From a virus, in the IMG/VR virus record IMGVR_UViG_3300035204_001773, positions 1 to 64,000 of that record: a DNA stretch of 64,000 nucleotides; one strand, given 5' to 3'. Positions 1-64,000 of this stretch are shown here, in pieces (position 1 is the first letter of the stretch; each line of letters begins with the position of its first letter). The notes under the pieces were generated by a model. It made no database searches. It worked only from the letters and a program-made list of their open reading frames with translations, and was not told the origin of the DNA. The translations under genes were made by a program, and so were the position numbers.

Positions 1-117
1 ACCGTCTCCAAAATCTATGTCCCACGTTCCTGCGTATTTGTACCCAAGACAGTCTTCTAAAAATTTGGTTGTTTTTTCTCTGTCTTTTACTCTATATGCT
101 ATATGGTCTAATCTCAT
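1..117 (-). CDS. VOC (glyoxalase-fold) family protein, C-terminus outside window
   Basis: The first 39 codons of a minus-strand gene are visible, beginning MRLDHIAYRVKDREKTTKFL and running off the left edge in frame. The LDHIAYRVKD start followed by a helix and a DCLGYKY strand is typical of the vicinal-oxygen-chelate superfamily (glyoxalase I, extradiol dioxygenase and resistance-protein relatives). The conserved early His, usually a metal ligand, is present. The substrate cannot be told from this fragment. It follows the cytochrome c gene in the same direction. Confidence 0.7.
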   Translation of the reverse strand, partial: MRLDHIAYRVKDREKTTKFLEDCLGYKYAGTWDIDFGDG

Positions 118-133
118 AATATATAATGCTCCT

Positions 134-523
134 TTATTTGTGTTTACTTAAAGATTTTATATAAGCCATTATTGCCTTTCTCTCATCATTTGTTGTCGGT
201 AATGGAGCCATTCCCGGTAGCGTTCCTTTAACAATTTTGGCAAAAGGTTTTTCTATTGACTCTAAGAAATACTCTTCATCTAAAACAACCTCTTTAATGG
301 GTCCGCCTATACCAATGTGGACCTCTCTTTTCTTTCCCCAAAAATCACCCATAAATTTGGGAGACTTTAATGCGTCACCCGCTGGGCATGGCACACTCTC
401 TTCTGTCTGATGGCACAAAGAGCAACTCTTGCTAATAAAAAGCTCTTTGCCTTTTTTAATGTTGTCGTCTGCTTGAGCAAGGCTAACAAACGCTAATAAT
501 AAAATTGGTAATGCTATATTCAT
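134..523 (-). CDS. Periplasmic c-type cytochrome resembling the CoxB cytochrome domain
   Basis: This 129-aa protein has a Sec signal peptide (about residues 1-18, ending SLAQA). It carries one haem-binding CxxCH motif (C34, C37, H38) and a likely axial Met at M105 in the segment LPGMAPLP. The segment with FWGKKREV, LDEEYFLESIEKP and AKIVKG matches the arrangement of the cytochrome c domain fused to subunit II of cytochrome c oxidases. The mature protein should be a small periplasmic or membrane-side electron carrier. It abuts the Lys-rich gene upstream (stop of one at the start of the next). Cytochromes c are rarely reported in phages. Haem attachment would depend on the host Ccm system. Family assignment is firm, physiological partner unknown. 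Confidence 0.85.
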   Translation of the reverse strand: MNIALPILLLAFVSLAQADDNIKKGKELFISKSCSLCHQTEESVPCPAGDALKSPKFMGDFWGKKREVHIGIGGPIKEVVLDEEYFLESIEKPFAKIVKGTLPGMAPLPTTNDERKAIMAYIKSLSKHK

Positions 524-655
524 TTATCCCCCTTTCTTCTTTCTTTTTGTCTTTTTTCTTTCCCGCTTTTTTCTTTGTCTCTCTTTTCTTTTTTCTTCGG
601 GGGTTGACTTGGGGTCCTTTTTTTTCTCTTTTTTTCTTTTTTCTTTATTTGCCAT
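524..655 (-). CDS. Very basic Lys/Arg-rich 43-aa protein
   Basis: A 43-codon frame runs from an ATG at 655 to a TAA that touches the ATG of the cytochrome gene. It is almost entirely Lys, Arg and Glu (starts MANKEKRKKEKKK, ends KRKKKGG). There is no hydrophobic segment. The tight packing between two genes supports translation. It could bind nucleic acid or an acidic membrane surface, but no function is recognised. Confidence 0.55.
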   Translation of the reverse strand: MANKEKRKKEKKKDPKSTPEEKRKERQRKKRERKKTKRKKKGG

Positions 656-657
656 AA

Positions 658-840
658 TTATTCTCCTCCGTAACTTTTGTGTTCGTGCACTTCCCAGTTA
701 TCTAAAATCACCTTGGCTAACCAAAGTTGGAATGGAATAGCTGCAAATCCCAACGTGCATACGATTGCAATCATCCAGAGAGCAATCTTTCCATAATAAT
801 CACTAAGTCTAATATTTAATCTTGATTTATATCTTTTCAT
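658..840 (-). CDS. Small membrane protein, 60 aa
   Basis: The protein has a basic N-terminus (MKRYKSRLN) followed by a hydrophobic stretch of about 28 residues (roughly 19-46) and an acidic, His-containing tail. The predicted topology is a single membrane helix with N-in. It overlaps the upstream lipoprotein gene by 4 nt (ATGA), which supports co-translation. Function is not recognised. Confidence 0.6.
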   Translation of the reverse strand: MKRYKSRLNIRLSDYYGKIALWMIAIVCTLGFAAIPFQLWLAKVILDNWEVHEHKSYGGE

Positions 841-1031
841 TTTTTATTCTCTGTTATCCAGTGGTAAAGTGTGCTGCTACCGTGTCCATACCCGTGGGGT
901 AACGGGCGATAATCTTTTGTTTGTATTTCTGGTGGCTTACCCCAGCTTCTCGGAAAAGCCTTTCCATTGGGGCTACGGTATACTTTGCAGCCCGCTAATG
1001 TTATTAGTAATAATAAAATAATTAATTTCAT
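837..1031 (-). CDS. Small lipoprotein, 64 aa
   Basis: A signal peptide of class II is clear: MKLIILLLLITLAGC with lipobox L-A-G-C, giving a lipidated Cys15. The mature part (about 50 aa) is Pro/Gly/Tyr-rich (RPLPHGYGHGSS) and looks unstructured. It should be anchored in the inner or outer membrane. It shares 4-nt overlaps with genes on both sides. Small phage lipoproteins can serve as outer-membrane spanins or superinfection-exclusion factors, and the sequence does not decide between these. Confidence 0.75.
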   Translation of the reverse strand: MKLIILLLLITLAGCKVYRSPNGKAFPRSWGKPPEIQTKDYRPLPHGYGHGSSTLYHWITENKK

Positions 1032-1222
1032 TTGTTATATTGCGTTAATGCGAACTCGAATTGTTCTATGTCCTGCTTTAGCATCTTTTTTTCTTTGCGA
1101 GATAGTTTTCCGTAGCTTTCTATTGTGTTGTATATCTGAGCGAGTAAACTAGCAATCTCCTCTCGGTACTGTTGCTCTGGCGTCAATCGCCAGCCGCCAA
1201 AAATATCACTTTCATTAACCAT
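1028..1222 (-). CDS. Helical hypothetical protein, 64 aa
   Basis: The protein is soluble and charged, and likely forms one long helix or coiled coil after residue 15 (LTPEQQYREEIASLLAQIY, then GKLSRKEKKMLKQDIEQFE). It overlaps its neighbours by 4-8 nt. It is not recognised. Confidence 0.55.
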   Translation of the reverse strand: MVNESDIFGGWRLTPEQQYREEIASLLAQIYNTIESYGKLSRKEKKMLKQDIEQFEFALTQYNK

Positions 1223-1343
1223 TTCTATTATTTAATTTTTCTTTTACCCACAAATAAGGTATCTCAATCATAGCTTTTAATAAATAAGCCGTGCCCCAAA
1301 AAGCAAGCAAAAACAAATCTTTAATACGTTCCAATCTACTCAT
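1215..1343 (-). CDS. Small membrane protein, 42 aa
   Basis: The start is placed at the ATG at 1343 (MSRLERIKDLFLL), one base after the stop of the radical SAM gene. A longer frame to 1400 would overlap that gene. A single hydrophobic helix spans about residues 9-30, followed by a basic tail (VKEKLNNRNG). Function unknown. Confidence 0.5.
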   Translation of the reverse strand: MSRLERIKDLFLLAFWGTAYLLKAMIEIPYLWVKEKLNNRNG

Positions 1344-1344
1344 A

Positions 1345-2190
1345 TTATATGATAGGCTCAGCCATCTCGCAAAATCTACATAAAATGTCATCTGAATCAT
1401 TTTTCATTGCATTTTTTATTTTAATAAATTCTTTTCCTTGAAAAAGAGACTCGTGACTATCGGTGATTAGATTTCCCAATGTGTGTTTCAAGCCATAATC
1501 CATACAGCAGAGTTGCACGTCCCCATTGGGTAGAACTATATTGTGATTTAATTTAGGCATTGGATTGCATTGTATTTTTCCCCTTACTCTGTCTACTTTA
1601 TCGACGTTGTCTAAATTACTAGCTCTAGAAATCGGCATAAAATTAGGCAGCTTACCGACCAAGTCTTGGACGTCTTGGTGTGGTTCTCCCATGCCGTCCA
1701 TTGTCATAAAATATGCCGAAGCTATATTCTTAGAGATTAAATATTTTAATATGTTTTTATATTTCTCTGTAACTTTAATAGGCATCAAACCATTCTTATC
1801 TGGTAAATGGATCGTTAGCGGACAGAGCGGAGAAAAACTGATTGAAGATAATAAATCTACATCGTCAAGGCTAGCTCCAACTAGCGTAGTATAACAACAC
1901 ACGGAATAACCTGAGGTATACGCATATTTAATCATCCTAGCGCATTCTTTATTTAAGAACGGCTCTGCGTATCCAGAGAAATCAATTCGATAAGTCTTCG
2001 GTACTTTGTCTAATATTGTTACAAAGTCATCAAACGAAAGAAAATCATTTCTCCACGAAGGAACATGAGCATTCACGTAGCTTTTTGTTAAAAGTTCCTG
2101 AGGACAAATCTTACATCCAACAGCGCACCCCCTTTTCCCGATGTTGGTCGTGAACTCTACTGTGCCCTCAAATTGTTCATTTTGACTCAT
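1345..2190 (-). CDS. Radical SAM protein with SPASM/twitch-like C-terminal cysteines
   Basis: This 281-aa protein has the radical SAM cluster motif Cx3Cx2C near residues 21-28 (RGCAVGCKICP). It also has barrel elements such as RIDFSGYAEP and TMDGMGEPH. The C-terminal part carries further cysteines (QCNP, QLCCMDYG, LCRFCE) in the pattern of a SPASM or twitch domain that binds auxiliary Fe-S clusters. SPASM enzymes modify peptides or carbohydrates. Its stop is next to a small membrane gene, and it overlaps the upstream P-loop kinase gene by 4 nt, so the two are probably co-expressed. The substrate is unknown; a peptide or glycan target is an inference from the family. Confidence 0.8.
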   Translation of the reverse strand: MSQNEQFEGTVEFTTNIGKRGCAVGCKICPQELLTKSYVNAHVPSWRNDFLSFDDFVTILDKVPKTYRIDFSGYAEPFLNKECARMIKYAYTSGYSVCCYTTLVGASLDDVDLLSSISFSPLCPLTIHLPDKNGLMPIKVTEKYKNILKYLISKNIASAYFMTMDGMGEPHQDVQDLVGKLPNFMPISRASNLDNVDKVDRVRGKIQCNPMPKLNHNIVLPNGDVQLCCMDYGLKHTLGNLITDSHESLFQGKEFIKIKNAMKNDSDDILCRFCEMAEPII

Positions 2191-2624
2191 GATCTTAGTG
2201 TCGCAATTTTAGAGCGCAGAAGCTCCCAAGTGGTGTTGATGTCGCTATCTGTATTTAATACAAGCCTTGGATCACCGCACTCGAAGTCTTCAACGTGGTA
2301 TTCTTTTCTAAGTTCTCTTTTCGTGGTTAAAAGAATATCTACAAAATGCCCCTCATTATCCTCCTCGAGCTCTCTCCTAAATTGATTATAAGGGTTAACC
2401 AGCGTCATGACAACTGCCTCGGTGCGAGTCTTGCTTAAATACGTAGCTACAGCATTAGCCGCTCGAATATTCTTTTTTCTCCCACCAAAGCCATAGTCTC
2501 TATTAGTAAAAAATGATCTAAATTCATCTCCATCTATGTGGAAGGGGGTCATTAATGTTGCCACAAGTAACCTGCCTAGTGAGGTCTTGCCTGATCCGGG
2601 TTGACCATATAATACATAGATCAT
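2187..2624 (-). CDS. Adenylylsulfate-kinase-like P-loop kinase, short form
   Basis: This 145-aa protein opens with Walker A GQPGSGKTS. It then shows the CysC-like sequence FHIDGDEFR (compare LLDGDxxR), the helix KKNIRAANAVATYL and NPYNQFRREL (compare SPFxxxR). It is shorter than typical APS kinases (about 200 aa) and lacks the usual C-terminal YKKAR/GIxxPYE region. It may phosphorylate APS or another small substrate. It overlaps the radical SAM gene by 4 nt and sits 1 nt after the ExbD-like gene. The fold is well supported and the substrate is not. Confidence 0.7.
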   Translation of the reverse strand: MIYVLYGQPGSGKTSLGRLLVATLMTPFHIDGDEFRSFFTNRDYGFGGRKKNIRAANAVATYLSKTRTEAVVMTLVNPYNQFRRELEEDNEGHFVDILLTTKRELRKEYHVEDFECGDPRLVLNTDSDINTTWELLRSKIATLRS

Positions 2625-2625
2625 T

Positions 2626-3234
2626 TTATTCTTGTAAGGGGTTTACTAAATTGGCCTGTAATTCATTTATATCTAAAATCATTCCATTTTTATCTGTAGT
2701 GAAACGGAACGCCGTCTTTTGATCCCCCGTGGCCTCAAAGACTCTCTCTTTAACTATAACTTCCTTAAAGGGTTTTATTTTTATTAATTTGATTGTGGCT
2801 TTTGTAGGTCCGTCGTCTCTTTTTGCGTATACGTGAACCGTTACTATATTTTCCCCTTCTACCACGCCCCGAAATGAAACGATCTCCTCATTAAAGGGGA
2901 CGACGACACCTTGGTCCTCTTCTTCTAAACTATTATTCCTACGTTTACCTAAGGCATCGTGGTCCAAGCTTATTAAGCTCCCTTGTCCGCCCTCTCTTCT
3001 GTTGAAAGACACGATGTGTCCCGAGGCCGCTTGAACATAAAGATCTAAATCATCTTCACTTTCACCTTCCCAAGTTAATACTACTTCATAAATTACGTTC
3101 GGTGGGCGAGATTTAATTTTTTGCTCCTCCGTCTTGAGGAGAAAAAGAATCGCCACTAGCATTAACAAGCAACAAAACAGTACGTCAATGAATGGTCTAA
3201 ATGTGAAAAATTTTCTATTCCCTTTATTTATCAT
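2626..3234 (-). CDS. ExbD/TolR-like membrane protein with beta-rich periplasmic domain
   Basis: This 202-aa protein starts with a short basic cytoplasmic end and one membrane helix, FRPFIDVLFCCLLMLVAI. This matches the ExbD/TolR/MotB transmembrane segment including its proton-carrying Asp (D17). The periplasmic part is not the usual TolR/ExbD domain. It contains a DDLDLYVQAASGHIVSFN segment followed by GGQGSLISLDHD, which resembles the DxDLxV beta-sandwich proteins of the DUF2135/YfaP type, and then more beta-rich sequence. It overlaps the ExbB-like gene by 11 nt. The two together should form a proton-driven stator-like complex. The family of the helix is convincing; the domain name is tentative. 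Confidence 0.75.
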   Translation of the reverse strand: MINKGNRKFFTFRPFIDVLFCCLLMLVAILFLLKTEEQKIKSRPPNVIYEVVLTWEGESEDDLDLYVQAASGHIVSFNRREGGQGSLISLDHDALGKRRNNSLEEEDQGVVVPFNEEIVSFRGVVEGENIVTVHVYAKRDDGPTKATIKLIKIKPFKEVIVKERVFEATGDQKTAFRFTTDKNGMILDINELQANLVNPLQE

Positions 3235-3703
3235 GATAATCTAATTTACATTTTAAAATCATCAACTGAATTTGTAAAGGCAAACTGAAAACGATACCAC
3301 AAATCGTAGTATAAAAAGCCGTGTTAAGGCCAACTTTTAATCCAGAGACAATTTCACTTAAGGGCATTGTGCTATCTAAGCTCCCCTTCGTAGCAATGAC
3401 AAGACCGATTATAGTACCCAACAAACCTAGAGAAAAGAAGTGCTCCGCAGCAAACCATCCCAACTCAGCCCTCCTAGAGAGGACGAGGATTGCTTCTTGC
3501 TTTTTTTTCTCATTAATTCTATCCGCCAAATAACATAATTTTCCTATATATGCCGAAACAGAAACATACAGCATCATAATTAATATGGAAATATGTGAAA
3601 GATCATTTTTGATCACGGTTGAAACCATGCCCTTCATTTCTACCAATACCATTGCAGTGATAATTACCGCATTAACTAAAAACCATTTTGTAAAAGTCGT
3701 CAT
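3224..3703 (-). CDS. ExbB/TolQ/MotA-family proton-channel protein
   Basis: This 159-aa protein has three hydrophobic segments (about 5-30, 37-60 and 90-150). The conserved ExbB/TolQ core is visible: GLLGTIIGLVIAT, then SGLKVGLNTAFYTTICGIVFSLP, with the polar Thr residues that line the proton path. It is shorter than host ExbB (about 240 aa) and has almost no cytoplasmic tail, unlike the long-tailed ZorA of Zorya defence systems. The ExbD-like partner follows with an 11-nt overlap. The likely role is energy coupling across the host envelope by proton motive force. The target is unknown. Confidence 0.8.
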   Translation of the reverse strand: MTTFTKWFLVNAVIITAMVLVEMKGMVSTVIKNDLSHISILIMMLYVSVSAYIGKLCYLADRINEKKKQEAILVLSRRAELGWFAAEHFFSLGLLGTIIGLVIATKGSLDSTMPLSEIVSGLKVGLNTAFYTTICGIVFSLPLQIQLMILKCKLDYHDK

Positions 3704-3718
3704 AATTTTTTATTCCCT

Positions 3719-3901
3719 CTAACACCCGCCATTTTCGCTTGTTGTATCATGTTTGTCCCAAAAATCATCGTCAAAACTCCTCAAGAGAAGCTCTACTTCT
3801 TCAATAGCTTCCATCTCTACATCTTCACGTTGGACTTTACAAGTTTCTCGCAGTTCTCTTGCCATACTTAATACAATGTCTAGCGCTTCTCCTGTCAGCA
3901 T
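3719..3901 (-). CDS. Acidic helical protein, 60 aa
   Basis: The protein is small, acidic and predicted helical (VEMEAIEEVELLLRSFDDDFW). It begins 3 nt after the stop of the gene upstream and has an AAAGG ribosome-binding site within that gene's end. It lies just before the ExbB-like gene in the same transcript. It is not recognised. Confidence 0.5.
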   Translation of the reverse strand: MLTGEALDIVLSMARELRETCKVQREDVEMEAIEEVELLLRSFDDDFWDKHDTTSENGGC

Positions 3902-3904
3902 AAT

Positions 3905-4120
3905 TCACCTTTCGAAATAATCCGTATACGTGGGAAACTTAGAGTATTTACTAACCTTGGGGTAGGTTTTCGGCCTTATACAGGCGTTCATTTCCGCTTC
4001 TCTTCGTTTACAGACTTTTCTGGCTTGCCAATACTGCTTTAAATAAACATCTCCATTAAAAAGAGTATAGTAGCATATTTTTAATTTATCCACTAAAGTG
4101 ATTTTATCTGTAGGTGACAT
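3905..4120 (-). CDS. Hypothetical protein, 71 aa
   Basis: The protein is basic and Tyr-rich, with four cysteines or near-cysteines spread over the chain (KICYYT, ARKVCKRR, NACIRP). No clear zinc motif or membrane helix is seen. It is co-directional and closely spaced with the next gene. It is not recognised. Confidence 0.5.
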   Translation of the reverse strand: MSPTDKITLVDKLKICYYTLFNGDVYLKQYWQARKVCKRREAEMNACIRPKTYPKVSKYSKFPTYTDYFER

Positions 4121-4162
4121 TCGGCTATTTATAAGACTCCGATATGTCGATCATATTCTAAT

Positions 4163-4366
4163 TTATTTCACTTTATCTAACGCTTCTAACCTATCATAAG
4201 CGTCAGCTAACATGGATAAAGCTTCTTCGGCATTTTTATAAAAATCACCCGTAGAATGATCGCCAATTCCAGCAGCTTTTTCACTTAAAAGCTCTAAAGT
4301 AAGTTCTGCCTTAGCAATATCTGATTTAGCAGAAGTTTCCAACATATTGTATAATTTATTATTCAT
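4163..4366 (-). CDS. Helical hypothetical protein, 67 aa
   Basis: The protein is predicted to form two helices (KSDIAKAELTLELLSEKA and FYKNAEEALSMLADAYDRL) joined by a Gly/His loop, and is acidic overall. It begins 2 nt after the stop of the GMP reductase gene, so it is likely co-transcribed. Function is not recognised. Confidence 0.5.
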   Translation of the reverse strand: MNNKLYNMLETSAKSDIAKAELTLELLSEKAAGIGDHSTGDFYKNAEEALSMLADAYDRLEALDKVK

Positions 4367-4368
4367 AA

Positions 4369-5523
4369 TTAAGTATTTTTTCCAAATATCTCATTCGATT
4401 GTTGAGTTGTCCTAACAAAGGTCGCGCACTTCGGCATGTCCTTCAAATTTTTAGCTCCAATATAGGTGCAAGTTGAACGAATACCGCCGAGAATATTTTC
4501 AATTGTGTTCTTTATTAAGCCCCTGTGTTTAATTCTTACTGTCTTACCCTCTGACGAACGATAATTGGCAACGCCGCCATGATACTTATTCATGGCCGTG
4601 TCAGAGCTCATTCCGTAAAATGTTTTATACTTCTCTCCGTCTACTTCTTCCTCTTGTCCTTCTGATTCAGTATGACCTGCCAACATCCCGCCCAGCATAA
4701 CAAAATCAGCACCAGCACAAAAGGCCTTGGCCACATCGCCAGCACATACGCACCCACCGTCAGCCATAATATGCCCACCAATCCCATGAGCAGCATCCGC
4801 GCATTCAATGACTGCGCTGAGTTGAGGGTAACCGACACCAGTTTGAATACGAGTAGTACAGACAGACCCGCCGCCAATACCCACTTTAACAATATCTGCT
4901 CCACTTAGTAATATCTCCTCCGTCATTTCGCCAGTGACGACATTACCCGCAATGATAATAAGCGCGGGGTGTTCGTCTCTGACTCGTTTAATAAAATCGC
5001 AAAACCTTGATGTGTATCCGTTTGCTGCATCTATACATACGAATTGTGTATGATAAAAATTCCAAGTAAGATCACGGAGGTAATCTACATCATCGTATTC
5101 TTTTTCATTATATTTGATACCAATAGATGGAGATAGATGTTCATAAATTCTATTATGTGCGCACCTTGAGTTTGGATCATGCTTCCAAACAGTACCCTTC
5201 CTTTGCTCTGGGCTTTTGTAGACTCCATAGCCGTTTAATTTATGTAGCCATTTTTTTAAATCGTGATGCTTGTTAATACAGGTCAACATATGATAGTTGG
5301 CGAGAGCCTTAGCAGTTTCAAAAGTCCCAACAGTGTCCATATTTGAAGCTACAATTGGAACGCCTGTCCATCCGTAGGCCTCGGGGTCGGAGCCTTCGCC
5401 ACCAGCGTTCTTGAATTTAAAAGTACGCATCAAGTCAACATCCCTGCGGGAGGTAAGCTCAGAACGCTTGGGACGCAGAAGAACATCCTTATAGTCCAGC
5501 TTTATATCGGATTCGATTCGCAC
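4369..5523 (-). CDS. guaC: GMP reductase
   Basis: This 384-aa protein reduces GMP to IMP with NADPH. Family signatures are all present: LDYKDVLLRPKRS near the N-terminus, PIVASNMDTVGT, INKHHDL, the (beta/alpha)8 core AGNVVTGEM, the catalytic loop GIGGGSVCTTR, MADGGC, MLGGMLAGH and FYGMSSDTAM. The protein lacks the CBS domains of IMP dehydrogenase. The start codon is GTG. The N-terminal match to other GMP reductases fixes it, and a near-consensus promoter ends 7 nt before it, so the mRNA appears leaderless. It probably recycles host guanylate for phage DNA synthesis. Confidence 0.95.
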   Translation of the reverse strand: MRIESDIKLDYKDVLLRPKRSELTSRRDVDLMRTFKFKNAGGEGSDPEAYGWTGVPIVASNMDTVGTFETAKALANYHMLTCINKHHDLKKWLHKLNGYGVYKSPEQRKGTVWKHDPNSRCAHNRIYEHLSPSIGIKYNEKEYDDVDYLRDLTWNFYHTQFVCIDAANGYTSRFCDFIKRVRDEHPALIIIAGNVVTGEMTEEILLSGADIVKVGIGGGSVCTTRIQTGVGYPQLSAVIECADAAHGIGGHIMADGGCVCAGDVAKAFCAGADFVMLGGMLAGHTESEGQEEEVDGEKYKTFYGMSSDTAMNKYHGGVANYRSSEGKTVRIKHRGLIKNTIENILGGIRSTCTYIGAKNLKDMPKCATFVRTTQQSNEIFGKNT

Positions 5524-5530
5524 TAAAATG

Positions 5531-5560
5531 AGTATAGCAGTTTATTTGTGGTTTTGTCAA
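5531..5560 (-). promoter_or_regulatory. Sigma70-like promoter of guaC
   Basis: On the minus strand TTGACA (5560-5555) and TATACT (5536-5531) are separated by 18 nt. The GTG start of guaC lies 7 nt further. The -35 box begins immediately after the stop codon of the upstream methyltransferase. Confidence 0.75.
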
Positions 5561-5561
5561 G

Positions 5562-6170
5562 TTAAACTTTTACCACGAGTAACCCTCTGCTCAGGGGAAA
5601 TTGAATTTGCCCTTCTAGATCATAATCATCACAAACTTTTTGAAATTCATTCCAGAAAATTTTAGTATGCGGGTCTGGCTCACCGCTGGCAGGACACACT
5701 CTAACTTTTGAAGAATCATGAAAAACTGCGAACGCACCCTTCTTAAGTATTTCTCTATCCAAACAAATGCGAAACTCTTCCATTCTTATATCTAAGTTGC
5801 TGTCAAAAAACGCCAAATCAAACACGACATCAGTTTCCCTTAGGAAATCCCTTGTGTCGCCTTTTATTAACTCAACCGTTTCTTCTAATTTATTTTCATC
5901 TAACTTTTGGTTAGTCTTGTCAAAGCAGGTCGAATCAAGTTCTATGGAATAAAGTTTTCCAAAACCGTTTCTAACACAGGCTTGCCCAATATGAATTGTA
6001 CCCATTCCAGAATACGAACCAGTTTCTAAAACATTTTCGGGCTTAGTAATCCCTACTAAAGCTTGCCAAAAAGCTAAATACTCCATTTCTGTAGAGCAAG
6101 CATCCCAACAATGAAATAAGTGGGCTTTTTCCTCTTCCACATGGGGGTGCGCTAAATGCTCTGGTATCAT
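5562..6170 (-). CDS. Class I SAM-dependent methyltransferase (O-methyltransferase-like)
   Basis: This 202-aa protein has motif I as VLETGSYSGMGT (SAM-binding Gly loop) and the acidic post-I residue in LYSIELDS. It also has LIKGDTRDFL and DLAFFDSN, followed by GAFAVFHDSS. This order fits the Methyltransf_24 type of O-methyltransferases. The acceptor is unknown. It is one of several methyltransferases here that sit among glycosyltransferase genes, so a sugar acceptor is plausible. Confidence 0.75.
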   Translation of the reverse strand: MIPEHLAHPHVEEEKAHLFHCWDACSTEMEYLAFWQALVGITKPENVLETGSYSGMGTIHIGQACVRNGFGKLYSIELDSTCFDKTNQKLDENKLEETVELIKGDTRDFLRETDVVFDLAFFDSNLDIRMEEFRICLDREILKKGAFAVFHDSSKVRVCPASGEPDPHTKIFWNEFQKVCDDYDLEGQIQFPLSRGLLVVKV

Positions 6171-6185
6171 ATCTAATAATTTAAA

Positions 6186-6213
6186 TTAAAAAAGAGTATC
6201 CCGAAGGATACTC
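6186..6213 (-). terminator. Rho-independent terminator with UUCG loop
   Basis: Read on the minus strand there is an 8-bp perfect stem (GAGTATCC/GGATACTC) closed by a TTCG tetraloop and followed by six T. It lies directly after the 62-aa gene at 6228-6416, and would separate that operon from the methyltransferase and guaC. Confidence 0.85.
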
Positions 6214-6227
6214 ATACAAGGGAACCG

Positions 6228-6416
6228 TCACTTACAAGAGACTTTTCCTTCTTGCGCTTTACCGCGAAGGTCACGGGTAAATTGACGTTTATTAGCTGGC
6301 AGCCACCGCTTCTTATGTTGGTTAATCGTAACCTTCTCAAGAGCATTGTCCACCATCACGTCACCGTTAGACGCCACGGTCATTTCTACTTTGTATTTTT
6401 TTTCTCGTTTGCTCAT
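6228..6416 (-). CDS. Basic hypothetical protein, 62 aa
   Basis: The protein is Lys/Arg-rich (KREKKYKVEM, HKKRWLPANKRQFTRDLRGKAQ) with a central acidic patch, and is predicted soluble. The start ATG overlaps the stop of the 35-aa membrane gene upstream (ATGA). A TTGACA box lies 34 nt upstream. It is not recognised. Confidence 0.55.
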   Translation of the reverse strand: MSKREKKYKVEMTVASNGDVMVDNALEKVTINQHKKRWLPANKRQFTRDLRGKAQEGKVSCK

Positions 6417-6520
6417 ACTTTTACAAGCTTATCATAAGTATAAATCTTTGTCAAGCAAAAAAAACCTAAAATTATTACGAGAGCCAAATATATTGATGCA
6501 AGGATAAAAATCCAAAGCAT
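6413..6520 (-). CDS. Small membrane protein, 35 aa
   Basis: A 35-codon frame starts at an ATG preceded by a strong ribosome-binding site (AAAGGGGGAAT) and ends in an ATGA overlap with the next gene. The product is essentially one membrane helix (MLWIFILASIYLALVIILGF) with a short basic C-terminus. The excellent ribosome-binding site and the overlap make it credible despite its size. Confidence 0.6.
   Translation of the reverse strand: MLWIFILASIYLALVIILGFFCLTKIYTYDKLVKV
6428..6456 (-). promoter_or_regulatory. Possible sigma70-like promoter inside the 35-aa gene
   Basis: On the minus strand a perfect TTGACA (6456-6451) is followed after 17 nt by the weak -10 candidate TAAGCT (6433-6428). The ATG of the 62-aa gene lies 11 nt downstream. 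The -35 is convincing and the -10 is poor. Confidence 0.35.
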
Positions 6521-6522
6521 TG

Positions 6523-7089
6523 TTATTCCCCCTTTAACTTGTTCCATATTTTACCTACTATCGTGGGCTTCTTCAGGAAAGGAAATTGCTTTTCTATATC
6601 GTCCGCTTCTTTGCATGTTCTGTAATCCCAAGTTAATTCTTCTCCTAATTCGATGGCTCTTAAGGTTTTGAAGGGGCAATACAAGGTTAAAGACGTAACC
6701 CTAGCTGGGCCGACAATTCCAAAGTCATAATCTAAGCCTACGTTTGGCTCATCAGAATGATTCATATAAAACGGAACACCAATACCATTTAAGCCAAAAT
6801 GATGCACGGGATATTTACCACTGCATTTGATAAAAAGATTTTTTATTCTTTGAGAAATTTCCTTCGGTAACTCATCTAGGTCTTCGTCGCTTAATTCTAT
6901 AATATCGCTTGCTACCGCCTTGTTTGGTATGGGGAAAGGGTTAATGTCGGCAGGAATGTCTTTAACAGCTACCACTCCTATGCCCTCTACCTCTGAAACG
7001 CCAAATGTGCAATAGCTGTCATAAGCTAAATTGTTCAACAGCTTTAGTCTTTGCGGCGTTGGGATAGATCTGATATTTCTAATGTTCAT
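6523..7089 (-). CDS. SET-domain protein (putative protein lysine methyltransferase)
   Basis: The start is placed at the ATG at 7089 (MNIRNIRSIPT), giving 188 aa. The SET signatures are present: VSEVEGIGVVAVKDI near the N-terminus, FYMNHSDEPNVG (the NHS/C-x-x-PN SAM and active-site motif) and GEELTWDY (GEExxxxY). These residues bind SAM and the target lysine channel. SET proteins methylate lysines of histones or ribosomal and other proteins; the bacterial-virus target is unknown. It overlaps the upstream gene by 11 nt and is followed 2 nt later by the 35-aa membrane gene. Confidence 0.8.
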   Translation of the reverse strand: MNIRNIRSIPTPQRLKLLNNLAYDSYCTFGVSEVEGIGVVAVKDIPADINPFPIPNKAVASDIIELSDEDLDELPKEISQRIKNLFIKCSGKYPVHHFGLNGIGVPFYMNHSDEPNVGLDYDFGIVGPARVTSLTLYCPFKTLRAIELGEELTWDYRTCKEADDIEKQFPFLKKPTIVGKIWNKLKGE

Positions 7090-7327
7090 TGTTTTCCTCG
7101 TCAACTATTCTAGATACTTCTTCGTATTCGTTTTCGCCTCTTCGTATTAAAATTCTTAACTTGGCCCGAGCCTTATCGAGAGAGGATAGCACCTCAAGAG
7201 AATAATTTCCTGATAAAATCTCTTTCTCTAGCTCATCAATTTCGGCCAGCAACTCATCGCTTTGTTTTTCCCACCACTCAATCGTCTGCGCGATCATCTT
7301 TACGTCACCTATTTTTTTCTCACTCAT
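7079..7327 (-). CDS. Coiled-coil hypothetical protein, 82 aa
   Basis: The protein is almost entirely helical and charged, with heptad-like spacing (WWEKQSDELLAEIDELEKEIL and LEVLSSLDKARAKLRILI). It has its own promoter that ends 6 nt before the ATG. It heads the operon with the SET gene. It is not recognised. Confidence 0.6.
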   Translation of the reverse strand: MSEKKIGDVKMIAQTIEWWEKQSDELLAEIDELEKEILSGNYSLEVLSSLDKARAKLRILIRRGENEYEEVSRIVDEENNEH

Positions 7328-7333
7328 TTATGC

Positions 7334-7363
7334 ATTATATAATATTTTTTACTTATATGTCAA
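7334..7363 (-). promoter_or_regulatory. Sigma70-like promoter for the SET-gene operon
   Basis: On the minus strand TTGACA (7363-7358), 18 nt, TATAAT (7339-7334). The ATG at 7327 is only 6 nt beyond the -10 box. The -35 box overlaps the TGA stop of the preceding gene. Confidence 0.8.
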
Positions 7364-7689
7364 CCTAAAAGGTCATCAAATCCCAAGTTGATGTTTGGGT
7401 TATATGGAACGTGCAAAACAAAATTCGTTCTAACGTCTCGACATTGAACCCGTATCTCTGGAATGCCGGAGTCTTTACAAATACGCATTAAGACCTTAGT
7501 GAAGCAATTATGGCATAGGATCAAAGGTTTCTTTTTCTTGTTCATGTAGAAATGAAAATAAGCTATCTTCTTATTATTGTAAAGAATCTTATAATCTTTT
7601 CTGTTGTAAGATATGTTGCAGGTTTCGCAAACCAGAATCTTATCTTGCGTTTTCTTTGTGTATGGTCTTAGAACTTCGGCAAACAGCAT
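7360..7689 (-). CDS. Small zinc-ribbon-like protein, 109 aa
   Basis: Two CxxC pairs (VCETCNISY near residue 20 and LCHNCFTK near residue 60) are spaced as in a treble-clef or zinc-ribbon domain. A basic MNKKKKP segment lies before the second pair. The protein could bind nucleic acid. It is the last gene before the SET-operon promoter and is preceded closely by a Lys-rich gene. Family not identified. Confidence 0.6.
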   Translation of the reverse strand: MLFAEVLRPYTKKTQDKILVCETCNISYNRKDYKILYNNKKIAYFHFYMNKKKKPLILCHNCFTKVLMRICKDSGIPEIRVQCRDVRTNFVLHVPYNPNINLGFDDLLG

Positions 7690-7696
7690 AAGCTAC

Positions 7697-8143
7697 CTAA
7701 TATTTCTTTTTATACTTCCCAGCCTTCTTTCCTTTTTTATTTTTCTTGCTTTTTGTGCCCCAGTCTATCTCACTAAAATTATCGTCATATTTCTTCTTGT
7801 TTATATTTCCTCGAGCGCAAGACGGATTCGTCTGGTTTATGTAAATTGAATCGTAACCTCTTTTGATTATTTTAGCGTCCTGCTTGTTTCTGGGGTTCAA
7901 ACGTCTATTCGGAGCGCACCAACTACCAAAATTAGATGGTGTACCAATGCCAGCAGCTTTCCTTTTCGAGTCGTCGTACGTTTTGGAAGCCTTCGCTCCC
8001 ACGTCCTCGGGTCTTGTGGGGTTAAAAGTCGCATTGCCGCCCTCAAACTGTCTGTCGTTCATGGTGGTGTGATTTTGAGCAACAGCATTTCGCTTGTTTT
8101 TGCCCGAAACCATCTTCTTTCGAGTATTTTTTCCTTTTTTCAT
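7697..8143 (-). CDS. Lys/Arg/Asn-rich basic protein, 148 aa
   Basis: The protein has strongly basic N- and C-terminal tails (MKKGKNTRKKMVSGKNKR and KKNKKGKKAGKYKKKY) around a low-complexity central part with two cysteines (SWCAPNRR, PSCARG). It is likely disordered and nucleic-acid-binding. Its ATG overlaps the stop of the 53-aa gene upstream. It is not recognised. Confidence 0.55.
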   Translation of the reverse strand: MKKGKNTRKKMVSGKNKRNAVAQNHTTMNDRQFEGGNATFNPTRPEDVGAKASKTYDDSKRKAAGIGTPSNFGSWCAPNRRLNPRNKQDAKIIKRGYDSIYINQTNPSCARGNINKKKYDDNFSEIDWGTKSKKNKKGKKAGKYKKKY

Positions 8144-8301
8144 TTTTCAACAATATAAAGTTCTTCTGGTTCGCATTTTTTAATATATTCATTAGCCATT
8201 TTTAGCCCCTCTTCGGTGTGAGGGAAGGCTCCGTATCTATAATTTTTATCTCTACTAAGGACTAGATAATATTTCTTTTTATTCTTTTTTTTCTTTTTCA
8301 T
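8140..8301 (-). CDS. Hypothetical protein, 53 aa
   Basis: A 53-codon frame lies between two genes. Its ATG (8301, or the adjacent one at 8304) is inside the end of the 62-aa gene and its TGA overlaps the ATG of the Lys-rich gene. After a poly-Lys start the product has a compact-looking sequence (KYYLVLSRDKNYRYGAFPHT, then TEEGLKMANEYIKK). The overlapping stop and start codons support it. Function unknown. Confidence 0.55.
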   Translation of the reverse strand: MKKKKKNKKKYYLVLSRDKNYRYGAFPHTEEGLKMANEYIKKCEPEELYIVEK

Positions 8302-8467
8302 CATTTAAAAGTTTTTTTAATATTTTAAGATGAAAAGTCATCCAGCTTTCGCCAACCGCCTCTTCCCCTTTCCCTTCTCGTAGGGCTTTAATCTTGGACT
8401 GCATATCTTCTTCTTCTGAATGTTCTATAATTTGCAATAATAAGTATTTCGCTTTCTTATCTACCAT
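8279..8467 (-). CDS. Helical hypothetical protein, 62 aa
   Basis: The protein is charged and helical (MVDKKAKYLLLQIIEHSEEED, ending LLNDEKEKKE). No membrane segment is seen. It lies downstream of the Hsp20 terminator, with no promoter recognised in the short gap. It is not recognised. Confidence 0.5.
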   Translation of the reverse strand: MVDKKAKYLLLQIIEHSEEEDMQSKIKALREGKGEEAVGESWMTFHLKILKKLLNDEKEKKE

Positions 8468-8500
8468 ATCCTATTTTACATAAAAAACATGAAAAAACAC

Positions 8501-8533
8501 AAAAAAACCCCGCCGAAATAAATCTCGGCAGGG
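8501..8533 (-). terminator. Rho-independent terminator of the hsp20 gene
   Basis: Read on the minus strand, a 9-bp GC-rich stem (one G-U wobble) around the loop GATTTATT is followed by seven T. It lies 65 nt past the Hsp20 stop codon. Confidence 0.8.
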
Positions 8534-8597
8534 CTCAGGTGTGAACGCCTATATTCGGCCCGCAAAAGAAGGTCAGCGAGCCTAGATAAGAGACGGA

Positions 8598-8960
8598 CTA
8601 GGTGATTTCTAATTCAATGCTTTTTGCTTTTTTTTCTTTATCTACCTTTACAGACAGCAAGCCGTTTTCCATTTTGCTTGATATAGTGGAAGGATCGCAC
8701 CCGTCAGGCAAAATGAAAGAATAAGAGGCTGAGCTTTCATCTTTCTTTGCCGTAATGGAAACAACTCCATCTGCTACTCTAGCATTAATATGTTCTTTTG
8801 AGAAACCGGCAAGCGGAACCCAATATTCATAATTGTCATCATTTTCTTTATAATTTACATCGCTTCGTCTCCAAAACGAATTATCCCCTCTTGAAAATAG
8901 GCTATCCCACTCATCGAAAAGGTTCCCAACATTGTTATTGTTTAGTCTTAAAGCTAACAT
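8598..8960 (-). CDS. Hsp20/alpha-crystallin small heat-shock protein
   Basis: The start is placed at the ATG at 8960 (MLALRLNNNN), giving 120 aa. The frame stays open upstream through hairpin sequences that are clearly not coding. The alpha-crystallin domain spans about residues 40-118, with YEYWVPLAGFSKEHINARV, DGVVSITA, SYSFILPDGCDPSTI and NGLLSVKV. The C-terminal IxI is represented by SIELEIT. These proteins are ATP-independent holdases. Phages use them in capsid or tail assembly or for proteostasis. A sigma54-like promoter lies just upstream, and a terminator downstream makes this a single-gene unit. Confidence 0.85.
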   Translation of the reverse strand: MLALRLNNNNVGNLFDEWDSLFSRGDNSFWRRSDVNYKENDDNYEYWVPLAGFSKEHINARVADGVVSITAKKDESSASYSFILPDGCDPSTISSKMENGLLSVKVDKEKKAKSIELEIT

Positions 8961-8972
8961 GAGTTTATACAA

Positions 8973-8988
8973 GCATGAAGCGTGCCAA
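8973..8988 (-). promoter_or_regulatory. Sigma54-like promoter candidate for hsp20
   Basis: Read on the minus strand, TTGGCACG (8988-8981) is an exact -24 element. The -12 element ATGCT follows, with the GC dinucleotide at the required spacing. The predicted transcription start falls about 1 nt before the ATG. Only one base of the -12 box departs from TTGCW. No activator site is identified. Confidence 0.45.
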
Positions 8989-9015
8989 CTTTTTTTTAGG
9001 GAAAAACGGAAGAAT

Positions 9016-9064
9016 GTCTCTTGTGTGAGACAGTGCGTCTCACTTTTGAGACGCTCTTTTTTTT
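9016..9064 (+). terminator. Tandem hairpins with a T-tract, plus-strand terminator-like
   Basis: A first hairpin (GTCTC/GAGAC, 9016-9031) is followed by a stronger 8-bp stem with a CTTT loop (9035-9042 and 9047-9054), then TC and eight T. It points along the plus strand, against the hsp20 gene, in the 263-nt leader (8961-9223). No plus-strand gene is visible upstream. It might end a short antisense RNA or act as a regulatory structure upstream of hsp20. Confidence 0.55.
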
Positions 9065-9223
9065 GCCAAGGGACTTTTTGGCTCACTCTTACGTTTCGAG
9101 CCAGACCGAAAGGTAAGCGAGGGAGCGGTGACGCTGCCACCCCAGTCAATAGAATTATAATTGTCTCTAAATTTTTTAGAGAAACAGTTTCTTGGTTTAT
9201 CCCCTTTTCCGGCACTCATAATT

Positions 9224-9421
9224 TTATACAGATGGGACGATTTCTATATTAACTTCTTCACCTGTAATAAAGCCCTCTTCAACCATGTAAGAGGCAATGG
9301 AAATAGCTTCCTCGTCAGTAATTTCAAAACCACCCCTCTCACATATCTTAAGCATGCCATCTTCAGATACTAAACACGGCAAGCCAAGCACTGTCAAATT
9401 TCTTTTTTTGGGAGACTGCAT
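9224..9421 (-). CDS. Hypothetical protein, 65 aa
   Basis: The protein is compact, with a likely beta-hairpin start (RNLTVLGLPCLVSEDG) and an acidic helix (TDEEAISIASYMVEEGF). It is divergent from the plus-strand gene at 9466, with an inverted repeat between them. It is not recognised. Confidence 0.55.
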   Translation of the reverse strand: MQSPKKRNLTVLGLPCLVSEDGMLKICERGGFEITDEEAISIASYMVEEGFITGEEVNIEIVPSV

Positions 9422-9432
9422 TACAGATATAC

Positions 9433-9456
9433 TTACACTGATTTAGTTACGTGTAA
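9433..9456. promoter_or_regulatory. Inverted repeat between divergent genes (possible operator)
   Basis: TTACAC and GTGTAA arms (6 bp) are separated by 12 nt, centred in the 44-nt space between the divergent starts at 9421 and 9466. The size suits a dimeric regulator binding site. A weak plus-strand promoter (CTTACA, 16 nt, TAAACT) overlaps it. Confidence 0.3.
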
Positions 9457-9465
9457 ACTTTATTA

Positions 9466-9783
9466 ATGAATCTTATTATTGTATCCAAATTAACGTGCAA
9501 CGAAGGCTTATACTTTCGTTATATAAGTATGATGGCTAAACAAGACTTAAATTACTCCGTGTTAATAGAAAGCAACGAAGATAAAATAGATTATTATTAC
9601 AAAAAACTTAAAACGCATGGGTGGTTCGATTTTGTAGATGACTTTGTAACACCAGAACATAATGAAGACGGGGTTAGAATAGATAATGAATTAAATTACC
9701 CAAGAACCATCAAAGTAGATAAGATAACTTGCGAGAACACGTTGAGTTTATTAGGTCAAATTAAATTTTTTGTAGATGTATAA
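9466..9783 (+). CDS. Hypothetical protein, 105 aa
   Basis: The protein has an alpha/beta appearance (MNLIIVSKLTCNEGLYFRY, LNYSVLIESNEDKIDYYYKK, WFDFVDDFVTPEH), which could be a Rossmann-type or HAD-like half domain. It overlaps the glycosyltransferase-like gene by 8 nt and is probably co-translated with it. The pair is an isolated plus-strand insertion in a minus-strand region. Function is not recognised. Confidence 0.55.
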   Translation: MNLIIVSKLTCNEGLYFRYISMMAKQDLNYSVLIESNEDKIDYYYKKLKTHGWFDFVDDFVTPEHNEDGVRIDNELNYPRTIKVDKITCENTLSLLGQIKFFVDV

Positions 9784-10741
9784 TGATATAACGATATACC
9801 GACACAAAAGCGAACAGGTAAAAAATAACCCAATTGCTACTGAGTGTCTCCAAACATTATCCCATTTCGAAATGGGGCTAGAAAAACACGGTGTTAAACC
9901 TAATTCAAAATCTTTGGATGATGACTTCGAAGAAAGCGGCTTGTCGGTATTTTGGGGAACAGCAAAGAAATGCACCCCAAGAGGAAGAAGGATAAAAGAA
10001 CTTCAAGATTTTCTAAAGAAAAAAAACAAAGATTGGATAACTATCGAAAGAGGGTATGTAAAAAGACAATCTGACAATGAATTGCAATCAAAGGATACCT
10101 ACTACTCCGTGGGGTTCAATGGCTTGAACGGTCACGCAAATTTTAAAAACAAAGACATGCCATCTGACAGGTGGGAAAAGCTAGATACAGAGTTGCAACC
10201 ATGGAAAAGCGGAGGAGGAAATATACTATTTTGTGGTCAGGTTCCTTGGGATGCAGCTTGTGAAGTGGTCCCAAATTATGAAGAATGGTTAGATAGAACC
10301 ATGGAGAAAGTAAAAGGCTTAACTGATAGAAAAATAATCTTCAGGCCCCACCCATATTTGATAACCTATAATCCAATATTATCATTTACCCCTGTGCTTG
10401 ATTTTGAGGATAAAAATTTTTGGAGAGAACATGGTATAGCAATCCCAGCGCAAGCAGATGTAATCTCTACAGATAGAAGAGCCTCCCTTCATGAAGAAAT
10501 GGAAGACGCATGGATAACAGTTTCCTTGAACTCTAATAGTGGAGTCGAATCTATAATTAATGGCATTCCTACCGTGGCCTGCGGCGAAGGATCTATGGCT
10601 AAAGAAATATGCACTGATCTAAAAAATATAGAATCACCCCACAAGCCCGATAGAAAACAGTGGGCATATAACCTAGCTTATAGTCAGTGGACCACAGAAG
10701 AAATGAAAGAGGGTCTTACTTGGGAACATCTAAAGAACTAG
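9776..10741 (+). CDS. GT-B-like glycosyltransferase/glycerophosphotransferase-type protein
   Basis: The 321-aa protein has a C-terminal half in the style of capsule and CDP-glycerol-type transferases: NILFCGQVPWD, KIIFRPHPYL (an RPHP strand motif), a DAWITVSLNSNSGVESIING segment with the conserved Ser-Gly-Glu context, and IPTVACGEGSMAKE. The N-terminal half is less typical. It probably transfers a sugar or polyol phosphate. Its end overlaps that of the minus-strand glycosyltransferase by 26 nt (convergent). Confidence 0.6.
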   Translation: MYNDITIYRHKSEQVKNNPIATECLQTLSHFEMGLEKHGVKPNSKSLDDDFEESGLSVFWGTAKKCTPRGRRIKELQDFLKKKNKDWITIERGYVKRQSDNELQSKDTYYSVGFNGLNGHANFKNKDMPSDRWEKLDTELQPWKSGGGNILFCGQVPWDAACEVVPNYEEWLDRTMEKVKGLTDRKIIFRPHPYLITYNPILSFTPVLDFEDKNFWREHGIAIPAQADVISTDRRASLHEEMEDAWITVSLNSNSGVESIINGIPTVACGEGSMAKEICTDLKNIESPHKPDRKQWAYNLAYSQWTTEEMKEGLTWEHLKN

Positions 10742-11498
10742 AGCTTAGTTGGCTTCTAAGAAATGAACCCTTATCATGCTCAATATACATTCCCCAACGC
10801 GTGAATGGTATAACATGCTGTGACGTGCTATGGCCATTAGAATTAACATGATTCGCCGCAGAAACCCCCTCTGCAAAATCCTGAACTAAATGCGGCCACC
10901 TTTCTCTAGACTTAGCTAAGATAAAGCTATCGTCCCATCTGGGTAATCTTCTAAAATTTTGATTAGTATAAATTGACATAACAAAATTATAAAATTCTAT
11001 AGCAAACCCAGAAAGACCGTCAACCACAACCACTCCAGCCTCCACGGAATCTCTATCACCCTGAAATAAACCCACGGGTTTTTCTAAAATATCACCCACG
11101 AAACTCTCAGGAATCGGCTTTATAATTCGTGCGTCTGCATCCAAAAAAACGTTAACACCTTTATACCTCTTTCTTACGACGGCGTCATACTGCATAAGAA
11201 CTTTATGAAACCAACCAAACCACCGCTCATTCCACATGCCTAAGTCTTTTGCTAACCCGCCTTGAGAAACATCAATGACATCTTTATTGTTGTTGAAAAC
11301 TTCAGAAAATTCGGGAAGATTTCTAATTTTTACAAGTTGCAAATTTAAATTTCTAGATGATATATCATCAATATTTTCTTCAGAAACGTCTTCGTAAATC
11401 CAAACTTCGGCTTCTGGCACATTCTCCTCTACGCTGTCTAACAAGCTTTTGCCTGATAAATTATAAATCTTGTCATTGAATGTCGATAATATCCTCAT
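10716..11498 (-). CDS. GT-A-type glycosyltransferase-like protein
   Basis: The start is placed at the ATG at 11498 (MRILSTFNDKIY), preceded by an AAAGGA ribosome-binding site, giving 260 aa. A DxD motif occurs in VFLDADARIIKPIP, the metal and nucleotide-sugar site of GT-A (GT8-like) enzymes. It is followed by VGLFQGDRDSVEAGVVVV and RWDDSFIL. The donor sugar is unknown. It is one gene of a run with three SAM methyltransferases, suggesting synthesis of a methylated glycan. Confidence 0.6.
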   Translation of the reverse strand: MRILSTFNDKIYNLSGKSLLDSVEENVPEAEVWIYEDVSEENIDDISSRNLNLQLVKIRNLPEFSEVFNNNKDVIDVSQGGLAKDLGMWNERWFGWFHKVLMQYDAVVRKRYKGVNVFLDADARIIKPIPESFVGDILEKPVGLFQGDRDSVEAGVVVVDGLSGFAIEFYNFVMSIYTNQNFRRLPRWDDSFILAKSRERWPHLVQDFAEGVSAANHVNSNGHSTSQHVIPFTRWGMYIEHDKGSFLRSQLSSSSLDVPK

Positions 11499-11523
11499 TT
11501 CTATTTTTCCTTTCCATTTATTC

Positions 11524-12204
11524 CTATTCCCAGTTAATGTCTCGTTCGCCAAACTCAAACTTCTGCTTTATTCCTAACCCCTTGGGAAAGAAGTTTCGTA
11601 GCATTTCTATGTCTCCCCTATCCATTGTTAAGCCCTCTGGTAAAACAGCTCTTCTTTTTTTTACTATAACGGTTTGATTGTTGCCATAAGCCTTGTAACT
11701 TGCATCACCGCAATCAAAGCCTGCAAGAATCAAGTGGTAAAAAAGAGTTGCTGGAGTAAATTGATTTACATGACCGCCGACCAACTTGGTCCTCACCGGG
11801 GGTACTGATATTAACAAAATTCCATCATTCTTTAATAAGCTGAAAATTTTCTTCAAAAACTTATTTACATTTAGTGAGTGCTCTAATATGTGGCTACAAA
11901 ATAGGCAGTCGTATTTCTTTTCAAAATCTATTTCTAAAAAATCCCCCAAGAAGCTAATTTCATCCTTTCTCTGCTTGGCATAAAAACTAGTACCGAAATC
12001 GACCGTGTCAACAATTTTACCCGCTTCTCTTAAAACGCTTGCATGCTCTCCCGCTCCCGAACCGACATCTAAAACGGTTTTAAAAGAGTAATCTTTAAGT
12101 AGCTTAGCTACCCCCTTGCTTGATGTAGTCAAAGATCCTATCTTTCCCGTTAAGATAAGATCTCGCCTTGCGCGTAATAGAAAAGAGTCTTCCACTAGTG
12201 TCAT
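11524..12204 (-). CDS. Class I SAM-dependent methyltransferase
   Basis: The 226-aa protein has SAM motif I VLDVGSGAGEHASVL, an acidic beta-2 end (VDTVDFG), motif IV-like YDCLFCSHILEH and motif LLKNDGILLISVP. The pattern fits Methyltransf_11/23-type enzymes, which act on small molecules or sugars. It lies just upstream of the GT-A-like gene. Confidence 0.8.
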   Translation of the reverse strand: MTLVEDSFLLRARRDLILTGKIGSLTTSSKGVAKLLKDYSFKTVLDVGSGAGEHASVLREAGKIVDTVDFGTSFYAKQRKDEISFLGDFLEIDFEKKYDCLFCSHILEHSLNVNKFLKKIFSLLKNDGILLISVPPVRTKLVGGHVNQFTPATLFYHLILAGFDCGDASYKAYGNNQTVIVKKRRAVLPEGLTMDRGDIEMLRNFFPKGLGIKQKFEFGERDINWE

Positions 12205-12222
12205 TTCTTTACATATTATACT

Positions 12223-13011
12223 TTAAACCCACCAGAGTTCATAATATTTCTCAACATTTTGATGCCAAGCATTTACGTCCATATGATTCTCGTTGGGAAC
12301 CCAATTTGGGAAAATATTTTCAAACACCATTCCGTGGCAGTCATCAAAACCTTTTATAAAATCATTACTCCCCGCAAAAATAGTATGAGGCTGGTCATCA
12401 AGCATGGTTGATGCTTCTCGAAGCTCTTGAGAAAAATCCTCGCAATATACAAATCCATATCTAGAGAACGCATCTATCCAATATTCTTTAGATTTACAAT
12501 TTACGTGATGGTGGCCGGTGTGTCCGGGAGGAGCGGCGGTACATATAGCATACCTAGAAGTTTGAAACGCATGCATGTAGTTCGGCATATATTTTTCCTC
12601 TACGTGCTCTAAAAATTCAACACTGAAAGACAGATCACTGTGAATCCCTTCTATAAGAGGACACGGACCCATGGTAAAATCATGACACACGCAATTTAGG
12701 GGCTCACCCACATCTCTCATGCCCGCCTCTTCCCAAATCGCGGGTAATATGGGATCACCATCTATACCTCTGGCCGCAAGCCCCTTTTGCGTTGCGTAGC
12801 TAATCATAGTACCAAGACCACATCCCACCTCCAAAAAGGTCTTTACGTTAAATTTCTTGATCGCCCAATCAAGCGCACCAAAGTCTGTGTGACAAACCAT
12901 CTGGTGCCCACCTAGATGAGGCGGTGTCTCTATAATCTTTGCTTTATCTTGCGTCATATATATATTTGGACATAGCTGAGATGCAAGAGCTTTAATTTCG
13001 TCCTTTGTCAT
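12223..13011 (-). CDS. Class I SAM-dependent methyltransferase
   Basis: The 262-aa protein has motif I TFLEVGCGLGTMISYA, the acidic residue in ARGIDGDP and a FSVEFLEHVEEKY segment. A His-rich loop (GHTGHHHVNCK) then precedes the C-terminal substrate region. The acceptor is unknown. It follows tRNA-Leu and precedes another methyltransferase, separated by 18 nt. Confidence 0.75.
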   Translation of the reverse strand: MTKDEIKALASQLCPNIYMTQDKAKIIETPPHLGGHQMVCHTDFGALDWAIKKFNVKTFLEVGCGLGTMISYATQKGLAARGIDGDPILPAIWEEAGMRDVGEPLNCVCHDFTMGPCPLIEGIHSDLSFSVEFLEHVEEKYMPNYMHAFQTSRYAICTAAPPGHTGHHHVNCKSKEYWIDAFSRYGFVYCEDFSQELREASTMLDDQPHTIFAGSNDFIKGFDDCHGMVFENIFPNWVPNENHMDVNAWHQNVEKYYELWWV

Positions 13012-13029
13012 TATGTAACTTTTCTAAAT

Positions 13030-13117
13030 TGGTAGCGAAGGCGGGACTCGAACCCGCAAGCCTTGTCCCAGCGGCAGATTTTAAGTCTGCTGTGTATACC
13101 AATTCCACCACTTCGCC
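13030..13117 (-). tRNA. tRNA-Leu (anticodon UAA)
   Basis: An 88-nt class II tRNA is encoded with its CCA end. The acceptor is GGCGAAG/CTTCGCT, the anticodon loop CTTAAAA gives UAA, the variable arm is long, and the T arm is GCGGG-TTCGAGT-CCCGC. It sits between two methyltransferase genes. Confidence 0.95.
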
Positions 13118-13122
13118 ATTTT

Positions 13123-13764
13123 TCATCGTCTAACTTTTCTTAAATATCCAATTGTGTTAAATGTGGTATTCCTTCCAAAAAAATCGCAATATTCCCGATC
13201 CAAAACAAATTTAGCACCACCGCGATCATAATCACATAAAAAATCCTCAACAGCACAAGCGGGGTTGTCTCTTAACTCTTCGCTCATCGGGTTTAGCACT
13301 CCTAAAATCCCGTCTTCTACGATATAATACGAATCTAGGCTAACTATTTTCGAAAATTTATCCAAAGCGGCAGAAACCCCACTATAAGTATGACAACCAT
13401 CATCTATTACCATTATTTTTTTAAAATCCCTAGCTAGAAGGACGTCATACTGCTCCCAGCCCTCAGTAAACCTAGTGATCCTAGGATCGTCTATTACCTT
13501 TTGGCTTACTACGCAATCTGGAGGATTTGGAATATCTATGGTATGAACAACGCCACCATGCGCCTCTTGTAAATCAGACAAGTATAAAGCTTGCCCCCCC
13601 ATATGAGTTCCTATTTCTATTACGAGATCAGGTTTAATTTCCCAGATAAGCATTTGATATAGCACGTAATCAAATGGGCAAGATAAACAGGGCACACCCT
13701 TATACTTAACTCTGCGATGTCCCTCGTAAATTGTGTTCAAGTTCAATTCAATGCTTTTATCCAT
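13123..13764 (-). CDS. CmcI/rhamnosyl O-methyltransferase family protein
   Basis: The 213-aa protein matches the cephalosporin hydroxylase / rhamnosyl O-methyltransferase family. Motifs are PDLVIEIGTHMGGQALYL (SAM site), VHTIDIPNP, KKIMVIDDGCHTYSGV (the conserved D-D-x-H metal and catalytic segment) and YYIVEDGIL. Members methylate sugar hydroxyls. It overlaps the NaeI-like gene upstream by 8 nt. Confidence 0.75.
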   Translation of the reverse strand: MDKSIELNLNTIYEGHRRVKYKGVPCLSCPFDYVLYQMLIWEIKPDLVIEIGTHMGGQALYLSDLQEAHGGVVHTIDIPNPPDCVVSQKVIDDPRITRFTEGWEQYDVLLARDFKKIMVIDDGCHTYSGVSAALDKFSKIVSLDSYYIVEDGILGVLNPMSEELRDNPACAVEDFLCDYDRGGAKFVLDREYCDFFGRNTTFNTIGYLRKVRR

Positions 13765-14209
13765 GCACTATCTCCTCCTTGTAAATCCATTTTATTTCAT
13801 TAAAATATTTTTTTGAAATACTTCGCTTCTTATCTCTATTTTTACCACCATTTAAAAACTTGTCTTTCGCATGGAATACTCCAAGAGCCAAGCCGCCCTC
13901 AAAGTTTAAAGATGACAAAACACAAAGTTTTCCCACGCATTCTGGCGGGATCATCCAAGAATTTTTTACGCTAAATTTGCAATCTATTTCTACCCCGTTT
14001 ATCTCAAAATCTAAAGCTCTACCATTTTTTAGGGAAAATATCCTTCTTATCTTATCTTCGAAAACAGAACCCATAATCGTTTTTTGAGTCTTGTCTAGCT
14101 CGCTTAAAGAGCTCTTTCCAAAAAGATCGAGAACCCGAGTAAGCGTAGTCCTCAACGCAAGCTCTATTTTATCCTCGTAGTTATCTACCTTTTTAAAAAA
14201 ATCAACTAT
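13757..14209 (-). CDS. NaeI-like PD-(D/E)XK restriction-endonuclease-type protein, start uncertain
   Basis: The recognisable product (about 150 aa) carries VFEDKIRRIF, the nuclease core NGVEIDCKFS (D-x-K of PD-(D/E)XK), NSWMIPPECVGKLCVL and the C-terminal NGGKNRDKKRS. This order is that of the NaeI endonuclease domain. No ATG is found between the upstream tRNA-Val and the domain. The frame stays open through the tRNA, which cannot be coding, so initiation is at a non-ATG codon (for example TTG at 14155) or the gene is a fragment. Without a visible cognate methylase it may attack host or competitor DNA, or be an orphan. Confidence 0.55.
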   Translation of the reverse strand: MVDFFKKVDNYEDKIELALRTTLTRVLDLFGKSSLSELDKTQKTIMGSVFEDKIRRIFSLKNGRALDFEINGVEIDCKFSVKNSWMIPPECVGKLCVLSSLNFEGGLALGVFHAKDKFLNGGKNRDKKRSISKKYFNEIKWIYKEEIVHG

Positions 14210-14283
14210 GGTACGAGTAGAAGGATTCGAACCTCCGACCTGCGCGGTGTAAACGCGATGCTCTCCCGCTGAGCTATACTCGC
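14209..14283 (-). tRNA. tRNA-Val (anticodon UAC)
   Basis: A 75-nt tRNA is encoded with its CCA. The acceptor is GCGAGTA/TACTCGT, the D arm is AGCTCAGCGGGAGAGC, the anticodon loop TTTACAC gives UAC, and the T arm is GGAGG-TTCGAAT-CCTTC. It directly abuts the NaeI-like gene. Confidence 0.93.
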
Positions 14284-14310
14284 TACGTTTTAAAAAAGCA
14301 CTCATAATTT

Positions 14311-14472
14311 TTAACGCCATCTATCTGGGTTCTGCTCCCTCTGCCTTCTCATATACTCCCTCTTCTGCCTGCGTCGTCTCTCTGGGTCTCTGGCGTCGTA
14401 CGCCCTGCGAGCTCTCCGTAAAGCTCGCTTGCCTTTTTCTGTCTTGGAATATGTTTTCTGGGATTTGGGCAT
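14311..14472 (-). CDS. Arg-rich basic protein, 53 aa
   Basis: The start is placed at the ATG at 14472 (MPKSQKTYSKTEKGKRAL), preceded by AAGGTGG. The product is extremely Arg-rich (RRARRAYDARDPERRRRQKR, then MRRQREQNPDRWR), likely a single basic helix that binds nucleic acid. It follows the histidine decarboxylase gene by 10 nt. It is not recognised. Confidence 0.6.
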   Translation of the reverse strand: MPKSQKTYSKTEKGKRALRRARRAYDARDPERRRRQKREYMRRQREQNPDRWR

Positions 14473-14524
14473 ATCGTCCACCTTAGCTTTGATGTTCGTC
14501 GGGGGGGAATATTCGATTTTTTTT
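14470..14524 (-). repeat. Imperfect direct repeat, copy B (3' end of histidine decarboxylase gene)
   Basis: Read on the minus strand, an A-run is followed by CGAATATTCCCCCC, about 20 variable nt and GGTGGACGATATG, ending at the ATG of the Arg-rich gene. Copy A, upstream of the decarboxylase start, has the same order and spacing. Here the sequence also encodes the last codons of the decarboxylase. Confidence 0.6.
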
Positions 14525-15634
14525 GATATCCCTCGATAAATCCTCACAAAGATCGTCGATTATTTTTTTTGAAACGCTAGGCATGCATATCATATGCGCC
14601 TCCCCCTCTTGAACCGCTAGCTTCCACTTTTTACATGTATCCTCGCTGGGTCTAGGAAAAACCACTGTGACTGCGTGATCATTTTTCCAAGCCCTGATAC
14701 CCGCGTCATTAAATTTACGAACAGCATATTCTGCATTTCTTATACAAAGCCTCACCTCTCTTTTAAAACCGTCGAAGCCATATTTTCTAATTGCATACCA
14801 TAATAATATTGGCGTGAATCCATTTCTAGAACCACTGATGGTACTATCCAATGACCCCACGTACTCCACCGCTCTCGAGACCCTACCGACGTTGCTCTTT
14901 AAGGCTAAGACCACGCCGCATGGAATTGGAGAGCCGATGAATTTGTGCCCACTAATTGATAGACTTTGTACTCCAGTGGTAAAATCAAAACGAGGAGAAT
15001 CGTCAATGAAGGGCAGCGTCATTCCTCCTAAAGCCGCGTCTACGTGAATATAATATTCTGGTATCGCTAGCTCTTTCAGAACCTTTTTTATTTCATTTAT
15101 ATTATCAAACCCCTCTTTCATGGTTGTGCCCATGTTGGCAAAAATAATAGGGGGAGCACTTCTCCAAGTAGCTATCATATCATGTAAGTCTTGATAATCC
15201 ATTTCGCCATTCTTCCTAGACTTTATCATTACGTGATCCATATTAAGCACTCGGATATTTTTACTGACACTATAATGAGTATCTTGAGAATAATAAACAA
15301 CGCCCTTGGGGTATAATTCTCTAGCTAAATAAAGACCATACATATTGCCTTCTGTCCCGCCATTTGTAACATAGCCCCAATAGTTATCTGATGGAGCATT
15401 ATGCAATTTAGCGAACCAATCTAAAACGTCTCTTTCTATACCTCTAGAATCTAAACCATAATAACTAGAACAAAAGGGATCACCCACGTTATTCAGGGGT
15501 ATAGCTAAAAAATCAAATAGCTCAGAATAATCAAACGCCGAATTTACAGGGTAACCGACGAAAGTCTCTTTCTCTTCAAGGAGAAACTCTTTGAACTGCT
15601 TTAATAAATCTTTATCTTTTTCGTTCAGCTGCAT
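14483..15634 (-). CDS. hdc: PLP-dependent histidine decarboxylase (group II)
   Basis: The start is placed at the ATG at 15634 (MQLNEKDKDL), giving 383 aa, close to the 378 aa of enterobacterial Hdc. Family motifs are NVGDPFCSSYYGLDSRGIER, YVTNGGTEGNMYGLYLAREL, DTHYS (H120 stacks on PLP), HVDAALGG (D199) and SISGHKFIGSPIPCG, where K231 is the PLP lysine. The expected reaction is histidine to histamine plus CO2, consuming a proton. Related decarboxylases with other substrates share these motifs, so specificity is probable rather than certain. It lies between two copies of an imperfect repeat. Confidence 0.85.
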   Translation of the reverse strand: MQLNEKDKDLLKQFKEFLLEEKETFVGYPVNSAFDYSELFDFLAIPLNNVGDPFCSSYYGLDSRGIERDVLDWFAKLHNAPSDNYWGYVTNGGTEGNMYGLYLARELYPKGVVYYSQDTHYSVSKNIRVLNMDHVMIKSRKNGEMDYQDLHDMIATWRSAPPIIFANMGTTMKEGFDNINEIKKVLKELAIPEYYIHVDAALGGMTLPFIDDSPRFDFTTGVQSLSISGHKFIGSPIPCGVVLALKSNVGRVSRAVEYVGSLDSTISGSRNGFTPILLWYAIRKYGFDGFKREVRLCIRNAEYAVRKFNDAGIRAWKNDHAVTVVFPRPSEDTCKKWKLAVQEGEAHMICMPSVSKKIIDDLCEDLSRDIKKNRIFPPDEHQS

Positions 15635-15687
15635 ATATCGTCCACTATAGTGAGTCGATCTCCCGGGGGGAATTATTCGTTTTTTTA
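15632..15687 (-). repeat. Imperfect direct repeat, copy A (upstream of hdc)
   Basis: Read on the minus strand, an A-run is followed by CGAATAATTCCCCCC, a variable middle and AGTGGACGATATATG at the hdc start. It matches copy B (14470-14524). The paired ends suggest either a shared expression signal or a duplicated boundary left by insertion of hdc. Confidence 0.6.
15645..15657 (-). promoter_or_regulatory. T7-RNA-polymerase-promoter-like 13-mer
   Basis: The minus strand reads CGACTCACTATAG, identical to positions -12 to +1 of the T7 consensus, 10 nt before the hdc ATG. The upstream TAATA part is not conserved (GAGAT instead). No phage RNA polymerase is seen in this window, so the match may be chance. 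Confidence 0.25.
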
Positions 15688-15692
15688 TGTAC

Positions 15693-15728
15693 AAAAAAAT
15701 AACCCCCTCAGAATTTCTCCAAGGGGGT
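15693..15728 (-). terminator. Rho-independent terminator after the lipoprotein gene
   Basis: Read on the minus strand, an ACCCCCT/AGGGGGT stem (extendable through a G-rich loop) is followed by TAT and seven T-rich bases. It lies 26 nt past the stop of the 65-aa lipoprotein gene and isolates hdc from it. Confidence 0.75.
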
Positions 15729-15753
15729 CTTGCTGTTTTGTCGTCTAACTAAG

Positions 15754-15951
15754 TTACTTTCTTTTTTTGACCGTTTCCGTTGGTTTGACCTCTGCTTTCA
15801 CAAAGGGAAGCGTTAAGCTTGCCCCTTTAGAACCAGCTGCGGCACCAAGTACTTCGGTCTCATTAGCTTTAGTGCCAATAGTAACACCAGTTTGACAACC
15901 CGACGCCACAATTAGCAACGCCCCAACAATTGATAGTAATACTGTCTTCAT
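15754..15951 (-). CDS. Small lipoprotein, 65 aa
   Basis: A class II signal peptide is followed by a lipobox (VASGC, Cys19). The mature part is about 46 aa with Ala/Gly/Thr-rich sequence and a Lys-rich tail (ETVKKRK). It should be membrane-anchored with the chain in the periplasm. It has its own terminator, so it is a single-gene unit. Possible roles are exclusion of other phages or lysis; nothing in the sequence decides. Confidence 0.7.
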   Translation of the reverse strand: MKTVLLSIVGALLIVASGCQTGVTIGTKANETEVLGAAAGSKGASLTLPFVKAEVKPTETVKKRK

Positions 15952-16001
15952 TTATTTAGTTTGAGGTGAGACGCGTCGATCATAACTCTATTCAAAAGAA
16001 A

Positions 16002-16402
16002 TGGTGGAAGCGGCGGGAGTCGAACCCGCGTCTTTAAAGCCATCGGCTTAAATATACTACAAGCTTAGTCAGTGTTAATTTTCGTGCTTCATCACTGACA
16101 ACTACACACGAGGTTGGAGGCACTTTATTTATCCTAGACTCCTCACCCTTCCTAGTTTTTTGCTCGCTGTCGACGCCCTATCTCCTTAACGAGCATCCAG
16201 AGTAGGACGGGGCAGAACTAAGCTGCCAGCGCGGCTTCTTGGAAACCGAAACGAGCGAGAATCTCGTCCGCTTCTGCTACCGAAGGAGCCATGTCAACAT
16301 TATCGTTGGCATATATGTTTTTGACAGTTTTTTTAAGAGGCCAACTATCATCCTCTGCTTGCAATTTAGCGTAAGGTTCTAAATCGAATCCAGTACGCTC
16401 CC
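16002..16402 (-). ncRNA. ssrA: tmRNA (one-piece) with 30-codon tag
   Basis: This is a 401-nt transfer-messenger RNA. The ends pair as a tRNA-Ala-like acceptor (GGGAGCG/CGCTTCC, then A and encoded CCA). The T arm is GCGGG-TTCGACT-CCCGC, and the hallmark TGACTAAGCTTGTAGTA and GTTGGCCTCTTAAAAAAAC are present. The tag frame runs from a GCC resume codon at 16310 to TAG ending at 16218. It begins ANDNVDMA and ends QEAALAA, 30 codons in all, much longer than the 10-codon tag of E. coli. It would rescue stalled ribosomes and mark products for proteolysis. Confidence 0.95.
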
Positions 16403-16501
16403 ATAAAATAAAATGGCAACCATACGTGCTTCGTCCATCGCACCGGTGACGAGCTCAAGCGGACATACTGCCGAATTACAGGTCGCCAAAATTCTTTTCA
16501 C
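16379..16501 (-). CDS. Doubtful 40-aa frame (GTG start) overlapping the tmRNA 5' end
   Basis: An open frame starts at GTG 16501 (KRILATCNSAVCPLELVTG) and stops at 16379, 24 nt inside the tmRNA. Composition looks protein-like and fills the otherwise empty stretch 16403-16501, which would also hold the tmRNA promoter. No good ribosome-binding site is seen. It may be spurious. Confidence 0.25.
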   Translation of the reverse strand: MKRILATCNSAVCPLELVTGAMDEARMVAILFYGSVLDSI

Positions 16502-16512
16502 AATATATTACA

Positions 16513-16596
16513 TTATTTTTTAGTGATATACCATAAATAAATCATTAATCCTATAAACGGTAACCACAGTAATGATAACATTAAAATTTCCATCAT
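16513..16596 (-). CDS. Small membrane protein, 27 aa
   Basis: The ATG overlaps the stop of the methyltransferase gene (ATGATG). The product is one hydrophobic helix (MMEILMLSLLWLPFIGLMIY) with a short KK tail. Coupled translation is plausible, though a 27-codon frame can arise by chance. Confidence 0.4.
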   Translation of the reverse strand: MMEILMLSLLWLPFIGLMIYLWYITKK

Positions 16597-17117
16597 TTAT
16601 AAAATGTAACATTTAAGTTCCACGGCTCGCTTTCATTACGTTTAAAATTTTGATAACCACATCTTTCAGCTAGGCTCTCTAGTGAATGTATATCATACCC
16701 ACTTTTATGTACGTCCCAAAGAAATTTATCGGCCGTAAAGCTGCCTAGCCCATTGGCCTCTTGTTGCCAACCATAAATGCTAGCAATGGCGTGCCTAAAG
16801 CTGGGCGTGCCGTTGCCGTCTCTATTATTAAAATATTCTAAATATTCTTTCGCATGATAATGCAAATCTGGAACCTCCATCCTAACTTCTCCACCTTTTT
16901 TTAGAATTTTGCGCCAAACCCCTAGGGTCTTTTCGCCTTGAGCGAATGTAAGGTGCTCGAACATGTGCCTCGAATAAATTGCCTCTATGCTATTTGCTTC
17001 GACGTGGTGATGAATGTCCCAGCAGGCGCAGACATATGTCACCCCTAAAAGGTTTCTAATATCGGAACTAACATACCCCTCTTTCGCGTTGTCACCCGCT
17101 CCAAATTCTATTTTCAT
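16593..17117 (-). CDS. Class I SAM-dependent methyltransferase, short form
   Basis: The 174-aa protein starts at motif I (MKIEFGAGDNAKEGYVSSDI). It continues with AIYSRHMFEHL and KILKKGGEVRMEVPDLHYH, a layout common in phage and polysaccharide-locus methyltransferases. The substrate is unknown. It lies after tRNA-Arg and before the tmRNA. Confidence 0.75.
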   Translation of the reverse strand: MKIEFGAGDNAKEGYVSSDIRNLLGVTYVCACWDIHHHVEANSIEAIYSRHMFEHLTFAQGEKTLGVWRKILKKGGEVRMEVPDLHYHAKEYLEYFNNRDGNGTPSFRHAIASIYGWQQEANGLGSFTADKFLWDVHKSGYDIHSLESLAERCGYQNFKRNESEPWNLNVTFYK

Positions 17118-17124
17118 AATCTCA

Positions 17125-17201
17125 TGGTACTCCCGGTGCGACTCGAACGCACGACCCTCTGTTTAGAAGACAGATGCTCTATCCAACTGAGCTACAGGAG
17201 C
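17125..17201 (-). tRNA. tRNA-Arg (anticodon UCU)
   Basis: A 77-nt tRNA is encoded with its CCA. The acceptor is GCTCCTG/CGGGAGT, the D arm is AGCTCAGTTGGATAGAGC, and the anticodon loop CTTCTAA gives UCU, reading AGA/AGG. These Arg codons are frequent in the phage genes here. Confidence 0.95.
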
Positions 17202-17211
17202 ATACTTATAT

Positions 17212-17241
17212 ATGCTAACATACTTTTTAAGAAAGTGTCAA
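17212..17241 (-). promoter_or_regulatory. Sigma70-like promoter of tRNA-Arg
   Basis: On the minus strand TTGACA (17241-17236), 18 nt, TAGCAT (17217-17212). The tRNA begins 10 nt further. It would also feed the downstream methyltransferase. Confidence 0.7.
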
Positions 17242-17244
17242 GCC

Positions 17245-17499
17245 TTAAGCCCGCTTGGTATAAGCGAAGGGTGCTCCGTAGGGGTTATTTTCTTTAAGAA
17301 CCGAGTATTTGCTAACCAATCGAAGAAGATCTTTATAGTAGGGGTGATCTTTATCCTCCCAGTGCTCTAGCATAAGCTTTAGGTGGTCCACTAAGTTTTG
17401 ATTAGCCTCCTTAGGAACATCGGCACTGTGCTTCGGCATATGATCCTCTTCATAAGCCTTAATTTGCTCGGTAAAATCAATAATCTTCACATCTTTCAT
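17245..17499 (-). CDS. Hypothetical protein, 84 aa
   Basis: The protein is acidic and His-containing, mostly helical (IIDFTEQIKAYEEDHMPKH, NLVDHLKLMLEHWED). A TAATAT box lies 8 nt before the ATG but without a good -35. It is not recognised. Confidence 0.5.
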   Translation of the reverse strand: MKDVKIIDFTEQIKAYEEDHMPKHSADVPKEANQNLVDHLKLMLEHWEDKDHPYYKDLLRLVSKYSVLKENNPYGAPFAYTKRA

Positions 17500-17516
17500 G
17501 ACATTAAATATTACAC

Positions 17517-17554
17517 GAAAAACACGCAGCAGAGGTAAAATACATGCTGCGTGT
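17517..17554 (-). terminator. Rho-independent terminator after the protease gene
   Basis: A 10-bp perfect stem (ACACGCAGCA/TGCTGCGTGT) with a 13-nt loop is followed on the minus strand by a run of T. It lies 34 nt past the protease stop. Confidence 0.75.
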
Positions 17555-17587
17555 CATCTCCACCCTTTGGCCCCCTTGATAAAACTA

Positions 17588-18517
17588 TTAATCTCTTCTT
17601 ATTAAGATCATTTTGGGGTATGTTACCCTCAACATAAACGGAAACATTTTCTTGGCTGCGGCCTCATCAGAGGTCTCTTCTTCTTCGGCTTTTGGACTGT
17701 GTTCTACTGGCATTTCGGTTACCTCTTTTTCGCTGGGCATCGGACGGCTTGGATCAAGCGCCCACATAATCTTATGCTCAATGCAATATTCCTGCATCCT
17801 GCGCACGGGAACAATAAGATTAAATCCTTCTCCAGCGCCTCTGACAAGCATTCCTACGTATCTCGCGTCAGATTTTAAATACACGCCTCCACCCGAGCTT
17901 CCCGGAAATGCCGTGCAAGTCGTCTGGTCAAAAACAAATTTATTTAAAGACTTAATTAATCTCCCGTGCTGAGAATAAATACCATCAGTCATGCTGTTTG
18001 CTCCCATTTGCCCAAGTAAGCTGCCAACGTGAAGTAAGTCTTGACCTAGCGGGGGGATTTTTTCATCAAGATAAAAGGTGACCGTGTCTTTGACAAAGTT
18101 TAATTTTCTAACTCTAAGTAGAGCAAGATCGTGGCCATCTTTGGCGTCACTATACTTTAGCACCTCAGCGTCCATCTGTAAGCGGCCTACCGTTCTTCCG
18201 TTCTGCCTAATCTCTTTTACAACCATTGGGTCTTTAAACTCTACGATTGTTTTAGTCGTGCCGTTTACTAATACTTTTCTCTCCGATCTAAGGTTATCGA
18301 TAACGTGACCAGCGGTCCATATAAAATTTACCAAATTTCCTTTTGAATCTTTTCTAGTGAAGACTACTCCAGACCCTTCTCCGTTAGAGAATTGCCCCTC
18401 GGACCTAATTGTAACGGAGACATTTTGGAGATGGTCTGCTGTGGCTTGTTTCTTCTCAGCACCTAACGAAGACGTTAAAAGAGTGAGACCTAAGGCTAAA
18501 GATGTTAATATTTTCAT
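17588..18517 (-). CDS. Secreted trypsin-like serine protease
   Basis: The 309-aa protein has a Sec signal peptide (about 1-20, ending SSLGA). Its chymotrypsin-fold catalytic triad is readable: H71 in WTAGHV, D130 in DGHDLALL and S208 in FPGSSGGGV. Oxyanion glycines are present. No PDZ domain follows, only an acidic Pro/Glu-rich tail of about 45 residues. It should act in the periplasm. It could process virion or envelope proteins, but no target is apparent. It is last in the minus-strand run from dUTPase and is closed by a terminator. Confidence 0.85.
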   Translation of the reverse strand: MKILTSLALGLTLLTSSLGAEKKQATADHLQNVSVTIRSEGQFSNGEGSGVVFTRKDSKGNLVNFIWTAGHVIDNLRSERKVLVNGTTKTIVEFKDPMVVKEIRQNGRTVGRLQMDAEVLKYSDAKDGHDLALLRVRKLNFVKDTVTFYLDEKIPPLGQDLLHVGSLLGQMGANSMTDGIYSQHGRLIKSLNKFVFDQTTCTAFPGSSGGGVYLKSDARYVGMLVRGAGEGFNLIVPVRRMQEYCIEHKIMWALDPSRPMPSEKEVTEMPVEHSPKAEEEETSDEAAAKKMFPFMLRVTYPKMILIRRD

Positions 18518-18543
18518 AATGTAACTTATTTATTTTAAGAATT

Positions 18544-18849
18544 TTACGCATCTAGTTCTAATAAAAAAACGCCCTTATCTTTAATTGTCGCCTTACTGTA
18601 TTCCTCCCCTATTCCTAGGAAGATTTTAAGCTCATGCTGGTCTATTGGCGACAACATAAGCATTGAATTCTTATATGTAACTTCTGCATGTTGTTCTCTA
18701 TTTCTCTTAGTGCAAGCACAACCATTATTTATTCGTAAAAATATATCTTTGAATTGATTTAATGCTGCAGGGAAAATTTTACCACGAGACTCCTGCCGCT
18801 GGGCAAATGTCATAAAAGTATACATTTCCTCTATAATAACCTCATTCAT
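18544..18849 (-). CDS. Hypothetical protein, 101 aa
   Basis: The protein is soluble, of mixed alpha/beta type, with a CACTKRNREQHAE segment (two Cys and a His) that might bind metal. It overlaps the membrane-protein gene upstream by 8 nt. It is not recognised. Confidence 0.55.
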   Translation of the reverse strand: MNEVIIEEMYTFMTFAQRQESRGKIFPAALNQFKDIFLRINNGCACTKRNREQHAEVTYKNSMLMLSPIDQHELKIFLGIGEEYSKATIKDKGVFLLELDA

Positions 18850-19198
18850 ACGCTTTTTTCTCCAAAAAAGAAGCTAAATAATAAATAATCAAACCCAGTA
18901 CGTACACCACGGGGATAAGGCACAGTTCCCTGTGATAAAAATAAAAAAATATACTGAGCCATACAGAGACGCATTTTGGGCAAGAGATTAGCCTTAAAAA
19001 GAATCCATCATGAAATAAAACGAGGTAATCTGGATACATTAAATCCGGATTAAGACCCTTCTCTTTTTTGTAGGAAATAAGGTCGAAGTACAGTTCTAAT
19101 TTTAAAAGAGAACAGTATTCAGTAAACGCTTCTGTTTTAAACCATAGCAAAAGCAAAGAAGCTAAAAGAAAAGAAAATGTTAAAGCGGTTTCCCACAC
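18842..19198 (-). CDS. Membrane protein, 118 aa
   Basis: The protein has three hydrophobic segments (about 3-20, 72-88 and 92-112). The sequence LISCPKCVSVWLS before the second helix resembles the CPxC-VxxW motif of small bacterial membrane proteins of the DUF1360 type. Function unknown. It is coupled to its neighbours by 6-8 nt spacing or overlap. Confidence 0.55.
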   Translation of the reverse strand: MWETALTFSFLLASLLLLWFKTEAFTEYCSLLKLELYFDLISYKKEKGLNPDLMYPDYLVLFHDGFFLRLISCPKCVSVWLSIFFYFYHRELCLIPVVYVLGLIIYYLASFLEKKAYE

Positions 19199-19204
19199 TC
19201 CTTA

Positions 19205-19966
19205 TTATTCCCCCGTTGATCCCAGTAAATTTTTAGCCCTCGGCTTAATCTCTTCGGCGCGCTCCCATGTTACGGTATTACATTTCTCGATGACTAGAGA
19301 AGCTAATCTCATGCCGGGCTTGATATATACCCCCTCGTCCTGTGTAACGTTTGCTATCACTATTTTGATAGTGTCTGAGTAGTTACTATCGATTACCTCA
19401 TTCATTATCATAACACCCTCTCTAAGAGCTATGCTACTACGAGGAACTATTCTTCCATAGTACCCCTCTGGGATTTCTACTTTGATCCCAGTGTCGATAA
19501 CTGCTCTCCTCATTCCTAAAACTTCCATGGAGGTACCAGCGGGGACAAATAAATCGTATCCCGCATCCCCTTTTAAAAACTTGGTAGGGGGCAACGCGTT
19601 ATTGGCTTTTTCGTATTTTATATTTACATCTGTATTCATATCAGTATAGGGTTTAAGATCTTCTTCCTCTATTCTACCGTCTTTGTCTAGATATCTCTTA
19701 ACGTGAGATAAATCAGTAATAGAAATATCTTGGTGAGAAGAAGGGGCTAAAAGCGACCGTGATTCTGCTTCCTTGTTTGAATTTATCAATCTTTGGTTGG
19801 CGGCACGAAGTGAAAAAAGCTCTTCCTCCGCAGTTTGTAATTGGCGACTCATCGTCTCCGCTGTCAGGCGGGCTTCTGCGAGCTCCCTACCTAACATTTG
19901 TTCCCTCGGCGGTATTTCCGAAGGCCCCTTTTCTTTCTTAAAAAAATCCTTAAGCCACTTCAGCAT
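19205..19966 (-). CDS. dut: dUTPase with N-terminal coiled-coil extension
   Basis: The C-terminal 150 residues are a trimeric dUTPase with its five motifs: GDAGYDLFV, PRSSIAL, NEVIDSNYSDTI, GMRLASLVI and the Gly-rich end LLGSTGE. It hydrolyses dUTP to dUMP, keeping uracil out of phage DNA and feeding dTMP synthesis. The first 100 residues are an unusual extension with a coiled coil (LAEARLTAETMSRQLQTAEE) and an acidic linker, so it may be tethered or oligomerise further. The next gene is dCMP deaminase, which also leads to dUMP. Confidence 0.93.
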   Translation of the reverse strand: MLKWLKDFFKKEKGPSEIPPREQMLGRELAEARLTAETMSRQLQTAEEELFSLRAANQRLINSNKEAESRSLLAPSSHQDISITDLSHVKRYLDKDGRIEEEDLKPYTDMNTDVNIKYEKANNALPPTKFLKGDAGYDLFVPAGTSMEVLGMRRAVIDTGIKVEIPEGYYGRIVPRSSIALREGVMIMNEVIDSNYSDTIKIVIANVTQDEGVYIKPGMRLASLVIEKCNTVTWERAEEIKPRAKNLLGSTGE

Positions 19967-19979
19967 ACAATATTATAAA

Positions 19980-20393
19980 CTATAAGATTATTCTTTTCAA
20001 ATTAATATCATAAAATTTAAAAATATCTAAAGCCTTAGAATCTCTCTCGTATTCTTCTGCGTAAATAACTTCTTTTACCCCATAAGAAGCTATCATTGTG
20101 GCACAATACGAGCAGGGCAAAAGCGTTACTGCTAGTAAATCCACCTCCCCTTTCCTGCATAAAGACAAGCAGTTCGCTTCGGCATGGATCATATACTTTC
20201 TCCGCTCGTCTCTATCCAACCAAAAATCCAAATCCACCTCCTTACCTGAGGCAAGGCCATTATACCCCAATCCCAAAACCATATGGTCCCTATTTAAAGC
20301 GCAAGCCCCCACCTTTCGATAGGGGTCTTCGCTTCTTAGAGCCGCTGTCTTGGCTAGCTCTATAGCGTAGTCATGCCAAGCCAACCGCTTCAT
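19980..20393 (-). CDS. dCMP deaminase
   Basis: The 137-aa zinc enzyme of the cytidine/deoxycytidylate deaminase superfamily has zinc motifs HAEANCLSL (His ligand and catalytic Glu) and LLPCSYCATM (PCxxC). It also has the family GYNGLASG loop. It converts dCMP to dUMP, complementing the dUTPase next to it in supplying dTMP precursors. It is preceded 3 nt away by a 25-aa membrane peptide. Confidence 0.9.
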   Translation of the reverse strand: MKRLAWHDYAIELAKTAALRSEDPYRKVGACALNRDHMVLGLGYNGLASGKEVDLDFWLDRDERRKYMIHAEANCLSLCRKGEVDLLAVTLLPCSYCATMIASYGVKEVIYAEEYERDSKALDIFKFYDINLKRIIL

Positions 20394-20395
20394 TT

Positions 20396-20473
20396 TTAAT
20401 CCCTGCAGACGTGGCCAGCAGCACTAACCATCTTCCAAACAACCATGGAAAGTATAATTGTTAAAACTAACAT
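20396..20473 (-). CDS. Membrane peptide, 25 aa
   Basis: A short frame starts 2 nt after the stop of the 87-aa gene. It encodes one hydrophobic helix (MLVLTIILSMVVWKMVSAAG) and a short tail with Cys. Its position between tightly packed genes supports it, but size alone makes it uncertain. Confidence 0.4.
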   Translation of the reverse strand: MLVLTIILSMVVWKMVSAAGHVCRD

Positions 20474-20474
20474 C

Positions 20475-20738
20475 TTAAAAATCCATTTCGTCAGAGACTT
20501 CCTCCTGCTTTGCAGCAGCCATAAAAGAATAGAGCCAGCTTGGTCTTCCGATTTTATTAGAGGCCCTCTTCGTTTTAACAAGAACGCCATCTTTTACGTT
20601 TCGATTAATTTTATTATGAACCGAGACTCTAGATACGATATCGCTGTTCATTTTGAATACTTGTTCGGCTGTGAATTCGCCCTCGGGCCATTGAATTTCG
20701 GTCTCAGGGCGACCTCTTTTTGATTTTATTGTTTCCAT
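20475..20738 (-). CDS. Hypothetical protein, 87 aa
   Basis: The protein is basic, with two GRP motifs (KSKRGRPETE and SNKIGRPSW) resembling AT-hook or HTH-flanking sequences. A middle helix (FTAEQVFKMNSDIVSRVSVHNKI) could be a small winged-helix or HTH DNA-binding domain. It is the first gene of the minus-strand dCMP deaminase/dUTPase operon, with its own promoter. A regulatory role is only a suggestion. Confidence 0.55.
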   Translation of the reverse strand: METIKSKRGRPETEIQWPEGEFTAEQVFKMNSDIVSRVSVHNKINRNVKDGVLVKTKRASNKIGRPSWLYSFMAAAKQEEVSDEMDF

Positions 20739-20747
20739 ACTATTTAT

Positions 20748-20777
20748 AGAATAACATAACTTTATTTAATTTGTCAA
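20748..20777 (-). promoter_or_regulatory. Sigma70-like promoter, leftward, for the dUTPase operon
   Basis: On the minus strand TTGACA (20777-20772), 18 nt, TATTCT (20753-20748). The ATG at 20738 is 9 nt beyond the -10. Confidence 0.75.
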
Positions 20778-20789
20778 CACTTTTTTTAC

Positions 20790-20818
20790 TTTATTTTGAT
20801 AGCTAAAATCTCTATAAT
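20790..20818 (+). promoter_or_regulatory. Probable sigma70-like promoter, rightward
   Basis: A perfect TATAAT (20813-20818) lies 8 nt before the ATG at 20827. The -35 at 17 nt (TTTATT) is weak. It is divergent from the leftward promoter in the same 88-nt space. Confidence 0.55.
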
Positions 20819-20826
20819 AACCATAT

Positions 20827-21237
20827 ATGACTATAGATGATGTTAGAAACGCTCTCTGGAGTTGGTTTGAATCTAATGACTCTTTTGAAATAGAGAGAGA
20901 TGGATCTAAATTATTACTATTAACCGATGGGGAGATGGACGAAAAACAAGCAGGAATTAAATGCGCATTAGCAGACTTCGCTGAAAGCGGGGTCGTAAAA
21001 AAATGTGAGCACAAAGAAAAAACGTACTATATACTTACCAAGAGTATAGACATGTACGAACAAAGTGTCTCGCTTAACTTCGTAACCGCGAGGCAACTTG
21101 CCTTAACAGTGAATAATTTCTGTGAAGTCATTGGCGATAAAACCGACTGGGTAGATAGAGAATCTGTTCAGGAGAAGGACGTGAGAAGCTTAATCGCTAT
21201 CATAAATATATTAGAAGAAAAATTAAAAGACGCTTGA
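20827..21237 (+). CDS. Hypothetical protein, possible winged-helix fold, 136 aa
   Basis: The N-terminal 75 residues alternate helices and strands (DVRNALWSWFE, KLLLLTDGEM, KQAGIKCALADFAESGVV, KTYYILTKS), in the order of a small winged-helix domain. The C-terminal half is helical. It might be a regulator. It lies directly before the promoter of the ncRNA/tRNA-Gly unit. Confidence 0.55.
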   Translation: MTIDDVRNALWSWFESNDSFEIERDGSKLLLLTDGEMDEKQAGIKCALADFAESGVVKKCEHKEKTYYILTKSIDMYEQSVSLNFVTARQLALTVNNFCEVIGDKTDWVDRESVQEKDVRSLIAIINILEEKLKDA

Positions 21238-21263
21238 CATAAACATAAAAATGAGCATAGTAT
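21234..21263 (+). promoter_or_regulatory. Sigma70-like promoter of the ncRNA/tRNA-Gly unit
   Basis: TTGACA (21234-21239), 18 nt, TAGTAT (21258-21263). The expected start near 21270 coincides with the first hairpin of the structured RNA. The -35 box overlaps the TGA of the upstream gene. Confidence 0.75.
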
Positions 21264-21459
21264 AGAGTCTTAGCTTTTTACTAAGCGGCGAATAGCTTTC
21301 GGGGGTAATCCCGAATCAAACACGTAAGAGACAACAGGCCCGTAAAAAGACTACAAACGAACAAGGCTAATAACCTTGCTGTTATTTCGGGAAAAAGCGG
21401 CAGTTGAGTTTGTACGGAATATTAATTCCGATGTTAGAGACTTCATCCTCTCAAGAGGA

Positions 21460-21475
21460 AAAGGCTGACAGTCAA
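21460..21475 (+). repeat. 16-nt direct repeat in the ncRNA, copy 1
   Basis: The sequence AAAGGCTGACAGTCAA contains the palindrome TGAC-A-GTCA. It is identical to copy 2 at 21665-21680. Confidence 0.7.
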
Positions 21476-21664
21476 CAAAATAAGTCCCGCCGCATAAATG
21501 TAAAAGTTATACATAGCCAGAGTGGTTGTGAGCTAGGCTAAAAGCGGCCAATGCGAAGGACTGAAGCGGGCACTCATGGACAGAAGATTCTAGTAGAGAG
21601 TGGCATCTCTAAGTTGACATGCTATGTTCTTATCCAACTTCAGATGAAAAGTATATAATCATGG

Positions 21665-21680
21665 AAAGGCTGACAGTCAA
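21665..21680 (+). repeat. 16-nt direct repeat in the ncRNA, copy 2
   Basis: It is identical to copy 1 (21460-21475) and lies 13 nt before the tRNA-Gly 5' end. The two copies bracket the second half of the RNA and may mark processing, pairing or protein-binding sites. Confidence 0.7.
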
Positions 21681-21693
21681 ATCTTAAACTTAA

Positions 21694-21769
21694 GCGAGTG
21701 TAGCTCAGTTGGTAGAGCGTGTCGTTGCCAACGATAAGGTCGTGGGTTCGATTCCCATCACTCGCTCCA
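21694..21769 (+). tRNA. tRNA-Gly (anticodon GCC)
   Basis: A 76-nt tRNA is encoded with its CCA. The acceptor is GCGAGTG/CACTCGC, the anticodon loop TTGCCAA gives GCC, and the T arm is GTGGG-TTCGATT-CCCAT. It has no promoter of its own, so it is presumably cut from the ncRNA transcript. Confidence 0.95.
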
Positions 21770-21789
21770 TTCTTAATTTAAAAAAGTTC

Positions 21790-21819
21790 TTGACAAACTA
21801 TATAAAAAAGAGTTATTAT
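21790..21819 (+). promoter_or_regulatory. Sigma70-like promoter of the dNMP kinase/sigma factor operon
   Basis: TTGACA (21790-21795), 18 nt, TATTAT (21814-21819). The ATG at 21828 is 8 nt further, with only an AAGGA inside that gap. Confidence 0.75.
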
Positions 21820-21827
21820 AAGGAATA

Positions 21828-22439
21828 ATGAATAGAACACCGATTGGATTGGCAGGAGTGGCTGGAGCGGGGAAGGATTTATTTTTCTCTCTTCTGAGCA
21901 GGAAATTACCCGTTAGGAGATTTGCTCTCGCGGACGAATTAAAGAGAGAGACAACGCATCTTTGCATGGAAGCGTATGGAGTTGACCCTATGAATTGTAG
22001 TAGGAAGGAAAAAGAGGAGATAAGATCATTTCTGGTTGACTATGGGACGCGAAAGAGGAGTGCTTCAAACGGCAGGCACTGGATTGATAAGCTTGATTAT
22101 AAAGTAAGGGGGTTCTTACTAAATGCTGTCACGAACGACATACCTGTTGTTACGGATATTCGATATCAGGAGTATGATAATGATGAGGTTTATTGGGTCA
22201 AGGAGGAGATGAAGGGAGTCTTGGTTCACATATCTCAGTTTGAAATTCAACGAGCAACTGGCGAGAAGCAGTATCGTCAGCCAGCCAACTCAGAAGAAGA
22301 AAGGATGGACCCAATTGTCAAGTCTCTAGCTAATTATGAGATTTCATGGCCTAGGGTTAAAGAAGATATTGGAAGATCAGCAATATTAAATCAACACGTT
22401 AATAACTTCGTAGAATGGTATAAGAATGAGTATAAATGA
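21828..22439 (+). CDS. Deoxynucleoside monophosphate kinase-like P-loop protein
   Basis: The 203-aa protein opens with IGLAGVAGAGKDLFFSLL, a Walker A variant with GKD typical of phage dNMP kinases (T4 gp1 type). It continues with FALADELKRE, DYGTRKRS and VVTDIRYQEYDND, the LID and acceptor-site regions. It would phosphorylate dNMPs to dNDPs, joining dUTPase, dCMP deaminase and RNR in dNTP supply. It overlaps the membrane-protein gene by 14 nt. Confidence 0.75.
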   Translation: MNRTPIGLAGVAGAGKDLFFSLLSRKLPVRRFALADELKRETTHLCMEAYGVDPMNCSRKEKEEIRSFLVDYGTRKRSASNGRHWIDKLDYKVRGFLLNAVTNDIPVVTDIRYQEYDNDEVYWVKEEMKGVLVHISQFEIQRATGEKQYRQPANSEEERMDPIVKSLANYEISWPRVKEDIGRSAILNQHVNNFVEWYKNEYK

Positions 22440-22761
22440 AATAGCTAACGAATATATAAACTTACTATGGAGGGCGTTCCAAAGTGACCTTGATATCCTT
22501 TCCAATTGGTGGATGTGGGCCGCTTTATTAATACCAGCGGTGTTATATATACTTTTTATGGTTGTTAAATGGACGATATTACTATTCCCCATTTGGATGC
22601 CGCTTAACTTACTACGAATACCTTTTCGAAGAAAACCGTCGTATGTATCGACAGGTAACTTTATTGAAGACATGATAAACATACGAGCGAAAGCCTCAGA
22701 GAGGATAAAAAAGGAGAATCCAAGAAAACCTGTCGCATATATTAGCGACAATGGAAAATGA
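22426..22761 (+). CDS. Membrane protein, 111 aa
   Basis: One long or two short hydrophobic helices span about residues 28-65 (WWMWAALLIPAVLYILFMVV, ILLFPIWMPLNLL). A basic cytoplasmic tail follows (ASERIKKENPRKP). It overlaps genes on both sides and sits directly ahead of the sigma factor, which raises the possibility of a membrane-bound partner. Function is not recognised. Confidence 0.55.
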   Translation: MSINEIANEYINLLWRAFQSDLDILSNWWMWAALLIPAVLYILFMVVKWTILLFPIWMPLNLLRIPFRRKPSYVSTGNFIEDMINIRAKASERIKKENPRKPVAYISDNGK

Positions 22762-23350
22762 CAATGTATTAATTAACAGGATAAAGGGAGAGAATTGTAG
22801 CGAAAGTTTTTCAGAGCTTTCAAACAGGCATGAAAATTTATACTATAAAATATGCCAAAAATATTCTCCCGCTTTAAAGTCTGTGGGTGTTTTCTTAAAT
22901 GATGTTTTTGATGATAAAAATTTTATAATATATAAAGCTTTACAGTCATTCGATCACAATAAAAACACGAAATTCTCCACATGGCTAGGTAATCACGCTA
23001 GATATCATTGTCTAAACTTCATAAATTCTAATAATAAATATCTTCATTGCGAGGGCGATGATCTAACCTTCTTTATAGAAAGAAGAAACGTTCTAGAGTC
23101 TTCCACTAAACCTACAGACGAGGAACAAAGTTTAACTGATCAAATTTTTGATGTTTTATCACGACTTAAAGACGAGAGGATTTACTTGATATACAAAGAG
23201 CGGTACGCAAAAGACAAAGAGAAACAAACATGGACCAAGATAGCTAAAAAATTGAATATCAGCACGCAGACAGTCATCAATCTTCATACCAAAGGACGAA
23301 ATATCCTACAGAACAAAATGAAAACACAAAAATATTTAGATTTTGTTTGA
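22751..23350 (+). CDS. Sigma70-family RNA polymerase sigma factor (ECF-like)
   Basis: The 199-aa protein has region 2 in FDHNKNTKFSTWLGNHARYHC (sigma-2 core helix and -10 recognition) and region 4 in TWTKIAKKLNISTQTVINLH (the helix-turn-helix that reads -35). Region 3 and 1.1 are absent, as in ECF and phage late sigma factors. It probably redirects host RNA polymerase to phage late promoters. The promoter of the next gene overlaps its stop codon. Confidence 0.85.
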   Translation: MENDNVLINRIKGENCSESFSELSNRHENLYYKICQKYSPALKSVGVFLNDVFDDKNFIIYKALQSFDHNKNTKFSTWLGNHARYHCLNFINSNNKYLHCEGDDLTFFIERRNVLESSTKPTDEEQSLTDQIFDVLSRLKDERIYLIYKERYAKDKEKQTWTKIAKKLNISTQTVINLHTKGRNILQNKMKTQKYLDFV

Positions 23351-23375
23351 CAAAGATTTATAAATAGAATATACT
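23347..23375 (+). promoter_or_regulatory. Sigma70-like promoter
   Basis: TTGACA (23347-23352), 17 nt, TATACT (23370-23375). The ATG at 23384 is 8 nt beyond. The -35 overlaps the sigma-factor stop codon. Confidence 0.8.
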
Positions 23376-23383
23376 AAGAGAAT

Positions 23384-23662
23384 ATGGAAAACCAAACACA
23401 GCAAAAAACACAGAACGAAGAACTGGGCGCTCTATGGAAGCGTACATCACAACAAGGTCAGAAGTATCTGGCGGGTCACCTCAAAGTGGGGGAATTTGGA
23501 GAAGAGCAAACCGTAAAGGTTGTTGTTTTTCAAAACAGGAACAAGAGCAACGAGAAGCAACCGGATTTCCGGATGTACAAATCTCAAGCTCCTTCCACCG
23601 CAAGCGCGGTAAAGACCGAGGAAGTACAACAAAGCGAAGAGACTGAAGAAAGTCTACTGTAA
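23384..23662 (+). CDS. DUF736-like small protein, 92 aa
   Basis: The core LGALWKRTSQQGQKYLAGHL, then TVKVVVFQNRNK and KQPDFRMYKS follow the pattern of DUF736 proteins (small beta-barrel-like proteins common in phages and plasmids). The C-terminus is acidic and disordered (EEVQQSEETEESLL), which can mimic an SSB-type tail. Function unknown. Confidence 0.55.
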   Translation: MENQTQQKTQNEELGALWKRTSQQGQKYLAGHLKVGEFGEEQTVKVVVFQNRNKSNEKQPDFRMYKSQAPSTASAVKTEEVQQSEETEESLL

Positions 23663-23665
23663 ATC

Positions 23666-24745
23666 ATGGCAGACTTTGCGGTCCATCTTCCTATTAACTC
23701 TGTTTCTTTTGGGCAGGTTTCAATAAACCTTCTTAAAGAAATTAAGAGTCGGGGTCTGCATCCCTCTATCTTTCCGATGGGGGATGTGGACCTCTCAGCT
23801 GAGGAGGATGATAAAGATTTTCAACAGTGGCTCAAGGAAAACGTTGAGAAATCCCTAAAGGAACACAGAAGATCAACGCCTACAATTAAGTTATGGCACT
23901 TAAATCATGAAGGGTTACAATCTTACAGTGATAAGACTATACTTATAACATTCTACGAGTTAGATTCCCCCACAAAGCAAGAGCTCAATATAGCCAGCAA
24001 CCATACGACGGTAGTAACCTCAAAGTACACGCAGAGCGTATTTCAAGAAGCGGGTGCAGAGGCGCATTATGTACCATTGGGCTTTGACAATCATAATTTT
24101 AAAGACACAAATAAATCTTACTTCAAAGATGGGAGGATGGTTTTCAATTTATGCGGTAAATTTGAGAAAAGAAAGCGTCACGAAAAAGTTCTAAAAGCTT
24201 GGGTAAAAGAATTCGGAAATGATACTAAGTACCATTTACAGTGCGCGTTATACAACAAGTTTATGGCCCCCGAGCACAACAATCAAGCATTAGGGCAAGC
24301 TCTAGAAGGCAAGAAATATTCGAACGTTTCCTTCTTAAACTGGATGGCTAAAAATTCTCTATATAATGACTTTCTTAATTCTTCGAATATTGTTATTGGT
24401 ATGTCGGGAGGAGAAGGGTGGAGCTTGCCAGAGTTTCATTCAATTGGTCTTGGTAAACACGGGGTAATTTTAAATGCACACGTACATAAAGATTGGGCGA
24501 ACAGTAAGAACTCTGTGCTAGTAGAGCCATCAGAAAAGATAAAAGCGTACGACGGCGGCTTCTTTAGAGAAGGTGATGAAATTAATCAGGGTAATATTTT
24601 TGACTTTAACGAAGATGATTTTATTTCTGGATGTCATGAGGCTATTAAAAGAGTCGAAGCTAATAAGGTAAATGAGGACGGGCTATTAATACAAGAGAAA
24701 TTTACTTACTCCAAAACGCTAGACCAACTCCTCGACCTGCTTTGA
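23666..24745 (+). CDS. GT4-family glycosyltransferase
   Basis: The 359-aa GT-B fold enzyme has an N-terminal domain with LPINSVSFGQV and YVPLGFDNHNF. The C-terminal nucleotide-sugar domain has NLCGKFEKRKRHEKVLKAW and the retaining-GT signature SGGEGWSLPEFHSIGLGK (EGxxLPxxE-x-xG type). The sugar is unknown. It follows the DUF736-like gene by 3 nt. Confidence 0.8.
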   Translation: MADFAVHLPINSVSFGQVSINLLKEIKSRGLHPSIFPMGDVDLSAEEDDKDFQQWLKENVEKSLKEHRRSTPTIKLWHLNHEGLQSYSDKTILITFYELDSPTKQELNIASNHTTVVTSKYTQSVFQEAGAEAHYVPLGFDNHNFKDTNKSYFKDGRMVFNLCGKFEKRKRHEKVLKAWVKEFGNDTKYHLQCALYNKFMAPEHNNQALGQALEGKKYSNVSFLNWMAKNSLYNDFLNSSNIVIGMSGGEGWSLPEFHSIGLGKHGVILNAHVHKDWANSKNSVLVEPSEKIKAYDGGFFREGDEINQGNIFDFNEDDFISGCHEAIKRVEANKVNEDGLLIQEKFTYSKTLDQLLDLL

Positions 24746-24748
24746 AAC

Positions 24749-25117
24749 ATGCCAATCTACCTATTCAAACATCCGGAGAAAGACATCGTTATTGAAGATC
24801 TCCAAAAGATGAGCGATCCCCATGTTTACGTAGACGAAGACGGGGTTGAATGGGAAAGGGTGTGGACATCTCCAAATGCTGGGGTAGACTCTCAACTAGA
24901 CGGCTCCAAAGAAAGCTTTATGAAATACACGGCTAACAAAAAAGGGAACATTGGAGATTTATTCGATGCTTCTCAAAGATGTAGCGAGATGAGAAAAAAA
25001 GAACGAGGTAAAGACTCTCTAAAAGATAAATATTTTGAAAATTACAGTAACAGACGCGCAGGCAAGAAGCACCAGCAAGATCCGAAGGGAAAGCATAGTC
25101 GTAAATTTTTTAAATAA
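24749..25117 (+). CDS. Hypothetical protein, 122 aa
   Basis: The beginning (MPIYLFKHPEKDIVIED, then EWERVWTSPNAG) recalls the FmdB-like small domain seen in many phages, but the zinc cysteines are missing. The second half is basic and low-complexity (NRRAGKKHQQDPKGKHSRKF). It is the last gene before the RNR unit. A 109-nt gap (25118-25226) follows with an AT-rich leader containing a short TCAC-GTGA palindrome. Confidence 0.55.
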   Translation: MPIYLFKHPEKDIVIEDLQKMSDPHVYVDEDGVEWERVWTSPNAGVDSQLDGSKESFMKYTANKKGNIGDLFDASQRCSEMRKKERGKDSLKDKYFENYSNRRAGKKHQQDPKGKHSRKFFK

Positions 25118-25226
25118 AATACACTTTTATTCCCCCCGTTAACATTTTATTCACAATCGTGATTTTCGTCTTTACTTTTTCATTAAAATTGATGTAATAT
25201 GTGATACTGAAAGAGCACTCAAAAAG

Positions 25227-27668
25227 ATGGACAAGGTAATCAATGTAAAGAAAAGAAACGGACGCCTCCAAAAATTAGATATTAATAAAATTAATTTATG
25301 TGCACAACGTTCATGCGAGGGGTTAGATGATGTTTCTGCCAGCGAGGTAGTTATAGATGCAAATGTCCAACTGTATGAAAAAATTACGACAAGAGAAATC
25401 GATCAAGCCTTAATTTTATCGGCTCGATCTAAGGTGGAAAAAGAACCGAATTATTCATATGTCGCAGCAAAACTACTATTAGGTAATATTCATAAAGAAG
25501 TCTTTGGTTCAAGCGTGGATAAAGAAGCCTTTGAACATCAATACAGACTAGCCTTCATTAGAAATACGAAGCTCTTAGTTAAAGAGGGAATTCTAAGAGA
25601 GGGAATGCTAGAATTTGATTTAAAAAGACTATCAGAATGCTTGGTTTTAGAAAGAGATTTTAAATTTAAATACCTTGGTCTTCAAACGCTTTACGATAGA
25701 TACTTCTTACGAATAAACGGGCGAAGACTAGAGTCTCCTCAATCGTTCTGGATGAGAGTCGCAATGGGACTAGCTCTAAACGAAAAAGACAAGGAAAAAA
25801 AAGCGATAGAATTTTACGAAGCAATTAGCTCCTTTAAACTATGTCCATCGACACCTACTTTATTCAACAGCGGTAGTGTACGTAGCCAGCTTAGCTCTTG
25901 TTACCTTAATACTTTTGATGATTCCATCGACGGAATCTTCGAGGGGGCATGGCAGGAAGCTAGGAAATCAAAGTTCGCGGGAGGATTAGGTTTTGATGTT
26001 TCTAATTTTAGATCAGCTGGTTCATATATCAAAGGAACTAATGGTACCTCCAGCGGGCTTGTTCCTTGGCTTAAGGTGTTTAATGATCTCCTAGTAGCAG
26101 TTAACCAAGGAGGAAAACGTCCCGGAGCGGGTTGCGCTTATCTTGAACCTTGGCATTTAGATATTGATGAATTTCTAGATTTAAAGAAGAACACTGGAGA
26201 CGAACGGAGACGCTGTCATGATATGAATACCGCTAATTGGATTCCTGATTTGTTTTTTAGACGAGTCCAAGAAAACGGCGACTGGTATTTGTTTTCTCCC
26301 TCCGATGTAACACTGCATAACGTATGGGGAGAAGAGTTCGACAAACAATATGCGGCGGCATGCAAAAAAGCAGACAAAGGAGAAATTGAAAACTTTAAAA
26401 TAATTAAAGCCAAAGACCTTTGGAAAAAAATGCTAAGACTACTGTTTGAAACAGGTCACCCGTGGATAACGTTTAAAGATAACGCTAATTTTCGTTACTC
26501 CAACCAGCACAAAGGGGTAATTAATAGCTCTAATTTGTGCACTGAAATCTTTCTGCATACCAAACCTTCAAAGTACTCCCAAGGAGAAAAAACAGAAATT
26601 GGAGAGACGGCCGTATGCAACCTTAGCTCGATTAACTTAAAAGAACATTTAAAAGAAAATGGGGAATTAAATTTTAAATTATTGGCGAAAACTATATCTA
26701 CCCAGATGAGAATGTTAGATAATGTGATCGATTTAAATTTTTACCCCACCAAAGAAGCGGAAAAAGCTAACCTAGCTCATCGTCCTGTAGGCGCAGGAAC
26801 CATGGGGTGGGCCGATGTTTTTCACTCTTATAAAGTGGATTTTTCATCCGACGAAGCGGTAAAGTTTTCAGACGAACTATACGAATTCATTTCCTATCAT
26901 TGCATATTAAACTCTTCAAAACTCTCTAAGGAAAAAGAGTCATATTCATCGTACGAAGGCTCACTGTGGAGTCAGGATGTTTTACCAATAGATACGTATA
27001 AGAACCTTATAAATTACCTAGACGAAAAACCCATAATCCACAGGGGTAAAAAGTTTTGTCCAGAGGTTGATTGGAAAATTCTCCGCACCCACATAAAAGA
27101 GCATGGCATGCGCAACAGCAACACAATGGCGATAGCTCCCACCGCCACTATATCTTATATACAAGGATGTTCTCCGTCAGTAGAGCCCGATTTCTCGACC
27201 CTGTTTGTATACGAGAATAAATCTGGTAATTTATTTATAACTAATGAGTGGTTTGTAAGAGAATGCAAGGAGCAAAACATATGGGGTCAATCCTTTGTGG
27301 ATACCCTAAAATCCGTAGACGGCGACGTGTCCCGACTCAATGGAGAATTACCACAAGAATTAAAAGAAAGGTTTCGCACGGCATTTAATCAAGATCAATT
27401 TAAATTAATAGACAATGCAGCAGCCAAACAAAAATGGATAGACATGGGGCAGTCTTTGAATTTATTCAATAATTCAACGTCACTTAAATACCTAAATGAT
27501 ATATATATGCACGCGAGATCAAGGGGGCTCAAAAGCACGTACTACCTAAGAAATAAAAGCGCTAGTAATATCGAAAAGTCCACATCCCCCGCGAAGGAAA
27601 ATGAATCAGAGCACGACAGTGCACCGGCTTGTTCTATTTTAGATCCAACATGCGAGAGTTGCCAATGA
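25227..27668 (+). CDS. nrdA: Ribonucleoside-diphosphate reductase large subunit (class I)
   Basis: The 813-aa protein reduces NDPs to dNDPs. An N-terminal ATP-cone allosteric domain occupies about residues 1-90. The catalytic ten-stranded barrel shows LCPSTPTLFNSG, the redox cysteines C225 (LSSCYLN) and C464 (AVCNLSS), and the active-site triad in SSNLCTEIF (N436, C438, E440). MAIAPTATISYIQGCSPSVEP follows. The C-terminus ends in a CxxC-type swinging tail (TCESCQ). The downstream small gene overlaps its stop, and nrdB follows. It is the core of the phage dNTP supply. Confidence 0.96.
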   Translation: MDKVINVKKRNGRLQKLDINKINLCAQRSCEGLDDVSASEVVIDANVQLYEKITTREIDQALILSARSKVEKEPNYSYVAAKLLLGNIHKEVFGSSVDKEAFEHQYRLAFIRNTKLLVKEGILREGMLEFDLKRLSECLVLERDFKFKYLGLQTLYDRYFLRINGRRLESPQSFWMRVAMGLALNEKDKEKKAIEFYEAISSFKLCPSTPTLFNSGSVRSQLSSCYLNTFDDSIDGIFEGAWQEARKSKFAGGLGFDVSNFRSAGSYIKGTNGTSSGLVPWLKVFNDLLVAVNQGGKRPGAGCAYLEPWHLDIDEFLDLKKNTGDERRRCHDMNTANWIPDLFFRRVQENGDWYLFSPSDVTLHNVWGEEFDKQYAAACKKADKGEIENFKIIKAKDLWKKMLRLLFETGHPWITFKDNANFRYSNQHKGVINSSNLCTEIFLHTKPSKYSQGEKTEIGETAVCNLSSINLKEHLKENGELNFKLLAKTISTQMRMLDNVIDLNFYPTKEAEKANLAHRPVGAGTMGWADVFHSYKVDFSSDEAVKFSDELYEFISYHCILNSSKLSKEKESYSSYEGSLWSQDVLPIDTYKNLINYLDEKPIIHRGKKFCPEVDWKILRTHIKEHGMRNSNTMAIAPTATISYIQGCSPSVEPDFSTLFVYENKSGNLFITNEWFVRECKEQNIWGQSFVDTLKSVDGDVSRLNGELPQELKERFRTAFNQDQFKLIDNAAAKQKWIDMGQSLNLFNNSTSLKYLNDIYMHARSRGLKSTYYLRNKSASNIEKSTSPAKENESEHDSAPACSILDPTCESCQ

Positions 27669-27871
27669 AAGACAAAGAATTTGAAGAAGTGATTGAGAAC
27701 CTAGCCGGTAAGGCTAAACTAGCGCAGTATAATGATCTTGCTATAGTATTATATACGTATCTTGGGTCAAAAAAAATGGATATGGGTAGCGACTTTGCAA
27801 GATACTGTCAACTCTTTGCTAAAGAGGGAGTCAAAGAAATACAGCTTTTTGAAAATAGAAAAAATAATTAA
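27665..27871 (+). CDS. Small protein between nrdA and nrdB, 68 aa
   Basis: The start is the ATG that overlaps the nrdA stop (ATGA), and its stop overlaps the nrdB start region. The product is helical (FEEVIENLAGKAKLAQ, LAIVLYTYLGSKKMD). It lacks the CxxC of glutaredoxin or NrdH. Translation coupling to both RNR genes suggests a role with the enzyme, but there is no recognisable family. Confidence 0.6.
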   Translation: MKDKEFEEVIENLAGKAKLAQYNDLAIVLYTYLGSKKMDMGSDFARYCQLFAKEGVKEIQLFENRKNN

Positions 27872-28881
27872 TGAGTAAAACGGGATTATTACTAGGAGAA
27901 GAAATAGCTGGGGTAAATCAAATTTTACCTCATAAACATAAATTTGCGTGGGATTTATTCATAAAAGGCACGGCTAATAATTGGTCTCCTGCAGAGGTTA
28001 ACATGAGTGACGACGTTGATCAATGGAAAAATGAAGTATTGACCGATGACGAAAAACTCCTTGTTAAAAGATGTCTTGGTTTTTTTGCTGGAACAGAGTC
28101 CCTAGTTGGAAATAATTTATTACTCACAGTTAACAAATGGGTGACAGATGCAGAGTGTCGTCAATATATATTAAGGCAAGCCTACGAAGAAAGCTTGCAC
28201 AACTGGACCGTAGTCACCTGCTGTGACTCTTTCTCCTTAAAAATTTCCGAAGTTTACGAGGCTTATTTAACCGTTCCATCAATCAAAGATAAAGACGATT
28301 TCTTAATGTCTATCACCACCAATACGAATAGACAAGACTTCTCGACCAAAACCGTAGAAGGAAAGAGGGAATTTCTAAGAAATTTAATTACGTACTATAT
28401 AGTTTGCGAAGGAACCTTCTTCTTTAGCGGGTTCGCTATGCTGCTAGCATTAGGAAGACAAAATAAATTACCGGGACTTTCAGATCAGATTAGGTACACA
28501 TTAAGAGACGAAAGCTTGCATATAGAGTTTGGTACTTATCTCATTAACACCATTAAAGAACAATACCCATCTGTGTGGACAAAAAAATTCGAGGCAGAAA
28601 CGGTTGACCACATTAAAAAAGCGGTAGAACTTGAAGTGCAGTACGCGCACGACGTTCTTCCTCGCGGAATCCTTGGGTTAAATGCTGACATGTTTGTCGA
28701 CTATATGCAATATATCGGTAACAGGCGCTTAGAAGGTATTGGTATAGACTTTCGTTTCGATAGTGATAATAACCCCTTTCCGTGGCTATCTGAGGTCGTA
28801 GACACGGGAGCAATGACCAACTTCTTCGAAAGAAAAGTGAAGGACTACCAAAGCTCTGGCGTTTTAGAAGAAGATTTTTAA
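27871..28881 (+). CDS. nrdB: Ribonucleoside-diphosphate reductase small subunit lacking the radical tyrosine
   Basis: The 336-aa ferritin-like R2 protein retains all dimetal ligands: E76 (AGTESLVG), E107 and H110 (YEESLH), E180 (VCEGTFF), E214 and H217 (DESLH). The first ligand is Glu rather than Asp. At the position of E. coli Y122 (four residues after the His of ExxH) there is V114, so no tyrosyl radical can form there. This resembles the metal-radical subclasses (Ic/Id) that use Mn/Fe or Mn/Mn cofactors. It would generate the radical for NrdA. Confidence 0.93.
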   Translation: MSKTGLLLGEEIAGVNQILPHKHKFAWDLFIKGTANNWSPAEVNMSDDVDQWKNEVLTDDEKLLVKRCLGFFAGTESLVGNNLLLTVNKWVTDAECRQYILRQAYEESLHNWTVVTCCDSFSLKISEVYEAYLTVPSIKDKDDFLMSITTNTNRQDFSTKTVEGKREFLRNLITYYIVCEGTFFFSGFAMLLALGRQNKLPGLSDQIRYTLRDESLHIEFGTYLINTIKEQYPSVWTKKFEAETVDHIKKAVELEVQYAHDVLPRGILGLNADMFVDYMQYIGNRRLEGIGIDFRFDSDNNPFPWLSEVVDTGAMTNFFERKVKDYQSSGVLEEDF

Positions 28882-28886
28882 AGCTA

Positions 28887-29411
28887 ATGGCTCATTCACA
28901 ACAGATAGATTTTTGCCAGAAAGTACGGTTAAACTTTCCCTCTCATTTTAAAGATGTTAGAGTTCTAGACGCTGGTTCTCAAGATATAAATGGCAACAAT
29001 AGATACCTTTTTGAGAACTGTAACTACTTAGGGATAGATTTGGGCGAAGGCCCCAATGTCGATTTAGTTTGCGCAATGCACGAGCATGAACCCGAGGAAA
29101 AATACGATACGATAATCTCAACGGAAGCATTTGAGCACGATAAGAATTTCAAAGAAAGCGTGAGACATATTGTATATAGCCTACTAAAATCTGGAGGGTT
29201 ATTTCTTATGACTTGCGCTGCTCACGGTAGACCAGAACACGGCACTCACAATCACTCTTTTGTAGACTCACCATTCACGTTAGACTTCTATAAGAATAGA
29301 GGGCCGAAAGATTTCGCAGAAGCTCTAGATCTTGAAGAGGTCTTTTACAAATACGGCTTTGAATATAATGGGGATAGTCATGATTTATATTTCTGGGGAC
29401 TAAAGCACTAA
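28887..29411 (+). CDS. Class I SAM-dependent methyltransferase
   Basis: The 174-aa protein has motif I as VRVLDAGSQDINGNN, then YLGIDLGEGPNVD, YDTIISTEAFEHD and LLKSGGLFLMTCA. It is a Methyltransf_11-like enzyme with a His-rich loop (HGTHNHSF). The acceptor is unknown. It ends 4 nt into the convergent signal peptidase gene. Confidence 0.75.
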   Translation: MAHSQQIDFCQKVRLNFPSHFKDVRVLDAGSQDINGNNRYLFENCNYLGIDLGEGPNVDLVCAMHEHEPEEKYDTIISTEAFEHDKNFKESVRHIVYSLLKSGGLFLMTCAAHGRPEHGTHNHSFVDSPFTLDFYKNRGPKDFAEALDLEEVFYKYGFEYNGDSHDLYFWGLKH

Positions 29412-29902
29412 TCAACGTTCAGCACTCTACCCACAATTTCATCATAAAAATAGAGGCCATGCACAGAGTCTTCTCTATTGTCTCCGATTATATAATACAT
29501 ATCATAAGGTATTTCTTGCGGGTACATGTCAAAGGTCTCATGATCAAACCATCCATACCCACATAAATCGTCAACCAAACCCTCTCCGTCAATAAGAAGA
29601 AAGCCGTCTACAACGCTAATCGTTTCCCCCGGTAAACCAATTATCCTTTTAGTTAAGAAGTCCCTTTCGATAGAGTCGTAAGCGACTACTACATCATACC
29701 TTTGCGGTTGAAAATCTGAATCGTAAAAATCAATCCCAATAAGTAATAATTTATTACCCATAGTTGGAGACATACTTTCTCCACGGCTATATATTAATTT
29801 AAAATTATCATGAAAGTAATAACCAAACAACGCTATTACAATCAAGATTCTAAAGAGGGTCCACTTAAGGCTGCTTCCTATTAATATCTTTTTAAAATTC
29901 AT
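29408..29902 (-). CDS. lepB: Signal peptidase I
   Basis: The 164-aa protein has one N-terminal membrane helix (about 15-30) and the S26 catalytic dyad: S43 in GESMSPTMG and K85 in FLTKRIIGLPGE. Box E is also present (YIIGDNREDS). It cleaves Sec signal peptides at the outer face of the inner membrane. It is shorter than most proteobacterial LepB and has one anchor. It could mature the phage's own secreted proteins in this window (protease, cytochrome). It overlaps the upstream glycosyltransferase by 11 nt. Confidence 0.88.
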   Translation of the reverse strand: MNFKKILIGSSLKWTLFRILIVIALFGYYFHDNFKLIYSRGESMSPTMGNKLLLIGIDFYDSDFQPQRYDVVVAYDSIERDFLTKRIIGLPGETISVVDGFLLIDGEGLVDDLCGYGWFDHETFDMYPQEIPYDMYYIIGDNREDSVHGLYFYDEIVGRVLNVD

Positions 29903-30695
29903 ATAATAACGGTTTCATTTTTTTGCAGAGCTCCGCGTAGCTCTTTTTCTTTTTTAAATGATCTATCCCATTAACGAGCTCTATTATATCACCGAAGTGC
30001 ACAAACTCTGAGTATAAATCGTCTAATTTTTTATCATAAGAAAAGGGAGATATTACCCCACACCCCGCGCTTAGAGCTTTATTAATCCTATGAGTAGCTA
30101 GGGGTGCCTCATTATAATAAGGTATGTTTAAAACCCACTTGGTCCTACGTAATATTTTAGAAATTTTTTCAGGCTCAACTAGGTTATAAGCTAGGTCAAA
30201 GTGGCAATTTAAATTAGGATACTCATCTCTTATTCTTTTTAAAATATTTAATCTATTTTCATTACTTGCTCCGGCGAAAAATACATCTATATCTCTACCC
30301 ATACTAACGCTTTTATTTTGTAAAAATTCAAAGGCGAATAACCCCTTCGCACAAACCTCATATCTTTCTTCCAACTTCTCCATATTCGAATAAGACCAAT
30401 CTAACACGGTATTTTCTTTCAGTAATGATACGTAACCACTCTCAGGACAGAACGCGCTGGATTCAATGTTCTCTGATTGGAATATTATATAATTTAAATT
30501 TAATTTCTCTTGATAATAACTGAGTAAGTCTGCCTGTTCATGAGAACCGAAAAAAAACACGACCTCCCCCTCCTCGAAGTCTTCTAGTAGGCATCGCGGC
30601 CATGTTGGGAAACCTAGATGCGCTTTCGTCCCTATTTTTTTTGCTAAAATTTCTGCATTTTCCCAAAAAATTTCCTTCACCGCGATGATCTGCAT
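29892..30695 (-). CDS. Glycosyltransferase-like protein (GT-B, family 1-type)
   Basis: The 267-aa protein has DIDVFFAGASNENRLNILKR followed by KWVLNIPYYNEAPLATHRIN and ALSAGCGVISPFSYD. This is the C-terminal nucleotide-sugar-binding pattern of the Glyco_trans_1_2-type proteins, with an N-terminal domain that is less typical. A TATAAT box (30706-30701) lies only 5 nt before the ATG. Confidence 0.6.
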   Translation of the reverse strand: MQIIAVKEIFWENAEILAKKIGTKAHLGFPTWPRCLLEDFEEGEVVFFFGSHEQADLLSYYQEKLNLNYIIFQSENIESSAFCPESGYVSLLKENTVLDWSYSNMEKLEERYEVCAKGLFAFEFLQNKSVSMGRDIDVFFAGASNENRLNILKRIRDEYPNLNCHFDLAYNLVEPEKISKILRRTKWVLNIPYYNEAPLATHRINKALSAGCGVISPFSYDKKLDDLYSEFVHFGDIIELVNGIDHLKKKKSYAELCKKMKPLLYEF

Positions 30696-30787
30696 GTGTT
30701 ATTATACCGAAAGATAAGTTTAATAATTAAACTAAAAAAAGAAAAAAAAAGATATCAAAAAATATACGAGTGTAATATAATATGGAC

Positions 30788-30820
30788 GACTCCTAGCTCC
30801 AGTTTGAGTAGGGGTCTTTT
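30788..30820 (+). terminator. Terminator-like or attenuator hairpin before a small ORF
   Basis: An 8-bp stem (GACTCCTA/TAGGGGTC, one wobble) is followed by TTTT and ends 3 nt before the ATG of the 56-aa gene. A TATAAT-like box lies just upstream (about 30775-30780). It could attenuate or control translation of the small gene, or end a very short leader RNA. Confidence 0.5.
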
Positions 30821-30823
30821 ATT

Positions 30824-30994
30824 ATGAAAGCATTACTATTAAAGCATCTAAAGAGTTACGATTCTTGGACCGCATTAACCCTTTTGGGATTTGGTTTACT
30901 TTTGCAATCAGCAATTGTTTGCCCCTTGGTCGCAGTAACTTGGTTAGCATGGGGTATCGGGGGTATTCGCCTTCTGAGATCTCACAATAGCTAA
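30824..30994 (+). CDS. Small membrane protein, 56 aa
   Basis: The product starts MKALLLKHLKSYDSW, then has two hydrophobic stretches with Gly (about 17-32 and 33-48) and a short basic end. It is flanked by hairpin-T structures on both sides, so it is a discrete single-gene unit. Small phage membrane proteins of this type can be holins or exclusion factors; nothing decides here. Confidence 0.55.
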   Translation: MKALLLKHLKSYDSWTALTLLGFGLLLQSAIVCPLVAVTWLAWGIGGIRLLRSHNS

Positions 30995-31020
30995 AAAATA
31001 GCTTATATTAACAAAAAAAC

Positions 31021-31054
31021 AACCCTTTCTTCCCTAATTGGAGGAGGGGTTTTC
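31021..31054 (+). terminator. Rho-independent terminator after the 56-aa gene
   Basis: A 12-bp stem with G-U wobbles (AACCCTTTCTTC with GGAGGAGGGGTT) is followed by TTTTC. It lies 27 nt past the stop. Confidence 0.65.
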
Positions 31055-31059
31055 TTTGT

Positions 31060-31407
31060 TTGCGTGTAAATAAAGACGTGAACGCTAAAGGGTACAAGTA
31101 CGAATTTATAGGTAAATTAATTGATAAAATTATAAGCCTTAAAAAACTCGCCAAAGAGAATAATCAAATTCTTTTAGTGTCCGAAACCGTATCTGAAGAT
31201 TTATTTATCATTACAAACCAAGATAATGTGGGCATCATAGGGGTAAATAAATCTGGATCAATAGATACCTATAAAGTAAATGTTAAAAAATGGATATGGG
31301 CAGAGCAAGAAGGCTTTCACCCCTCAGAAATACTATCCAAACTGTTAGCTGATATTCTTGAACCCTGCCTTATGGAAGAATTCGAAAGGCATATAATTAT
31401 TTCTTAA
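31060..31407 (+). CDS. Hypothetical protein, about 115 aa, start uncertain
   Basis: The frame opens with TTG at 31060 (GTG at 31078 is an alternative), directly after the terminator. The product has a helical first half (LIDKIISLKKLAKENN) and beta-like strands (QILLVSETV, DLFIITNQDNVGIIGV). It is 3 nt from the next gene. It is not recognised. Confidence 0.5.
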   Translation: MRVNKDVNAKGYKYEFIGKLIDKIISLKKLAKENNQILLVSETVSEDLFIITNQDNVGIIGVNKSGSIDTYKVNVKKWIWAEQEGFHPSEILSKLLADILEPCLMEEFERHIIIS

Positions 31408-31410
31408 AAA

Positions 31411-31722
31411 ATGACGGACCTTGGTGTAAATAATAGCATGGACTACCAAATTCTTGTTAACATAGCAGTAGGCGTGGTTACATTAATGGGCGGATGGGTT
31501 TTTAAGATGCTCTTAGGTCACATTAACGAAATCAAAGAAGAACATAATGACTTAATGGTCAAGCACCACGCGGATGTTGAAAAAATATCCTCCAAATATA
31601 CCGACCTTGCCCTGTCTCTCCCCGAAAAATACGTTAGTAAAGACGACTTTAAAATGTTTTCAGAACGAATGAATGACAGATTTGATCGTCTAGAAGAGAA
31701 GATAGACCGTTTAAAAAAATAA
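31411..31722 (+). CDS. Membrane-anchored coiled-coil protein, 103 aa (holin/XhlA-like layout)
   Basis: One membrane helix (about residues 12-35, ILVNIAVGVVTLMGGWVFKML) precedes a long coiled coil (HINEIKEEHNDLMVKHHA, MNDRFDRLEEKIDRLKK). The order TM then coiled coil, or the reverse, is common in phage haemolysin/XhlA-type and spanin proteins. A role in lysis is possible but unproven. Confidence 0.55.
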   Translation: MTDLGVNNSMDYQILVNIAVGVVTLMGGWVFKMLLGHINEIKEEHNDLMVKHHADVEKISSKYTDLALSLPEKYVSKDDFKMFSERMNDRFDRLEEKIDRLKK

Positions 31723-31728
31723 CTCATT

Positions 31729-32511
31729 ATGAAACTTAACCTTCCCAATGTTACATTGGTTGGGGTTGAAGGGGTAGAAAGTAAATTAGACAAATATTTG
31801 TTTGCAGCGGAACAATGCTGCAAGAATATAGACTTTAAAGAAGTAAAGCTTTTATCCCACTTAGACCTCAATCACTCATCTCAGATAAAAATCAAAGAAC
31901 TAACAAACGTTTCTCAATATTCTTTATTCATGTTTGAAGAGCTTTATAAATATATAGATACAGACTTCATGATGATTTTTCAAAGCGATGGATTTATTTT
32001 GAATCATGAAGCGTGGGACGACACATTCTTAGAATACGATTACGTAGGGGCTCCTTGGTTCGATGGGGTAGTCGGCAATGGCGGGTTCTCTTTGCGTTCT
32101 ACGAAGCTCATGGACCTCGCTTCTAAAATAGATTTTCCATCAGCCCAAGAATTCCTCACGACACATGCCGGGGGGATTTTTGAGGAAGCTGGAACATTAT
32201 CACAAAACGGATCTTTCACCCCAAGGGAAGATGCTACGCCTCCAGAATTAGTAGCGGAAGATCATTTAATTTGTAGAACTTATGCGGAGTATTTAAAAGA
32301 AAGGGGTATGAAATTTGCGCCTGAAAAATTAGCAATGAAGTTTTCTCTAGAGCACAACTGGGGTCACCCATATATATGGGAAGGGCAATTTGGTTTTCAT
32401 AACGATAAGATAACAGACATCTCTAATTGGGAAGAATATAAAAGGTTTAAAGAAATCGGGGACAATACAACGAACGAGCACCAGAAGCCTTCTTCTTTTA
32501 TTCTGCCTTAA
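31729..32511 (+). CDS. DUF5672-type glycosyltransferase-like protein
   Basis: The 260-aa protein has the DUF5672 pattern: MMIFQSDGFIL, FLEYDYVGAPW, VGNGGFSLRSTKLMD, an acidic AEDHLICRTY and FAPEKLAMKFSLEH near the end. Members are putative glycosyltransferases in polysaccharide loci. Its 3' end overlaps the convergent lipoprotein gene by 14 nt. Confidence 0.7.
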   Translation: MKLNLPNVTLVGVEGVESKLDKYLFAAEQCCKNIDFKEVKLLSHLDLNHSSQIKIKELTNVSQYSLFMFEELYKYIDTDFMMIFQSDGFILNHEAWDDTFLEYDYVGAPWFDGVVGNGGFSLRSTKLMDLASKIDFPSAQEFLTTHAGGIFEEAGTLSQNGSFTPREDATPPELVAEDHLICRTYAEYLKERGMKFAPEKLAMKFSLEHNWGHPYIWEGQFGFHNDKITDISNWEEYKRFKEIGDNTTNEHQKPSSFILP

Positions 32512-33037
32512 ACAGGTAGATTGGCCCTATATTAGTAGTCTTACCGTACCATTTTTTTATAGTTTCTACATCATAATAAGGAAAGCATATCCAATGGAAC
32601 TCTCCCTCTAATGCTTTGCCTCTCACCAAAATTATAGCTATATCCCCTTCTTTTAATTCATTAATATCTTTTAAAGATACCGGAACAAACCCATAGTCTT
32701 TTGCCATGCTTCTAATTTCAGATGGCCAAGTTATACATACAGCATTCCTGTTTAGTATAGATAACCCAGTTCTGCTGCTGTTACCTTTCTTTTGTATAGC
32801 TCGACTTATCTCTTCGGAAGAAATTCCTCTTACAAAAGCTATTCCATTTTCTCTATAAAATATTTCGAAAGCCCTCTTAAGAGACTTGGGGCCACAACCA
32901 TCAAAATGCTTAATATAAAAACCATCTACTGTTTTGGCTGGGGGATTCAGTATACCACAACTAGAAAACAGAGACAAAGGAAGCAACGCAAAGGAGATAG
33001 AGAAAACTTTAGAAATGTTTTTTACACACTTCATCAT
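32498..33037 (-). CDS. Lipoprotein with C39-like cysteine-peptidase features
   Basis: The 179-aa protein has an N-terminal signal with a lipobox-like SLFSSCG (Cys about 27). The mature part has DGCGPKSLKRAFEIF, like the catalytic Cys helix of C39/papain-like peptidases. EGEFHWICFPYYD follows about 90 residues later and would hold the catalytic His and a following Asp. A peptidase anchored in the envelope is plausible. It is the last gene in a minus-strand run of three membrane genes. The catalytic assignment is tentative. Confidence 0.55.
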   Translation of the reverse strand: MMKCVKNISKVFSISFALLPLSLFSSCGILNPPAKTVDGFYIKHFDGCGPKSLKRAFEIFYRENGIAFVRGISSEEISRAIQKKGNSSRTGLSILNRNAVCITWPSEIRSMAKDYGFVPVSLKDINELKEGDIAIILVRGKALEGEFHWICFPYYDVETIKKWYGKTTNIGPIYLFKAE

Positions 33038-33291
33038 AGCAACAAAAGCCTAGCGATTAAAAAAGCTAAAAGGACCCCTATCGCGCTGGATAAGCATATC
33101 GCTAAATAGAACCTAACACTATGCGGCGAAGATTTTTCTTTAAGGCGCTTATTGGGTATTTTCATATCCGCTTTTTTCTTTGGGTCTCTGTCTTTAATTA
33201 TCCAGACTACGTCATCTTCGTCTTGATACCACCATGTTGTACGAGTCCCTTTCCACCAGTATGCATTTTTATCTAGTTTAGTTAGCTTCAT
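33034..33291 (-). CDS. Membrane protein, 85 aa
   Basis: The start is placed at the ATG at 33291 (MKLTKLDKNAYWWKG), which overlaps the coiled-coil gene by 14 nt. A Trp-rich beta-like segment (YWWKGTRTTWWYQDEDDVVW) is followed by a basic linker and a C-terminal membrane helix (about 62-85). It is C-tail anchored. Function unknown. Confidence 0.55.
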   Translation of the reverse strand: MKLTKLDKNAYWWKGTRTTWWYQDEDDVVWIIKDRDPKKKADMKIPNKRLKEKSSPHSVRFYLAICLSSAIGVLLAFLIARLLLL

Positions 33292-33718
33292 ATATAGCCC
33301 ATTTTCTTGGGTCCACTGGGGTGGGAGGGATCCATTTCTGGAGCTTCTCAAGCAAATCTTTTATAGCCTTGTCTTGTAGATAGATAATTTCCTTAGCTCT
33401 ATCTAACACCTTGCGCTGTTCAATAATCATCTGTCCCTGAGAACTTATGATTTCTTCTCGTTGCCTTAGAGCCTCTCCTTGTAAAGTTATTATTTCTGTT
33501 GCCACTTTTAAGTCTTGTTCTAAAAGAGCTTTTTCTTTGCTCCATTGTTTTAAATCTGCATTATGCTGGCTAGCTTGATAAGCTAAAACAGACAAGAAAA
33601 GTAGAAAAGAAATTAGGAATATATATATACATTTCTCATGTTTTATAACGATAAGGCCGAGATTATCACGAATTTTTCCACAACCTGTTTTTATTTTGCT
33701 CCACACATTATACTTCAT
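33278..33718 (-). CDS. Membrane-anchored coiled-coil protein, i-spanin-like layout
   Basis: The start is placed at the ATG at 33718, overlapping the previous stop (ATGA), giving 146 aa. One membrane helix (about 31-48, YIFLISFLLFLSVLAYQA) is followed by about 80 residues of periplasmic coiled coil with repeats (LRQREEIISSQGQMIIEQR, AKEIIYLQDKAIKDLLEKL). This is the topology of inner-membrane spanins. With the adjacent lipoprotein gene it could form an outer-membrane disruption pair; no endolysin is seen nearby. Confidence 0.6.
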   Translation of the reverse strand: MKYNVWSKIKTGCGKIRDNLGLIVIKHEKCIYIFLISFLLFLSVLAYQASQHNADLKQWSKEKALLEQDLKVATEIITLQGEALRQREEIISSQGQMIIEQRKVLDRAKEIIYLQDKAIKDLLEKLQKWIPPTPVDPRKWAIYEAN

Positions 33719-33969
33719 GAACACCTTTCTAAAGTAGCCATGCCGATGAAGAATACAAGTATCAAACCGAATGAGATACTTAAGTATACTATCTTAAATA
33801 TTCTTTCAAACTTCCTCGCCTCGACCAACTTCGATATTCCCGACTTTTTACTCATCGTTTTAAACGCTTCGTCTACCTGACCCCTTGTCGGGAGATGTAA
33901 GTCAGGCGGCGTTGGGTTAGGGCTCCCACTTGAGGGTTTCAGCTTCACCTTTGGTTTTTTGTGCCTCAT
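33715..33969 (-). CDS. Small membrane protein, 84 aa
   Basis: The start is placed at the ATG at 33969 (MRHKKPKVKLKPSSG). A basic, Pro-rich cytoplasmic end is followed by a helix (DEAFKTMSKK) and a C-terminal membrane helix (about 62-80). It heads the minus-strand envelope cassette. Function unknown. Confidence 0.55.
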   Translation of the reverse strand: MRHKKPKVKLKPSSGSPNPTPPDLHLPTRGQVDEAFKTMSKKSGISKLVEARKFERIFKIVYLSISFGLILVFFIGMATLERCS

Positions 33970-34069
33970 GATCTTCAACCTTCAATTTACAGAGGTGCAA
34001 TACGCATACAACAATAGAAATAATTACTAAAACGAATATATCATTATCTGAATTATGGCTTTTGTTCAC
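33917..34069 (-). CDS. Possible 50-aa membrane peptide overlapping the next gene
   Basis: A GTG-started frame (MNKSHNSDNDIFVLVIISIV) gives one membrane helix and an acidic tail that overlaps the 84-aa gene in another frame by 53 nt. The AAGGAG sits too close to the GTG. Overlapping small membrane frames are known in lysis cassettes, but this one may be chance. Confidence 0.3.
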   Translation of the reverse strand: MNKSHNSDNDIFVLVIISIVVCVLHLCKLKVEDHEAQKTKGEAETLKWEP

Positions 34070-34139
34070 TCCTTTATCACAACCCTTTCACTAATTATTA
34101 CACTTTTCTAAATATTTTTTCCGTTTTACTGTCTGATTA

Positions 34140-35114
34140 ATGATGACTAATGCGGATGAAATTGTTGATTTTTACAAAAATAACGAAGAATTACTAAATA
34201 CCCAAAAGGAAAAGGTGCCAGATGGAGTTGCCCTCTTCGTCCCTGATAATTGTGCTTTTATAAACTCGAACACGGGCCTAGGAGATATCCTATCTGTTTT
34301 TCACTTACCTAAATTTTTCAAAGAACACGGTTTCAACTCCTGTATACATAGCCCCAACACGGAATACTTCGATCTGCTTAGTAAGTATAATAAAGATGTA
34401 GAACTTCTTGATGAGGACTTAGCATGCATTAGGGTTGAAAATTTTCAATCTTTTTTCAACTTCGGCAGTGGTCATTTCTTTCAAAGGATACAAAAGGCTT
34501 GCGGATTTGAAATAGATATTAAACCTAAGCCAGATCTCTCGTTTGATACTGGACCTAGAGACGAGGGGCGCAAGCTTAAAGTAGCTATCAACTTCGAACC
34601 CGGAGCCTGCGTTGCTGAGCAAAAAGCGAAAATACATCCAAGGGCTAGGGAATTATATCCAGAACACAAAGACACAATTCAAAAATTCATTAACGATAAA
34701 ACGAACGAGTACGAATTTGTTGAGATAGGAAGAGTTTCATGTGAGTTCGAAAATGTTGAAAGTAAATGCGGCTTACCCATAGATAAATCTTTAGAAGAAA
34801 TGGCGTCTTGCGATTACTTCTTGGGAATGCATAGCGGCGTAATGCATCTCGCCGCAGCTTTAAATGTAAAATCTATAATTATATTAAATTTCCCCCCTGC
34901 TAACCAGATATACCTTCCCTGCTTAAGAGATTATAATTTACCGGATATTGATTGGTTGTACCCACAAAACGTTCATCTCCATGAAGATGACGAGGGAGAA
35001 CTCGTCAAACAATTATCTTACGACAACTTAGAAAGAGCTTTTCAGGGGGAGATATACCCACATTGGTCTGAAAAATATTTAGAATTAGTTAACGATAAAC
35101 AATTTGCCATATGA
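34140..35114 (+). CDS. GT9/heptosyltransferase-like glycosyltransferase
   Basis: The 324-aa protein has an N-terminal GT-B domain with SNTGLGDILSVFHLPKFF (the GDxL start typical of GT9). The C-terminal domain has MASCDYFLGMHSGVMHLAAAL, like the GT9 D-x-G-x-x-H-L-A-A segment. The preceding 170 nt (33970-34139) show AT-rich sequence without a good promoter. It overlaps gmd by 4 nt and probably acts on the same glycan. Confidence 0.7.
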   Translation: MMTNADEIVDFYKNNEELLNTQKEKVPDGVALFVPDNCAFINSNTGLGDILSVFHLPKFFKEHGFNSCIHSPNTEYFDLLSKYNKDVELLDEDLACIRVENFQSFFNFGSGHFFQRIQKACGFEIDIKPKPDLSFDTGPRDEGRKLKVAINFEPGACVAEQKAKIHPRARELYPEHKDTIQKFINDKTNEYEFVEIGRVSCEFENVESKCGLPIDKSLEEMASCDYFLGMHSGVMHLAAALNVKSIIILNFPPANQIYLPCLRDYNLPDIDWLYPQNVHLHEDDEGELVKQLSYDNLERAFQGEIYPHWSEKYLELVNDKQFAI

Positions 35115-36211
35115 AAAAAGTTTTGATAACCGGTATCCTTGGTCAAGACGGCGCAAACATGGCCGAGTTTCTACTTAAAGAAACTAATGACATTAAAGTT
35201 TACGGAATGATGCGGAGAAGTTCGAATCCTAATTTCGTAAATGCTACAAAATTTAAAGATCACCCTAGGTTTAAATTCGTTTACGGAGATCTAACTGACG
35301 ACGTAAGTATTGATTTACTCGTCGATAATATTCTCCCAGATTATCTAATTAATTTTGGAGCAAATTCCTTCGTCGGATGTTCATGGGACATGCCAGAACA
35401 AGTTATGGAAGTTAATACCCTTGGGGTTCTTCGTTGCTTAGAGTCCCTAAGAAAGTTTGCTCCATTTTGTCGATTTTATAGCGCGGGCAGTAGCGAAGAA
35501 TGGGGGAATGTAGATTATTCACCGCAAGATATAGAGCATCCAATTAAACCAAGGAGCCCATATGGGGCATCGAAAGCGGCTGCTCGTCACCTAGTTAAGG
35601 TATACAGGGAGTCTCATGATTTGTTTGCTGTTCATGGAATATTATTTAATCATGAAGGGACTAAAAGGGGAGAGGAATTTGTTACTAGAAAAATCACCAA
35701 GGGAGTAGCCAGAGTAAAGAGGGAAATAACAACTCATATTGAATCTGGACACCAAAGCAAAATAAATCCGATAGAGTTAGGAAATTTAGATTCAAAAAGA
35801 GATTGGAGCGACAGTGAAGACTTTGTGAAGGGCGTATGGCTCATGGTTAACCAAGAGAAACCAAAGGATTACATATTAGCCAGCGGAGAAACTCATTCTA
35901 TAAGAGAGTTCGTGGAATTAGCTTTTAAATATGCAGGTATCCGTGGATTCTGGAAAGGGCAAGGGTTAGAAGAAACCTACGGTTATGAAGACAAAAGCAA
36001 ATGGGTGACTCTGGTTAAAATAAACCCAGAGTTTTTTCGTCCAGCCGAAGTAAGCTTGTTACTGGGTGATTCTACCCCTATCAGAGAAGAATTGGGTTGG
36101 GTCCCTGATATTTCGTTTGACAATTTAGTAAAAAAGATGGTACAATGTGATATTGAATATGAAAACGCTAAATGTATTAACTCGCACCTCGGGTCGTCCA
36201 AAATTTTTTAA
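35111..36211 (+). CDS. gmd: GDP-mannose 4,6-dehydratase
   Basis: The 366-aa short-chain dehydrogenase has ITGILGQDGANMAEFLL (NADP site), FYGDLTDDV-type FVYGDLTDD, the active-site AGSSEEWG and YGASKAAARH (Tyr-x3-Lys), LFNHEGTKRGEEFVTRKI and LGNLDSKRDWSDSEDFV. The last two segments are diagnostic of Gmd. The catalytic SSELYG is changed to SSEEWG. The enzyme makes GDP-4-keto-6-deoxymannose, precursor of fucose, rhamnose and perosamine sugars. It overlaps the GT2 gene by 53 nt. Confidence 0.9.
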   Translation: MKKVLITGILGQDGANMAEFLLKETNDIKVYGMMRRSSNPNFVNATKFKDHPRFKFVYGDLTDDVSIDLLVDNILPDYLINFGANSFVGCSWDMPEQVMEVNTLGVLRCLESLRKFAPFCRFYSAGSSEEWGNVDYSPQDIEHPIKPRSPYGASKAAARHLVKVYRESHDLFAVHGILFNHEGTKRGEEFVTRKITKGVARVKREITTHIESGHQSKINPIELGNLDSKRDWSDSEDFVKGVWLMVNQEKPKDYILASGETHSIREFVELAFKYAGIRGFWKGQGLEETYGYEDKSKWVTLVKINPEFFRPAEVSLLLGDSTPIREELGWVPDISFDNLVKKMVQCDIEYENAKCINSHLGSSKIF

Positions 36212-36845
36212 ATTATGCAGGCAAAGCGTTGAGTCTCAGGATTACCCCAATTTAAAACATATACTTTTAGTAGACGATAAGCATCAAAACAATTACGTCT
36301 ATGATTACGAAGGTATAGATAAAATAATATCGATAGACTCTAGCAGCTTCGAACATTACGATCAGTATTTGAACGAAGCGCTAAAACAGCTTCCCAAAGG
36401 AGAACTATTTTGCGTAATGGATGACGATGATTTTTATACAAGATACGACTCTCTTTCTCGTGCCGTAAAGGCCTTGGGGGATAAGGACTTGGTCCTTTTC
36501 AGGGTAAAGGCTGCCTGCGCCACGGTGCCTTCTACAAATAGAATGACAGGAGAAAATAAATATTTAGAAGCGGGTGATTTTTCAATGCTTGGTTTCGTAA
36601 TGAAAACTGATTTTGCTCGCAATAAAAATGGTGCTTTAATAGAGTTTCCTGCTAGGCACGGGGGAGATTATGGCTTTATAAATCGCTGCGCGCAATCGAA
36701 TTTCGAAGGGAAACTAACAGAACGTAACTATTGGAACAATCCCAAGATATCTTGGCTCACAGAAGTCCTTGCGTCCACTCACCCTACTCAATCAATTGGA
36801 AATGGGGAATGCGAAGACCTGCGTCTTTCTCTAGATGGGCGATGA
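36159..36845 (+). CDS. GT2-like glycosyltransferase
   Basis: The start is placed at the ATG at 36159 (MKTLNVLTRTSGRPKFF), giving 228 aa inside the end of gmd. The GT-A N-terminal motif NVLTRTSGRP and the metal site CVMDDDDFY (DDDD, DxD-like) are clear. The acceptor is unknown. Its stop overlaps the start of the next gene (ATGA). Confidence 0.7.
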   Translation: MKTLNVLTRTSGRPKFFKLCRQSVESQDYPNLKHILLVDDKHQNNYVYDYEGIDKIISIDSSSFEHYDQYLNEALKQLPKGELFCVMDDDDFYTRYDSLSRAVKALGDKDLVLFRVKAACATVPSTNRMTGENKYLEAGDFSMLGFVMKTDFARNKNGALIEFPARHGGDYGFINRCAQSNFEGKLTERNYWNNPKISWLTEVLASTHPTQSIGNGECEDLRLSLDGR

Positions 36846-37267
36846 ACATTATGACTGAGCACTTTGATCATAGAAACCACGAGTTCTTTAAAAAGAACGG
36901 TTACAAGGCTAATATAAAATCAAAGCAGCAATATTTAGTGTGGTGTGTTATTGATAATCCGGAAAAGTGCTCTTGGCCCAAAGAAATAAAGATGGCCTCG
37001 AAACTTCTAAAAGACTATCCCGATTTAGCGTTTTGGAAAGCTGCGCCATCCTATTTTGAGTTTAAGCCTGCAAGCTTGGCTTATTGCCTGTCTATTATGG
37101 GGAATGCTATAGTGAAAAATTCTTACCCCATATTTCAAAGGCTAAAGAAAGTAAAACTTAAAGAAAAGAAGCGGGCAAGACTAACTGACGATACTATCGG
37201 TGAAGATATAAAAATAAATAAAAAACCAAAAAATGTTTTCGAATTTATAAGGAATAAAAATGGCTAG
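36842..37267 (+). CDS. Hypothetical protein upstream of recA, 141 aa
   Basis: The start is the ATG overlapping the GT2 stop. The product is helical and basic (HEFFKKNGYKANIKSKQQY, RLKKVKLKEKKRARL) with Trp-rich segments (EKCSWPKEIK, LAFWKAAPSYF). It overlaps the RecA-like gene by 8 nt, so a role in recombination or replication is possible from context only. Confidence 0.55.
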   Translation: MNIMTEHFDHRNHEFFKKNGYKANIKSKQQYLVWCVIDNPEKCSWPKEIKMASKLLKDYPDLAFWKAAPSYFEFKPASLAYCLSIMGNAIVKNSYPIFQRLKKVKLKEKKRARLTDDTIGEDIKINKKPKNVFEFIRNKNG

Positions 37268-38390
37268 AAAGAAAAAGGTAAAAGAAGAAGTAGGTACAAA
37301 TGAAAATTTAAAGTCTTTTCTAAAGCAAAGAAAGGAAGAGCACTATAATTTTTGCGAAGAAGTTTATTACAGAATATCCACGGGCAGTTTATTGCTTGAT
37401 ATTCATACTGGTGGAGGACTTATGCCGGGTCTCCATCGTTTTTGCGGTATGAACGAAGGGGGCAAAACATCAGAAGCATTCCAGATAATGAAACACTTTC
37501 TGACAGACGCCCCCAATTCAAGAGCGGTATATTTTCAAGCGGAAGGAAGACTTACGCCAGACATGAAGGAGCGCACAGGGGTTGACTTCGTATACGACGC
37601 GGAAGAGTGGAGCGATGGATCGTGCTTCGTTTATGAATCTAACATTTATGAGTCGGTGTTTGATCTCATGAAAATGCTCATTAAAGAGAACAAGGAAGGG
37701 AAGCGGTACCTGTTTCTAATCGATTCCATGGACGCTTTAATTTTGAAAGCTGATATGGAAAAAGATCTAAGCGAAGCTGCAAAGGTGTCAGGAGGAGCAA
37801 CAATTAGTTCGACTTTTATGAAAAAAGTAGCACTAGCTTTGACGAAGTTTGGTCATACGGCTATATTAATTTCTCAAGTAAGGGAAGCAATCACAATTGA
37901 TCCTTACGCAAAACGCCCAGTAAGACAAACTTCTGCTAGCGGCGGTAACGCGCTACTCCACTATGCTAATTTTATCTTTGAATTCGAAGCTAGGTTTCAA
38001 AAGGATTTGATCCTAGAAAAACCAGATCAACGACCAGATATAAGTTCGAATAAAATATTAGGCCACTACGCTAAGGTGACTATAAAGAAATCACCTAATG
38101 AAAAAACTAATTTATCAATCTCTTACCCCGTGAGATACGGTCGAAAAGGAGGCAAGAGTATATGGAGGGAATACGAAGTGCTAGACCTTTTACTTGAAAA
38201 TGGTATACTAGAAAAGAAAGGGGCATGGGTCAAAGTCAATGAGGACGTGCGTCAAGAAATGGAACAAGAAGGCATAGAGTGCCCTGAGACTTTTCAAGGC
38301 AGGCAAAAAGTTTTCGAATTTTTAGAGGAGAACACTAAGTTTACAGACCTGTGGTTTAATAGGTTTAAAGAGGTCTACAGCAACGCATGA
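37260..38390 (+). CDS. RecA/UvsX-like recombinase
   Basis: The 376-aa protein has the RecA core: Walker A GMNEGGKTS (residues 63-71), ARAVYFQAEG-type RAVYFQAEGRLT (catalytic Glu), Walker B YLFLIDSMDAL, and AILISQVREAI with RQTSASGGNALLHYANFI (loop L2 region). The DNA-strand exchange function is expected. The Walker A departs from the bacterial GPESSGKT, as in phage UvsX proteins. A PD-(D/E)XK nuclease and the DnaB gene follow directly. Confidence 0.9.
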   Translation: MARKKKVKEEVGTNENLKSFLKQRKEEHYNFCEEVYYRISTGSLLLDIHTGGGLMPGLHRFCGMNEGGKTSEAFQIMKHFLTDAPNSRAVYFQAEGRLTPDMKERTGVDFVYDAEEWSDGSCFVYESNIYESVFDLMKMLIKENKEGKRYLFLIDSMDALILKADMEKDLSEAAKVSGGATISSTFMKKVALALTKFGHTAILISQVREAITIDPYAKRPVRQTSASGGNALLHYANFIFEFEARFQKDLILEKPDQRPDISSNKILGHYAKVTIKKSPNEKTNLSISYPVRYGRKGGKSIWREYEVLDLLLENGILEKKGAWVKVNEDVRQEMEQEGIECPETFQGRQKVFEFLEENTKFTDLWFNRFKEVYSNA

Positions 38391-38809
38391 AATTAAGACT
38401 TAAAAATATTAATGGTAGAGAGGTAAACAAAATAGTAACCCCCTATTTAATAAAGTGGAAAGCTAAATCCAGATCGAAATTCCAATTTAGCGTAAAGCAA
38501 TTTCTAGAACCCCTCTGGCGTCATCAAATTTGCTTCGAAGAGTTTCCGGTTTACGGAACCCTACAAAGAGTAGACTTCTTAAACGCAACAAAGAAAATAG
38601 CCATAGAAGTTAACGGTAGACAGCATACAGAATACGTAGAACACTTTCACAAAAACAGGGCTAATTACCTAAGGTCTATAAAAAGAGATTGGGTGAAAAC
38701 CGAATGGTTAGAAAGTAATGATTTTCAATTAGTAGAAATCGAGATACAAGACCTCCCCCATTTATCACCTGAATGGATAGACGAAAAATTTGGAATAGAA
38801 ATAGATTGA
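38387..38809 (+). CDS. PD-(D/E)XK nuclease, VSR/DUF559-like, 140 aa
   Basis: The core RVDFLNATKKIAIEVNGRQH gives the D-x(n)-E-x-N/K signature of restriction-endonuclease-like folds. It is followed by RDWVKTEWLESNDFQLVEIE, as in very-short-patch-repair and DUF559 proteins. Its place between recA and dnaB suggests recombination or replication nuclease activity. It overlaps recA by 4 nt, and the DnaB promoter overlaps its stop codon. Confidence 0.7.
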   Translation: MKLRLKNINGREVNKIVTPYLIKWKAKSRSKFQFSVKQFLEPLWRHQICFEEFPVYGTLQRVDFLNATKKIAIEVNGRQHTEYVEHFHKNRANYLRSIKRDWVKTEWLESNDFQLVEIEIQDLPHLSPEWIDEKFGIEID

Positions 38810-38835
38810 CATTCATTGTAATTTTATGCTATAAT
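38806..38835 (+). promoter_or_regulatory. Consensus sigma70-like promoter of dnaB
   Basis: TTGACA (38806-38811), 18 nt, TATAAT (38830-38835): both boxes are perfect. The ATG at 38844 is 8 nt further with no ribosome-binding site between. Confidence 0.85.
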
Positions 38836-38843
38836 GATTTATC

Positions 38844-40358
38844 ATGTCAGTTTACGACCTACGCACAGAAAAACACGTCTTAGGCGGGATCATAAAATCC
38901 CCATCATGCTTTGCTGATCTAGAAAGATTCATTAGCGAAAAAGATTTCTACTCAGAAGTCCACTCCACGATCTTCTCAATCATGAAGACCATGTTACTGA
39001 ACGGAGAAGAAGTGGACAAAACCGTCTTAGCTTTAAGAATTAAAAATTTAGGTATCTCATTTAAAGATGAGATAAATATACACGATTATATCGACTCCAT
39101 AAGCTTCACTCAGATAACTCAAAAAGCTACAATCGAGGCCGCTCAAGAACTGGCTAAATTGCGTATTGTTAGAGAAATTGTAGAATCATGTAAAGAAACA
39201 GCTACTTGGGCTAAGAAAAACATGGACAAGCCTTTGGATGATATTGTTAGCGGTAGTGATGCGATTTTTAACGAGCAGATGAGGTCGTACGAATTTGATG
39301 ATGAACCAGAAAACCTATTCGACGACATCGAAAACCTCATAGAAGAAAGAGGGAACAACCCTCAAGAAGACTACGGCTTCATTACCCCATACTCGGAATG
39401 GAACCGCTTGTATGGCGGGTTTAGAGTGGGAAATATTTACGCTATAGCTTCGAGACCGGGGCAAGGTAAAACTACATGGTTAAATTATACCGCTTATAGA
39501 GCGGCAGAATTAAATGATACGAAGGTCTTAATCTTAGACACGGAAATGTCCCCACAAGAAATGAAGTTCAGAATGGTAGCGGCCATGAGCAAAGTTTCAG
39601 TATGGCATTTAGAGACAGGAAACTGGAGGAAAAATCCAGACATGATAGAAAAAGTAAGGTCGGCTCTCAAGGTTCTGAAAGAAAAAGAATACTCTTTCAT
39701 GCACGTCGGAAACAAAAGCACTGATCAAGTTTGCTCTCTAATAAGAAGATGGCATTTAAATAAAGTGGGTAGAGCAAACAAGTGCATAATTGTCTATGAT
39801 TACCTCAAATTAACAGGAGATAAGGTGGGAAACAATTGGGCAGAACACCAAGTGCTAGGCGAAAAAGTTGACAAATTAAAAAAGATTTCCGAAGAATGTA
39901 ACGCGGCTCTACTCACAGCCATTCAAATGAATAGGTCTGGAGAAAACTTCAATAGGAATAGCGGCTCAGTGGTCTACGATAGCTCAGCAATAGCTCAGTC
40001 AGACAGGCTGCAATGGTTCGCTTCCTTTGTGGGGCTCTTTTGCAGGAAGACGCTGGATGAAATAGCCATGGATAATGTGTACGATGATAACGGCGTATTA
40101 CTACACGACTTTGGCACGCATAAGTTAGTACCCTTGAAGACTAGGTTCCAAGGTAAGGATGCGGCGGGTCATCATGATATAATTCGTCGTCCTGACCCGA
40201 ACGGTAATGGGCCCGGAACTTGGTCTAACAACTACTTAAGTTTTAATGTCGATAACTTTGAAGTGGAAGAAACTGGGTCTTTAGCCAACATCGTTGATAG
40301 ACAAAATAACGTTTTTGATTTAGATGATAGAAGAGAAAACGATGGAGAGCGGCTGTAG
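38844..40358 (+). CDS. dnaB: DnaB-type replicative helicase
   Basis: The 504-aa hexameric helicase has the N-terminal DnaB domain (EKHVLGGIIKSPSCFADL, SEKDFYSEVHSTIFSIM). The RecA-like motor has Walker A in IASRPGQGKTTWLNY near residue 200, DTEMSPQEMKFR, a KCIIVYDYLKL Walker B and ALLTAIQMNR. It unwinds DNA at the fork and should partner the primase encoded immediately downstream. Confidence 0.93.
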   Translation: MSVYDLRTEKHVLGGIIKSPSCFADLERFISEKDFYSEVHSTIFSIMKTMLLNGEEVDKTVLALRIKNLGISFKDEINIHDYIDSISFTQITQKATIEAAQELAKLRIVREIVESCKETATWAKKNMDKPLDDIVSGSDAIFNEQMRSYEFDDEPENLFDDIENLIEERGNNPQEDYGFITPYSEWNRLYGGFRVGNIYAIASRPGQGKTTWLNYTAYRAAELNDTKVLILDTEMSPQEMKFRMVAAMSKVSVWHLETGNWRKNPDMIEKVRSALKVLKEKEYSFMHVGNKSTDQVCSLIRRWHLNKVGRANKCIIVYDYLKLTGDKVGNNWAEHQVLGEKVDKLKKISEECNAALLTAIQMNRSGENFNRNSGSVVYDSSAIAQSDRLQWFASFVGLFCRKTLDEIAMDNVYDDNGVLLHDFGTHKLVPLKTRFQGKDAAGHHDIIRRPDPNGNGPGTWSNNYLSFNVDNFEVEETGSLANIVDRQNNVFDLDDRRENDGERL

Positions 40359-40362
40359 CAAG

Positions 40363-41316
40363 ATGAAAGACTTTGCAGAAATATTAACCGACTTAGGGTA
40401 CACCTTAAGGGACTATGGTAAAGAGTATAGAACTAGACCTCTTTATAGAGAATCAGACAACGATACAATTCTAACAATAGAAAAATCTACCGGTAAATGG
40501 TATGACTTCAAAGAGCTCAGGGGTGGCGCGTTCGAAGAATTAGTAAGAAGAACTTTAAAATTACCATCCACAGATGAGGCTAGTGAGTGGCTAAAAAAGA
40601 AAGATTTTACCAGCGAAGGTAGCGATGCAGAAGAAAAGCCCTTAATAAAAGACAAGAAAATATTTTCTAAAGAGGTTCTTAGTAGAATTTTTTCAGAACA
40701 CGAATACTGGAATAAGCGCGGTATATCGACAACCACACTGAAGATATTTGAGGGCGGAGTAGTTAGAAGCGGCCGAATGAAAGATAGATATGTTTTCCCT
40801 ATCCTTGACGGTCGAAATAATTTAGTAGGCTTTAGTGGGAGAGATTTACTAAATCTAGAAAACTCAAAAAGACCCAAGTGGAAACACATAGGAGACAAAA
40901 GTAATTGGAAATATCCTCTTCAAGCGAATTATAAAACTTTAAAATCAATAAGGGAAATAATTCTGGTAGAAAGCATTGGAGATATGTTAGCTTTATGGGA
41001 GAACGAAATACAAAATATAATAGTCACCTTTGGGTTGGACGTTAGCACATCAGTAGTTAACCTATTGCTAAAGCTTGACCCGAATAAAATTTACATAAGT
41101 TTTAATAATGATTCGTCAAACAACAACGCAGGGAATGTTGCTGCGGAAAAAGCTAAGCGAAAATTATTAAAGTATTTTGATCGTTATCAAATACAAATAG
41201 CTCTCCCCGACAAAAAAGACTTCGGTGAAATGGACAAGGAGGAAATTGACCGATGGGGAGAAAATAATATAGAAGATTTTGAAAACAAAAAAAGAAAAAT
41301 ATCTATCAGCCTCTAG
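40363..41316 (+). CDS. DnaG-like primase (Toprim) without zinc ligands
   Basis: The start is placed at the ATG at 40363 (MKDFAEILTDLGYTL), just after the dnaB stop; ATGs at 40324 and 40342 are alternatives. It is about 317 aa. The Toprim domain shows IILVESIGDMLAL (Glu-Gly-like motif as ES-x-GD) and FNNDSSNN. The usual N-terminal CHC2 zinc ribbon is recognisable in outline (RPLYRESDNDTILTIEK, then WYDFKELRGG) but every Cys and His is replaced. It synthesises primers for the split Pol III alpha. Confidence 0.75.
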   Translation: MKDFAEILTDLGYTLRDYGKEYRTRPLYRESDNDTILTIEKSTGKWYDFKELRGGAFEELVRRTLKLPSTDEASEWLKKKDFTSEGSDAEEKPLIKDKKIFSKEVLSRIFSEHEYWNKRGISTTTLKIFEGGVVRSGRMKDRYVFPILDGRNNLVGFSGRDLLNLENSKRPKWKHIGDKSNWKYPLQANYKTLKSIREIILVESIGDMLALWENEIQNIIVTFGLDVSTSVVNLLLKLDPNKIYISFNNDSSNNNAGNVAAEKAKRKLLKYFDRYQIQIALPDKKDFGEMDKEEIDRWGENNIEDFENKKRKISISL

Positions 41317-42274
41317 AATCAAAACTTTAGAAACGTGCAGCTGGGTTTACTGGTGCAAGTATCATTTGCATCTACCAGACGCGCCTAATGACGGAGCACT
41401 AAGGGGAACCGTGTGTCACGCTGTCTTCGAATTGCTTCTAAACAAAAAGCACAAGAAACATTATGACTCAATAATGAAAGAGTCCTCTATTGAAGCGAGT
41501 CCCCCGATCCGAAGACTCGTCACCGCCTTTCTTAAGAAGCATAAAATTTTTGAAGACAGACCGGATGACAACTATCAACTTATAGACGAGATGATCTTAG
41601 TAGGACTTCATAATGATTTTTTCGGAAAAGGCGGTAAACTAGAGGACCCAGAAACAGCTTTTAAGTTTGAGAATAAAAGACCGGTTTACAATATAATGGG
41701 CTTTATAGACAAGACTATAAAATACACGAAAGAAAAGAGGGTTAAAATTGTAGATTATAAGTCTTCTAAATATAAATTTAGGGGAGATGATCTTGAATCA
41801 AACATTCAAGCACTAATGTATTCGCTAGCTGCGAAAAAAATATGGAAAGGCTACAAGCCTGTTGTTGAATTCCTTTTCCTCAGGCACCCCAAAAGCCCAT
41901 TACAAACATTAGAATTCTCAGATGAAGAAATTAAAGGTTTCGAAAGGTATTTGGTACACATGCATAAAGTTATCAATAATTTCTCAGAGAAAGACTCTCG
42001 CTGCAACTGGGCCATAGATGATCCGAAGTCCAAGTGGATGTGCGGAATAGGAAAATGGGTGTGCCCACACAAGAAACCCTTTGATTACTATGTCTTACTT
42101 GATAAGGATAAAAAAGTTTTAATATCTTCTTTCACAGAGGTTTTTGTAAATAGGGATGGGCTCGTAGTAGAACCTGCTCCAGATCAAGTTATAGAGAAAA
42201 GAAAATACGACGGGTGTCCGCGCTTTAAAGATTACAATCAAGCCTCTAAAGATGACCCCTTCGATTTAGGTTGA
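41279..42274 (+). CDS. RecB/Cas4-like PD-(D/E)XK exonuclease
   Basis: The 331-aa protein starts with TTG (no ATG available) and overlaps the primase gene by 38 nt. Motifs are LSASRIKTLETCSWVYWCKY, RGTVCHAVFE (His motif), MGFIDKTIKY, KIVDYKSSKYK (catalytic D-x-K) and NIQALMYSLAA (QxxxY). Cysteines near the start and in WMCGIGKWVCPH could hold an Fe-S cluster as in Cas4 and AddB. The role is probably DNA-end processing for recombination. Confidence 0.8.
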   Translation: MKTKKEKYLSASRIKTLETCSWVYWCKYHLHLPDAPNDGALRGTVCHAVFELLLNKKHKKHYDSIMKESSIEASPPIRRLVTAFLKKHKIFEDRPDDNYQLIDEMILVGLHNDFFGKGGKLEDPETAFKFENKRPVYNIMGFIDKTIKYTKEKRVKIVDYKSSKYKFRGDDLESNIQALMYSLAAKKIWKGYKPVVEFLFLRHPKSPLQTLEFSDEEIKGFERYLVHMHKVINNFSEKDSRCNWAIDDPKSKWMCGIGKWVCPHKKPFDYYVLLDKDKKVLISSFTEVFVNRDGLVVEPAPDQVIEKRKYDGCPRFKDYNQASKDDPFDLG

Positions 42275-42300
42275 CAAATAATATAAAACCATGTTAATAT
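42271..42300 (+). promoter_or_regulatory. Sigma70-like promoter of the Pol III PHP-domain gene
   Basis: TTGACA (42271-42276), 18 nt, TAATAT (42295-42300). The ATG at 42308 is 7 nt further. Confidence 0.78.
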
Positions 42301-42307
42301 AGGGTAT

Positions 42308-43063
42308 ATGGTGCAGCCTTTCTTTAAATCTCATTACAGTATAGGAAGAAGCATTTTAACCTTGGACAGTGACCCCGTTGAGGATGGCCCAGACTCTATT
42401 ATCGATATAGCTAAAGACAATTCTTTTTCAGAAATCGTACTAATAGAAGATAACATGGGAGGCTTCCTTCAGGCTTTTCAAAATTTAAAAGAAATTAATG
42501 TAAAGCTGATCTACGGACTCAGGTTAACCATATGCCCCAACATGGAAACGAAAGATGATGAGTCACGCCTGAATAGTTCTAAAATTATTGTACTCGCCAA
42601 TAATTATAATGGATACAAATCCCTCATCAAAATTTATACTAAGGCCGCGAAAGACGGGTTCTATTATGAACCAAGAATAGATTGCGAAAATTTAAAATCT
42701 TTGTGGAACAACAAAGAGCTAACTTTAGTTATTCCTTTTTATGATTCTTTTATTTTTAAAAATTTAATGACCTATGCGTCTTGCACTCCAGACCTTTCCT
42801 TTACAAGCCCGATCTTCGCGCTAGAAGATAACAATATACCATTCGACGACCTAGTAAGAGCACAAGTAAAAGACTACGTAAAAGACAAGCACGAATTGAT
42901 GGAAGTTAAAAGTATTTTTTACAAAAACAGGGAGGACTTTAAAGCTTACCTAACATTTCGATGCATTAACAACAGAAGTTCTCTAGACAAGCCTAATCTA
43001 GAACATATGACGAGTAGGGAATTTAGCCTAGAAAGCTGGAAAGAAAAAAATGGTACCGTTTAA
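42308..43063 (+). CDS. PHP-domain part of DNA polymerase III alpha (separate gene)
   Basis: The 251-aa protein matches the N-terminal PHP domain of DnaE: FKSHYSIGRSILTLD, SIIDIAKDNSFSEIVLIEDN, a VKLIYGLRLTI strand, IIVLANNYNGYKSLIKIYTKA (the RLL/NxxGYxNL segment) and GFYYEPRIDCENL. The polymerase domains are in another gene 1.3 kb downstream. The metal-binding residues of active PHP domains (HxH, ITDHG) are lost (KSHYS, IEDNM), so no PHP exonuclease activity is expected. It overlaps the cupin gene by 14 nt. Confidence 0.75.
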   Translation: MVQPFFKSHYSIGRSILTLDSDPVEDGPDSIIDIAKDNSFSEIVLIEDNMGGFLQAFQNLKEINVKLIYGLRLTICPNMETKDDESRLNSSKIIVLANNYNGYKSLIKIYTKAAKDGFYYEPRIDCENLKSLWNNKELTLVIPFYDSFIFKNLMTYASCTPDLSFTSPIFALEDNNIPFDDLVRAQVKDYVKDKHELMEVKSIFYKNREDFKAYLTFRCINNRSSLDKPNLEHMTSREFSLESWKEKNGTV

Positions 43064-43412
43064 TCCTAAAAAAGTAAAAAAAGATTGGGGCCACGAATTA
43101 TGGCTAGCCAATAATGAAGAAGAGGATTACTGCGCCAAAATTCTTTTCATAGAGAAAGATAAAAGTACATCAATGCATTATCACATTGAGAAACATGAGA
43201 CAATGTACGTGCTAGAAGGAACGTTAATGGTAGATGGTCTAGGGGACAGGCATAACTTTGGACATAAGTTCTCCATGACAGCTAAGAAAGGTCAGTCAAT
43301 GGAAATAGAAAGAGGAAGACCGCACAAGTTGATAGCGCATCATGAAGACCTCACCCTCATAGAGGCTAGCACTTTCCACAAAGACGAAGACAGTTACAGA
43401 CTTTACAAATAA
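43050..43412 (+). CDS. Cupin (sugar-phosphate isomerase-like), 120 aa
   Basis: The single-domain cupin has SMHYHIEKHETMYVLEG (HxHx4E-type metal site) and RGRPHKLIAHHEDLTLIEAS (second cupin motif). It starts KKVKKDWGHELWLANN, as in the C-terminal domain of type II phosphomannose isomerase/GDP-mannose pyrophosphorylases. It may work in nucleotide-sugar supply with gmd. It sits inside the split polymerase locus. Confidence 0.75.
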   Translation: MVPFNPKKVKKDWGHELWLANNEEEDYCAKILFIEKDKSTSMHYHIEKHETMYVLEGTLMVDGLGDRHNFGHKFSMTAKKGQSMEIERGRPHKLIAHHEDLTLIEASTFHKDEDSYRLYK

Positions 43413-44050
43413 TGGACGAGCACTTACTTAGATTCGACAAGGATAAGACTTACGTTTTTATCGACTGCGAGACAGAGAACTTATGCCTAAATTCTAGCCA
43501 CAATTTGCCTTGGCAAATAGCAATGATTAAATCAATGGGTGACGAAATTATAGATAGCAAAGATTATCACGTACACTGGGATAGAGAAATAAACATCGGA
43601 AAAGAAGCCGCCAGAATAACCAGATTTGATCCAGTAAAATACAAAAAACTATCCCTACACGCCAAAGAAATATTTCCAACAATTAAAGACTGGCTGGAGA
43701 CATCTGACTACATCGTGGGACATAATATCTTGGGATTTGACATCTATTTAATTAAAGATTTGTACGAATACATGGAGGACGATTGGCGACCGCTAATGAA
43801 CAAGATTATCGACACTAATTGCATCGCTAGAGGCATCAAAATGAGCCTCAGATTCGATCAGGACGAGAGTTTCTTGGCTTGGCAGTACAAGATGGTACAT
43901 ACTAGGAAAAAGGGCGTTAGAACGAGTATGGGGGCCTTAGGGAAGGAGCTCAAGATAGACCACGACTATGATAAGCTGCATGATGCTTTGGTAGATTTAG
44001 AACTTAATTTAAAAATCTGGAATAAAATGAAATGGCAAATCGAAATTTAA
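43412..44050 (+). CDS. DEDDh 3'-5' exonuclease (DnaQ-like proofreading)
   Basis: The 212-aa protein has ExoI motif TYVFIDCETENL (D-x-E), ExoII DYIVGHNILGFDIYL and ExoIIIepsilon YDKLHDALVDLEL (H-x4-D). It is the DnaQ/epsilon-type fold. Its location between the PHP and polymerase genes makes it the likely proofreading subunit. Its start overlaps the cupin stop. Confidence 0.87.
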   Translation: MDEHLLRFDKDKTYVFIDCETENLCLNSSHNLPWQIAMIKSMGDEIIDSKDYHVHWDREINIGKEAARITRFDPVKYKKLSLHAKEIFPTIKDWLETSDYIVGHNILGFDIYLIKDLYEYMEDDWRPLMNKIIDTNCIARGIKMSLRFDQDESFLAWQYKMVHTRKKGVRTSMGALGKELKIDHDYDKLHDALVDLELNLKIWNKMKWQIEI

Positions 44051-44054
44051 TATT

Positions 44055-44324
44055 ATGGCAAGTAAAGATTTTATATACGATCTCTTAGGCAAGCTGGAAG
44101 AAGAAAAAATGGAGTATTTAGTTGTATTCCCCACTTCCACAAAGAAAGACGTAGTTATAGACATACACTACAGCTTGGAGACTGAAGACTCTGTATTAGC
44201 GACATCTAAGACGCTAGAAAGATTGATTCAAAAATTAAACGAAGATCATCCAGAAGCATTCTCTGATGACGACGAGTGGAAGCTAAACGAAGAACTAGAT
44301 TCTTGGGAGGAAGAGGGGGAATGA
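44055..44324 (+). CDS. Acidic hypothetical protein, 89 aa
   Basis: The protein is small and acidic with an alpha/beta N-terminal half (KDFIYDLLGKLEEEKMEYLV, VVIDIHYSL) and an acidic tail (DDDEWKLNEELDSWEEEGE). It overlaps the polymerase gene by 4 nt, so it may belong to the replisome. It is not recognised. Confidence 0.55.
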   Translation: MASKDFIYDLLGKLEEEKMEYLVVFPTSTKKDVVIDIHYSLETEDSVLATSKTLERLIQKLNEDHPEAFSDDDEWKLNEELDSWEEEGE

Positions 44325-46876
44325 AAAGTTTTATAAAAAGATTTAAAGACCTTGAAGTGCCAGTACACGGAGTAAGACTACCTTCGTTCGATATAGCGAA
44401 CAAACACAAGCGCGACAACGGCTTAAGCGAGTCCGTCGATAACTATGACTTTCTTAGAGGCATGTGTCTACAGGGCTTTAATAACTTGGGGCTAAAGAAG
44501 AACTCCAAGAAATATAAAATGTACGTAGATAGAGTAAAAAAAGAATTAGAAATTTTACAAGAGCTCGAATTTGTTGATTATATTTTATTAGTTTGGACGG
44601 TTGTTAACTTTTGTAAGGAAAAAAATATTCCGACAGGGCTAGGTCGCGGATCGGCGGCTGGTAGCTTAGTATTATTTTTAATTGGAGTTACCGGAATTGA
44701 CCCTATAAGATACGAACTTTACTTCGAGAGATTTATTTCCAAAATTCGAGCCAAGAAACAAGTGATAGATGGTGTTACTTACTTAGACGGCTCTCTAATG
44801 TGTGATGTAGATTTGGATATTTGCTATTACAATAGGGGTGAAGTTATAAAATTTTTAGAAGAAAAATTTGAAGGTAGAACTAGTAAAATTTTAACTCTAA
44901 ACACCCTAAGTACAAAACTTCTCGTCAAAGAGTGTGGCAAAATTATAGCCATGGAATCTGAGGAGAACATGAATAGAGTATCCGCAATGATACCTAAAAC
45001 ATTTGGTCAAGTAAAAGAGTTAAAAGAGTCGTATGAGGAAGTTAAAGAATTTCAAGAGTGGTGCGACAAACATAAAGAGACATATCAAATAGCCCTAAAA
45101 CTAAGGGGCTTAATTAAGAACAAAGGAGTACACCCATCTGCCATTTCTTTATCTTATGACCCCATGATTGAATCTTGCCCGACAGAGCTATCTTCTGATA
45201 AAAATTCTGTTTCTGCATTTGATATGAATTGGGTTTCCCTGTTTAATGTCAAGCTTGATATCCTTGGTTTAAGAAGCGTTTCTGTTGTGCATGATGCGTG
45301 TGAATCAGTTGGTATTGATATTAAAGATATTAATTTAAACGATGAAATCATTTATCAAAATTTATACGATTTAAAAACTCCCCACGGATTATTCCAAATA
45401 GAAGCTGACACTAACTTTAGTGTTTGCAAGAAGGTTAAACCAAAGAACCTAGAAGAATTAAGTGGGGTACTAGCTCTAGCTAGACCGGGGGCCTTAGCTT
45501 TTGCGGATCAATACGCCAACTTCACAAACACTGGAACAATTGAAACCATTCACCCGTTCTTCGATGACATCTTATCTTCTACTGGAGGAGTGGCCCTGTA
45601 TCAAGAACAATTAATGCAAATGGCGCACAAAGTTGGCTTCACATTAGATGAGGCGGAAATTCTTCGCCGCATCGTGGGGAAAAAGAAAATCACAGAAGTT
45701 CGCAAATGGAAGAAGAAAATTAGAGACAAAATCAAAGAGAATAATTTAGATAAAAAGATAGGGGATGTACTGTGGAGTGTGCTAGAAGATTCGGCCAATT
45801 ATTCTTTTAACAAGTCTCACTCTATAGCGTATGCCGCTCTAGCAGCTATCACCACATACTTAAAATTTAAATATCCCCAACAATTCTTCTTAAGTCTTTT
45901 AAAAATGACAAGACATGAGCCAGACCCTATCGCAGAAATCTCTAAGATTCATCAAGAGTTAGACTTGTTTGGTATAAAATTATTGCCTCCCCATATAACG
46001 AAATCAGCATTAGACTTTTCAACAGAGGGGGAAGACATTAGGTTTGGTTTGCTATCCATTAAAGGTATTAGCGATAAGAGCATAGAAAAATTAAATAATT
46101 TTAGAAATAAATACTCAAATAAATTTGAAATTTTTCAAGCAGCCAACGAAGCTAATCTCAATATAGGTACTTTATCCGCCTTAATTCAAGCTGGCGCATT
46201 AGAAGGCTTCAAACAGAGTAGGAGCAAGGTTGTCTTGGAGGCTCAACTTTGGAATATCCTTACTCAAAGAGAAAAGAAATACTGCATGTTATTAGCTGAA
46301 GAAAATGACTACGATTTAATAAAGGTCATGAAAAAGTTAGCTACCTTCAAAGATGACAAAAGTAAGGTGGTAATCAAAGAGTCTAGGATGGCGACAATAA
46401 AGAAGAAATATACTCCTTATGTTAAAATTTACGAACAGAATAGTAGCTCAGAAAGTTTCGCTAATTGGTTTTACGAAAAGAGTCTATTGGGGTACACATA
46501 TAATAAGACATTAAAAAATATTTTTGAAGATAAAAGACCCAATCTTCTCTACATAAGAGATATTCTAAACATAGAAGGAGATAGCAACGTAGCGTTTATA
46601 GGGCAAGTGGAGGATGCGTGGTCAGGAGTTTCCCGCACAGCCAAAAAAACCCCGTATCATAAAATGATAATCTCCGATGAAACAGGGACCACGAAAAGTA
46701 TGATATTCTCATTCAAGAAAGATGAATGCGAGAAAGCAAATGGCTGTCTACCCAAAAAGAAAAGCATCGTAATCGTTACAGGAAAGAAAATGGAAGACGA
46801 CATGGTATTTGCTAATAAAGTTGGAGTGCAAGAAAACAAAATTTATACCAAACTCTCAGAAATTAAAAATCTATGA
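44321..46876 (+). CDS. dnaE: DNA polymerase III alpha, catalytic and C-terminal domains
   Basis: The start is the ATG overlapping the previous stop (MKSFIKRFKD), giving 851 aa without a PHP domain. The C-family palm motifs are IPTGLGRGSAAGSLV (residues about 103-117) and MCDVDLDICYY with the catalytic Asp pair (162-166). Fingers and tandem HhH regions follow (LARPGALAFADQY, YNFNKSHSIAYA-type SFNKSHSIAYAAL), and an OB fold at VAFIGQVEDAWSG. It is the replicative polymerase; the PHP part is encoded separately upstream. Its end overlaps the epimerase gene by 4 nt. Confidence 0.92.
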   Translation: MKSFIKRFKDLEVPVHGVRLPSFDIANKHKRDNGLSESVDNYDFLRGMCLQGFNNLGLKKNSKKYKMYVDRVKKELEILQELEFVDYILLVWTVVNFCKEKNIPTGLGRGSAAGSLVLFLIGVTGIDPIRYELYFERFISKIRAKKQVIDGVTYLDGSLMCDVDLDICYYNRGEVIKFLEEKFEGRTSKILTLNTLSTKLLVKECGKIIAMESEENMNRVSAMIPKTFGQVKELKESYEEVKEFQEWCDKHKETYQIALKLRGLIKNKGVHPSAISLSYDPMIESCPTELSSDKNSVSAFDMNWVSLFNVKLDILGLRSVSVVHDACESVGIDIKDINLNDEIIYQNLYDLKTPHGLFQIEADTNFSVCKKVKPKNLEELSGVLALARPGALAFADQYANFTNTGTIETIHPFFDDILSSTGGVALYQEQLMQMAHKVGFTLDEAEILRRIVGKKKITEVRKWKKKIRDKIKENNLDKKIGDVLWSVLEDSANYSFNKSHSIAYAALAAITTYLKFKYPQQFFLSLLKMTRHEPDPIAEISKIHQELDLFGIKLLPPHITKSALDFSTEGEDIRFGLLSIKGISDKSIEKLNNFRNKYSNKFEIFQAANEANLNIGTLSALIQAGALEGFKQSRSKVVLEAQLWNILTQREKKYCMLLAEENDYDLIKVMKKLATFKDDKSKVVIKESRMATIKKKYTPYVKIYEQNSSSESFANWFYEKSLLGYTYNKTLKNIFEDKRPNLLYIRDILNIEGDSNVAFIGQVEDAWSGVSRTAKKTPYHKMIISDETGTTKSMIFSFKKDECEKANGCLPKKKSIVIVTGKKMEDDMVFANKVGVQENKIYTKLSEIKNL

Positions 46877-47805
46877 AAGCTATAGTTACAGGCGGCTCCG
46901 GATTTATCGGGGGGCACATAGTAGACGAATTAATTAGTAAAAATTACGAAGTGATCGTTATAGATAATGAGTCTTCTCCGTTTCACGATAAATTTTACCA
47001 TAATGATGCTGCGCGATATTACAAGCTAAATATCCTCGACGAAAAAATTGAAGAATTATTTCGTGGCGTAGATCACGTCTTTCATTTAGCTGCAGAATCC
47101 CGCATCCAACCCACTATAGAAAACCCATGTCTTGCGGCGGCGACGAACTACTTAGGAACTTGTAAAATATTAAAATTAAGTTATGAAAACGGAATCGAAA
47201 GAGTATTATATTCATCAACGAGCTCCGCCTATGGGCTCCAGCCTGCTCCCCATACAGAGGATTTAAAAGTGGATTGTTTAAATCCATATTCTTATACCAA
47301 AGTTGCTGGGGAGCAGCTTTGTAAAATGTACCATAAGATGTTTGGCCTAAATACCGTTATCTTTAGGTACTTTAATGTTTATGGCCCTAGAGAACCCGTT
47401 AAAGGTCAGTACGCCCCCGTTGTAGGCAGATTCCTTAAGCAATATAGGTCACATAACAAAATGACAGTAGTAAAACCCGGCACCCAAAGTAGAGATTACA
47501 TACATGTCAGCGATATAGTAAAAGCAAATATATTAGCAGCAGAATGTACGAATAAAGGAGCCTTTGGGCAAGTCTTTAATATAGGCACCGGAAAAACTTG
47601 GAGCGTCCTAGGGTTGGCTGGGATGATAGCGGATCAATCTTTGTTGGACTACGAGTCCATAGAAGAGCATATAGAATGGCTACCCGAAAGACAGGGAGAA
47701 GCCGAAGAGACTCTTGCTCATACTTATAAAGCGGAAACATATTTAAATTTTAGAGCGGAAAAAAAATTAGAAGATTACATAAAAGAAGAGTTGACAAAAC
47801 TATAA
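46873..47805 (+). CDS. NAD-dependent nucleotide-sugar epimerase (UDP-glucose 4-epimerase-like)
   Basis: The 310-aa extended SDR has IVTGGSGFIGGHIVDEL (GxxGxxG), VFHLAAESRIQPT, YSSTSSAYG, NPYSYTKVAGE (YxxxK), YFNVYGPREPVKGQYA and SRDYIHVSDIVKA. It interconverts sugar epimers such as UDP-Glc/UDP-Gal; the exact sugar is not certain. It links the replication block to the sugar genes downstream. Confidence 0.82.
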   Translation: MKAIVTGGSGFIGGHIVDELISKNYEVIVIDNESSPFHDKFYHNDAARYYKLNILDEKIEELFRGVDHVFHLAAESRIQPTIENPCLAAATNYLGTCKILKLSYENGIERVLYSSTSSAYGLQPAPHTEDLKVDCLNPYSYTKVAGEQLCKMYHKMFGLNTVIFRYFNVYGPREPVKGQYAPVVGRFLKQYRSHNKMTVVKPGTQSRDYIHVSDIVKANILAAECTNKGAFGQVFNIGTGKTWSVLGLAGMIADQSLLDYESIEEHIEWLPERQGEAEETLAHTYKAETYLNFRAEKKLEDYIKEELTKL

Positions 47806-47820
47806 AAACTATATTATAAT
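47791..47820 (+). promoter_or_regulatory. Consensus sigma70-like promoter of the ssDNA-binding gene
   Basis: TTGACA (47791-47796), 18 nt, TATAAT (47815-47820): both boxes perfect. The ATG at 47830 is 9 nt further with no ribosome-binding site. Confidence 0.85.
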
Positions 47821-47829
47821 AATTATATC

Positions 47830-48408
47830 ATGTTACAATTTTACAAACCAAACGCTAAATGCTCAGGATCGTCTTGCACATTCTCCTTTAAGCATGAAGA
47901 TAAAGCTATGTTCGCCTCCTTAATGAAGCAGCACTCTTGGGACGCTGCGAAGCGCAGGGGGTCTTTCGCGGGTAATAAAAATAATCCTAAAGCCCAAGTA
48001 TCTATTAAATTCAGCCTCACTGAGGCAGCTGGCATCTTAGATAGCATCGACACCAATAGGAGTTTATCAGCTTATCACTCTAACGCAAAGCAGGTAACCA
48101 AAATCAACTTTACTCCTTACGTCCCGAAAGGAAAAGATCAACAACTAGGATTTACCTTATCAGTAAACAAGGAAGCTAAGGAAGACTCAACAGACAAGTC
48201 TGTATTTTTGATTGGATTTAATTTTCACGAAGCACGCCTCTTAAAAGAATATATTATTCATCACCTTGGGCAATGTTTTCAATTAGATTTTGATAATTAT
48301 TCTAATCATAACACTCGCCAAACTGATCAGATAAAAATTAAAGAACACAATTTAGAAAGCAATAGTTTTGCGCCTCTGAACGAGGAGGAGGAAGACGATA
48401 TTTGGTAA
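47830..48408 (+). CDS. Putative single-stranded DNA-binding protein, 192 aa
   Basis: The N-terminal part (LQFYKPNAKCSGSSCTFSF, WDAAKRRGSFAGNK, VSIKFSLTEAAGILDSI, LGFTLSVNKEA) has the strand-rich look of PC4/Whirly-type ssDNA-binding folds. It ends in an acidic tip with an aromatic residue (NEEEEDDIW), like the partner-binding tail of SSB. It has a strong promoter of its own, as expected for an abundant replication protein. Assignment is by pattern, not a sure family match. Confidence 0.55.
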   Translation: MLQFYKPNAKCSGSSCTFSFKHEDKAMFASLMKQHSWDAAKRRGSFAGNKNNPKAQVSIKFSLTEAAGILDSIDTNRSLSAYHSNAKQVTKINFTPYVPKGKDQQLGFTLSVNKEAKEDSTDKSVFLIGFNFHEARLLKEYIIHHLGQCFQLDFDNYSNHNTRQTDQIKIKEHNLESNSFAPLNEEEEDDIW

Positions 48409-50334
48409 ATGAGAAAGAAGAGAGTTTTATTTCAAACTGACGCAGCATTAGCGAAAACGGGCTTTGGCAGAACCGCCAAGGCTTTGATTACGTACCTGCA
48501 TAGCACGGGCAAATATGATATAACTCATTACTGCTTAGGTATTAATTATAGTCATCCTTCGAGGTATCGCACCCCTTGGAAAACTATAGGGTGCTTGCCC
48601 GATAACCCCGCCATTCAGAAGCAGATAGAACAAGACCCGGGGTACGCTAGGCAGGTTAATTATGGAGCCTATCACTTGGACAAGGTAATGAATGATGTAA
48701 AACCTGACGTATATTTTGCCATTCAAGATATATGGGGCGTTGATTATGCGGTAGACAAATCTTGGTTTAAAGAAACGACGTCCGTGATTTGGACCACGTT
48801 AGATTCTTTACCTATTTTACCCACAGCAATTAACAAAGCCCCCAAGATAGACAACTATTGGATATGGAGCGATTTTGCTACAAAAGCTCTTCACAAGTTG
48901 GGGCACAAACATGTAAAGACAGTGCACGGACCGGTCGAAAGTAAATATTTTAAGAAACTTCCTGACGAAGATAAGGCGCAGCTTCGCATGAGGTGGGAAG
49001 CCTACCTCCCAATGGATGCTTTCGTTGTCGGTTTCGTTTTTAGAAATCAACTTAGGAAATCTGTTCCAAATCTTTTAGAGGGATATTCTCTTTTTAAAAA
49101 GAAGTTGAAAAAAGACAAGCCGACCAGACTACTTCTGCACACATCTTGGAGCGAGGGCTGGGATATAGCCTCTTTAGCTAAAGAATATGATATCCCTCAA
49201 GAGGAAATCCTAACTACATATGTTTGTGAAAATTGCAGACAATACGCAATAGTCCCCTTTCATGGAGAAGGCAAACAGTGCCCTTGGTGTCACTCAGAGA
49301 AGTCTCTTCGGACAACGAATACGGCAGGTGGAGTTTCAGAGCCCCAACTGAACGAGGTGTACAACTTAATGGACGTGTACTGTCACCCATTTACCTCTGG
49401 GGGACAAGAGATTCCCATCCAAGAAGCTAAGCTCGCAGAGCTAATAACTCTAGTAACAAACTACAGCTGCGGAGAGGAAATGTGCGACCCCAAAGCGGCT
49501 TCGCTACCATTAGAATGGTCAGAATACAGAGAACACAATACTCAATTTATCAAAGCATCAACGTGTCCGAAATCAATAGCGAAACAATTGTACAAAGTTT
49601 TCAAAATGAGCCCGGAGAAAAGAGACAAGATGGGGAGTCAAGCTCGCCAGTTTGCGTTAGATGGGTATTCCGCAGAAAAGATAGGCGCTTTCATTGGTAA
49701 TTTTATAGATGAAGCTCCCTATTGTGATTTTGATTTCAGCAAAAAGGAGGAGAAAGAACCATTTGCTACTATTCCAGATGAACCTGATAACGCTAAATGG
49801 GTTTTGTCTTTGTATAATAACATACTTAAGATGAGGCACGTAGACCAAAATGACGAAGGGTTTAAGTATTGGATGTCAGAACTGTCGAAAGGCAAGCCGA
49901 GAGACGGAATACTCCAGTACTTTAGAAAAACTGCGCATCTTGAATCTGCCAAAGGTGTGGAAGATATCTTTAATGATTTTCTATCTGAAGAAGATGAAGG
50001 AAAAAGAATCTTATATGTTATGCCTGAGGCAATTGGCGACATATTTATGTCTACAAGCCTGTTTCGATCCATTAAAGATACTTATCCCGAGCATAATCTA
50101 TACGTAGCCACGAAAGAAGAACACTTGGAGATACTAGATGGAAACGAATATGTTCACAACACGCTACCTTACATGAAAGAAATGGATAATATATTTTTCT
50201 TAGAAGGAAACGGCAAGCACAAAGGTTGGTTCGATATAGCGTTCTTACCATTTGTAAACACTCAAAGACATATAACATATACCCACAACGGTAATGACGT
50301 TGTAACATATGATAATTTAAAATATGAAAACTAA
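48409..50334 (+). CDS. Multidomain glycosyltransferase: GT4, zinc ribbon, GT9 N-terminal half
   Basis: The 641-aa protein begins with a GT4 domain (KTGFGRTAKALITYL, VVGFVFRNQLRKSVPNLL, GGQEIPIQEAKLAEL). It has an inserted zinc ribbon (YVCENCRQ to CPWCHSEK, about 275-300). A DUF4214-like helix region follows (FKYWMSELSKGKPRDGILQY). The last 100 residues are the N-terminal half of a GT9 heptosyltransferase (RILYVMPEAIGDIFMSTSL), ending abruptly. The matching C-terminal half is in the gene at 51354, so the GT9 unit appears split by the dehydratase gene. Confidence 0.75.
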   Translation: MRKKRVLFQTDAALAKTGFGRTAKALITYLHSTGKYDITHYCLGINYSHPSRYRTPWKTIGCLPDNPAIQKQIEQDPGYARQVNYGAYHLDKVMNDVKPDVYFAIQDIWGVDYAVDKSWFKETTSVIWTTLDSLPILPTAINKAPKIDNYWIWSDFATKALHKLGHKHVKTVHGPVESKYFKKLPDEDKAQLRMRWEAYLPMDAFVVGFVFRNQLRKSVPNLLEGYSLFKKKLKKDKPTRLLLHTSWSEGWDIASLAKEYDIPQEEILTTYVCENCRQYAIVPFHGEGKQCPWCHSEKSLRTTNTAGGVSEPQLNEVYNLMDVYCHPFTSGGQEIPIQEAKLAELITLVTNYSCGEEMCDPKAASLPLEWSEYREHNTQFIKASTCPKSIAKQLYKVFKMSPEKRDKMGSQARQFALDGYSAEKIGAFIGNFIDEAPYCDFDFSKKEEKEPFATIPDEPDNAKWVLSLYNNILKMRHVDQNDEGFKYWMSELSKGKPRDGILQYFRKTAHLESAKGVEDIFNDFLSEEDEGKRILYVMPEAIGDIFMSTSLFRSIKDTYPEHNLYVATKEEHLEILDGNEYVHNTLPYMKEMDNIFFLEGNGKHKGWFDIAFLPFVNTQRHITYTHNGNDVVTYDNLKYEN

Positions 50335-51352
50335 AGTATTAATTACAGGCGGCGCGGGATTCATTGGTTCTCACCTAATCGAACACACGCTCCTCACGAC
50401 AGACTGGGACATAGTAGTTCTTGATGGACTTACTTATGCGGGTGACGTAGCAAGAATGACCGACTCAATTTATTACGAACCAGATAGAGTCAACGTCCAT
50501 TGGCATGACTTAAGATCACCAATAGGCAAAGCTTTAAGAGACCGAATTGGTCACATAGATTATATCATCAACATGGCTTCTAATTCTCACGTGGAAAATT
50601 CCTTAGTTGATCCAGTGCCATTCATTCATAGTAATGTAATGCTCGTTTCTCATATGCTTGAATACGCAAGAGATATTAAAGTTAAAAAATTCATACAAGT
50701 TTCAACCGATGAAGTTTATGGCTGTGCACCAGAGGGGTACTCTCATAAAGAATGGGATGTAATTGCCCCGTCTAACCCTTACGCTGGCTCAAAAGCCGCA
50801 CAGGAAGCGATTGCGTACTCTTACTGGCGTTCCTATGGAGTACCCGTAGCAATCACAAACACCATGAACAACTTCGGGGAGCGGCAAGATTGTGAGAAAT
50901 TTGTACCAATGGTTGTAAAAAAATTACTAGCCGGAGAAACGGTTCAAGTTCACGCGGAACCTATCCGTGACAATCTCGGAGCAATTGAAAGCTGGAAATC
51001 GGGAAGTAGAGTGTGGCTCCACGCCCGAAATCATGCAGACGCATTAATATGGATGCTTAAAAATGTAAACTTCAACGATCACCCATATAACGAAAGACTT
51101 ACTAGATTTAACGTGGCTGGAGAAAAGGAAATCGGAAATGATGAAATAGTTAGGATGGTAGCTGAGATATTAGATGTCAAACCTAGATTTGAATATTTAG
51201 ATTTTCATTCCTCTAGACCCGGTCACGACTTAAGGTACAGCCTTGACGGAACGAAACTCAAAGAGGCGGGGTGGAGTGCCCCAATCTCAATAGCAGAAAG
51301 TTTTGAGAAAGCCGTTCTATGGACAGTAGAAAATCAACATTGGCTAGAATAA
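50324..51352 (+). CDS. dTDP-glucose 4,6-dehydratase-like protein
   Basis: The 342-aa extended SDR has LITGGAGFIGSHLIEH, VVLDGLTYAGDVARM, NMASNSHVENSL, QVSTDEVYG and SNPYAGSKAAQEAIAYSYW (YxxxK). VAITNTMNNFGERQ follows, all as in RfbB. The Asp-Glu pair of the dehydratase active site is kept (STDEVYG). It starts inside the end of the GT4/GT9 gene and ends 1 nt before the GT9 C-terminal half, as if inserted there. Confidence 0.85.
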   Translation: MKTKVLITGGAGFIGSHLIEHTLLTTDWDIVVLDGLTYAGDVARMTDSIYYEPDRVNVHWHDLRSPIGKALRDRIGHIDYIINMASNSHVENSLVDPVPFIHSNVMLVSHMLEYARDIKVKKFIQVSTDEVYGCAPEGYSHKEWDVIAPSNPYAGSKAAQEAIAYSYWRSYGVPVAITNTMNNFGERQDCEKFVPMVVKKLLAGETVQVHAEPIRDNLGAIESWKSGSRVWLHARNHADALIWMLKNVNFNDHPYNERLTRFNVAGEKEIGNDEIVRMVAEILDVKPRFEYLDFHSSRPGHDLRYSLDGTKLKEAGWSAPISIAESFEKAVLWTVENQHWLE

Positions 51353-51353
51353 T

Positions 51354-52535
51354 ATGAACTTAGTAGAAACATACGCAACACACACTGGGCTAAGGATAGA
51401 TAAGCCTTTTATCTTGGAAAAGTATTATCCATTAGATATAGAAAAATATGTGACTCTTCACGTACAAACCAAATCTTATAAATCTTATGACCATTGGCAG
51501 GCGGTAGTCGATCTCATCCTCCCTCTTCTAGAGGAACAAAATATCCACATTGTACAGATAGGTGGGGTTAATGAAAAGAAAATCAAAGGCTGCACGTATC
51601 ATTTACTAGGGTCCACAACCATTAATCAATCTGCATATTTAATTAATAACGCGATGATGCACATTGGGTGCGATAGCTACCCAGCGCATATGGCTGGAGC
51701 ATTTAACAAAAAATCTGTCATTGCCTACCCCAACTGTAACATAGAAAATGTAAGACCCTACTGGGGAAGCGATATGGATTTAGTGCTGCCGCCCAATAAG
51801 GACGGAGTCAAACCCCTTTACGCCTTTGAAGAGTTTCCGAAAACAATAAACACTATACCACCAGAAAGGATAGCTAGATCAATTTGTGATAAATTAAATC
51901 TTGTTTTCGATTTCCCTTATGAGACATTAAAGATCGGGGAGAATTTCCACCTAAAGACCATTGAAGTGGTAACCGACAGGCTTGTTGACCCAGCAGATTT
52001 CGATCTGGATAATTTAATTGTGAGAAACGATATCTGGCCATATGAACAAGGGTTAGCTAATCAATTAAGTGTTTGTAAATGCTCTATTGTAACAGCAACG
52101 CCCATAAGTCCGTCCATAATTCAACGATACGCGGATAGGATTTTAACAATCGTTTACTATATAGACGAGGATGATGATCCGAAGTTTGCCGAATTCCTAG
52201 AGAAGAGCGGCCTAAATTATTCGCTAAGCTCTAGACTTCCCGAAGAAGAATTAAATAAGAAAAAATTAGATTACATTAATTTAGAAAAGGCTGCAATAAT
52301 ACCTTCCCCCATTGTAGATAAAAATGATATAGAAGAAATAAAAGATGTAGATATTGATAAATTATATTATATGTCTGGAAATACCATTCTTTCTAGGTCA
52401 AAAGCTTACGCTAGCAAAGCGGACGTTATTCTTGATGATGAAGTAGAAAATTTCGGTGACGTTAAAAAAGTTAAAGATCATCCAGCGTTTTGGGAGTACG
52501 TAGATAATTATTTACTACTCAAAATGCTTGACTAG
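51354..52535 (+). CDS. GT9 C-terminal half with unknown extension, 393 aa
   Basis: Residues 1-190 match the C-terminal half of GT9 proteins: NLVETYATHTGL, YVTLHVQTKSYKSYDHWQAV, IVQIGGVNEKKI and NNAMMHIGCDSYPAHMAGAF. No N-terminal GT9 domain precedes them; that half ends the gene at 48409-50334. The remaining 200 residues (DPADFDLDNLIVRNDIWP, DIDKLYYMSGNTILSRSKAY) are not recognised. The two halves may assemble into one enzyme. Confidence 0.65.
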   Translation: MNLVETYATHTGLRIDKPFILEKYYPLDIEKYVTLHVQTKSYKSYDHWQAVVDLILPLLEEQNIHIVQIGGVNEKKIKGCTYHLLGSTTINQSAYLINNAMMHIGCDSYPAHMAGAFNKKSVIAYPNCNIENVRPYWGSDMDLVLPPNKDGVKPLYAFEEFPKTINTIPPERIARSICDKLNLVFDFPYETLKIGENFHLKTIEVVTDRLVDPADFDLDNLIVRNDIWPYEQGLANQLSVCKCSIVTATPISPSIIQRYADRILTIVYYIDEDDDPKFAEFLEKSGLNYSLSSRLPEEELNKKKLDYINLEKAAIIPSPIVDKNDIEEIKDVDIDKLYYMSGNTILSRSKAYASKADVILDDEVENFGDVKKVKDHPAFWEYVDNYLLLKMLD

Positions 52536-52556
52536 TTTTTAAATCTGTGTTATCAT
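52528..52556 (+). promoter_or_regulatory. Sigma70-like promoter
   Basis: TTGACT (52528-52533), 17 nt, TATCAT (52551-52556). The ATG at 52562 is 5 nt beyond. The -35 overlaps the upstream stop codon. Confidence 0.6.
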
Positions 52557-52561
52557 TAGGT

Positions 52562-53299
52562 ATGAGCTTGAAAAGAATCTCCAGAGATGAAGATGGGTTA
52601 ATCACTGACCTCGATAATTATATATATACCGACGAAGGTCTTATTGATTGGCGCAAAATGATTGACGCAAAGCACCTCGTCCCGAACAAGCAGAGAACAA
52701 AAGAAAAAGATGTTACCAAGCTAAAAGATTACGAATTAATAATCCTTCTGGGGGGCATAAAAGAATTAGCTCAAATTCGGGGTTACACAGATGTAAAATA
52801 CGAGGTTGTTTCTCCTTCTCCAGATTATGTCGTGGCTACATGCAGCATTACTTGGATTCCCAATTACGAAACAGAAGGGAGAGAGGTAACTTTCTCCGCC
52901 ATAGGAGACGCCACACCGCAAAACACACAAAGCTTCGCTAGATTTTTCTTAGGACCCATTGCGGAGAATAGATCTTTTGTGCGATGCGTTAGAAATTTTC
53001 TCAAAATCAACATTGTCGCTCAAGACGAAATGGGGGACGTGAAACTTGTTACGGATACCCCTTCGGATCAACAAGAAGAATCCTCAGATAACTTAACAGA
53101 CCCCAGATTCGTTTTAGAGAAACTTATGAAAACCAAAGGGATTACCTTTGAGGTTTTAAAAAAGAGATTACAAAAAGAAGTAGAGGACGGAAAGTGGGAA
53201 TATAAAAAAATAGACTCCTTAGACGAGATAACGGATATACCAAAAATCAAAACCTTCGAACTAATAGAACGACTTCAAAAATACAAGGGCAAAAAATAA
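52562..53299 (+). CDS. Putative Rad52/Sak-type annealing protein, 245 aa
   Basis: The start is placed at the ATG at 52562 (MSLKRISRDEDGL). The middle has KDYELIILLGGIKELAQIRG, YVVATCSITWIPNYET and TFSAIGDATPQNT. Then comes FLGPIAENRSFVRCVRNFL, which parallels the AExRAxxRALR helix of Rad52/Sak-like single-strand annealing proteins. A SAP-like C-terminal segment may follow (VLEKLMKTKGITFEVLKKRL). It is the last gene of the replication block; its stop is 7 nt from a convergent tail gene. Assignment is tentative. Confidence 0.45.
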   Translation: MSLKRISRDEDGLITDLDNYIYTDEGLIDWRKMIDAKHLVPNKQRTKEKDVTKLKDYELIILLGGIKELAQIRGYTDVKYEVVSPSPDYVVATCSITWIPNYETEGREVTFSAIGDATPQNTQSFARFFLGPIAENRSFVRCVRNFLKINIVAQDEMGDVKLVTDTPSDQQEESSDNLTDPRFVLEKLMKTKGITFEVLKKRLQKEVEDGKWEYKKIDSLDEITDIPKIKTFELIERLQKYKGKK

Positions 53300-53305
53300 A
53301 CCGAA

Positions 53306-56300
53306 TCACTTTCTTTGGACGTGAGAAGTCGCGTGTTCAATATACTGTTGACCAGCGCTAGCTATTCTACAAATTTGAGGTATCACAAAATAAGTAACCA
53401 CTGGATAAGAACCGGTATTTCTTCCCGCCCCTAGCGTTGTATCTTGTATAATTTCTGTTGGGTCCATGCCAGAAGGTTCTTGAAAATACAACCATATATA
53501 ATCGCTAGTACAAGGAGACGGGCCAACACCTCCTTGGGAATCTATTGATACTTTGGTAGACGTAAAGGGAACTCTCAAATATATCTTCTGTGGATCATTT
53601 GTTCTACTGCCCATGTCTTTGCCAACTATAGTAAAAGCAGATTGCCCGTTTCTTCCCCAAGTCGCTCCTATACAGTTTTGGAGGAACGAACCCTCAAAAG
53701 CGGGGTGATCTAACCCCCCCTTTACGCTGTATCCTTTGTGCCACGCGGAAATATCCGCCTTTGCATGTTGTTCCAGCATGCTGGTATCAATAACTTCTCC
53801 TAAGGAGATTCCCCAAGCTTGGTAAGTCGGTTTTGGATTCTTCTCGTCAATTTGATTTAGTTTGTCGAAAGGTCCAGCCGCCCCCCACCGTAAAATTTTT
53901 TGATTTTCCTTGCCCACGTGATTTGACACGCTCGAAAAAGATGTGTTTGTTCTAGTACTGGAGCACATTAATAAACCAGCTACGCCTATAACAGATGAAG
54001 CTGGGTGAACCTTATCTTTGCCAACGAGGCCTAGCGGTAAATCCGCCGACAACCGCCCACCTCTTCCTTGTGGGGTTGGTTTCATACTGCGTTCAGTCAG
54101 ATGTTTCATGGTCCACATTCCCTGTCTAGACTTAATATATGACCCATTATTAAATTCTGCATTACCATCTACTATTCTGTTTTCATTTGCCACTGAATTT
54201 CCGTAATCTTTATATTTTCTTACCAAGCAGGATTGCTTTGGAACAGTTGTGCTAGTTGTAGTGGGATACATTCTTAGTTCTATTATGTCACCGGGAGAAA
54301 ATTGATAATGCTCAGGGTCTACAAGCACGGTCCTCTGGTTAGCCATCGTGAAGTTCTCAACTTTGCCTACAATAGTTATTTGGTCGATTCTTTCTGTTAT
54401 AATTAGCCTCCCGTTATTGCGCATCTTATTTATTTTATTGAGGTTACCATAATATATATCCATTGCGCTAACATCGTTCTTCGCGAAAGTGGGGATGACT
54501 CCTGCGTCCCAATATTCATACCCATGCCCCTTAATATCATAACCATCGCCGGGGGCTTCTATCCCCTCGGTTGGGTAAACTTCACTCTTACAATTTCCTC
54601 CGGGCTGCCTTTCGTAAGCGCCTGCCGAAAGCATAATATTTTCTGGAATACCCCCATAATGAGAACCAGCTGTCGCTTTACTTTGGTCATGCCTGTCTAC
54701 ATCTCTTTGTTTGAAATATCCCCTCAATTCTTCTAGTTGCTTTTCGTTATTCTTATCATAAGGGGTAAAAGACGAAACCCTATTAGGAAAAGCTGTGAAA
54801 GCCGTAGTGCTAGAATGTAAATTTTTACCACCCAACCAAAAACTCGGGTCAGATTTCAACCCTAAAGTCCACCCACCGTATCCCAAGGGGTTATCATTGG
54901 ACATACAATATCTGGCATCTCTCCCCCATGCTGTAGCGCTACAGGACAAACATTTCATATCCTCAGAGTAAATCCTAGAAGAGACGGTTGTTAACTGACC
55001 CTTACCTATTGCAGTTGCCCACCACCACGGCCAAAATAATGTACCCCCGCAACCAAGACCCTCTGATCTAAATAAATCGAAATTAGAATGATCCTTCCAC
55101 CCCGGCCTTTGCCTGTATCCACCAGCAACTATTGAGGTAGATTCGTAAGCTATACACCTGAATGGCGGCGGCGACATTAAAGGGGTCATTCCGCCCACGA
55201 ATCTTTTTTTAGCCTCTGTATCATTCGGATTGTCGGGATCGGGTCTCTGATGAGGTAGAACCCAATTATTCCCATTGTCGGTAAATGTGTATCTGTTCTT
55301 TGGGGTAGAGCCATCCGCGCATTTCCATTTATCATTACCATCGGCATCCCAACCATCATGAGTTGGATGCTTGTCGTCATCACATATGTTAACAGCCTTT
55401 TTATGAACAGCGGGAGTGCTTGGCATATTATGTTGCCAGTATCCGTCGTAATCAGCCTGTCTACATTCTTGATTCCCTTCTCCCGGCTCGCAAGGCCAAC
55501 TCGGATGCGTTTGATTACAAACCATCATAGTCTTCCATTTATCTCCATCCCTATCAACCACGGTAATTTCTTTTCCGCAATTCAATATGTCCGAAGACAC
55601 ATTCATTGCGATAGACTCATGGAGTTTATTATGACAGCCAAATCTCATACGGGACCAATCCAAAATCATAGAAGCACTTACTGCTGACCCACGATTTTTA
55701 GAGGAGACTACCATGTTATGAGTAATGTTTGTTATGGTATCTGCTTGTGTTATGTCCTCGGCACCATCCCCTCTATAATTGCTGCCTCCGATACTAATCC
55801 ACGTGCTTTCTCTCCGATGAATTCTAATTACCGAAGAGCCCCCTGAGGCTTTTCCAAGTTCATGCAAAATCATCCCTCCTACGACGCTTAGAGTCCCAAC
55901 AGCTATGGGGCCCAAGGTTAATCCTAGGGCGGGGGTCATAGATGACATTTGTAACATGTACTGTATCATCGTTAATGTACTGTTATAATTTGCTGCGTTG
56001 GCGAGCATACTCACCCTAAATCTCATCTCCTTTACAAACGCACACATGTGATGAACGCCTGCTGGCGTAAAACCCATGGGATAATAACTACCCGCTCTCA
56101 TATATTGACCATCCCGGTAGGTCGGTCCGTAATTAAGGCACGAAGCTCCTATTAAAGAGCTATCCCCCTTTTGGGTTAAAGCTGCGTGTGGATTAATCAT
56201 TGATTCTAGATTACCCTGAACCGGATCGTTATCTGGATTCGATAATCCAAATTGAAAAGCCTCTACACAAACAGGGGAAACGTCTCCGGCCACCATTATA

Positions 56301-57037
56301 GGAATAGCTAGGTCCTCCTCTACCCTTTCGTGACCCCCGAAAGTAGGGTTAAGCTTGCCCGTTCTTCTCCCCGCCATTGTGAGCGTCCCCTTCCTCGTTA
56401 GTACGGAGAAAAAGCCAGTTTTAGCACCATATGGCACACGTATGTAAGTTGTATTTATCTCACCGTCATCCATTTTTACAATTACATTATTCAACAGAAA
56501 TGAATTCCCACATCTATAAGAACCGAATTTTATACAAGTTAACATATGACCAGAACTTGAACCAGTACCTATCCACATACCATATCCAGCGTGAGACTTT
56601 TTAGTTTTTAATTCTAGCCAATCGCCACGACGCACGGTCATAATTTTACTAGGAGTAAAGACGCCATTACGCATTACGTCAGTCTCGTATTTATAATTGT
56701 AATTAAGATTATCCCCTACCGAATCCTTATCATCACCAAAAAACGTATTAGGATTTTTTTCTTCTGGCCTAGCCCATATATCCCACTCATAACCGTTGCA
56801 AGAATCTAATGTTCCCGTCCCGCTCACAGAACCACCAGATGAGCTACCGCTCCATATCTCATGCGACGTAGAATCCTCGTCTATACCTTCTACGTTATAA
56901 TTAGCAAACCATGCACCCCCCGCGCCTCTCCTGACTTGGTTTAATGGCGTATTATTAGAGAAGAACCTGTCTGCTCCCGAAAGCTTATCGGAAGCATTTT
57001 TTAGACTTACAAGTTCTATTTGGTTTCTAATCCCCAT
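53306..57037 (-). CDS. Large structural protein, 1243 aa (tail/receptor-binding candidate)
   Basis: The protein is long, beta-rich and Gly/Ser/Asn/Tyr-rich, typical of virion tail components. It contains a hydrophobic stretch near residues 340-385 (MLANAANYN, LGPIAVGTLSVVGGMIL) and an unusual Cys-rich region (about 480-700, CNQTHPSWPCEPGEGNQEC, CLSCSATAWG). It is the last gene of the leftward late operon. No family was recognised; position and size suggest a tail fibre or receptor-binding protein. Confidence 0.6.
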   Translation of the reverse strand: MGIRNQIELVSLKNASDKLSGADRFFSNNTPLNQVRRGAGGAWFANYNVEGIDEDSTSHEIWSGSSSGGSVSGTGTLDSCNGYEWDIWARPEEKNPNTFFGDDKDSVGDNLNYNYKYETDVMRNGVFTPSKIMTVRRGDWLELKTKKSHAGYGMWIGTGSSSGHMLTCIKFGSYRCGNSFLLNNVIVKMDDGEINTTYIRVPYGAKTGFFSVLTRKGTLTMAGRRTGKLNPTFGGHERVEEDLAIPIMVAGDVSPVCVEAFQFGLSNPDNDPVQGNLESMINPHAALTQKGDSSLIGASCLNYGPTYRDGQYMRAGSYYPMGFTPAGVHHMCAFVKEMRFRVSMLANAANYNSTLTMIQYMLQMSSMTPALGLTLGPIAVGTLSVVGGMILHELGKASGGSSVIRIHRRESTWISIGGSNYRGDGAEDITQADTITNITHNMVVSSKNRGSAVSASMILDWSRMRFGCHNKLHESIAMNVSSDILNCGKEITVVDRDGDKWKTMMVCNQTHPSWPCEPGEGNQECRQADYDGYWQHNMPSTPAVHKKAVNICDDDKHPTHDGWDADGNDKWKCADGSTPKNRYTFTDNGNNWVLPHQRPDPDNPNDTEAKKRFVGGMTPLMSPPPFRCIAYESTSIVAGGYRQRPGWKDHSNFDLFRSEGLGCGGTLFWPWWWATAIGKGQLTTVSSRIYSEDMKCLSCSATAWGRDARYCMSNDNPLGYGGWTLGLKSDPSFWLGGKNLHSSTTAFTAFPNRVSSFTPYDKNNEKQLEELRGYFKQRDVDRHDQSKATAGSHYGGIPENIMLSAGAYERQPGGNCKSEVYPTEGIEAPGDGYDIKGHGYEYWDAGVIPTFAKNDVSAMDIYYGNLNKINKMRNNGRLIITERIDQITIVGKVENFTMANQRTVLVDPEHYQFSPGDIIELRMYPTTTSTTVPKQSCLVRKYKDYGNSVANENRIVDGNAEFNNGSYIKSRQGMWTMKHLTERSMKPTPQGRGGRLSADLPLGLVGKDKVHPASSVIGVAGLLMCSSTRTNTSFSSVSNHVGKENQKILRWGAAGPFDKLNQIDEKNPKPTYQAWGISLGEVIDTSMLEQHAKADISAWHKGYSVKGGLDHPAFEGSFLQNCIGATWGRNGQSAFTIVGKDMGSRTNDPQKIYLRVPFTSTKVSIDSQGGVGPSPCTSDYIWLYFQEPSGMDPTEIIQDTTLGAGRNTGSYPVVTYFVIPQICRIASAGQQYIEHATSHVQRK

Positions 57038-57058
57038 CTTCTTGGTTGTCGGTTGTGT

Positions 57059-58372
57059 TTAAGATAATGGTATTTCTTTTCCGCCTGTTGTTACATAATA
57101 AAACTTTTTAGTATTAGTACCAGACCCGTCATCTTTGTAATTTATTTTAATCATTGGGCTATCTAACATTCCCTCTGCGGTTGCCCAAAAATTAGCCGAA
57201 CTAAATTCGCTGAAAGCAACATCCAAGTAAGCGTGCGTGTCTGAGTGTTTTGGCCTAACCTCTGTGCCAGTAAAGTTTCTTGGCCCCCCGTAAAGTTGAT
57301 AAGCGATTCTGGCCTTGGAAGAACCAATGGGCCCAGCGGCCTGCTTAGTGACTTGAGCATTTTCCCCGGGTAAAGGAACCCTGACTTTAACATTTGCAGT
57401 GCTAAGCCAAGGTTTATTAACTCCGTGAGACACCTCCTGCCCTTCGTAATCAGCATGATTAACTACAGCCGCAGGCAAGGTTCCCTCTACACCATTAGAG
57501 GGTTTAACACTGATACCCCATTGCTTGCCATCAGCCCCTACATCTACAAAAACTTGTGGGTGTGGGCACGCCTCCATGTATGGAGGAAAAGATGGAACTA
57601 ATTGAACCGATCTGACGCCCGCAGCATTAGCCTCTTGAAGCATAAGATGATCAGTGCACGCTTGCCTATAATACCAACTGATAGTTTTGCCTCCGATTTC
57701 CCTGCTTAAGGGTACGTTGGGATATGGATATTGCGCGTCGGGGGCAACCGAAGTGCAATACCCCAAAAGAGTGTAACTCGCCCATTGCTTAACTTGTATA
57801 GGGTCTCCAACAAAGTAAGTTAACTCAGAAGCCATAGCCTTCTTAAACACATCCATGGCGTTATTGGCTACTTGACCCCTTGGGTCGTATAAAAAACCCT
57901 TTGGAGATAACCATTCAACCTCTTTTTCTATTTCGTAATCTAAATATTCTATCTCTGGTCCTCTTATATCGGGTAAAACATACCCCTTTGCGTCAGGAAC
58001 CCCCACATCTGTTCCTATATGATCTCTTCTAACGGTTTTGATTGATCTTGGGAACCCACCAATGCTAACCCCACCATACTCATACCACCTTGAAAACTTG
58101 GAGCCCTTTTGTATGCCTGCATGTATAGGTCTAAGGTTAGTATCGAAATATACAGCCAACCATACAAAATCTAATTCATTTAATTCGAATGGAATACCTA
58201 ATCCACACACTGGAAATCTAGCCGTAAGATCAAGCCCCGCCATAACGCAAGAAGACGGGGTTATATACAATTGATTTTGCTTAGTGCCCTCTACTACCTT
58301 TATACCTCGCCAAGGCATGTCTTGTTTCGGAGACTCGCTCCCTGTGTCTAATGATGCTTTAATAAATCCCAT
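57059..58372 (-). CDS. Structural protein, 437 aa, paralogue of the next gene
   Basis: The N-terminal 110 residues (KASLDTGSESPK, GLGIPFELNELDFVWLAVYFD, RPIHAGIQKGSKFSRWYEYG) align with those of the 416-aa product encoded at 58381-59631. The rest is beta-rich without recognised domains. It is likely a virion component encoded by a duplicated and diverged gene. Confidence 0.65.
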   Translation of the reverse strand: MGFIKASLDTGSESPKQDMPWRGIKVVEGTKQNQLYITPSSCVMAGLDLTARFPVCGLGIPFELNELDFVWLAVYFDTNLRPIHAGIQKGSKFSRWYEYGGVSIGGFPRSIKTVRRDHIGTDVGVPDAKGYVLPDIRGPEIEYLDYEIEKEVEWLSPKGFLYDPRGQVANNAMDVFKKAMASELTYFVGDPIQVKQWASYTLLGYCTSVAPDAQYPYPNVPLSREIGGKTISWYYRQACTDHLMLQEANAAGVRSVQLVPSFPPYMEACPHPQVFVDVGADGKQWGISVKPSNGVEGTLPAAVVNHADYEGQEVSHGVNKPWLSTANVKVRVPLPGENAQVTKQAAGPIGSSKARIAYQLYGGPRNFTGTEVRPKHSDTHAYLDVAFSEFSSANFWATAEGMLDSPMIKINYKDDGSGTNTKKFYYVTTGGKEIPLS

Positions 58373-58380
58373 TTTTTTCC

Positions 58381-59631
58381 TTATAAATCTATTGCGTCAG
58401 CTGGTCTTTTGTTGTATACTGATTGCATATACAGCGGCGGGTAAGGCCACGCAGCAGTATTATACAAATCTGTTCTATCGTACCATGGGTATACTTGACC
58501 CCAGTCTAAAACATCCAAGGTCCCCCTTCCATCTGATTTTGTCCGCACCACGTTGTCAAAACCTTGGTATGGCAAAAGCATTTTCAATTTTAAATCCCCC
58601 TCCAGAACAGTAACCATTTGTAAATGAGTCTTGCACGCCTGCATTAATTGATATGCCGGTCTTTTTTGAGAGTCATCAGCTGGAATTTTTATCCCTGTAA
58701 CATGACCCTCTACAGGTCTACTATCTCCAGTCGCATAAGCAATAGGGTAGTAACAAGCTACTTGATCATACCGAACTCTCTTAAGTTTAACGGTCTCTTT
58801 TAACCAAGATTGAGTAAGGTATTTATGAAGCTCTGAAAACTCTTTCGATTGATGAATTACTCCCGCTCCTCCATGAGCAACGGGATACCTGCTTCCCCCT
58901 ACTTCGTAATATCCCCTATCTGGATAACCACCAGCAGCAGAGATATACCCCTTTCTTTGTCTTCTTGTATTGTATGGAGGGTTTTGTCTTAAAGTTCTAC
59001 TAGCATAAGTCCCGACGTCTTTCTGAGTACAAATGCTTTTTCTCAATTCCCTGTCTATGCCTCTGTATCTATTACCAACCTTATGACTTTTGGTAAATAC
59101 ATTCCAGCTATTAGCGGGATCAGCGAAACCGTTATCTCCCCCTCCGCCAAAACTACCCGGCTCCCATACTTGCCCGTCGACTTGTCTCCAATTTACGCCT
59201 CGATGCGCAGGATTCCAGCTTTGTTTATGATGCATAACTCCTCTAGAATTCTGCTCGTTAGTATTTTCTATTCCATAATACGGGAGAGACTCCATTGGGT
59301 CTGATACAGAAAACATCTTTGGCCATCCTAGCCACCTTTCTCCATGAGCCAACCACGGTAAATGATTTCCTGTGTGACAAATTTCAGCGTGCATGGGTCT
59401 GCCCGACATATCCAAGAAGACCTGTAAATAAATGTGACTTTTTTCATTGATTTTAAAAGGCAAACCCAGCCCATGAATATCTAAAATCTCTCCGCTTATC
59501 TTGGGGTCATAAAACGCCTCGCCTTTTAAAACCCGAAACCACTCGTCTTGAACTTGTTCTACACGAAAAGGGTGATAAACGGCTGACACATCTGACGTTC
59601 CCGGGTCTAAGCTGGCTCTTCTAAAAGGCAT
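58381..59631 (-). CDS. Structural protein, 416 aa, paralogue of the previous gene
   Basis: Shared features with the 437-aa neighbour are RASLDPGTSDV, GLGLPFKINEKSHIYLQVFLD and RPMHAEICHTGNHLPWL. The remainder is Gly/Tyr-rich (NGFADPANSWN, TRRQRKGYISAAGGYPDRGY). It is separated by 8 nt from its paralogue. It is likely a tail or adhesin component. Confidence 0.65.
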   Translation of the reverse strand: MPFRRASLDPGTSDVSAVYHPFRVEQVQDEWFRVLKGEAFYDPKISGEILDIHGLGLPFKINEKSHIYLQVFLDMSGRPMHAEICHTGNHLPWLAHGERWLGWPKMFSVSDPMESLPYYGIENTNEQNSRGVMHHKQSWNPAHRGVNWRQVDGQVWEPGSFGGGGDNGFADPANSWNVFTKSHKVGNRYRGIDRELRKSICTQKDVGTYASRTLRQNPPYNTRRQRKGYISAAGGYPDRGYYEVGGSRYPVAHGGAGVIHQSKEFSELHKYLTQSWLKETVKLKRVRYDQVACYYPIAYATGDSRPVEGHVTGIKIPADDSQKRPAYQLMQACKTHLQMVTVLEGDLKLKMLLPYQGFDNVVRTKSDGRGTLDVLDWGQVYPWYDRTDLYNTAAWPYPPLYMQSVYNKRPADAIDL

Positions 59632-59632
59632 A

Positions 59633-60298
59633 TTAATCTGTAAGTTTAACTACAAAGTCAGTTTTTATATCTCCGACGGAAGTTTTAAAAGTTAATTCGT
59701 CAGAATAATCTCCCGTAGTAATATTTTCTCTACCCGAGACAATTATGTTCGCGTTGTTCTCTATTTTAATGGGCAGATTTGTGGTTGAAAAATTATCCCC
59801 GCCCGAAAAGACCCCACTAAAAACGACGAAGGGCAAATTTGCATTATTATTAGCTACATTTATATTAAGCGTACCTGTTTTGGAAAAGGAATCGCCCTTC
59901 AATATTGTGTAGCTTGGCTTGTCCGAAGCAACATAGAAACTAGTAGTAGCTGTACATCCGCTAGTATTTATATAAAAATTGTCAATAACATTCTTTTCTT
60001 TTACTCCCACGTAGCATATAGGTACGCCGTCAATAAAATATTGATAATTTGAATCGTAAATATCTCCAGAAAGAGAAAAAGATTGACTAGGTAAATAAGA
60101 ATATATATATCTATTTTCTGGATCTATAATTTTCCCCTTATCAAATGAAAATTCTAACGATCTTCCCGTGCCCTCCCATTCACCAGAAAACCCCAGAGCC
60201 CCAGTACCCTCTATATTGTCAAAAGTAAGGCCTGACGCATAAAAAGATAACCGCTTTGCGCTACCAATTTTTCTATTGTTATTTCCAGAGAATTCCAT
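59633..60298 (-). CDS. Beta-rich structural protein, 221 aa
   Basis: The protein is strand-rich, Asn/Gly/Ser-rich (MEFSGNNNRKIGSAK, FYASGLTFDNIEGTG, IVSGRENITTGDYSDEL). It has the look of immunoglobulin-like or fibre-associated virion domains. It is tightly packed (1 nt) between tail genes. Family not identified. Confidence 0.6.
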   Translation of the reverse strand: MEFSGNNNRKIGSAKRLSFYASGLTFDNIEGTGALGFSGEWEGTGRSLEFSFDKGKIIDPENRYIYSYLPSQSFSLSGDIYDSNYQYFIDGVPICYVGVKEKNVIDNFYINTSGCTATTSFYVASDKPSYTILKGDSFSKTGTLNINVANNNANLPFVVFSGVFSGGDNFSTTNLPIKIENNANIIVSGRENITTGDYSDELTFKTSVGDIKTDFVVKLTD

Positions 60299-60299
60299 A

Positions 60300-63200
60300 T
60301 TATCTTATAACGTTCATATTCATTGATGGCCCCACCTTTCTCGACCATACATCCGGCTTAGGAAGCTCAGATGGCCTAGTAGAAAAAGACCAATCTATAT
60401 AAGCTCCATCTTGATCTAAAACTATATTAAAACCATCTAGTCCTGCAGCGGGATTTAAATATGCACTTAGGGCCGGATCTGCGCCGATTTGCCTAAAAGA
60501 TAATGTCTCTCTGGGTAATTGTATCGTAATACTATCAACTGCGTTTCGCATGGAATTATAATAATCATCTATCCCCACTTGAGAAAACCCAAAAGCAGAA
60601 CTAGAAGCGGAGCCATTTGGAATTGGCACTTGCACGATAGTATCGCCCTCTGGATTAGATAGAGATTCTAAATCACTTGTTATATCCATGGAGTTTACAT
60701 CGATAGCTTGAGAATATCCAGCGTTCATAATTCGTCCTCTTACTTGCTTTTGTCCCCTTTCTGTTTTTGTGTAGCTTGCTTGGGTATGCTTTACTCCTTC
60801 GTACCAGTTTTGGCTTGGATAAATAATATCTACAGTCACTTGCGGCCCCATAAATCCAGACCCAGTTGGATCATAAAAAGATTGGGTTGTATTAGCTCCG
60901 ACGGGAGCAGTTGAAAATGGATTAGAATTATTAGGATTTGCGTAAGTGGGCCCACTAAGGCTACGTGTCACCGCCGAATAGCCCGGTGCATAAGATTTTA
61001 TTCTAAACCCTGCGGATAAATGTAATTGGTATCTAGATTCCACTGAAGGAGGCTGATAAACACCATTTACCCATCGAGCAGCATCAGACAACGGCCAATC
61101 AATGGTTCCGTATTGAGATTTTAACTCTTCTTGTCTTTCATTTCTAAGAAATGGCTTCATTAAGTCTGCTTGTGCGTTCGACCAAGCAGTAGTGCCCGCA
61201 ATACTCCAATTTCTTGCGCCCCAATCTGCCCAAGGATAAATATGAGGGTTACCCATATACCATCCTCTCGCATTACCCGCTGCTTCGCTTGTGGCCATAT
61301 GCACCCCCGGTCTAGGAGCCAATCCTTGACCAAGGGTTACTTCTTCGTCTTGAGTAACTATTGGAACAACTCCATACGGATTACTCGGGGAAACATCTGC
61401 GCCTGAAACCGCCCAACCATATAAAGTGGGACACTTACATCCGTCTTTCTTAATGTCTTTCTCGTAATAAGTTTCCGAACAGGGGGCGAGTTTAGCTCTA
61501 TCATCTTTATCTTTATATTCATTAGGATTAACCCACCCCCCATATGTTGATATGGCGGGAGGCACATTTGACGCTGTGGAAATGGTGTCATACAAATGAG
61601 GGGGTTTCGACCAATTTGAAATAATAAAATTATTACCCAAAAAATTTGCAGGAGGAGCAAGCATCAGCACTACCTGAGCATCTCTTCCAGCAGAACTTAC
61701 TTTCCCTTCTATCCGCGCTGCTTGAACCTGACTAGCTAGAGTGTCTTTTATTCTATCAAAAAAGCGTAATTTACTTTTACCATTTAAAGGTATATATGTA
61801 GGCACCAGCTTTTCTAAAAAGTCTACCCCGCTATGCACAAAAGCGCTTTCAAATTCGCTAGCATCAGTTCCCCATGGAGCATTCCTTTGAAAAACTGTAA
61901 ACATTCTATCTGCCTGATTAGTCACATTGAAATAATTATTAGAGAAACTACCGTAAGCTTTACTCAAAATAGATCTTCCCTTAGGGTGACTCCTTATCAA
62001 GCTGTTAAAAGGTAAATCTCCGAAATCATTTCCCTTTATTTTTATTCCTTGTGGTTCATGCTGTGTTTCTAGCTCCCACTTTTCAGTCACCCCACAAAAA
62101 TTCATGTAATCATTTTGTTCCTCGTGAATGTAATATTTTCCATACATATCCGCCACCCGAGCTTCCCACGACTCCCATTTAGATTCTTCTTGTCGACTAT
62201 ATACGGCTACATAGCCCTTACACGCAGCAAGAGATACCGCGTCCGTGGCGTATCTATCAAAAATTTGCTCCCATTGTTGACAGCTAAAGTCTTCATTTAA
62301 CATTTCCTGCATCTCTGGCCCACTAATTTCCTCCAAAATCCTTATGCCCAAATGATTTGTGTCTTTATTAGCAACGGCGTTTGTAAAATAAAAATTATAT
62401 ATAGTTCTCGCGTTTTTATTAAATTTAGCTAAGGCGCAAGATATATCGAACTGTGTTCTGTTTCTTCCGCCGTTAATGCTTGCGGGAAAAATTTCGTACG
62501 GATCCATCACTTGGTAAACTTGCCTATATTGAATCCTTCTTTGAAAGGATTTAGGTCTGGCTGGTTTTTTATAATAAACTTGAAAATTCGTAGTCTTTGT
62601 GGCGGACATATCTAAAGACTCGTTTACATTATCAAAACCTAACCCATCAACAGGATTAAAGACGATTGCTTTAACAGAGTTCATTGCCACCGTCGCAGAA
62701 CTAGTAGCTGAAGTTAAGTATATACATTTTAAGGCAGCGATATCAGAACTAGATTTTAAGAAATCCCAAAAATGCATAAAACCAAAATCAGCAGCCCAAG
62801 CATCAAGAACCTCCCTTAGCGTGCCCGTGTAATCTTTTCTATAGGCTGGATTGATATCCACAAACCCAGCCCAATCTATACCCGCTTCTTTAATCGCCAA
62901 AAGAAGTTCTGAAAAATTATAGTCTACATTAGCTAAATCCCCGTTTGACTCTGTAAATTGTTCTTGTCCTAAGATTATCTTTCCGCCATATCGATGATCT
63001 ACATCTACAATTCTTCCGTAATCAACTACCCGTAATGCGCCATACACCGCTGTCCTGAAAGATGGAAATCTTCCAGCGCCCGCTAACCCATTCAGAGAAT
63101 TTACAACTTGGTCGTAACAAGGTTCACAATTTAAAGCTATATCGAAATTAACCAACCTCGAACGAATAGGTATCCCTCTTGATGGGAGAGGATCTGTCGG

Positions 63201-63722
63201 TCCAGCTGGTGCTGCCGCTGTCCACCCTCCAACAGAAAAGTTCGACGAATTTTGCCTTAGCGAAGAATACACAGAAGATAGAAGAGCGTAATTTGTTGGT
63301 GTTGTATCAAATATCTCTGCATCATTATTGCTGGCGTGTTGATTAATCAATCCGACATAAATTTTATCTAATAATATAGAGGCGTCAACGAAGGTTAATG
63401 TAAGGGTTTTCTGAGATACTGCGGTATTTTTTTCTATTTTCTGCAAGAATAACTGCGGCAATATAGTGCCAGCGATAGAAACTTCATAGTATCTATCAGA
63501 TACATTCACAGCCAAGCTGTTTATAGCGGCCGGAAAAGTGGTTTTTGGAATAGTTCCATCCTCCACGCAGCGGACCACTACCTTGGTAATTTCCCCCGGA
63601 GTATGATTAAGGCTAACCCCATATATTTTCATACCAGCGAAGGTATTTTTTGGGTAACTTACCGATCCTCCACTAAATACTATATCATCAAATGAATAAA
63701 AATTGTCTCCGTCGTGTGGCAT
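60300..63722 (-). CDS. Large tail protein, baseplate-hub-like, 1140 aa
   Basis: The N-terminal 400 residues contain GVSLNHTPGEITKVVVRCV, NFDIALNCEPCYDQVVNSLN and the segment YTGTLREVLDAWAADFGFMHFWDF. This resembles the (T/S)LREVLDxWxxxFGF motif of phage baseplate-hub proteins. The C-terminal part is long, Tyr/Pro/Asn-rich and probably extends from the tail tip. It is the biggest member of the late leftward operon. Hub identity is an inference. Confidence 0.55.
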   Translation of the reverse strand: MPHDGDNFYSFDDIVFSGGSVSYPKNTFAGMKIYGVSLNHTPGEITKVVVRCVEDGTIPKTTFPAAINSLAVNVSDRYYEVSIAGTILPQLFLQKIEKNTAVSQKTLTLTFVDASILLDKIYVGLINQHASNNDAEIFDTTPTNYALLSSVYSSLRQNSSNFSVGGWTAAAPAGPTDPLPSRGIPIRSRLVNFDIALNCEPCYDQVVNSLNGLAGAGRFPSFRTAVYGALRVVDYGRIVDVDHRYGGKIILGQEQFTESNGDLANVDYNFSELLLAIKEAGIDWAGFVDINPAYRKDYTGTLREVLDAWAADFGFMHFWDFLKSSSDIAALKCIYLTSATSSATVAMNSVKAIVFNPVDGLGFDNVNESLDMSATKTTNFQVYYKKPARPKSFQRRIQYRQVYQVMDPYEIFPASINGGRNRTQFDISCALAKFNKNARTIYNFYFTNAVANKDTNHLGIRILEEISGPEMQEMLNEDFSCQQWEQIFDRYATDAVSLAACKGYVAVYSRQEESKWESWEARVADMYGKYYIHEEQNDYMNFCGVTEKWELETQHEPQGIKIKGNDFGDLPFNSLIRSHPKGRSILSKAYGSFSNNYFNVTNQADRMFTVFQRNAPWGTDASEFESAFVHSGVDFLEKLVPTYIPLNGKSKLRFFDRIKDTLASQVQAARIEGKVSSAGRDAQVVLMLAPPANFLGNNFIISNWSKPPHLYDTISTASNVPPAISTYGGWVNPNEYKDKDDRAKLAPCSETYYEKDIKKDGCKCPTLYGWAVSGADVSPSNPYGVVPIVTQDEEVTLGQGLAPRPGVHMATSEAAGNARGWYMGNPHIYPWADWGARNWSIAGTTAWSNAQADLMKPFLRNERQEELKSQYGTIDWPLSDAARWVNGVYQPPSVESRYQLHLSAGFRIKSYAPGYSAVTRSLSGPTYANPNNSNPFSTAPVGANTTQSFYDPTGSGFMGPQVTVDIIYPSQNWYEGVKHTQASYTKTERGQKQVRGRIMNAGYSQAIDVNSMDITSDLESLSNPEGDTIVQVPIPNGSASSSAFGFSQVGIDDYYNSMRNAVDSITIQLPRETLSFRQIGADPALSAYLNPAAGLDGFNIVLDQDGAYIDWSFSTRPSELPKPDVWSRKVGPSMNMNVIR

Positions 63723-63744
63723 TATTCCTTTTTCCTAGAGCTCT

Positions 63745-64000
63745 TTAAATCGTTATATTAAAGTAGTTCTCATCATTATTATACATTATATGGCTTTTCT
63801 TCTCTAATCTTAAGTCACTGTTTAATAAGCTTTGCTGGCTTGTTTTTATATAATCTGTATTTTCTATTTGACGCCAACCATTCAGCCATACTTTTTCATT
63901 TCTTAAATTAAAATTCAATCTATCATAAGCATCCACAGAACCGCTATATAAGGTTTCGAATTTACTACTCCTCGACACAAACGAATAAATTCCAGATATA
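63745..64000 (-). CDS. C-terminal part of a virion protein, N-terminus outside window
   Basis: An open frame enters from the right edge and ends at 63745. The last 85 residues include SSKFETLYSGSVDAYDRLNF, KVWLNGWRQIENTDYI and NNDENYFNITI. The phrase VWLNGxRQxxxxDY is common in phage fibre and baseplate proteins. A GTG at 63978 could begin a 77-aa protein, but the uninterrupted upstream frame favours a larger truncated gene. Confidence 0.55.
   Translation of the reverse strand, partial: ISGIYSFVSRSSKFETLYSGSVDAYDRLNFNLRNEKVWLNGWRQIENTDYIKTSQQSLLNSDLRLEKKSHIMYNNDENYFNITI

Follow-up and report, generated by a model that had tools for sequence, protein, structure and literature searches.

Phage control of electron flow is documented best for photosynthesis. 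Cyanophages encode plastocyanin, PTOX and ferredoxin, with the proposed function of sustaining or redirecting electron flow during infection (PMC10452541). Respiratory genes are also on record. A viral cbb3 subunit I has been reported from metagenomes (PMC3474794), and viral ccoP and cydAB genes have been listed (PMC12713726). A study of the ETSP oxygen-minimum zone described T4-like phages with auxiliary metabolic genes (AMGs) adjoining gp23; according to its authors, the phages there that carry denitrification genes showed no electron carriers of the cytochrome kind (PMC8115048). In bacteria, Alternative Complex III (ACIII) oxidises quinol, and the haems of ActA and ActE pass electrons to soluble cytochrome c, to HiPIP, or directly to a caa3 or aa3 oxidase (PMC5928083). 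ActE of R. marinus gives electrons to caa3, and ACIII also reduces soluble cytochrome c (PMC5928083; PMC8552683). The F. johnsoniae ActE is not needed for electron transfer to aa3 and might supply different acceptors (PMC8552683). Our literature search, with thin coverage of subscription journals, found no publication describing an ACIII-type cytochrome from a phage. A search for planctomycete-phage literature returned nothing.

The window, the whole 64,000-nucleotide stretch that we analysed, forms the left end of a virus record of 109,211 bp. Lying 134 nucleotides from the contig end, a gene on the minus strand (134..523) encodes a secreted monohaem cytochrome c of 129 amino acids, as judged from the ORF call, Pfam, conservation and dN/dS. 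The parts of this gene and the neighbouring genes of its block that are given below lie on the same strand. A GGGGG run (528..532), 4 nucleotides before the ATG, is a plausible ribosome-binding site. The signal peptide, MNIALPILLLAFVSLAQA, spans residues 1-18 (470..523). Judged by eye, cleavage would fall between MNIALPILLLAFVSLAQA and DD, at an A-x-A site, and there is no lipobox cysteine. Among relatives, this leader is variable yet hydrophobic. The haem-binding motif, CSLCH, occupies residues 34-38 (410..424), and Met105 (209..211) is the presumed sixth haem ligand. Between them, sequence comparison identified VHIGIGGP, residues 68-75 (299..322), as a signature shared with planctomycete ACIII cytochromes. 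The ORF scored 28.2 bits against Pfam Cytochrom_C, where the cut-off is 21.3. In 56 aligned cytochromes, C34, C37, H38, P55, D82, Y85, E88, S89, I90, G100 and M105 are invariant. Note that CxxCH and D82-I90 belonged to the patterns that fetched the cellular cytochromes; P55, G100 and M105 did not. Hence, the signal peptide, CxxCH and methionine ligand named in the first-pass annotation are borne out by the sequence, the Pfam score and this invariance.

A CxxCH motif with a distal methionine, in a predicted cytochrome c fold, places the product among class I c-type cytochromes. Pfam found no COX2 match in the ORF, which has its own signal peptide; the protein is not fused behind a CuA/COX2 domain. 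No other secreted CxxCH ORF occurs in the 109,211-bp record, where the remaining CxxCH motif belongs to a glycosyltransferase-like ORF. Similarly, the record contains no ActA and no full-length ActE. Since no other secreted CxxCH protein is present, we regard the cytochrome as a detached relative, rather than the gene for an ACIII subunit. The product is thus a predicted exported, haem-binding cytochrome without a membrane anchor. For the mature part, pairwise dN/dS was 0.03-0.08, these ratios being rough for distant pairs, where dS is saturated. Such values indicate a gene under selection to remain functional.

A whole-genome search, with a profile built from the phage sequences alone, moved the closest-relative call from CoxB to act cytochromes. 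In one Planctomycetota genome (G1231), the profile had two matches, with E values of 2e-44 and 2e-39; the best CoxB domains gave about 1e-12 to 1e-14. Both matches adjoin each other in an act operon (L133). The order is ActB (L133:3073-6219), ActC/NrfD (L133:6229-7713), ActD (L133:7710-8360; PF11821, 1.9e-60), ActE (L133:8367-9533), a free-standing secreted cytochrome (L133:9588-10070), an ActF-like protein (L133:10113-11387), an SCO-like protein, CoxB and CoxA. The labels ActB, ActE and ActF-like follow from the order of the genes and from their domains. One match is the C-terminal domain of ActE. The other is the free-standing cytochrome, between actE and actF, which matches the phage protein at 58% identity over 106 residues, without gaps. 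The CoxB of this locus carries a cytochrome domain of its own. A second planctomycete relative (G1758) has this domain both at the C-terminus of ActE and as a free-standing protein of its own (L143/L144), and a third (G1760) has an ActE with three tandem C-terminal cytochrome domains (L145, C1:4659388-4660653). The VHxGIxGP signature was found in the phage, G1231 and G1758 proteins only.

In a maximum-likelihood tree, resting on 96 alignment columns, the phage proteins group with the G1231 act cytochromes (100/99). Phage and act cytochromes together are separated from CoxB domains (100/98). A grouping with unrelated short CxxCH proteins, which the first-pass annotation had named as a danger to its reading, was absent. 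By signature and tree grouping, the phage protein is an ACIII cytochrome of the planctomycete ActE C-terminal type. Placing the phage clade just outside the act cytochromes was not rejected by the AU test (p 0.087), and it is therefore likely, rather than proven, that the gene passed from an act operon into phages. The ActE C-terminal domain of another genome in the same phylum (G1181) falls outside the group; hence, the phage proteins represent one subtype among ACIII cytochromes. Profile searches found nothing close in Gammaproteobacteria (369 genomes), Alphaproteobacteria (337), Verrucomicrobiota (240) or the phylum of a Bdellovibrionales genome (291). Among the 278 and 201 genomes around G1231, the only close relatives were G1231, G1758 and G1760. 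Within the groups searched, the donor claim is anchored on a few planctomycete genomes, while ACIII also occurs in other phyla, such as SAR324 and Bacteroidota. The link between Planctomycetota and these phages comes from the cytochrome gene alone.

In the reading that we hold reasonably probable, the gene product is a class I cytochrome c, soluble in the periplasm, that carries electrons from host ACIII to a caa3 or aa3 oxidase. The phage lineage would have gained the gene from a bacterium whose ACIII cytochromes were like those of some Planctomycetota. Once exported, the phage protein would receive haem from the host Ccm system. It would then take electrons from host ACIII, the quinol:cytochrome c oxidoreductase, and deliver them to an oxidase of the caa3/aa3 type, in place of the host's own carrier or alongside it. 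Respiration and proton motive force could so be sustained through the shutdown of host gene expression. Hence, the phage may maintain or redirect host respiration in infection, and its cytochrome probably acts in respiratory electron flow, as the first-pass annotation proposed. This role, like the host, is a prediction from sequence. A phage-specific third cysteine, C46, is invariant in 5/5 complete phage proteins, and we count it against the carrier model. Note that phage copies range in pI from 5.5 to 8.8, and so differ in surface charge. Given this variation, sequence alone does not reveal the electron partners.

Electrons might instead be diverted from ACIII to nitrite or NO reductase, a peroxidase or another host enzyme, rather than to the oxidase. 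We consider this unlikely. F. johnsoniae ActE has been proposed to route electrons outside the ACIII-aa3 supercomplex (PMC8552683), and for cyanophage plastocyanin a switch to a different acceptor has been proposed (PMC10452541). However, no acceptor gene was recognised beside the cytochrome in our contigs, and coxBA adjoins the act operon in the relative's genome, which favours an oxidase. Less probable again is a decoy or inhibitor, which would slow respiration by competing with the host's carrier or with the ActE domain, either for takeover or against co-infecting phages. The cytochrome does look like a detached copy of a domain also fused to ActE, and its recent spread among co-occurring phages, described below, would fit competition as well. 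Yet the haem ligands and core residues are all retained under strong constraint, and bacteria themselves keep the same free-standing form.

The protein could also be a CoxB cytochrome domain captured from host oxidase subunit II. An AlphaFold2 model, predicted with confidence (pLDDT 84.6), had a single PDB match below 1e-3 in Foldseek: 1w2l, the CoxB cytochrome domain of the R. marinus caa3 oxidase. VIA-align gave Z 14.0 against 1w2l (95 residues, rmsd 1.7), the next-best Z being 9.7. Note that the AlphaFold2 input alignment included CoxB domains, so this match is not fully independent. Moreover, the matches held no structure of an act C-terminal domain, so they do not decide between CoxB and act. 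After the act cytochromes, the next-best cellular matches are CoxB domains. The phage-only profile ranked a CoxB-type cytochrome first in 12 genomes, each with 4-20 c-type candidates, and in most of these it was the profile's only match. The patterns used to scan genome contigs were seeded with 1w2l and a generic family-consensus row, and were biased to CoxB-like sequences. Against capture from CoxB, act cytochromes are much closer, at 58% identity versus roughly 40-48% for CoxB alignments that are shorter and gapped. Furthermore, VHxGIxGP, common to phage and act cytochromes, is missing from all CoxB domains examined, and the tree splits the CoxB domains off. We therefore regard capture from CoxB as very improbable. 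The first-pass description of a free-standing phage cytochrome c from the CoxB-type domain group holds, and "CoxB-like" is apt for the domain superfamily, with 1w2l the top structure. It does not extend to the closest relatives; the comparison with CoxB domains that it called for puts these among ACIII cytochromes of Planctomycetota. Free-standing cytochromes of Bipolaricaulota and Fimbriimonadales were considered as a donor type and rejected, since they group with CoxB domains in the tree.

Relatives of the phage cytochrome occur in six further IMG/VR contigs, from three metagenomes. Four (L002, L003, L005 and L006) are 88-98% identical to the window protein, L009 is 77% identical and L004 71%. 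Further viral scans recovered the same six contigs and nothing more. INPHARED phages (searched by tblastn) and PHROGs held no relative, and BFVD viral structures no match. In L004, the gene adjoins the T4-type major capsid gene, gp23, beyond which lie genes of prohead and portal type. In L009, it lies in the contig interior, flanked by RecA-like, QueC and IMPDH-like genes on one side and a DnaB-like helicase on the other. In L003, it is internal to a contig of 71.8 kb and is followed by the VOC-type gene that also lies downstream of it in the window. The window's own record encodes DNA polymerase, a UvsX-like protein, a DnaB-like helicase, an exonuclease and ribonucleotide reductase. We conclude that the cytochrome gene is phage DNA; the chimeric join to host DNA, which the first-pass annotation had flagged for the left edge, is ruled out by relatives in contig interiors and beside gp23. 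Found in phage genomes, among phage genes and under purifying selection, it has the marks of an AMG.

The cytochrome gene has a different recent history from its neighbours. Between the window, L002 and L003, cytochrome DNA is 93-95% identical, with dS of 0.17-0.29. By contrast, their exbB-like, exbD-like, kinase, lipoprotein and IMPDH-like genes reach identities of 60-78%, and dS there exceeds 1 or is saturated. Given this far lower dS, recent recombination among co-occurring phages is the simplest reading. Such exchange would also explain why four contigs end in or beside the cytochrome gene, since assemblers break at shared, near-identical sequence. Hence, although the gene lies so close to a contig end here, we dismiss an edge artefact or host contamination: near-identical copies account for the contig ends, and the internal and gp23-linked copies come from three metagenomes. 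In L003, a membrane-protein gene (L003:11000-11578) has a first 36 nucleotides nearly identical to the starts of cytochrome genes. This looks like a recombination scar, as if the start of the signal peptide had been reused.

Several further observations concern these records. The right end of the window's record (108774-109211) runs into a collagen-like repeat; therefore, both record ends look like assembly breaks. Outside the window, among tail-region genes, a 24-kb ORF (record positions 69167-93400) encodes 8077 amino acids, probably an unusually long tape-measure protein. The window carries four tRNAs and a tmRNA (16002-16402; Rfam RF00023, 146 bits), whose predicted tag is odd and long. 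In L009, QueC (7-cyano-7-deazaguanine synthase; L009:1950-2651) is encoded shortly upstream of the cytochrome, which suggests deazaguanine DNA modification. The T4 late-promoter motif TATAAATA was rejected as a general feature; its single copy, before the L004 gene, is too near the ATG.

Directly downstream of the cytochrome is the 5' part of a VOC/glyoxalase-like gene (1..117), cut by the contig end and complete in L003 (10407-11003). The rest of the block comprises a conserved small lipoprotein-like gene, possibly spanin-like (837..1031), a P-loop kinase-like gene (2187..2624), an ExbD-like stator partner (2626..3234) and a MotA/TolQ/ExbB-like (ZorA-like) channel subunit (3224..3703), the last having local resemblance to ZorA. 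An IMPDH/GMP reductase-like gene (4369..5523) follows in the list; in L004 and L009, its counterparts lie immediately upstream of the cytochrome. The ExbB-like/ExbD-like pair is a few kb from the cytochrome in five contigs, and was not seen in the short stretches of L004 and L009. Thus, the block shared with a proton-driven pair, reported from the first reading, recurs; the proposed link between the two is one of neighbourhood only. In the window, the two genes (2626-3703) make a proton-channel/stator-like pair. Relatives of its ExbD-like member are also encoded by T4-like phages of Rhizobium, RHph_N34 among them, where they are annotated as hypothetical. The phage collection holding those phages contained no cytochrome relative.

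Two of the related phages encode a proline dehydrogenase (PF01619) about 3 kb from the cytochrome (L002:6316-7170 and L006:7024-7875). The best NCBIfam model is ProDh_Thermus, below its cut-off. Relatives of this enzyme were found in Microcystis phage MaAM05 and in records labelled Staphylococcus phage. Aldehyde dehydrogenase genes are present in L005 (5119-6732), preceded by a VOC-type gene, and in the L003 record (11466-12875). Several different models match the L005 enzyme, so its substrate is not fixed by the model. Neither dehydrogenase is in the window's 109-kb record. The proline dehydrogenase could feed the quinone pool and, if quinone-reducing, would fit a programme of feeding and sustaining respiration. 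Tentatively, these T4-like phages, with hosts that are probably Planctomycetota-like, might trade a soluble ACIII-type cytochrome c and so supply the mobile carrier of a non-photosynthetic respiratory chain. Together with a probable quinone-reducing proline dehydrogenase and the ExbB/ExbD-like pair, the block of some members might then run from electron input to use of the proton motive force. This wider proposal is possible, and we hold it with less confidence than the carrier role itself.

Compared with planctomycete act cytochromes (G1231 and G1758), the phage protein has the same domain length, CxxCH, VHxGIxGP, YF/LxES and methionine, and the same free-standing secreted form, at 48-58% identity. 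It differs in having no surrounding act genes, a shorter leader, the extra invariant Cys46 and a setting in T4-like phage genomes. With CoxB (1w2l), it shares fold and motif order. Unlike CoxB, it has no CuA/COX2 domain, contains the additional VHxGIxGP stretch, shows lower identity and falls outside the CoxB part of the tree. Viral cbb3, ccoP and cydAB are likewise respiratory genes in viral sequence, and the accessible text of those sources describes no ACIII-type cytochrome (PMC3474794, PMC12713726). A conserved, predicted-exported and recently exchanged ACIII-related cytochrome opens to direct testing the question of whether heterotroph respiration is run by infecting phages, and points the way to phages of bacteria with ACIII. 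Finally, cyanophage plastocyanin, PTOX and ferredoxin are, like this cytochrome, phage-encoded electron-transport proteins. They work in photosynthetic chains, plastocyanin being a copper protein, whereas the protein described here is a haem protein with respiratory ACIII kin. By analogy, its role would be comparable to that of cyanophage plastocyanin, as a heterotroph counterpart.

Follow-up and report, generated by a model that had tools for sequence, protein, structure and literature searches.

Q and R, two overlapping genes of the window (the whole stretch of 64,000 nucleotides analysed here), belong to a conserved and undescribed three-gene module, Q-R-T, in which T is a third small membrane protein, encoded after Q and R in cultured Rhizobium phages. 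In bacterial loci, Q is present in 82 of 82 and T in 81 of 82, and the reading frames mostly overlap; the strong-match loci fetched from independent genome samples contain Q in 28 of 28 cases and T in 26 of 28. No fourth conserved gene was found across 80 bacterial loci. In phages, the distances of Q, R and T correlate with one another (0.71–0.77).

The literature search returned no paper on Q-R-T and none on a phage-encoded pair of the TolQ/ExbB type, most subscription journals being outside that search. No PHROGs family matches the phage members that were tested, and none of Q, R and T scores above the cut-off of an NCBIfam family.

The Q/R gene pair

The window also encodes a ribonucleotide reductase, a UvsX-like recombinase, a DnaB-like helicase and a DNA polymerase; the virus record of which it is part is 109,211 bases long and may be a fragment. 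A first-pass annotation of this DNA had described two open reading frames that share 11 nucleotides. Both are indeed present (Table 1), the motifs that it quoted are found in them (GLLGTIIGL and TAFYTTICGI in Q, FIDVLF with Asp17 in R, and DLDLYV at residues 62–67 of R), and the overlap may couple the translation of Q to that of R. A Q-R overlap recurs in 78 of the 82 bacterial loci. The survey of related phage contigs that the annotation had proposed gives the same picture: both genes are present in 25 of the 25 distinct related viral contigs that were found with either gene. The pair is not a chance association of reading frames, since Q clears the cut-off of the Pfam family MotA_ExbB.

Table 1. 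Coordinates of the Q/R pair and of neighbouring genes (window positions), and of the genes that follow T in three bacterial loci (locus positions)
Feature	Position	Strand	Remarks
Periplasmic c-type cytochrome	134-523	-	PF00034 above cut-off; CSLCH motif; signal-peptide-like start
Lipoprotein	837-1031	-	64 residues; no Pfam match
Radical SAM / SPASM-domain protein	1345-2190	-	directly after the kinase-like gene
P-loop kinase-like gene	2187-2624	-	APS_kinase PF01583, 31.4 bits; directly downstream of R
R	2626-3234	-	202 aa single-pass partner; Asp17 and periplasmic DUF2135-type beta sandwich
Q/R reading-frame overlap	3224-3234	-	11 nt shared
Q	3224-3703	-	159 aa MotA/TolQ/ExbB-like channel subunit; four predicted transmembrane helices
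IMP dehydrogenase/GMP reductase homologue	4369-5523	-	phrog_9582; recurs near Q-R in several relatives
tmRNA gene	16002-16402	-	long predicted tag of 30 residues, ends ALAA
Post-T lipoprotein gene, L227	6328-7116
Post-T lipoprotein gene, L228	5752-6444
Post-T lipoprotein gene, L202	4636-5331

Q, the channel subunit

Judged by its sequence, Q is a member of the MotA/TolQ/ExbB stator superfamily, as the annotation had proposed from its polar channel helices. It scores 25.5 bits against PF01618, whose curated cut-off is 22.9, and the same family is matched by 38 of 40 Q relatives (E ≤ 0.1, alignment of 40). When the Q family profile is compared to the PDB, it matches MotA (2.4e-8), ZorA (2e-7), TolQ (1.2e-6) and PomA (1e-4), and its comparison with a TolQ/ExbB set by hhalign gives 96.7%. 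Gly96 is kept in all 191 relatives and Thr133 in 187 of 191, while position 97 is occupied by Thr in 153 relatives and by Asn in 36.

The hydropathy profile of Q has peaks at residues 13–31, 35–53, 85–103 and 132–150, which corresponds to four helices, and leaves a cytoplasmic loop of about 30 residues only, in agreement with the near-absent cytoplasmic tail described earlier. Phage Q proteins are about 130–210 residues long (medians 141–159); the bacterial median is about 202, based on estimated start codons.

R and its periplasmic domain

The annotation had called R ExbD-like, which holds for its architecture, a single N-terminal helix with an aspartate, and not for profile homology beyond that residue and the topology. 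R as a member of the ExbD/TolR family by sequence has to be rejected: it scores 14.7 bits against Pfam ExbD (PF02472, curated cut-off 25.4), and hhalign detects no profile homology between its transmembrane segment and ExbD/TolR (1.4–1.5%, with an ExbD set of 9 sequences). Asp17 is nevertheless kept in 192 of 197 loci, five of the 197 alignment rows having no Asp. Like Thr133 of Q, this residue, on which the earlier reading depended, is retained in almost all homologues.

The periplasmic domain of R is all-beta and related to DUF2135, rather than of ExbD/TolR or OmpA type. The AlphaFold2 model (pLDDT 88.9) consists of a helix at residues 13–36 followed only by beta strands, between residues 49 and 190. 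The R profile matches the C-terminal end of VIT-TPR-DUF2135 proteins in an HMM search, and hhalign aligns the R domain with DUF2135 proteins with a probability of 94%. A fold search of the PDB with R gave no TolR, ExbD or OmpA-type structure among the matches listed; the solved structures that come closest are DUF4425-type beta sandwiches, and these matches are weak (E about 1e-3, TM about 0.3). In BFVD, five viral matches are below 1e-3, and most of them are unnamed. The non-TolR beta domain that had been noticed in R can thus be named as DUF2135-type, from the model and the profile comparison. Kinship of this domain with TerD, which was suggested by a motif and one weak Pfam match, was discarded, the profile comparison giving only 6%.

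T, the third gene of the module

The model of T (pLDDT 89.9) shows a membrane hairpin and a small beta domain, for which a fold search of the PDB gave no significant match. T is absent from the 109,211-base record. We predict that the T gene of this phage has probably been cut off by the edge of the contig, because 133 bases separate the cytochrome c gene from the start of the record, while in the relative L004 the cytochrome is at 7923-8312 and T at 8922-9500, that is about 0.6 kb past the cytochrome, and T is present in 7 of 7 large R-bearing marine contigs. T was found in none of 20 contigs related by their polymerase, the single R-bearing one of which has R near the contig end.

Distribution and origin

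The module occurs in the Rhizobium phage 16-3, in Pootjesviridae phages, in Azospirillum replicons and in many proteobacterial genomes. In the temperate phage 16-3, p038, p040 and p042 are Q, R and T, respectively. In one genome sample, 28 of 398 Proteobacteria have an R match, in 16 cases with E below 1e-30; in a sample of alphaproteobacteria, the class to which Azospirillum belongs, the figure is 65 of 385, with E below 1e-25 in 56 cases. The weak matches of these samples include DUF2135 domains of larger proteins. Some of the genomes with an R match are as small as 0.8–1.8 Mb, and several of the fetched loci have a GC content of 27–35%. The annotation had missed that the pair is no speciality of phages: Q-R-T is a family carried on the chromosomes of many proteobacteria.

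In a tree of 108 R sequences, in which the bootstrap had not settled, the phage rows are scattered over several places. The clade of the window and the virulent Rhizobium phages group with bacterial sequences, including those of small genomes, and the 16-3-like phages are in another group. The branches with good support require at least six label changes for the rows from viral contigs. This tree is most simply read as repeated exchange between bacteria and phages. Since many bacterial chromosomes and several unrelated phage lineages carry the module, phages appear to have repeatedly acquired a host cell-envelope machine.

Neighbouring genes

The genes found around the module point to the envelope, and not to one single role in phages. 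In one bacterial group (L202, L203, L219 and L226–L230) a lipoprotein of about 230 residues is encoded directly after T; it is a candidate for the outer-membrane partner of the module. In 37 phage loci, a gene coding for an HtrA-like trypsin-type protease lies close to the module, in most cases immediately upstream of Q (at 3720-4445 in L164, for example). The post-T lipoprotein has a YFPL..G..W.Y motif and, in some cases, a weak DUF3108-like match. The annotation had remarked that there is no TonB nearby; indeed, neither TonB_C nor OmpA domains were found in the whole 109,211-base record, which may be a fragment.

The kinase-like gene next to R is present in most related loci, at a position that varies and can be several kb away; it was considered as a core part and rejected, its linkage to Q-R being only loose. 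A cytochrome is also near Q-R in L002/L032, L004/L028, L020 and L024; that of the window presumably resembles the cytochrome c domain of oxidase subunit II. The 64-residue lipoprotein of the window has a C-terminal part, SWGKPPEIQTKDYRPLP.GYG.GSSTLY.WI, which is strongly conserved in a dozen related contigs. The phage has four tRNA genes besides the tmRNA.

Comparison with known motors

The ion-driven 5:2 motors include MotAB, PomAB, AglRQS, GldLM, ZorAB, SiiAB, TolQR and ExbBD (PMC12204202, PMC12905483). Like TolQR and ExbBD, the system has adjacent or overlapping genes, a Q that can be aligned to TolQ/ExbB along the polar helices, and a partner that combines one N-terminal transmembrane helix, an Asp and a periplasmic domain. 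It differs from them in the four predicted helices of Q and the near lack of a cytoplasmic domain in this protein, in the DUF2135-type domain that R has instead of the TolR/ExbD fold, and in an extra subunit, T; TonB is neither in the record nor recognised in the module. The four-helix topology of Q is that of MotAB, PomAB and SiiAB, and MotA is its best PDB profile match; however, the record has no OmpA-type domain, and no flagellar or type I secretion partner is conserved beside Q-R-T.

With ZorAB the module shares a stator-type core, and ZorA is among the best PDB profile matches of Q, but it has neither the long ZorA tail nor the OmpA domain of ZorB nor a conserved effector gene. The Zorya-type kinship that had been suggested is not borne out: Q has only 159 residues, and the ZorA models remain far below their cut-off (31 of 500 bits). 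Last, YfaP-like and VIT-TPR-DUF2135 proteins have a beta domain related to that of R, with a DLDLxV-type motif; in contrast to R, the DUF2135 proteins examined either contain VIT and TPR domains or are single proteins of larger size, and the family has no Q partner.

Possible functions of the module

We consider it rather likely that Q and R form the core of a minimal proton-driven motor of the inner membrane, of the Q-R-T family, which acts on the envelope. By analogy with TolQR, ExbBD and MotAB, several Q subunits would encircle the R helices, protons would cross the Q/R interface via Asp17 of R and the polar Gly/Thr helices of Q, and their passage would move R. The DUF2135-type domain of R, together with T, may then relay the movement to the periplasm or the outer membrane. 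The phage copy would probably supplement or replace the host system, and so keep or remodel the envelope in infection. The stoichiometry, the proton flow, the force output and the role in phages are all inferred. Four observations count against a motor: the R helix has no profile homology to ExbD/TolR (1.5%), the Asp is lacking in five rows, T is missing from the record, and the cytoplasmic part of Q is nearly absent. In known motors, the cytoplasmic part of the channel subunit serves as an interface.

The lack of ExbD homology in the transmembrane segment of R and the tiny cytoplasmic part of Q would also fit an ion-gated sensor or channel rather than a motor, the DUF2135-type domain of R sensing a periplasmic ligand and gating Q, and DUF2135 is found in VIT-TPR proteins too; yet the Asp and Gly/Thr signature is kept almost throughout, as expected of a coupled stator, and we regard such a sensor as quite improbable. 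Superinfection exclusion or defence, where a phage motor would alter the envelope and block DNA injection by rivals, or sense them, in a Zorya-like manner, is unlikely. It would fit the position of the module of phage 16-3, between immX and attP/int, a possible site of accessory genes, as well as the weak ZorA matches of Q and the accessory nature of the module, R being present in only 1 of the 20 large relatives by DNA polymerase. On the other hand, the lack of a ZorB-type OmpA domain in the record, the low scores of the ZorA models, the absence of a conserved fourth gene beside the bacterial modules and the many bacterial chromosomes that also carry the module all argue against exclusion.

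The presence of the module on bacterial chromosomes also speaks against a function in lysis or release, in which it would disrupt or loosen the outer membrane at a late stage of infection. Some members of the temperate group do encode a lysozyme and an Rz1-like lipoprotein about 2–4 kb upstream of Q-R-T on the same strand, but in the virulent Rhizobium phages the module is surrounded by genes of replication (gyrase, late sigma factor, clamp) and the annotated holin of phage 16-3 is far off, at the right end; an aid to lysis is thus quite improbable. Returning to the proton-driven motor, the broader proposal that Q-R-T is a new class of trans-envelope motor, with an output domain of its own and a third subunit, which phages have taken up several times to control the envelope against rivals or for release, is one that we find doubtful.

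Significance

If it is a motor, Q-R-T would extend the list of ion-driven 5:2 motors by a further family. The family is common in alphaproteobacteria and also occurs in cultured phages whose genetics has long been studied, such as 16-3, which makes its function directly testable. The Q of several phages, with about 130–160 residues, may represent a channel subunit of very small size, from which one could learn what the coupling mechanism requires at a minimum.
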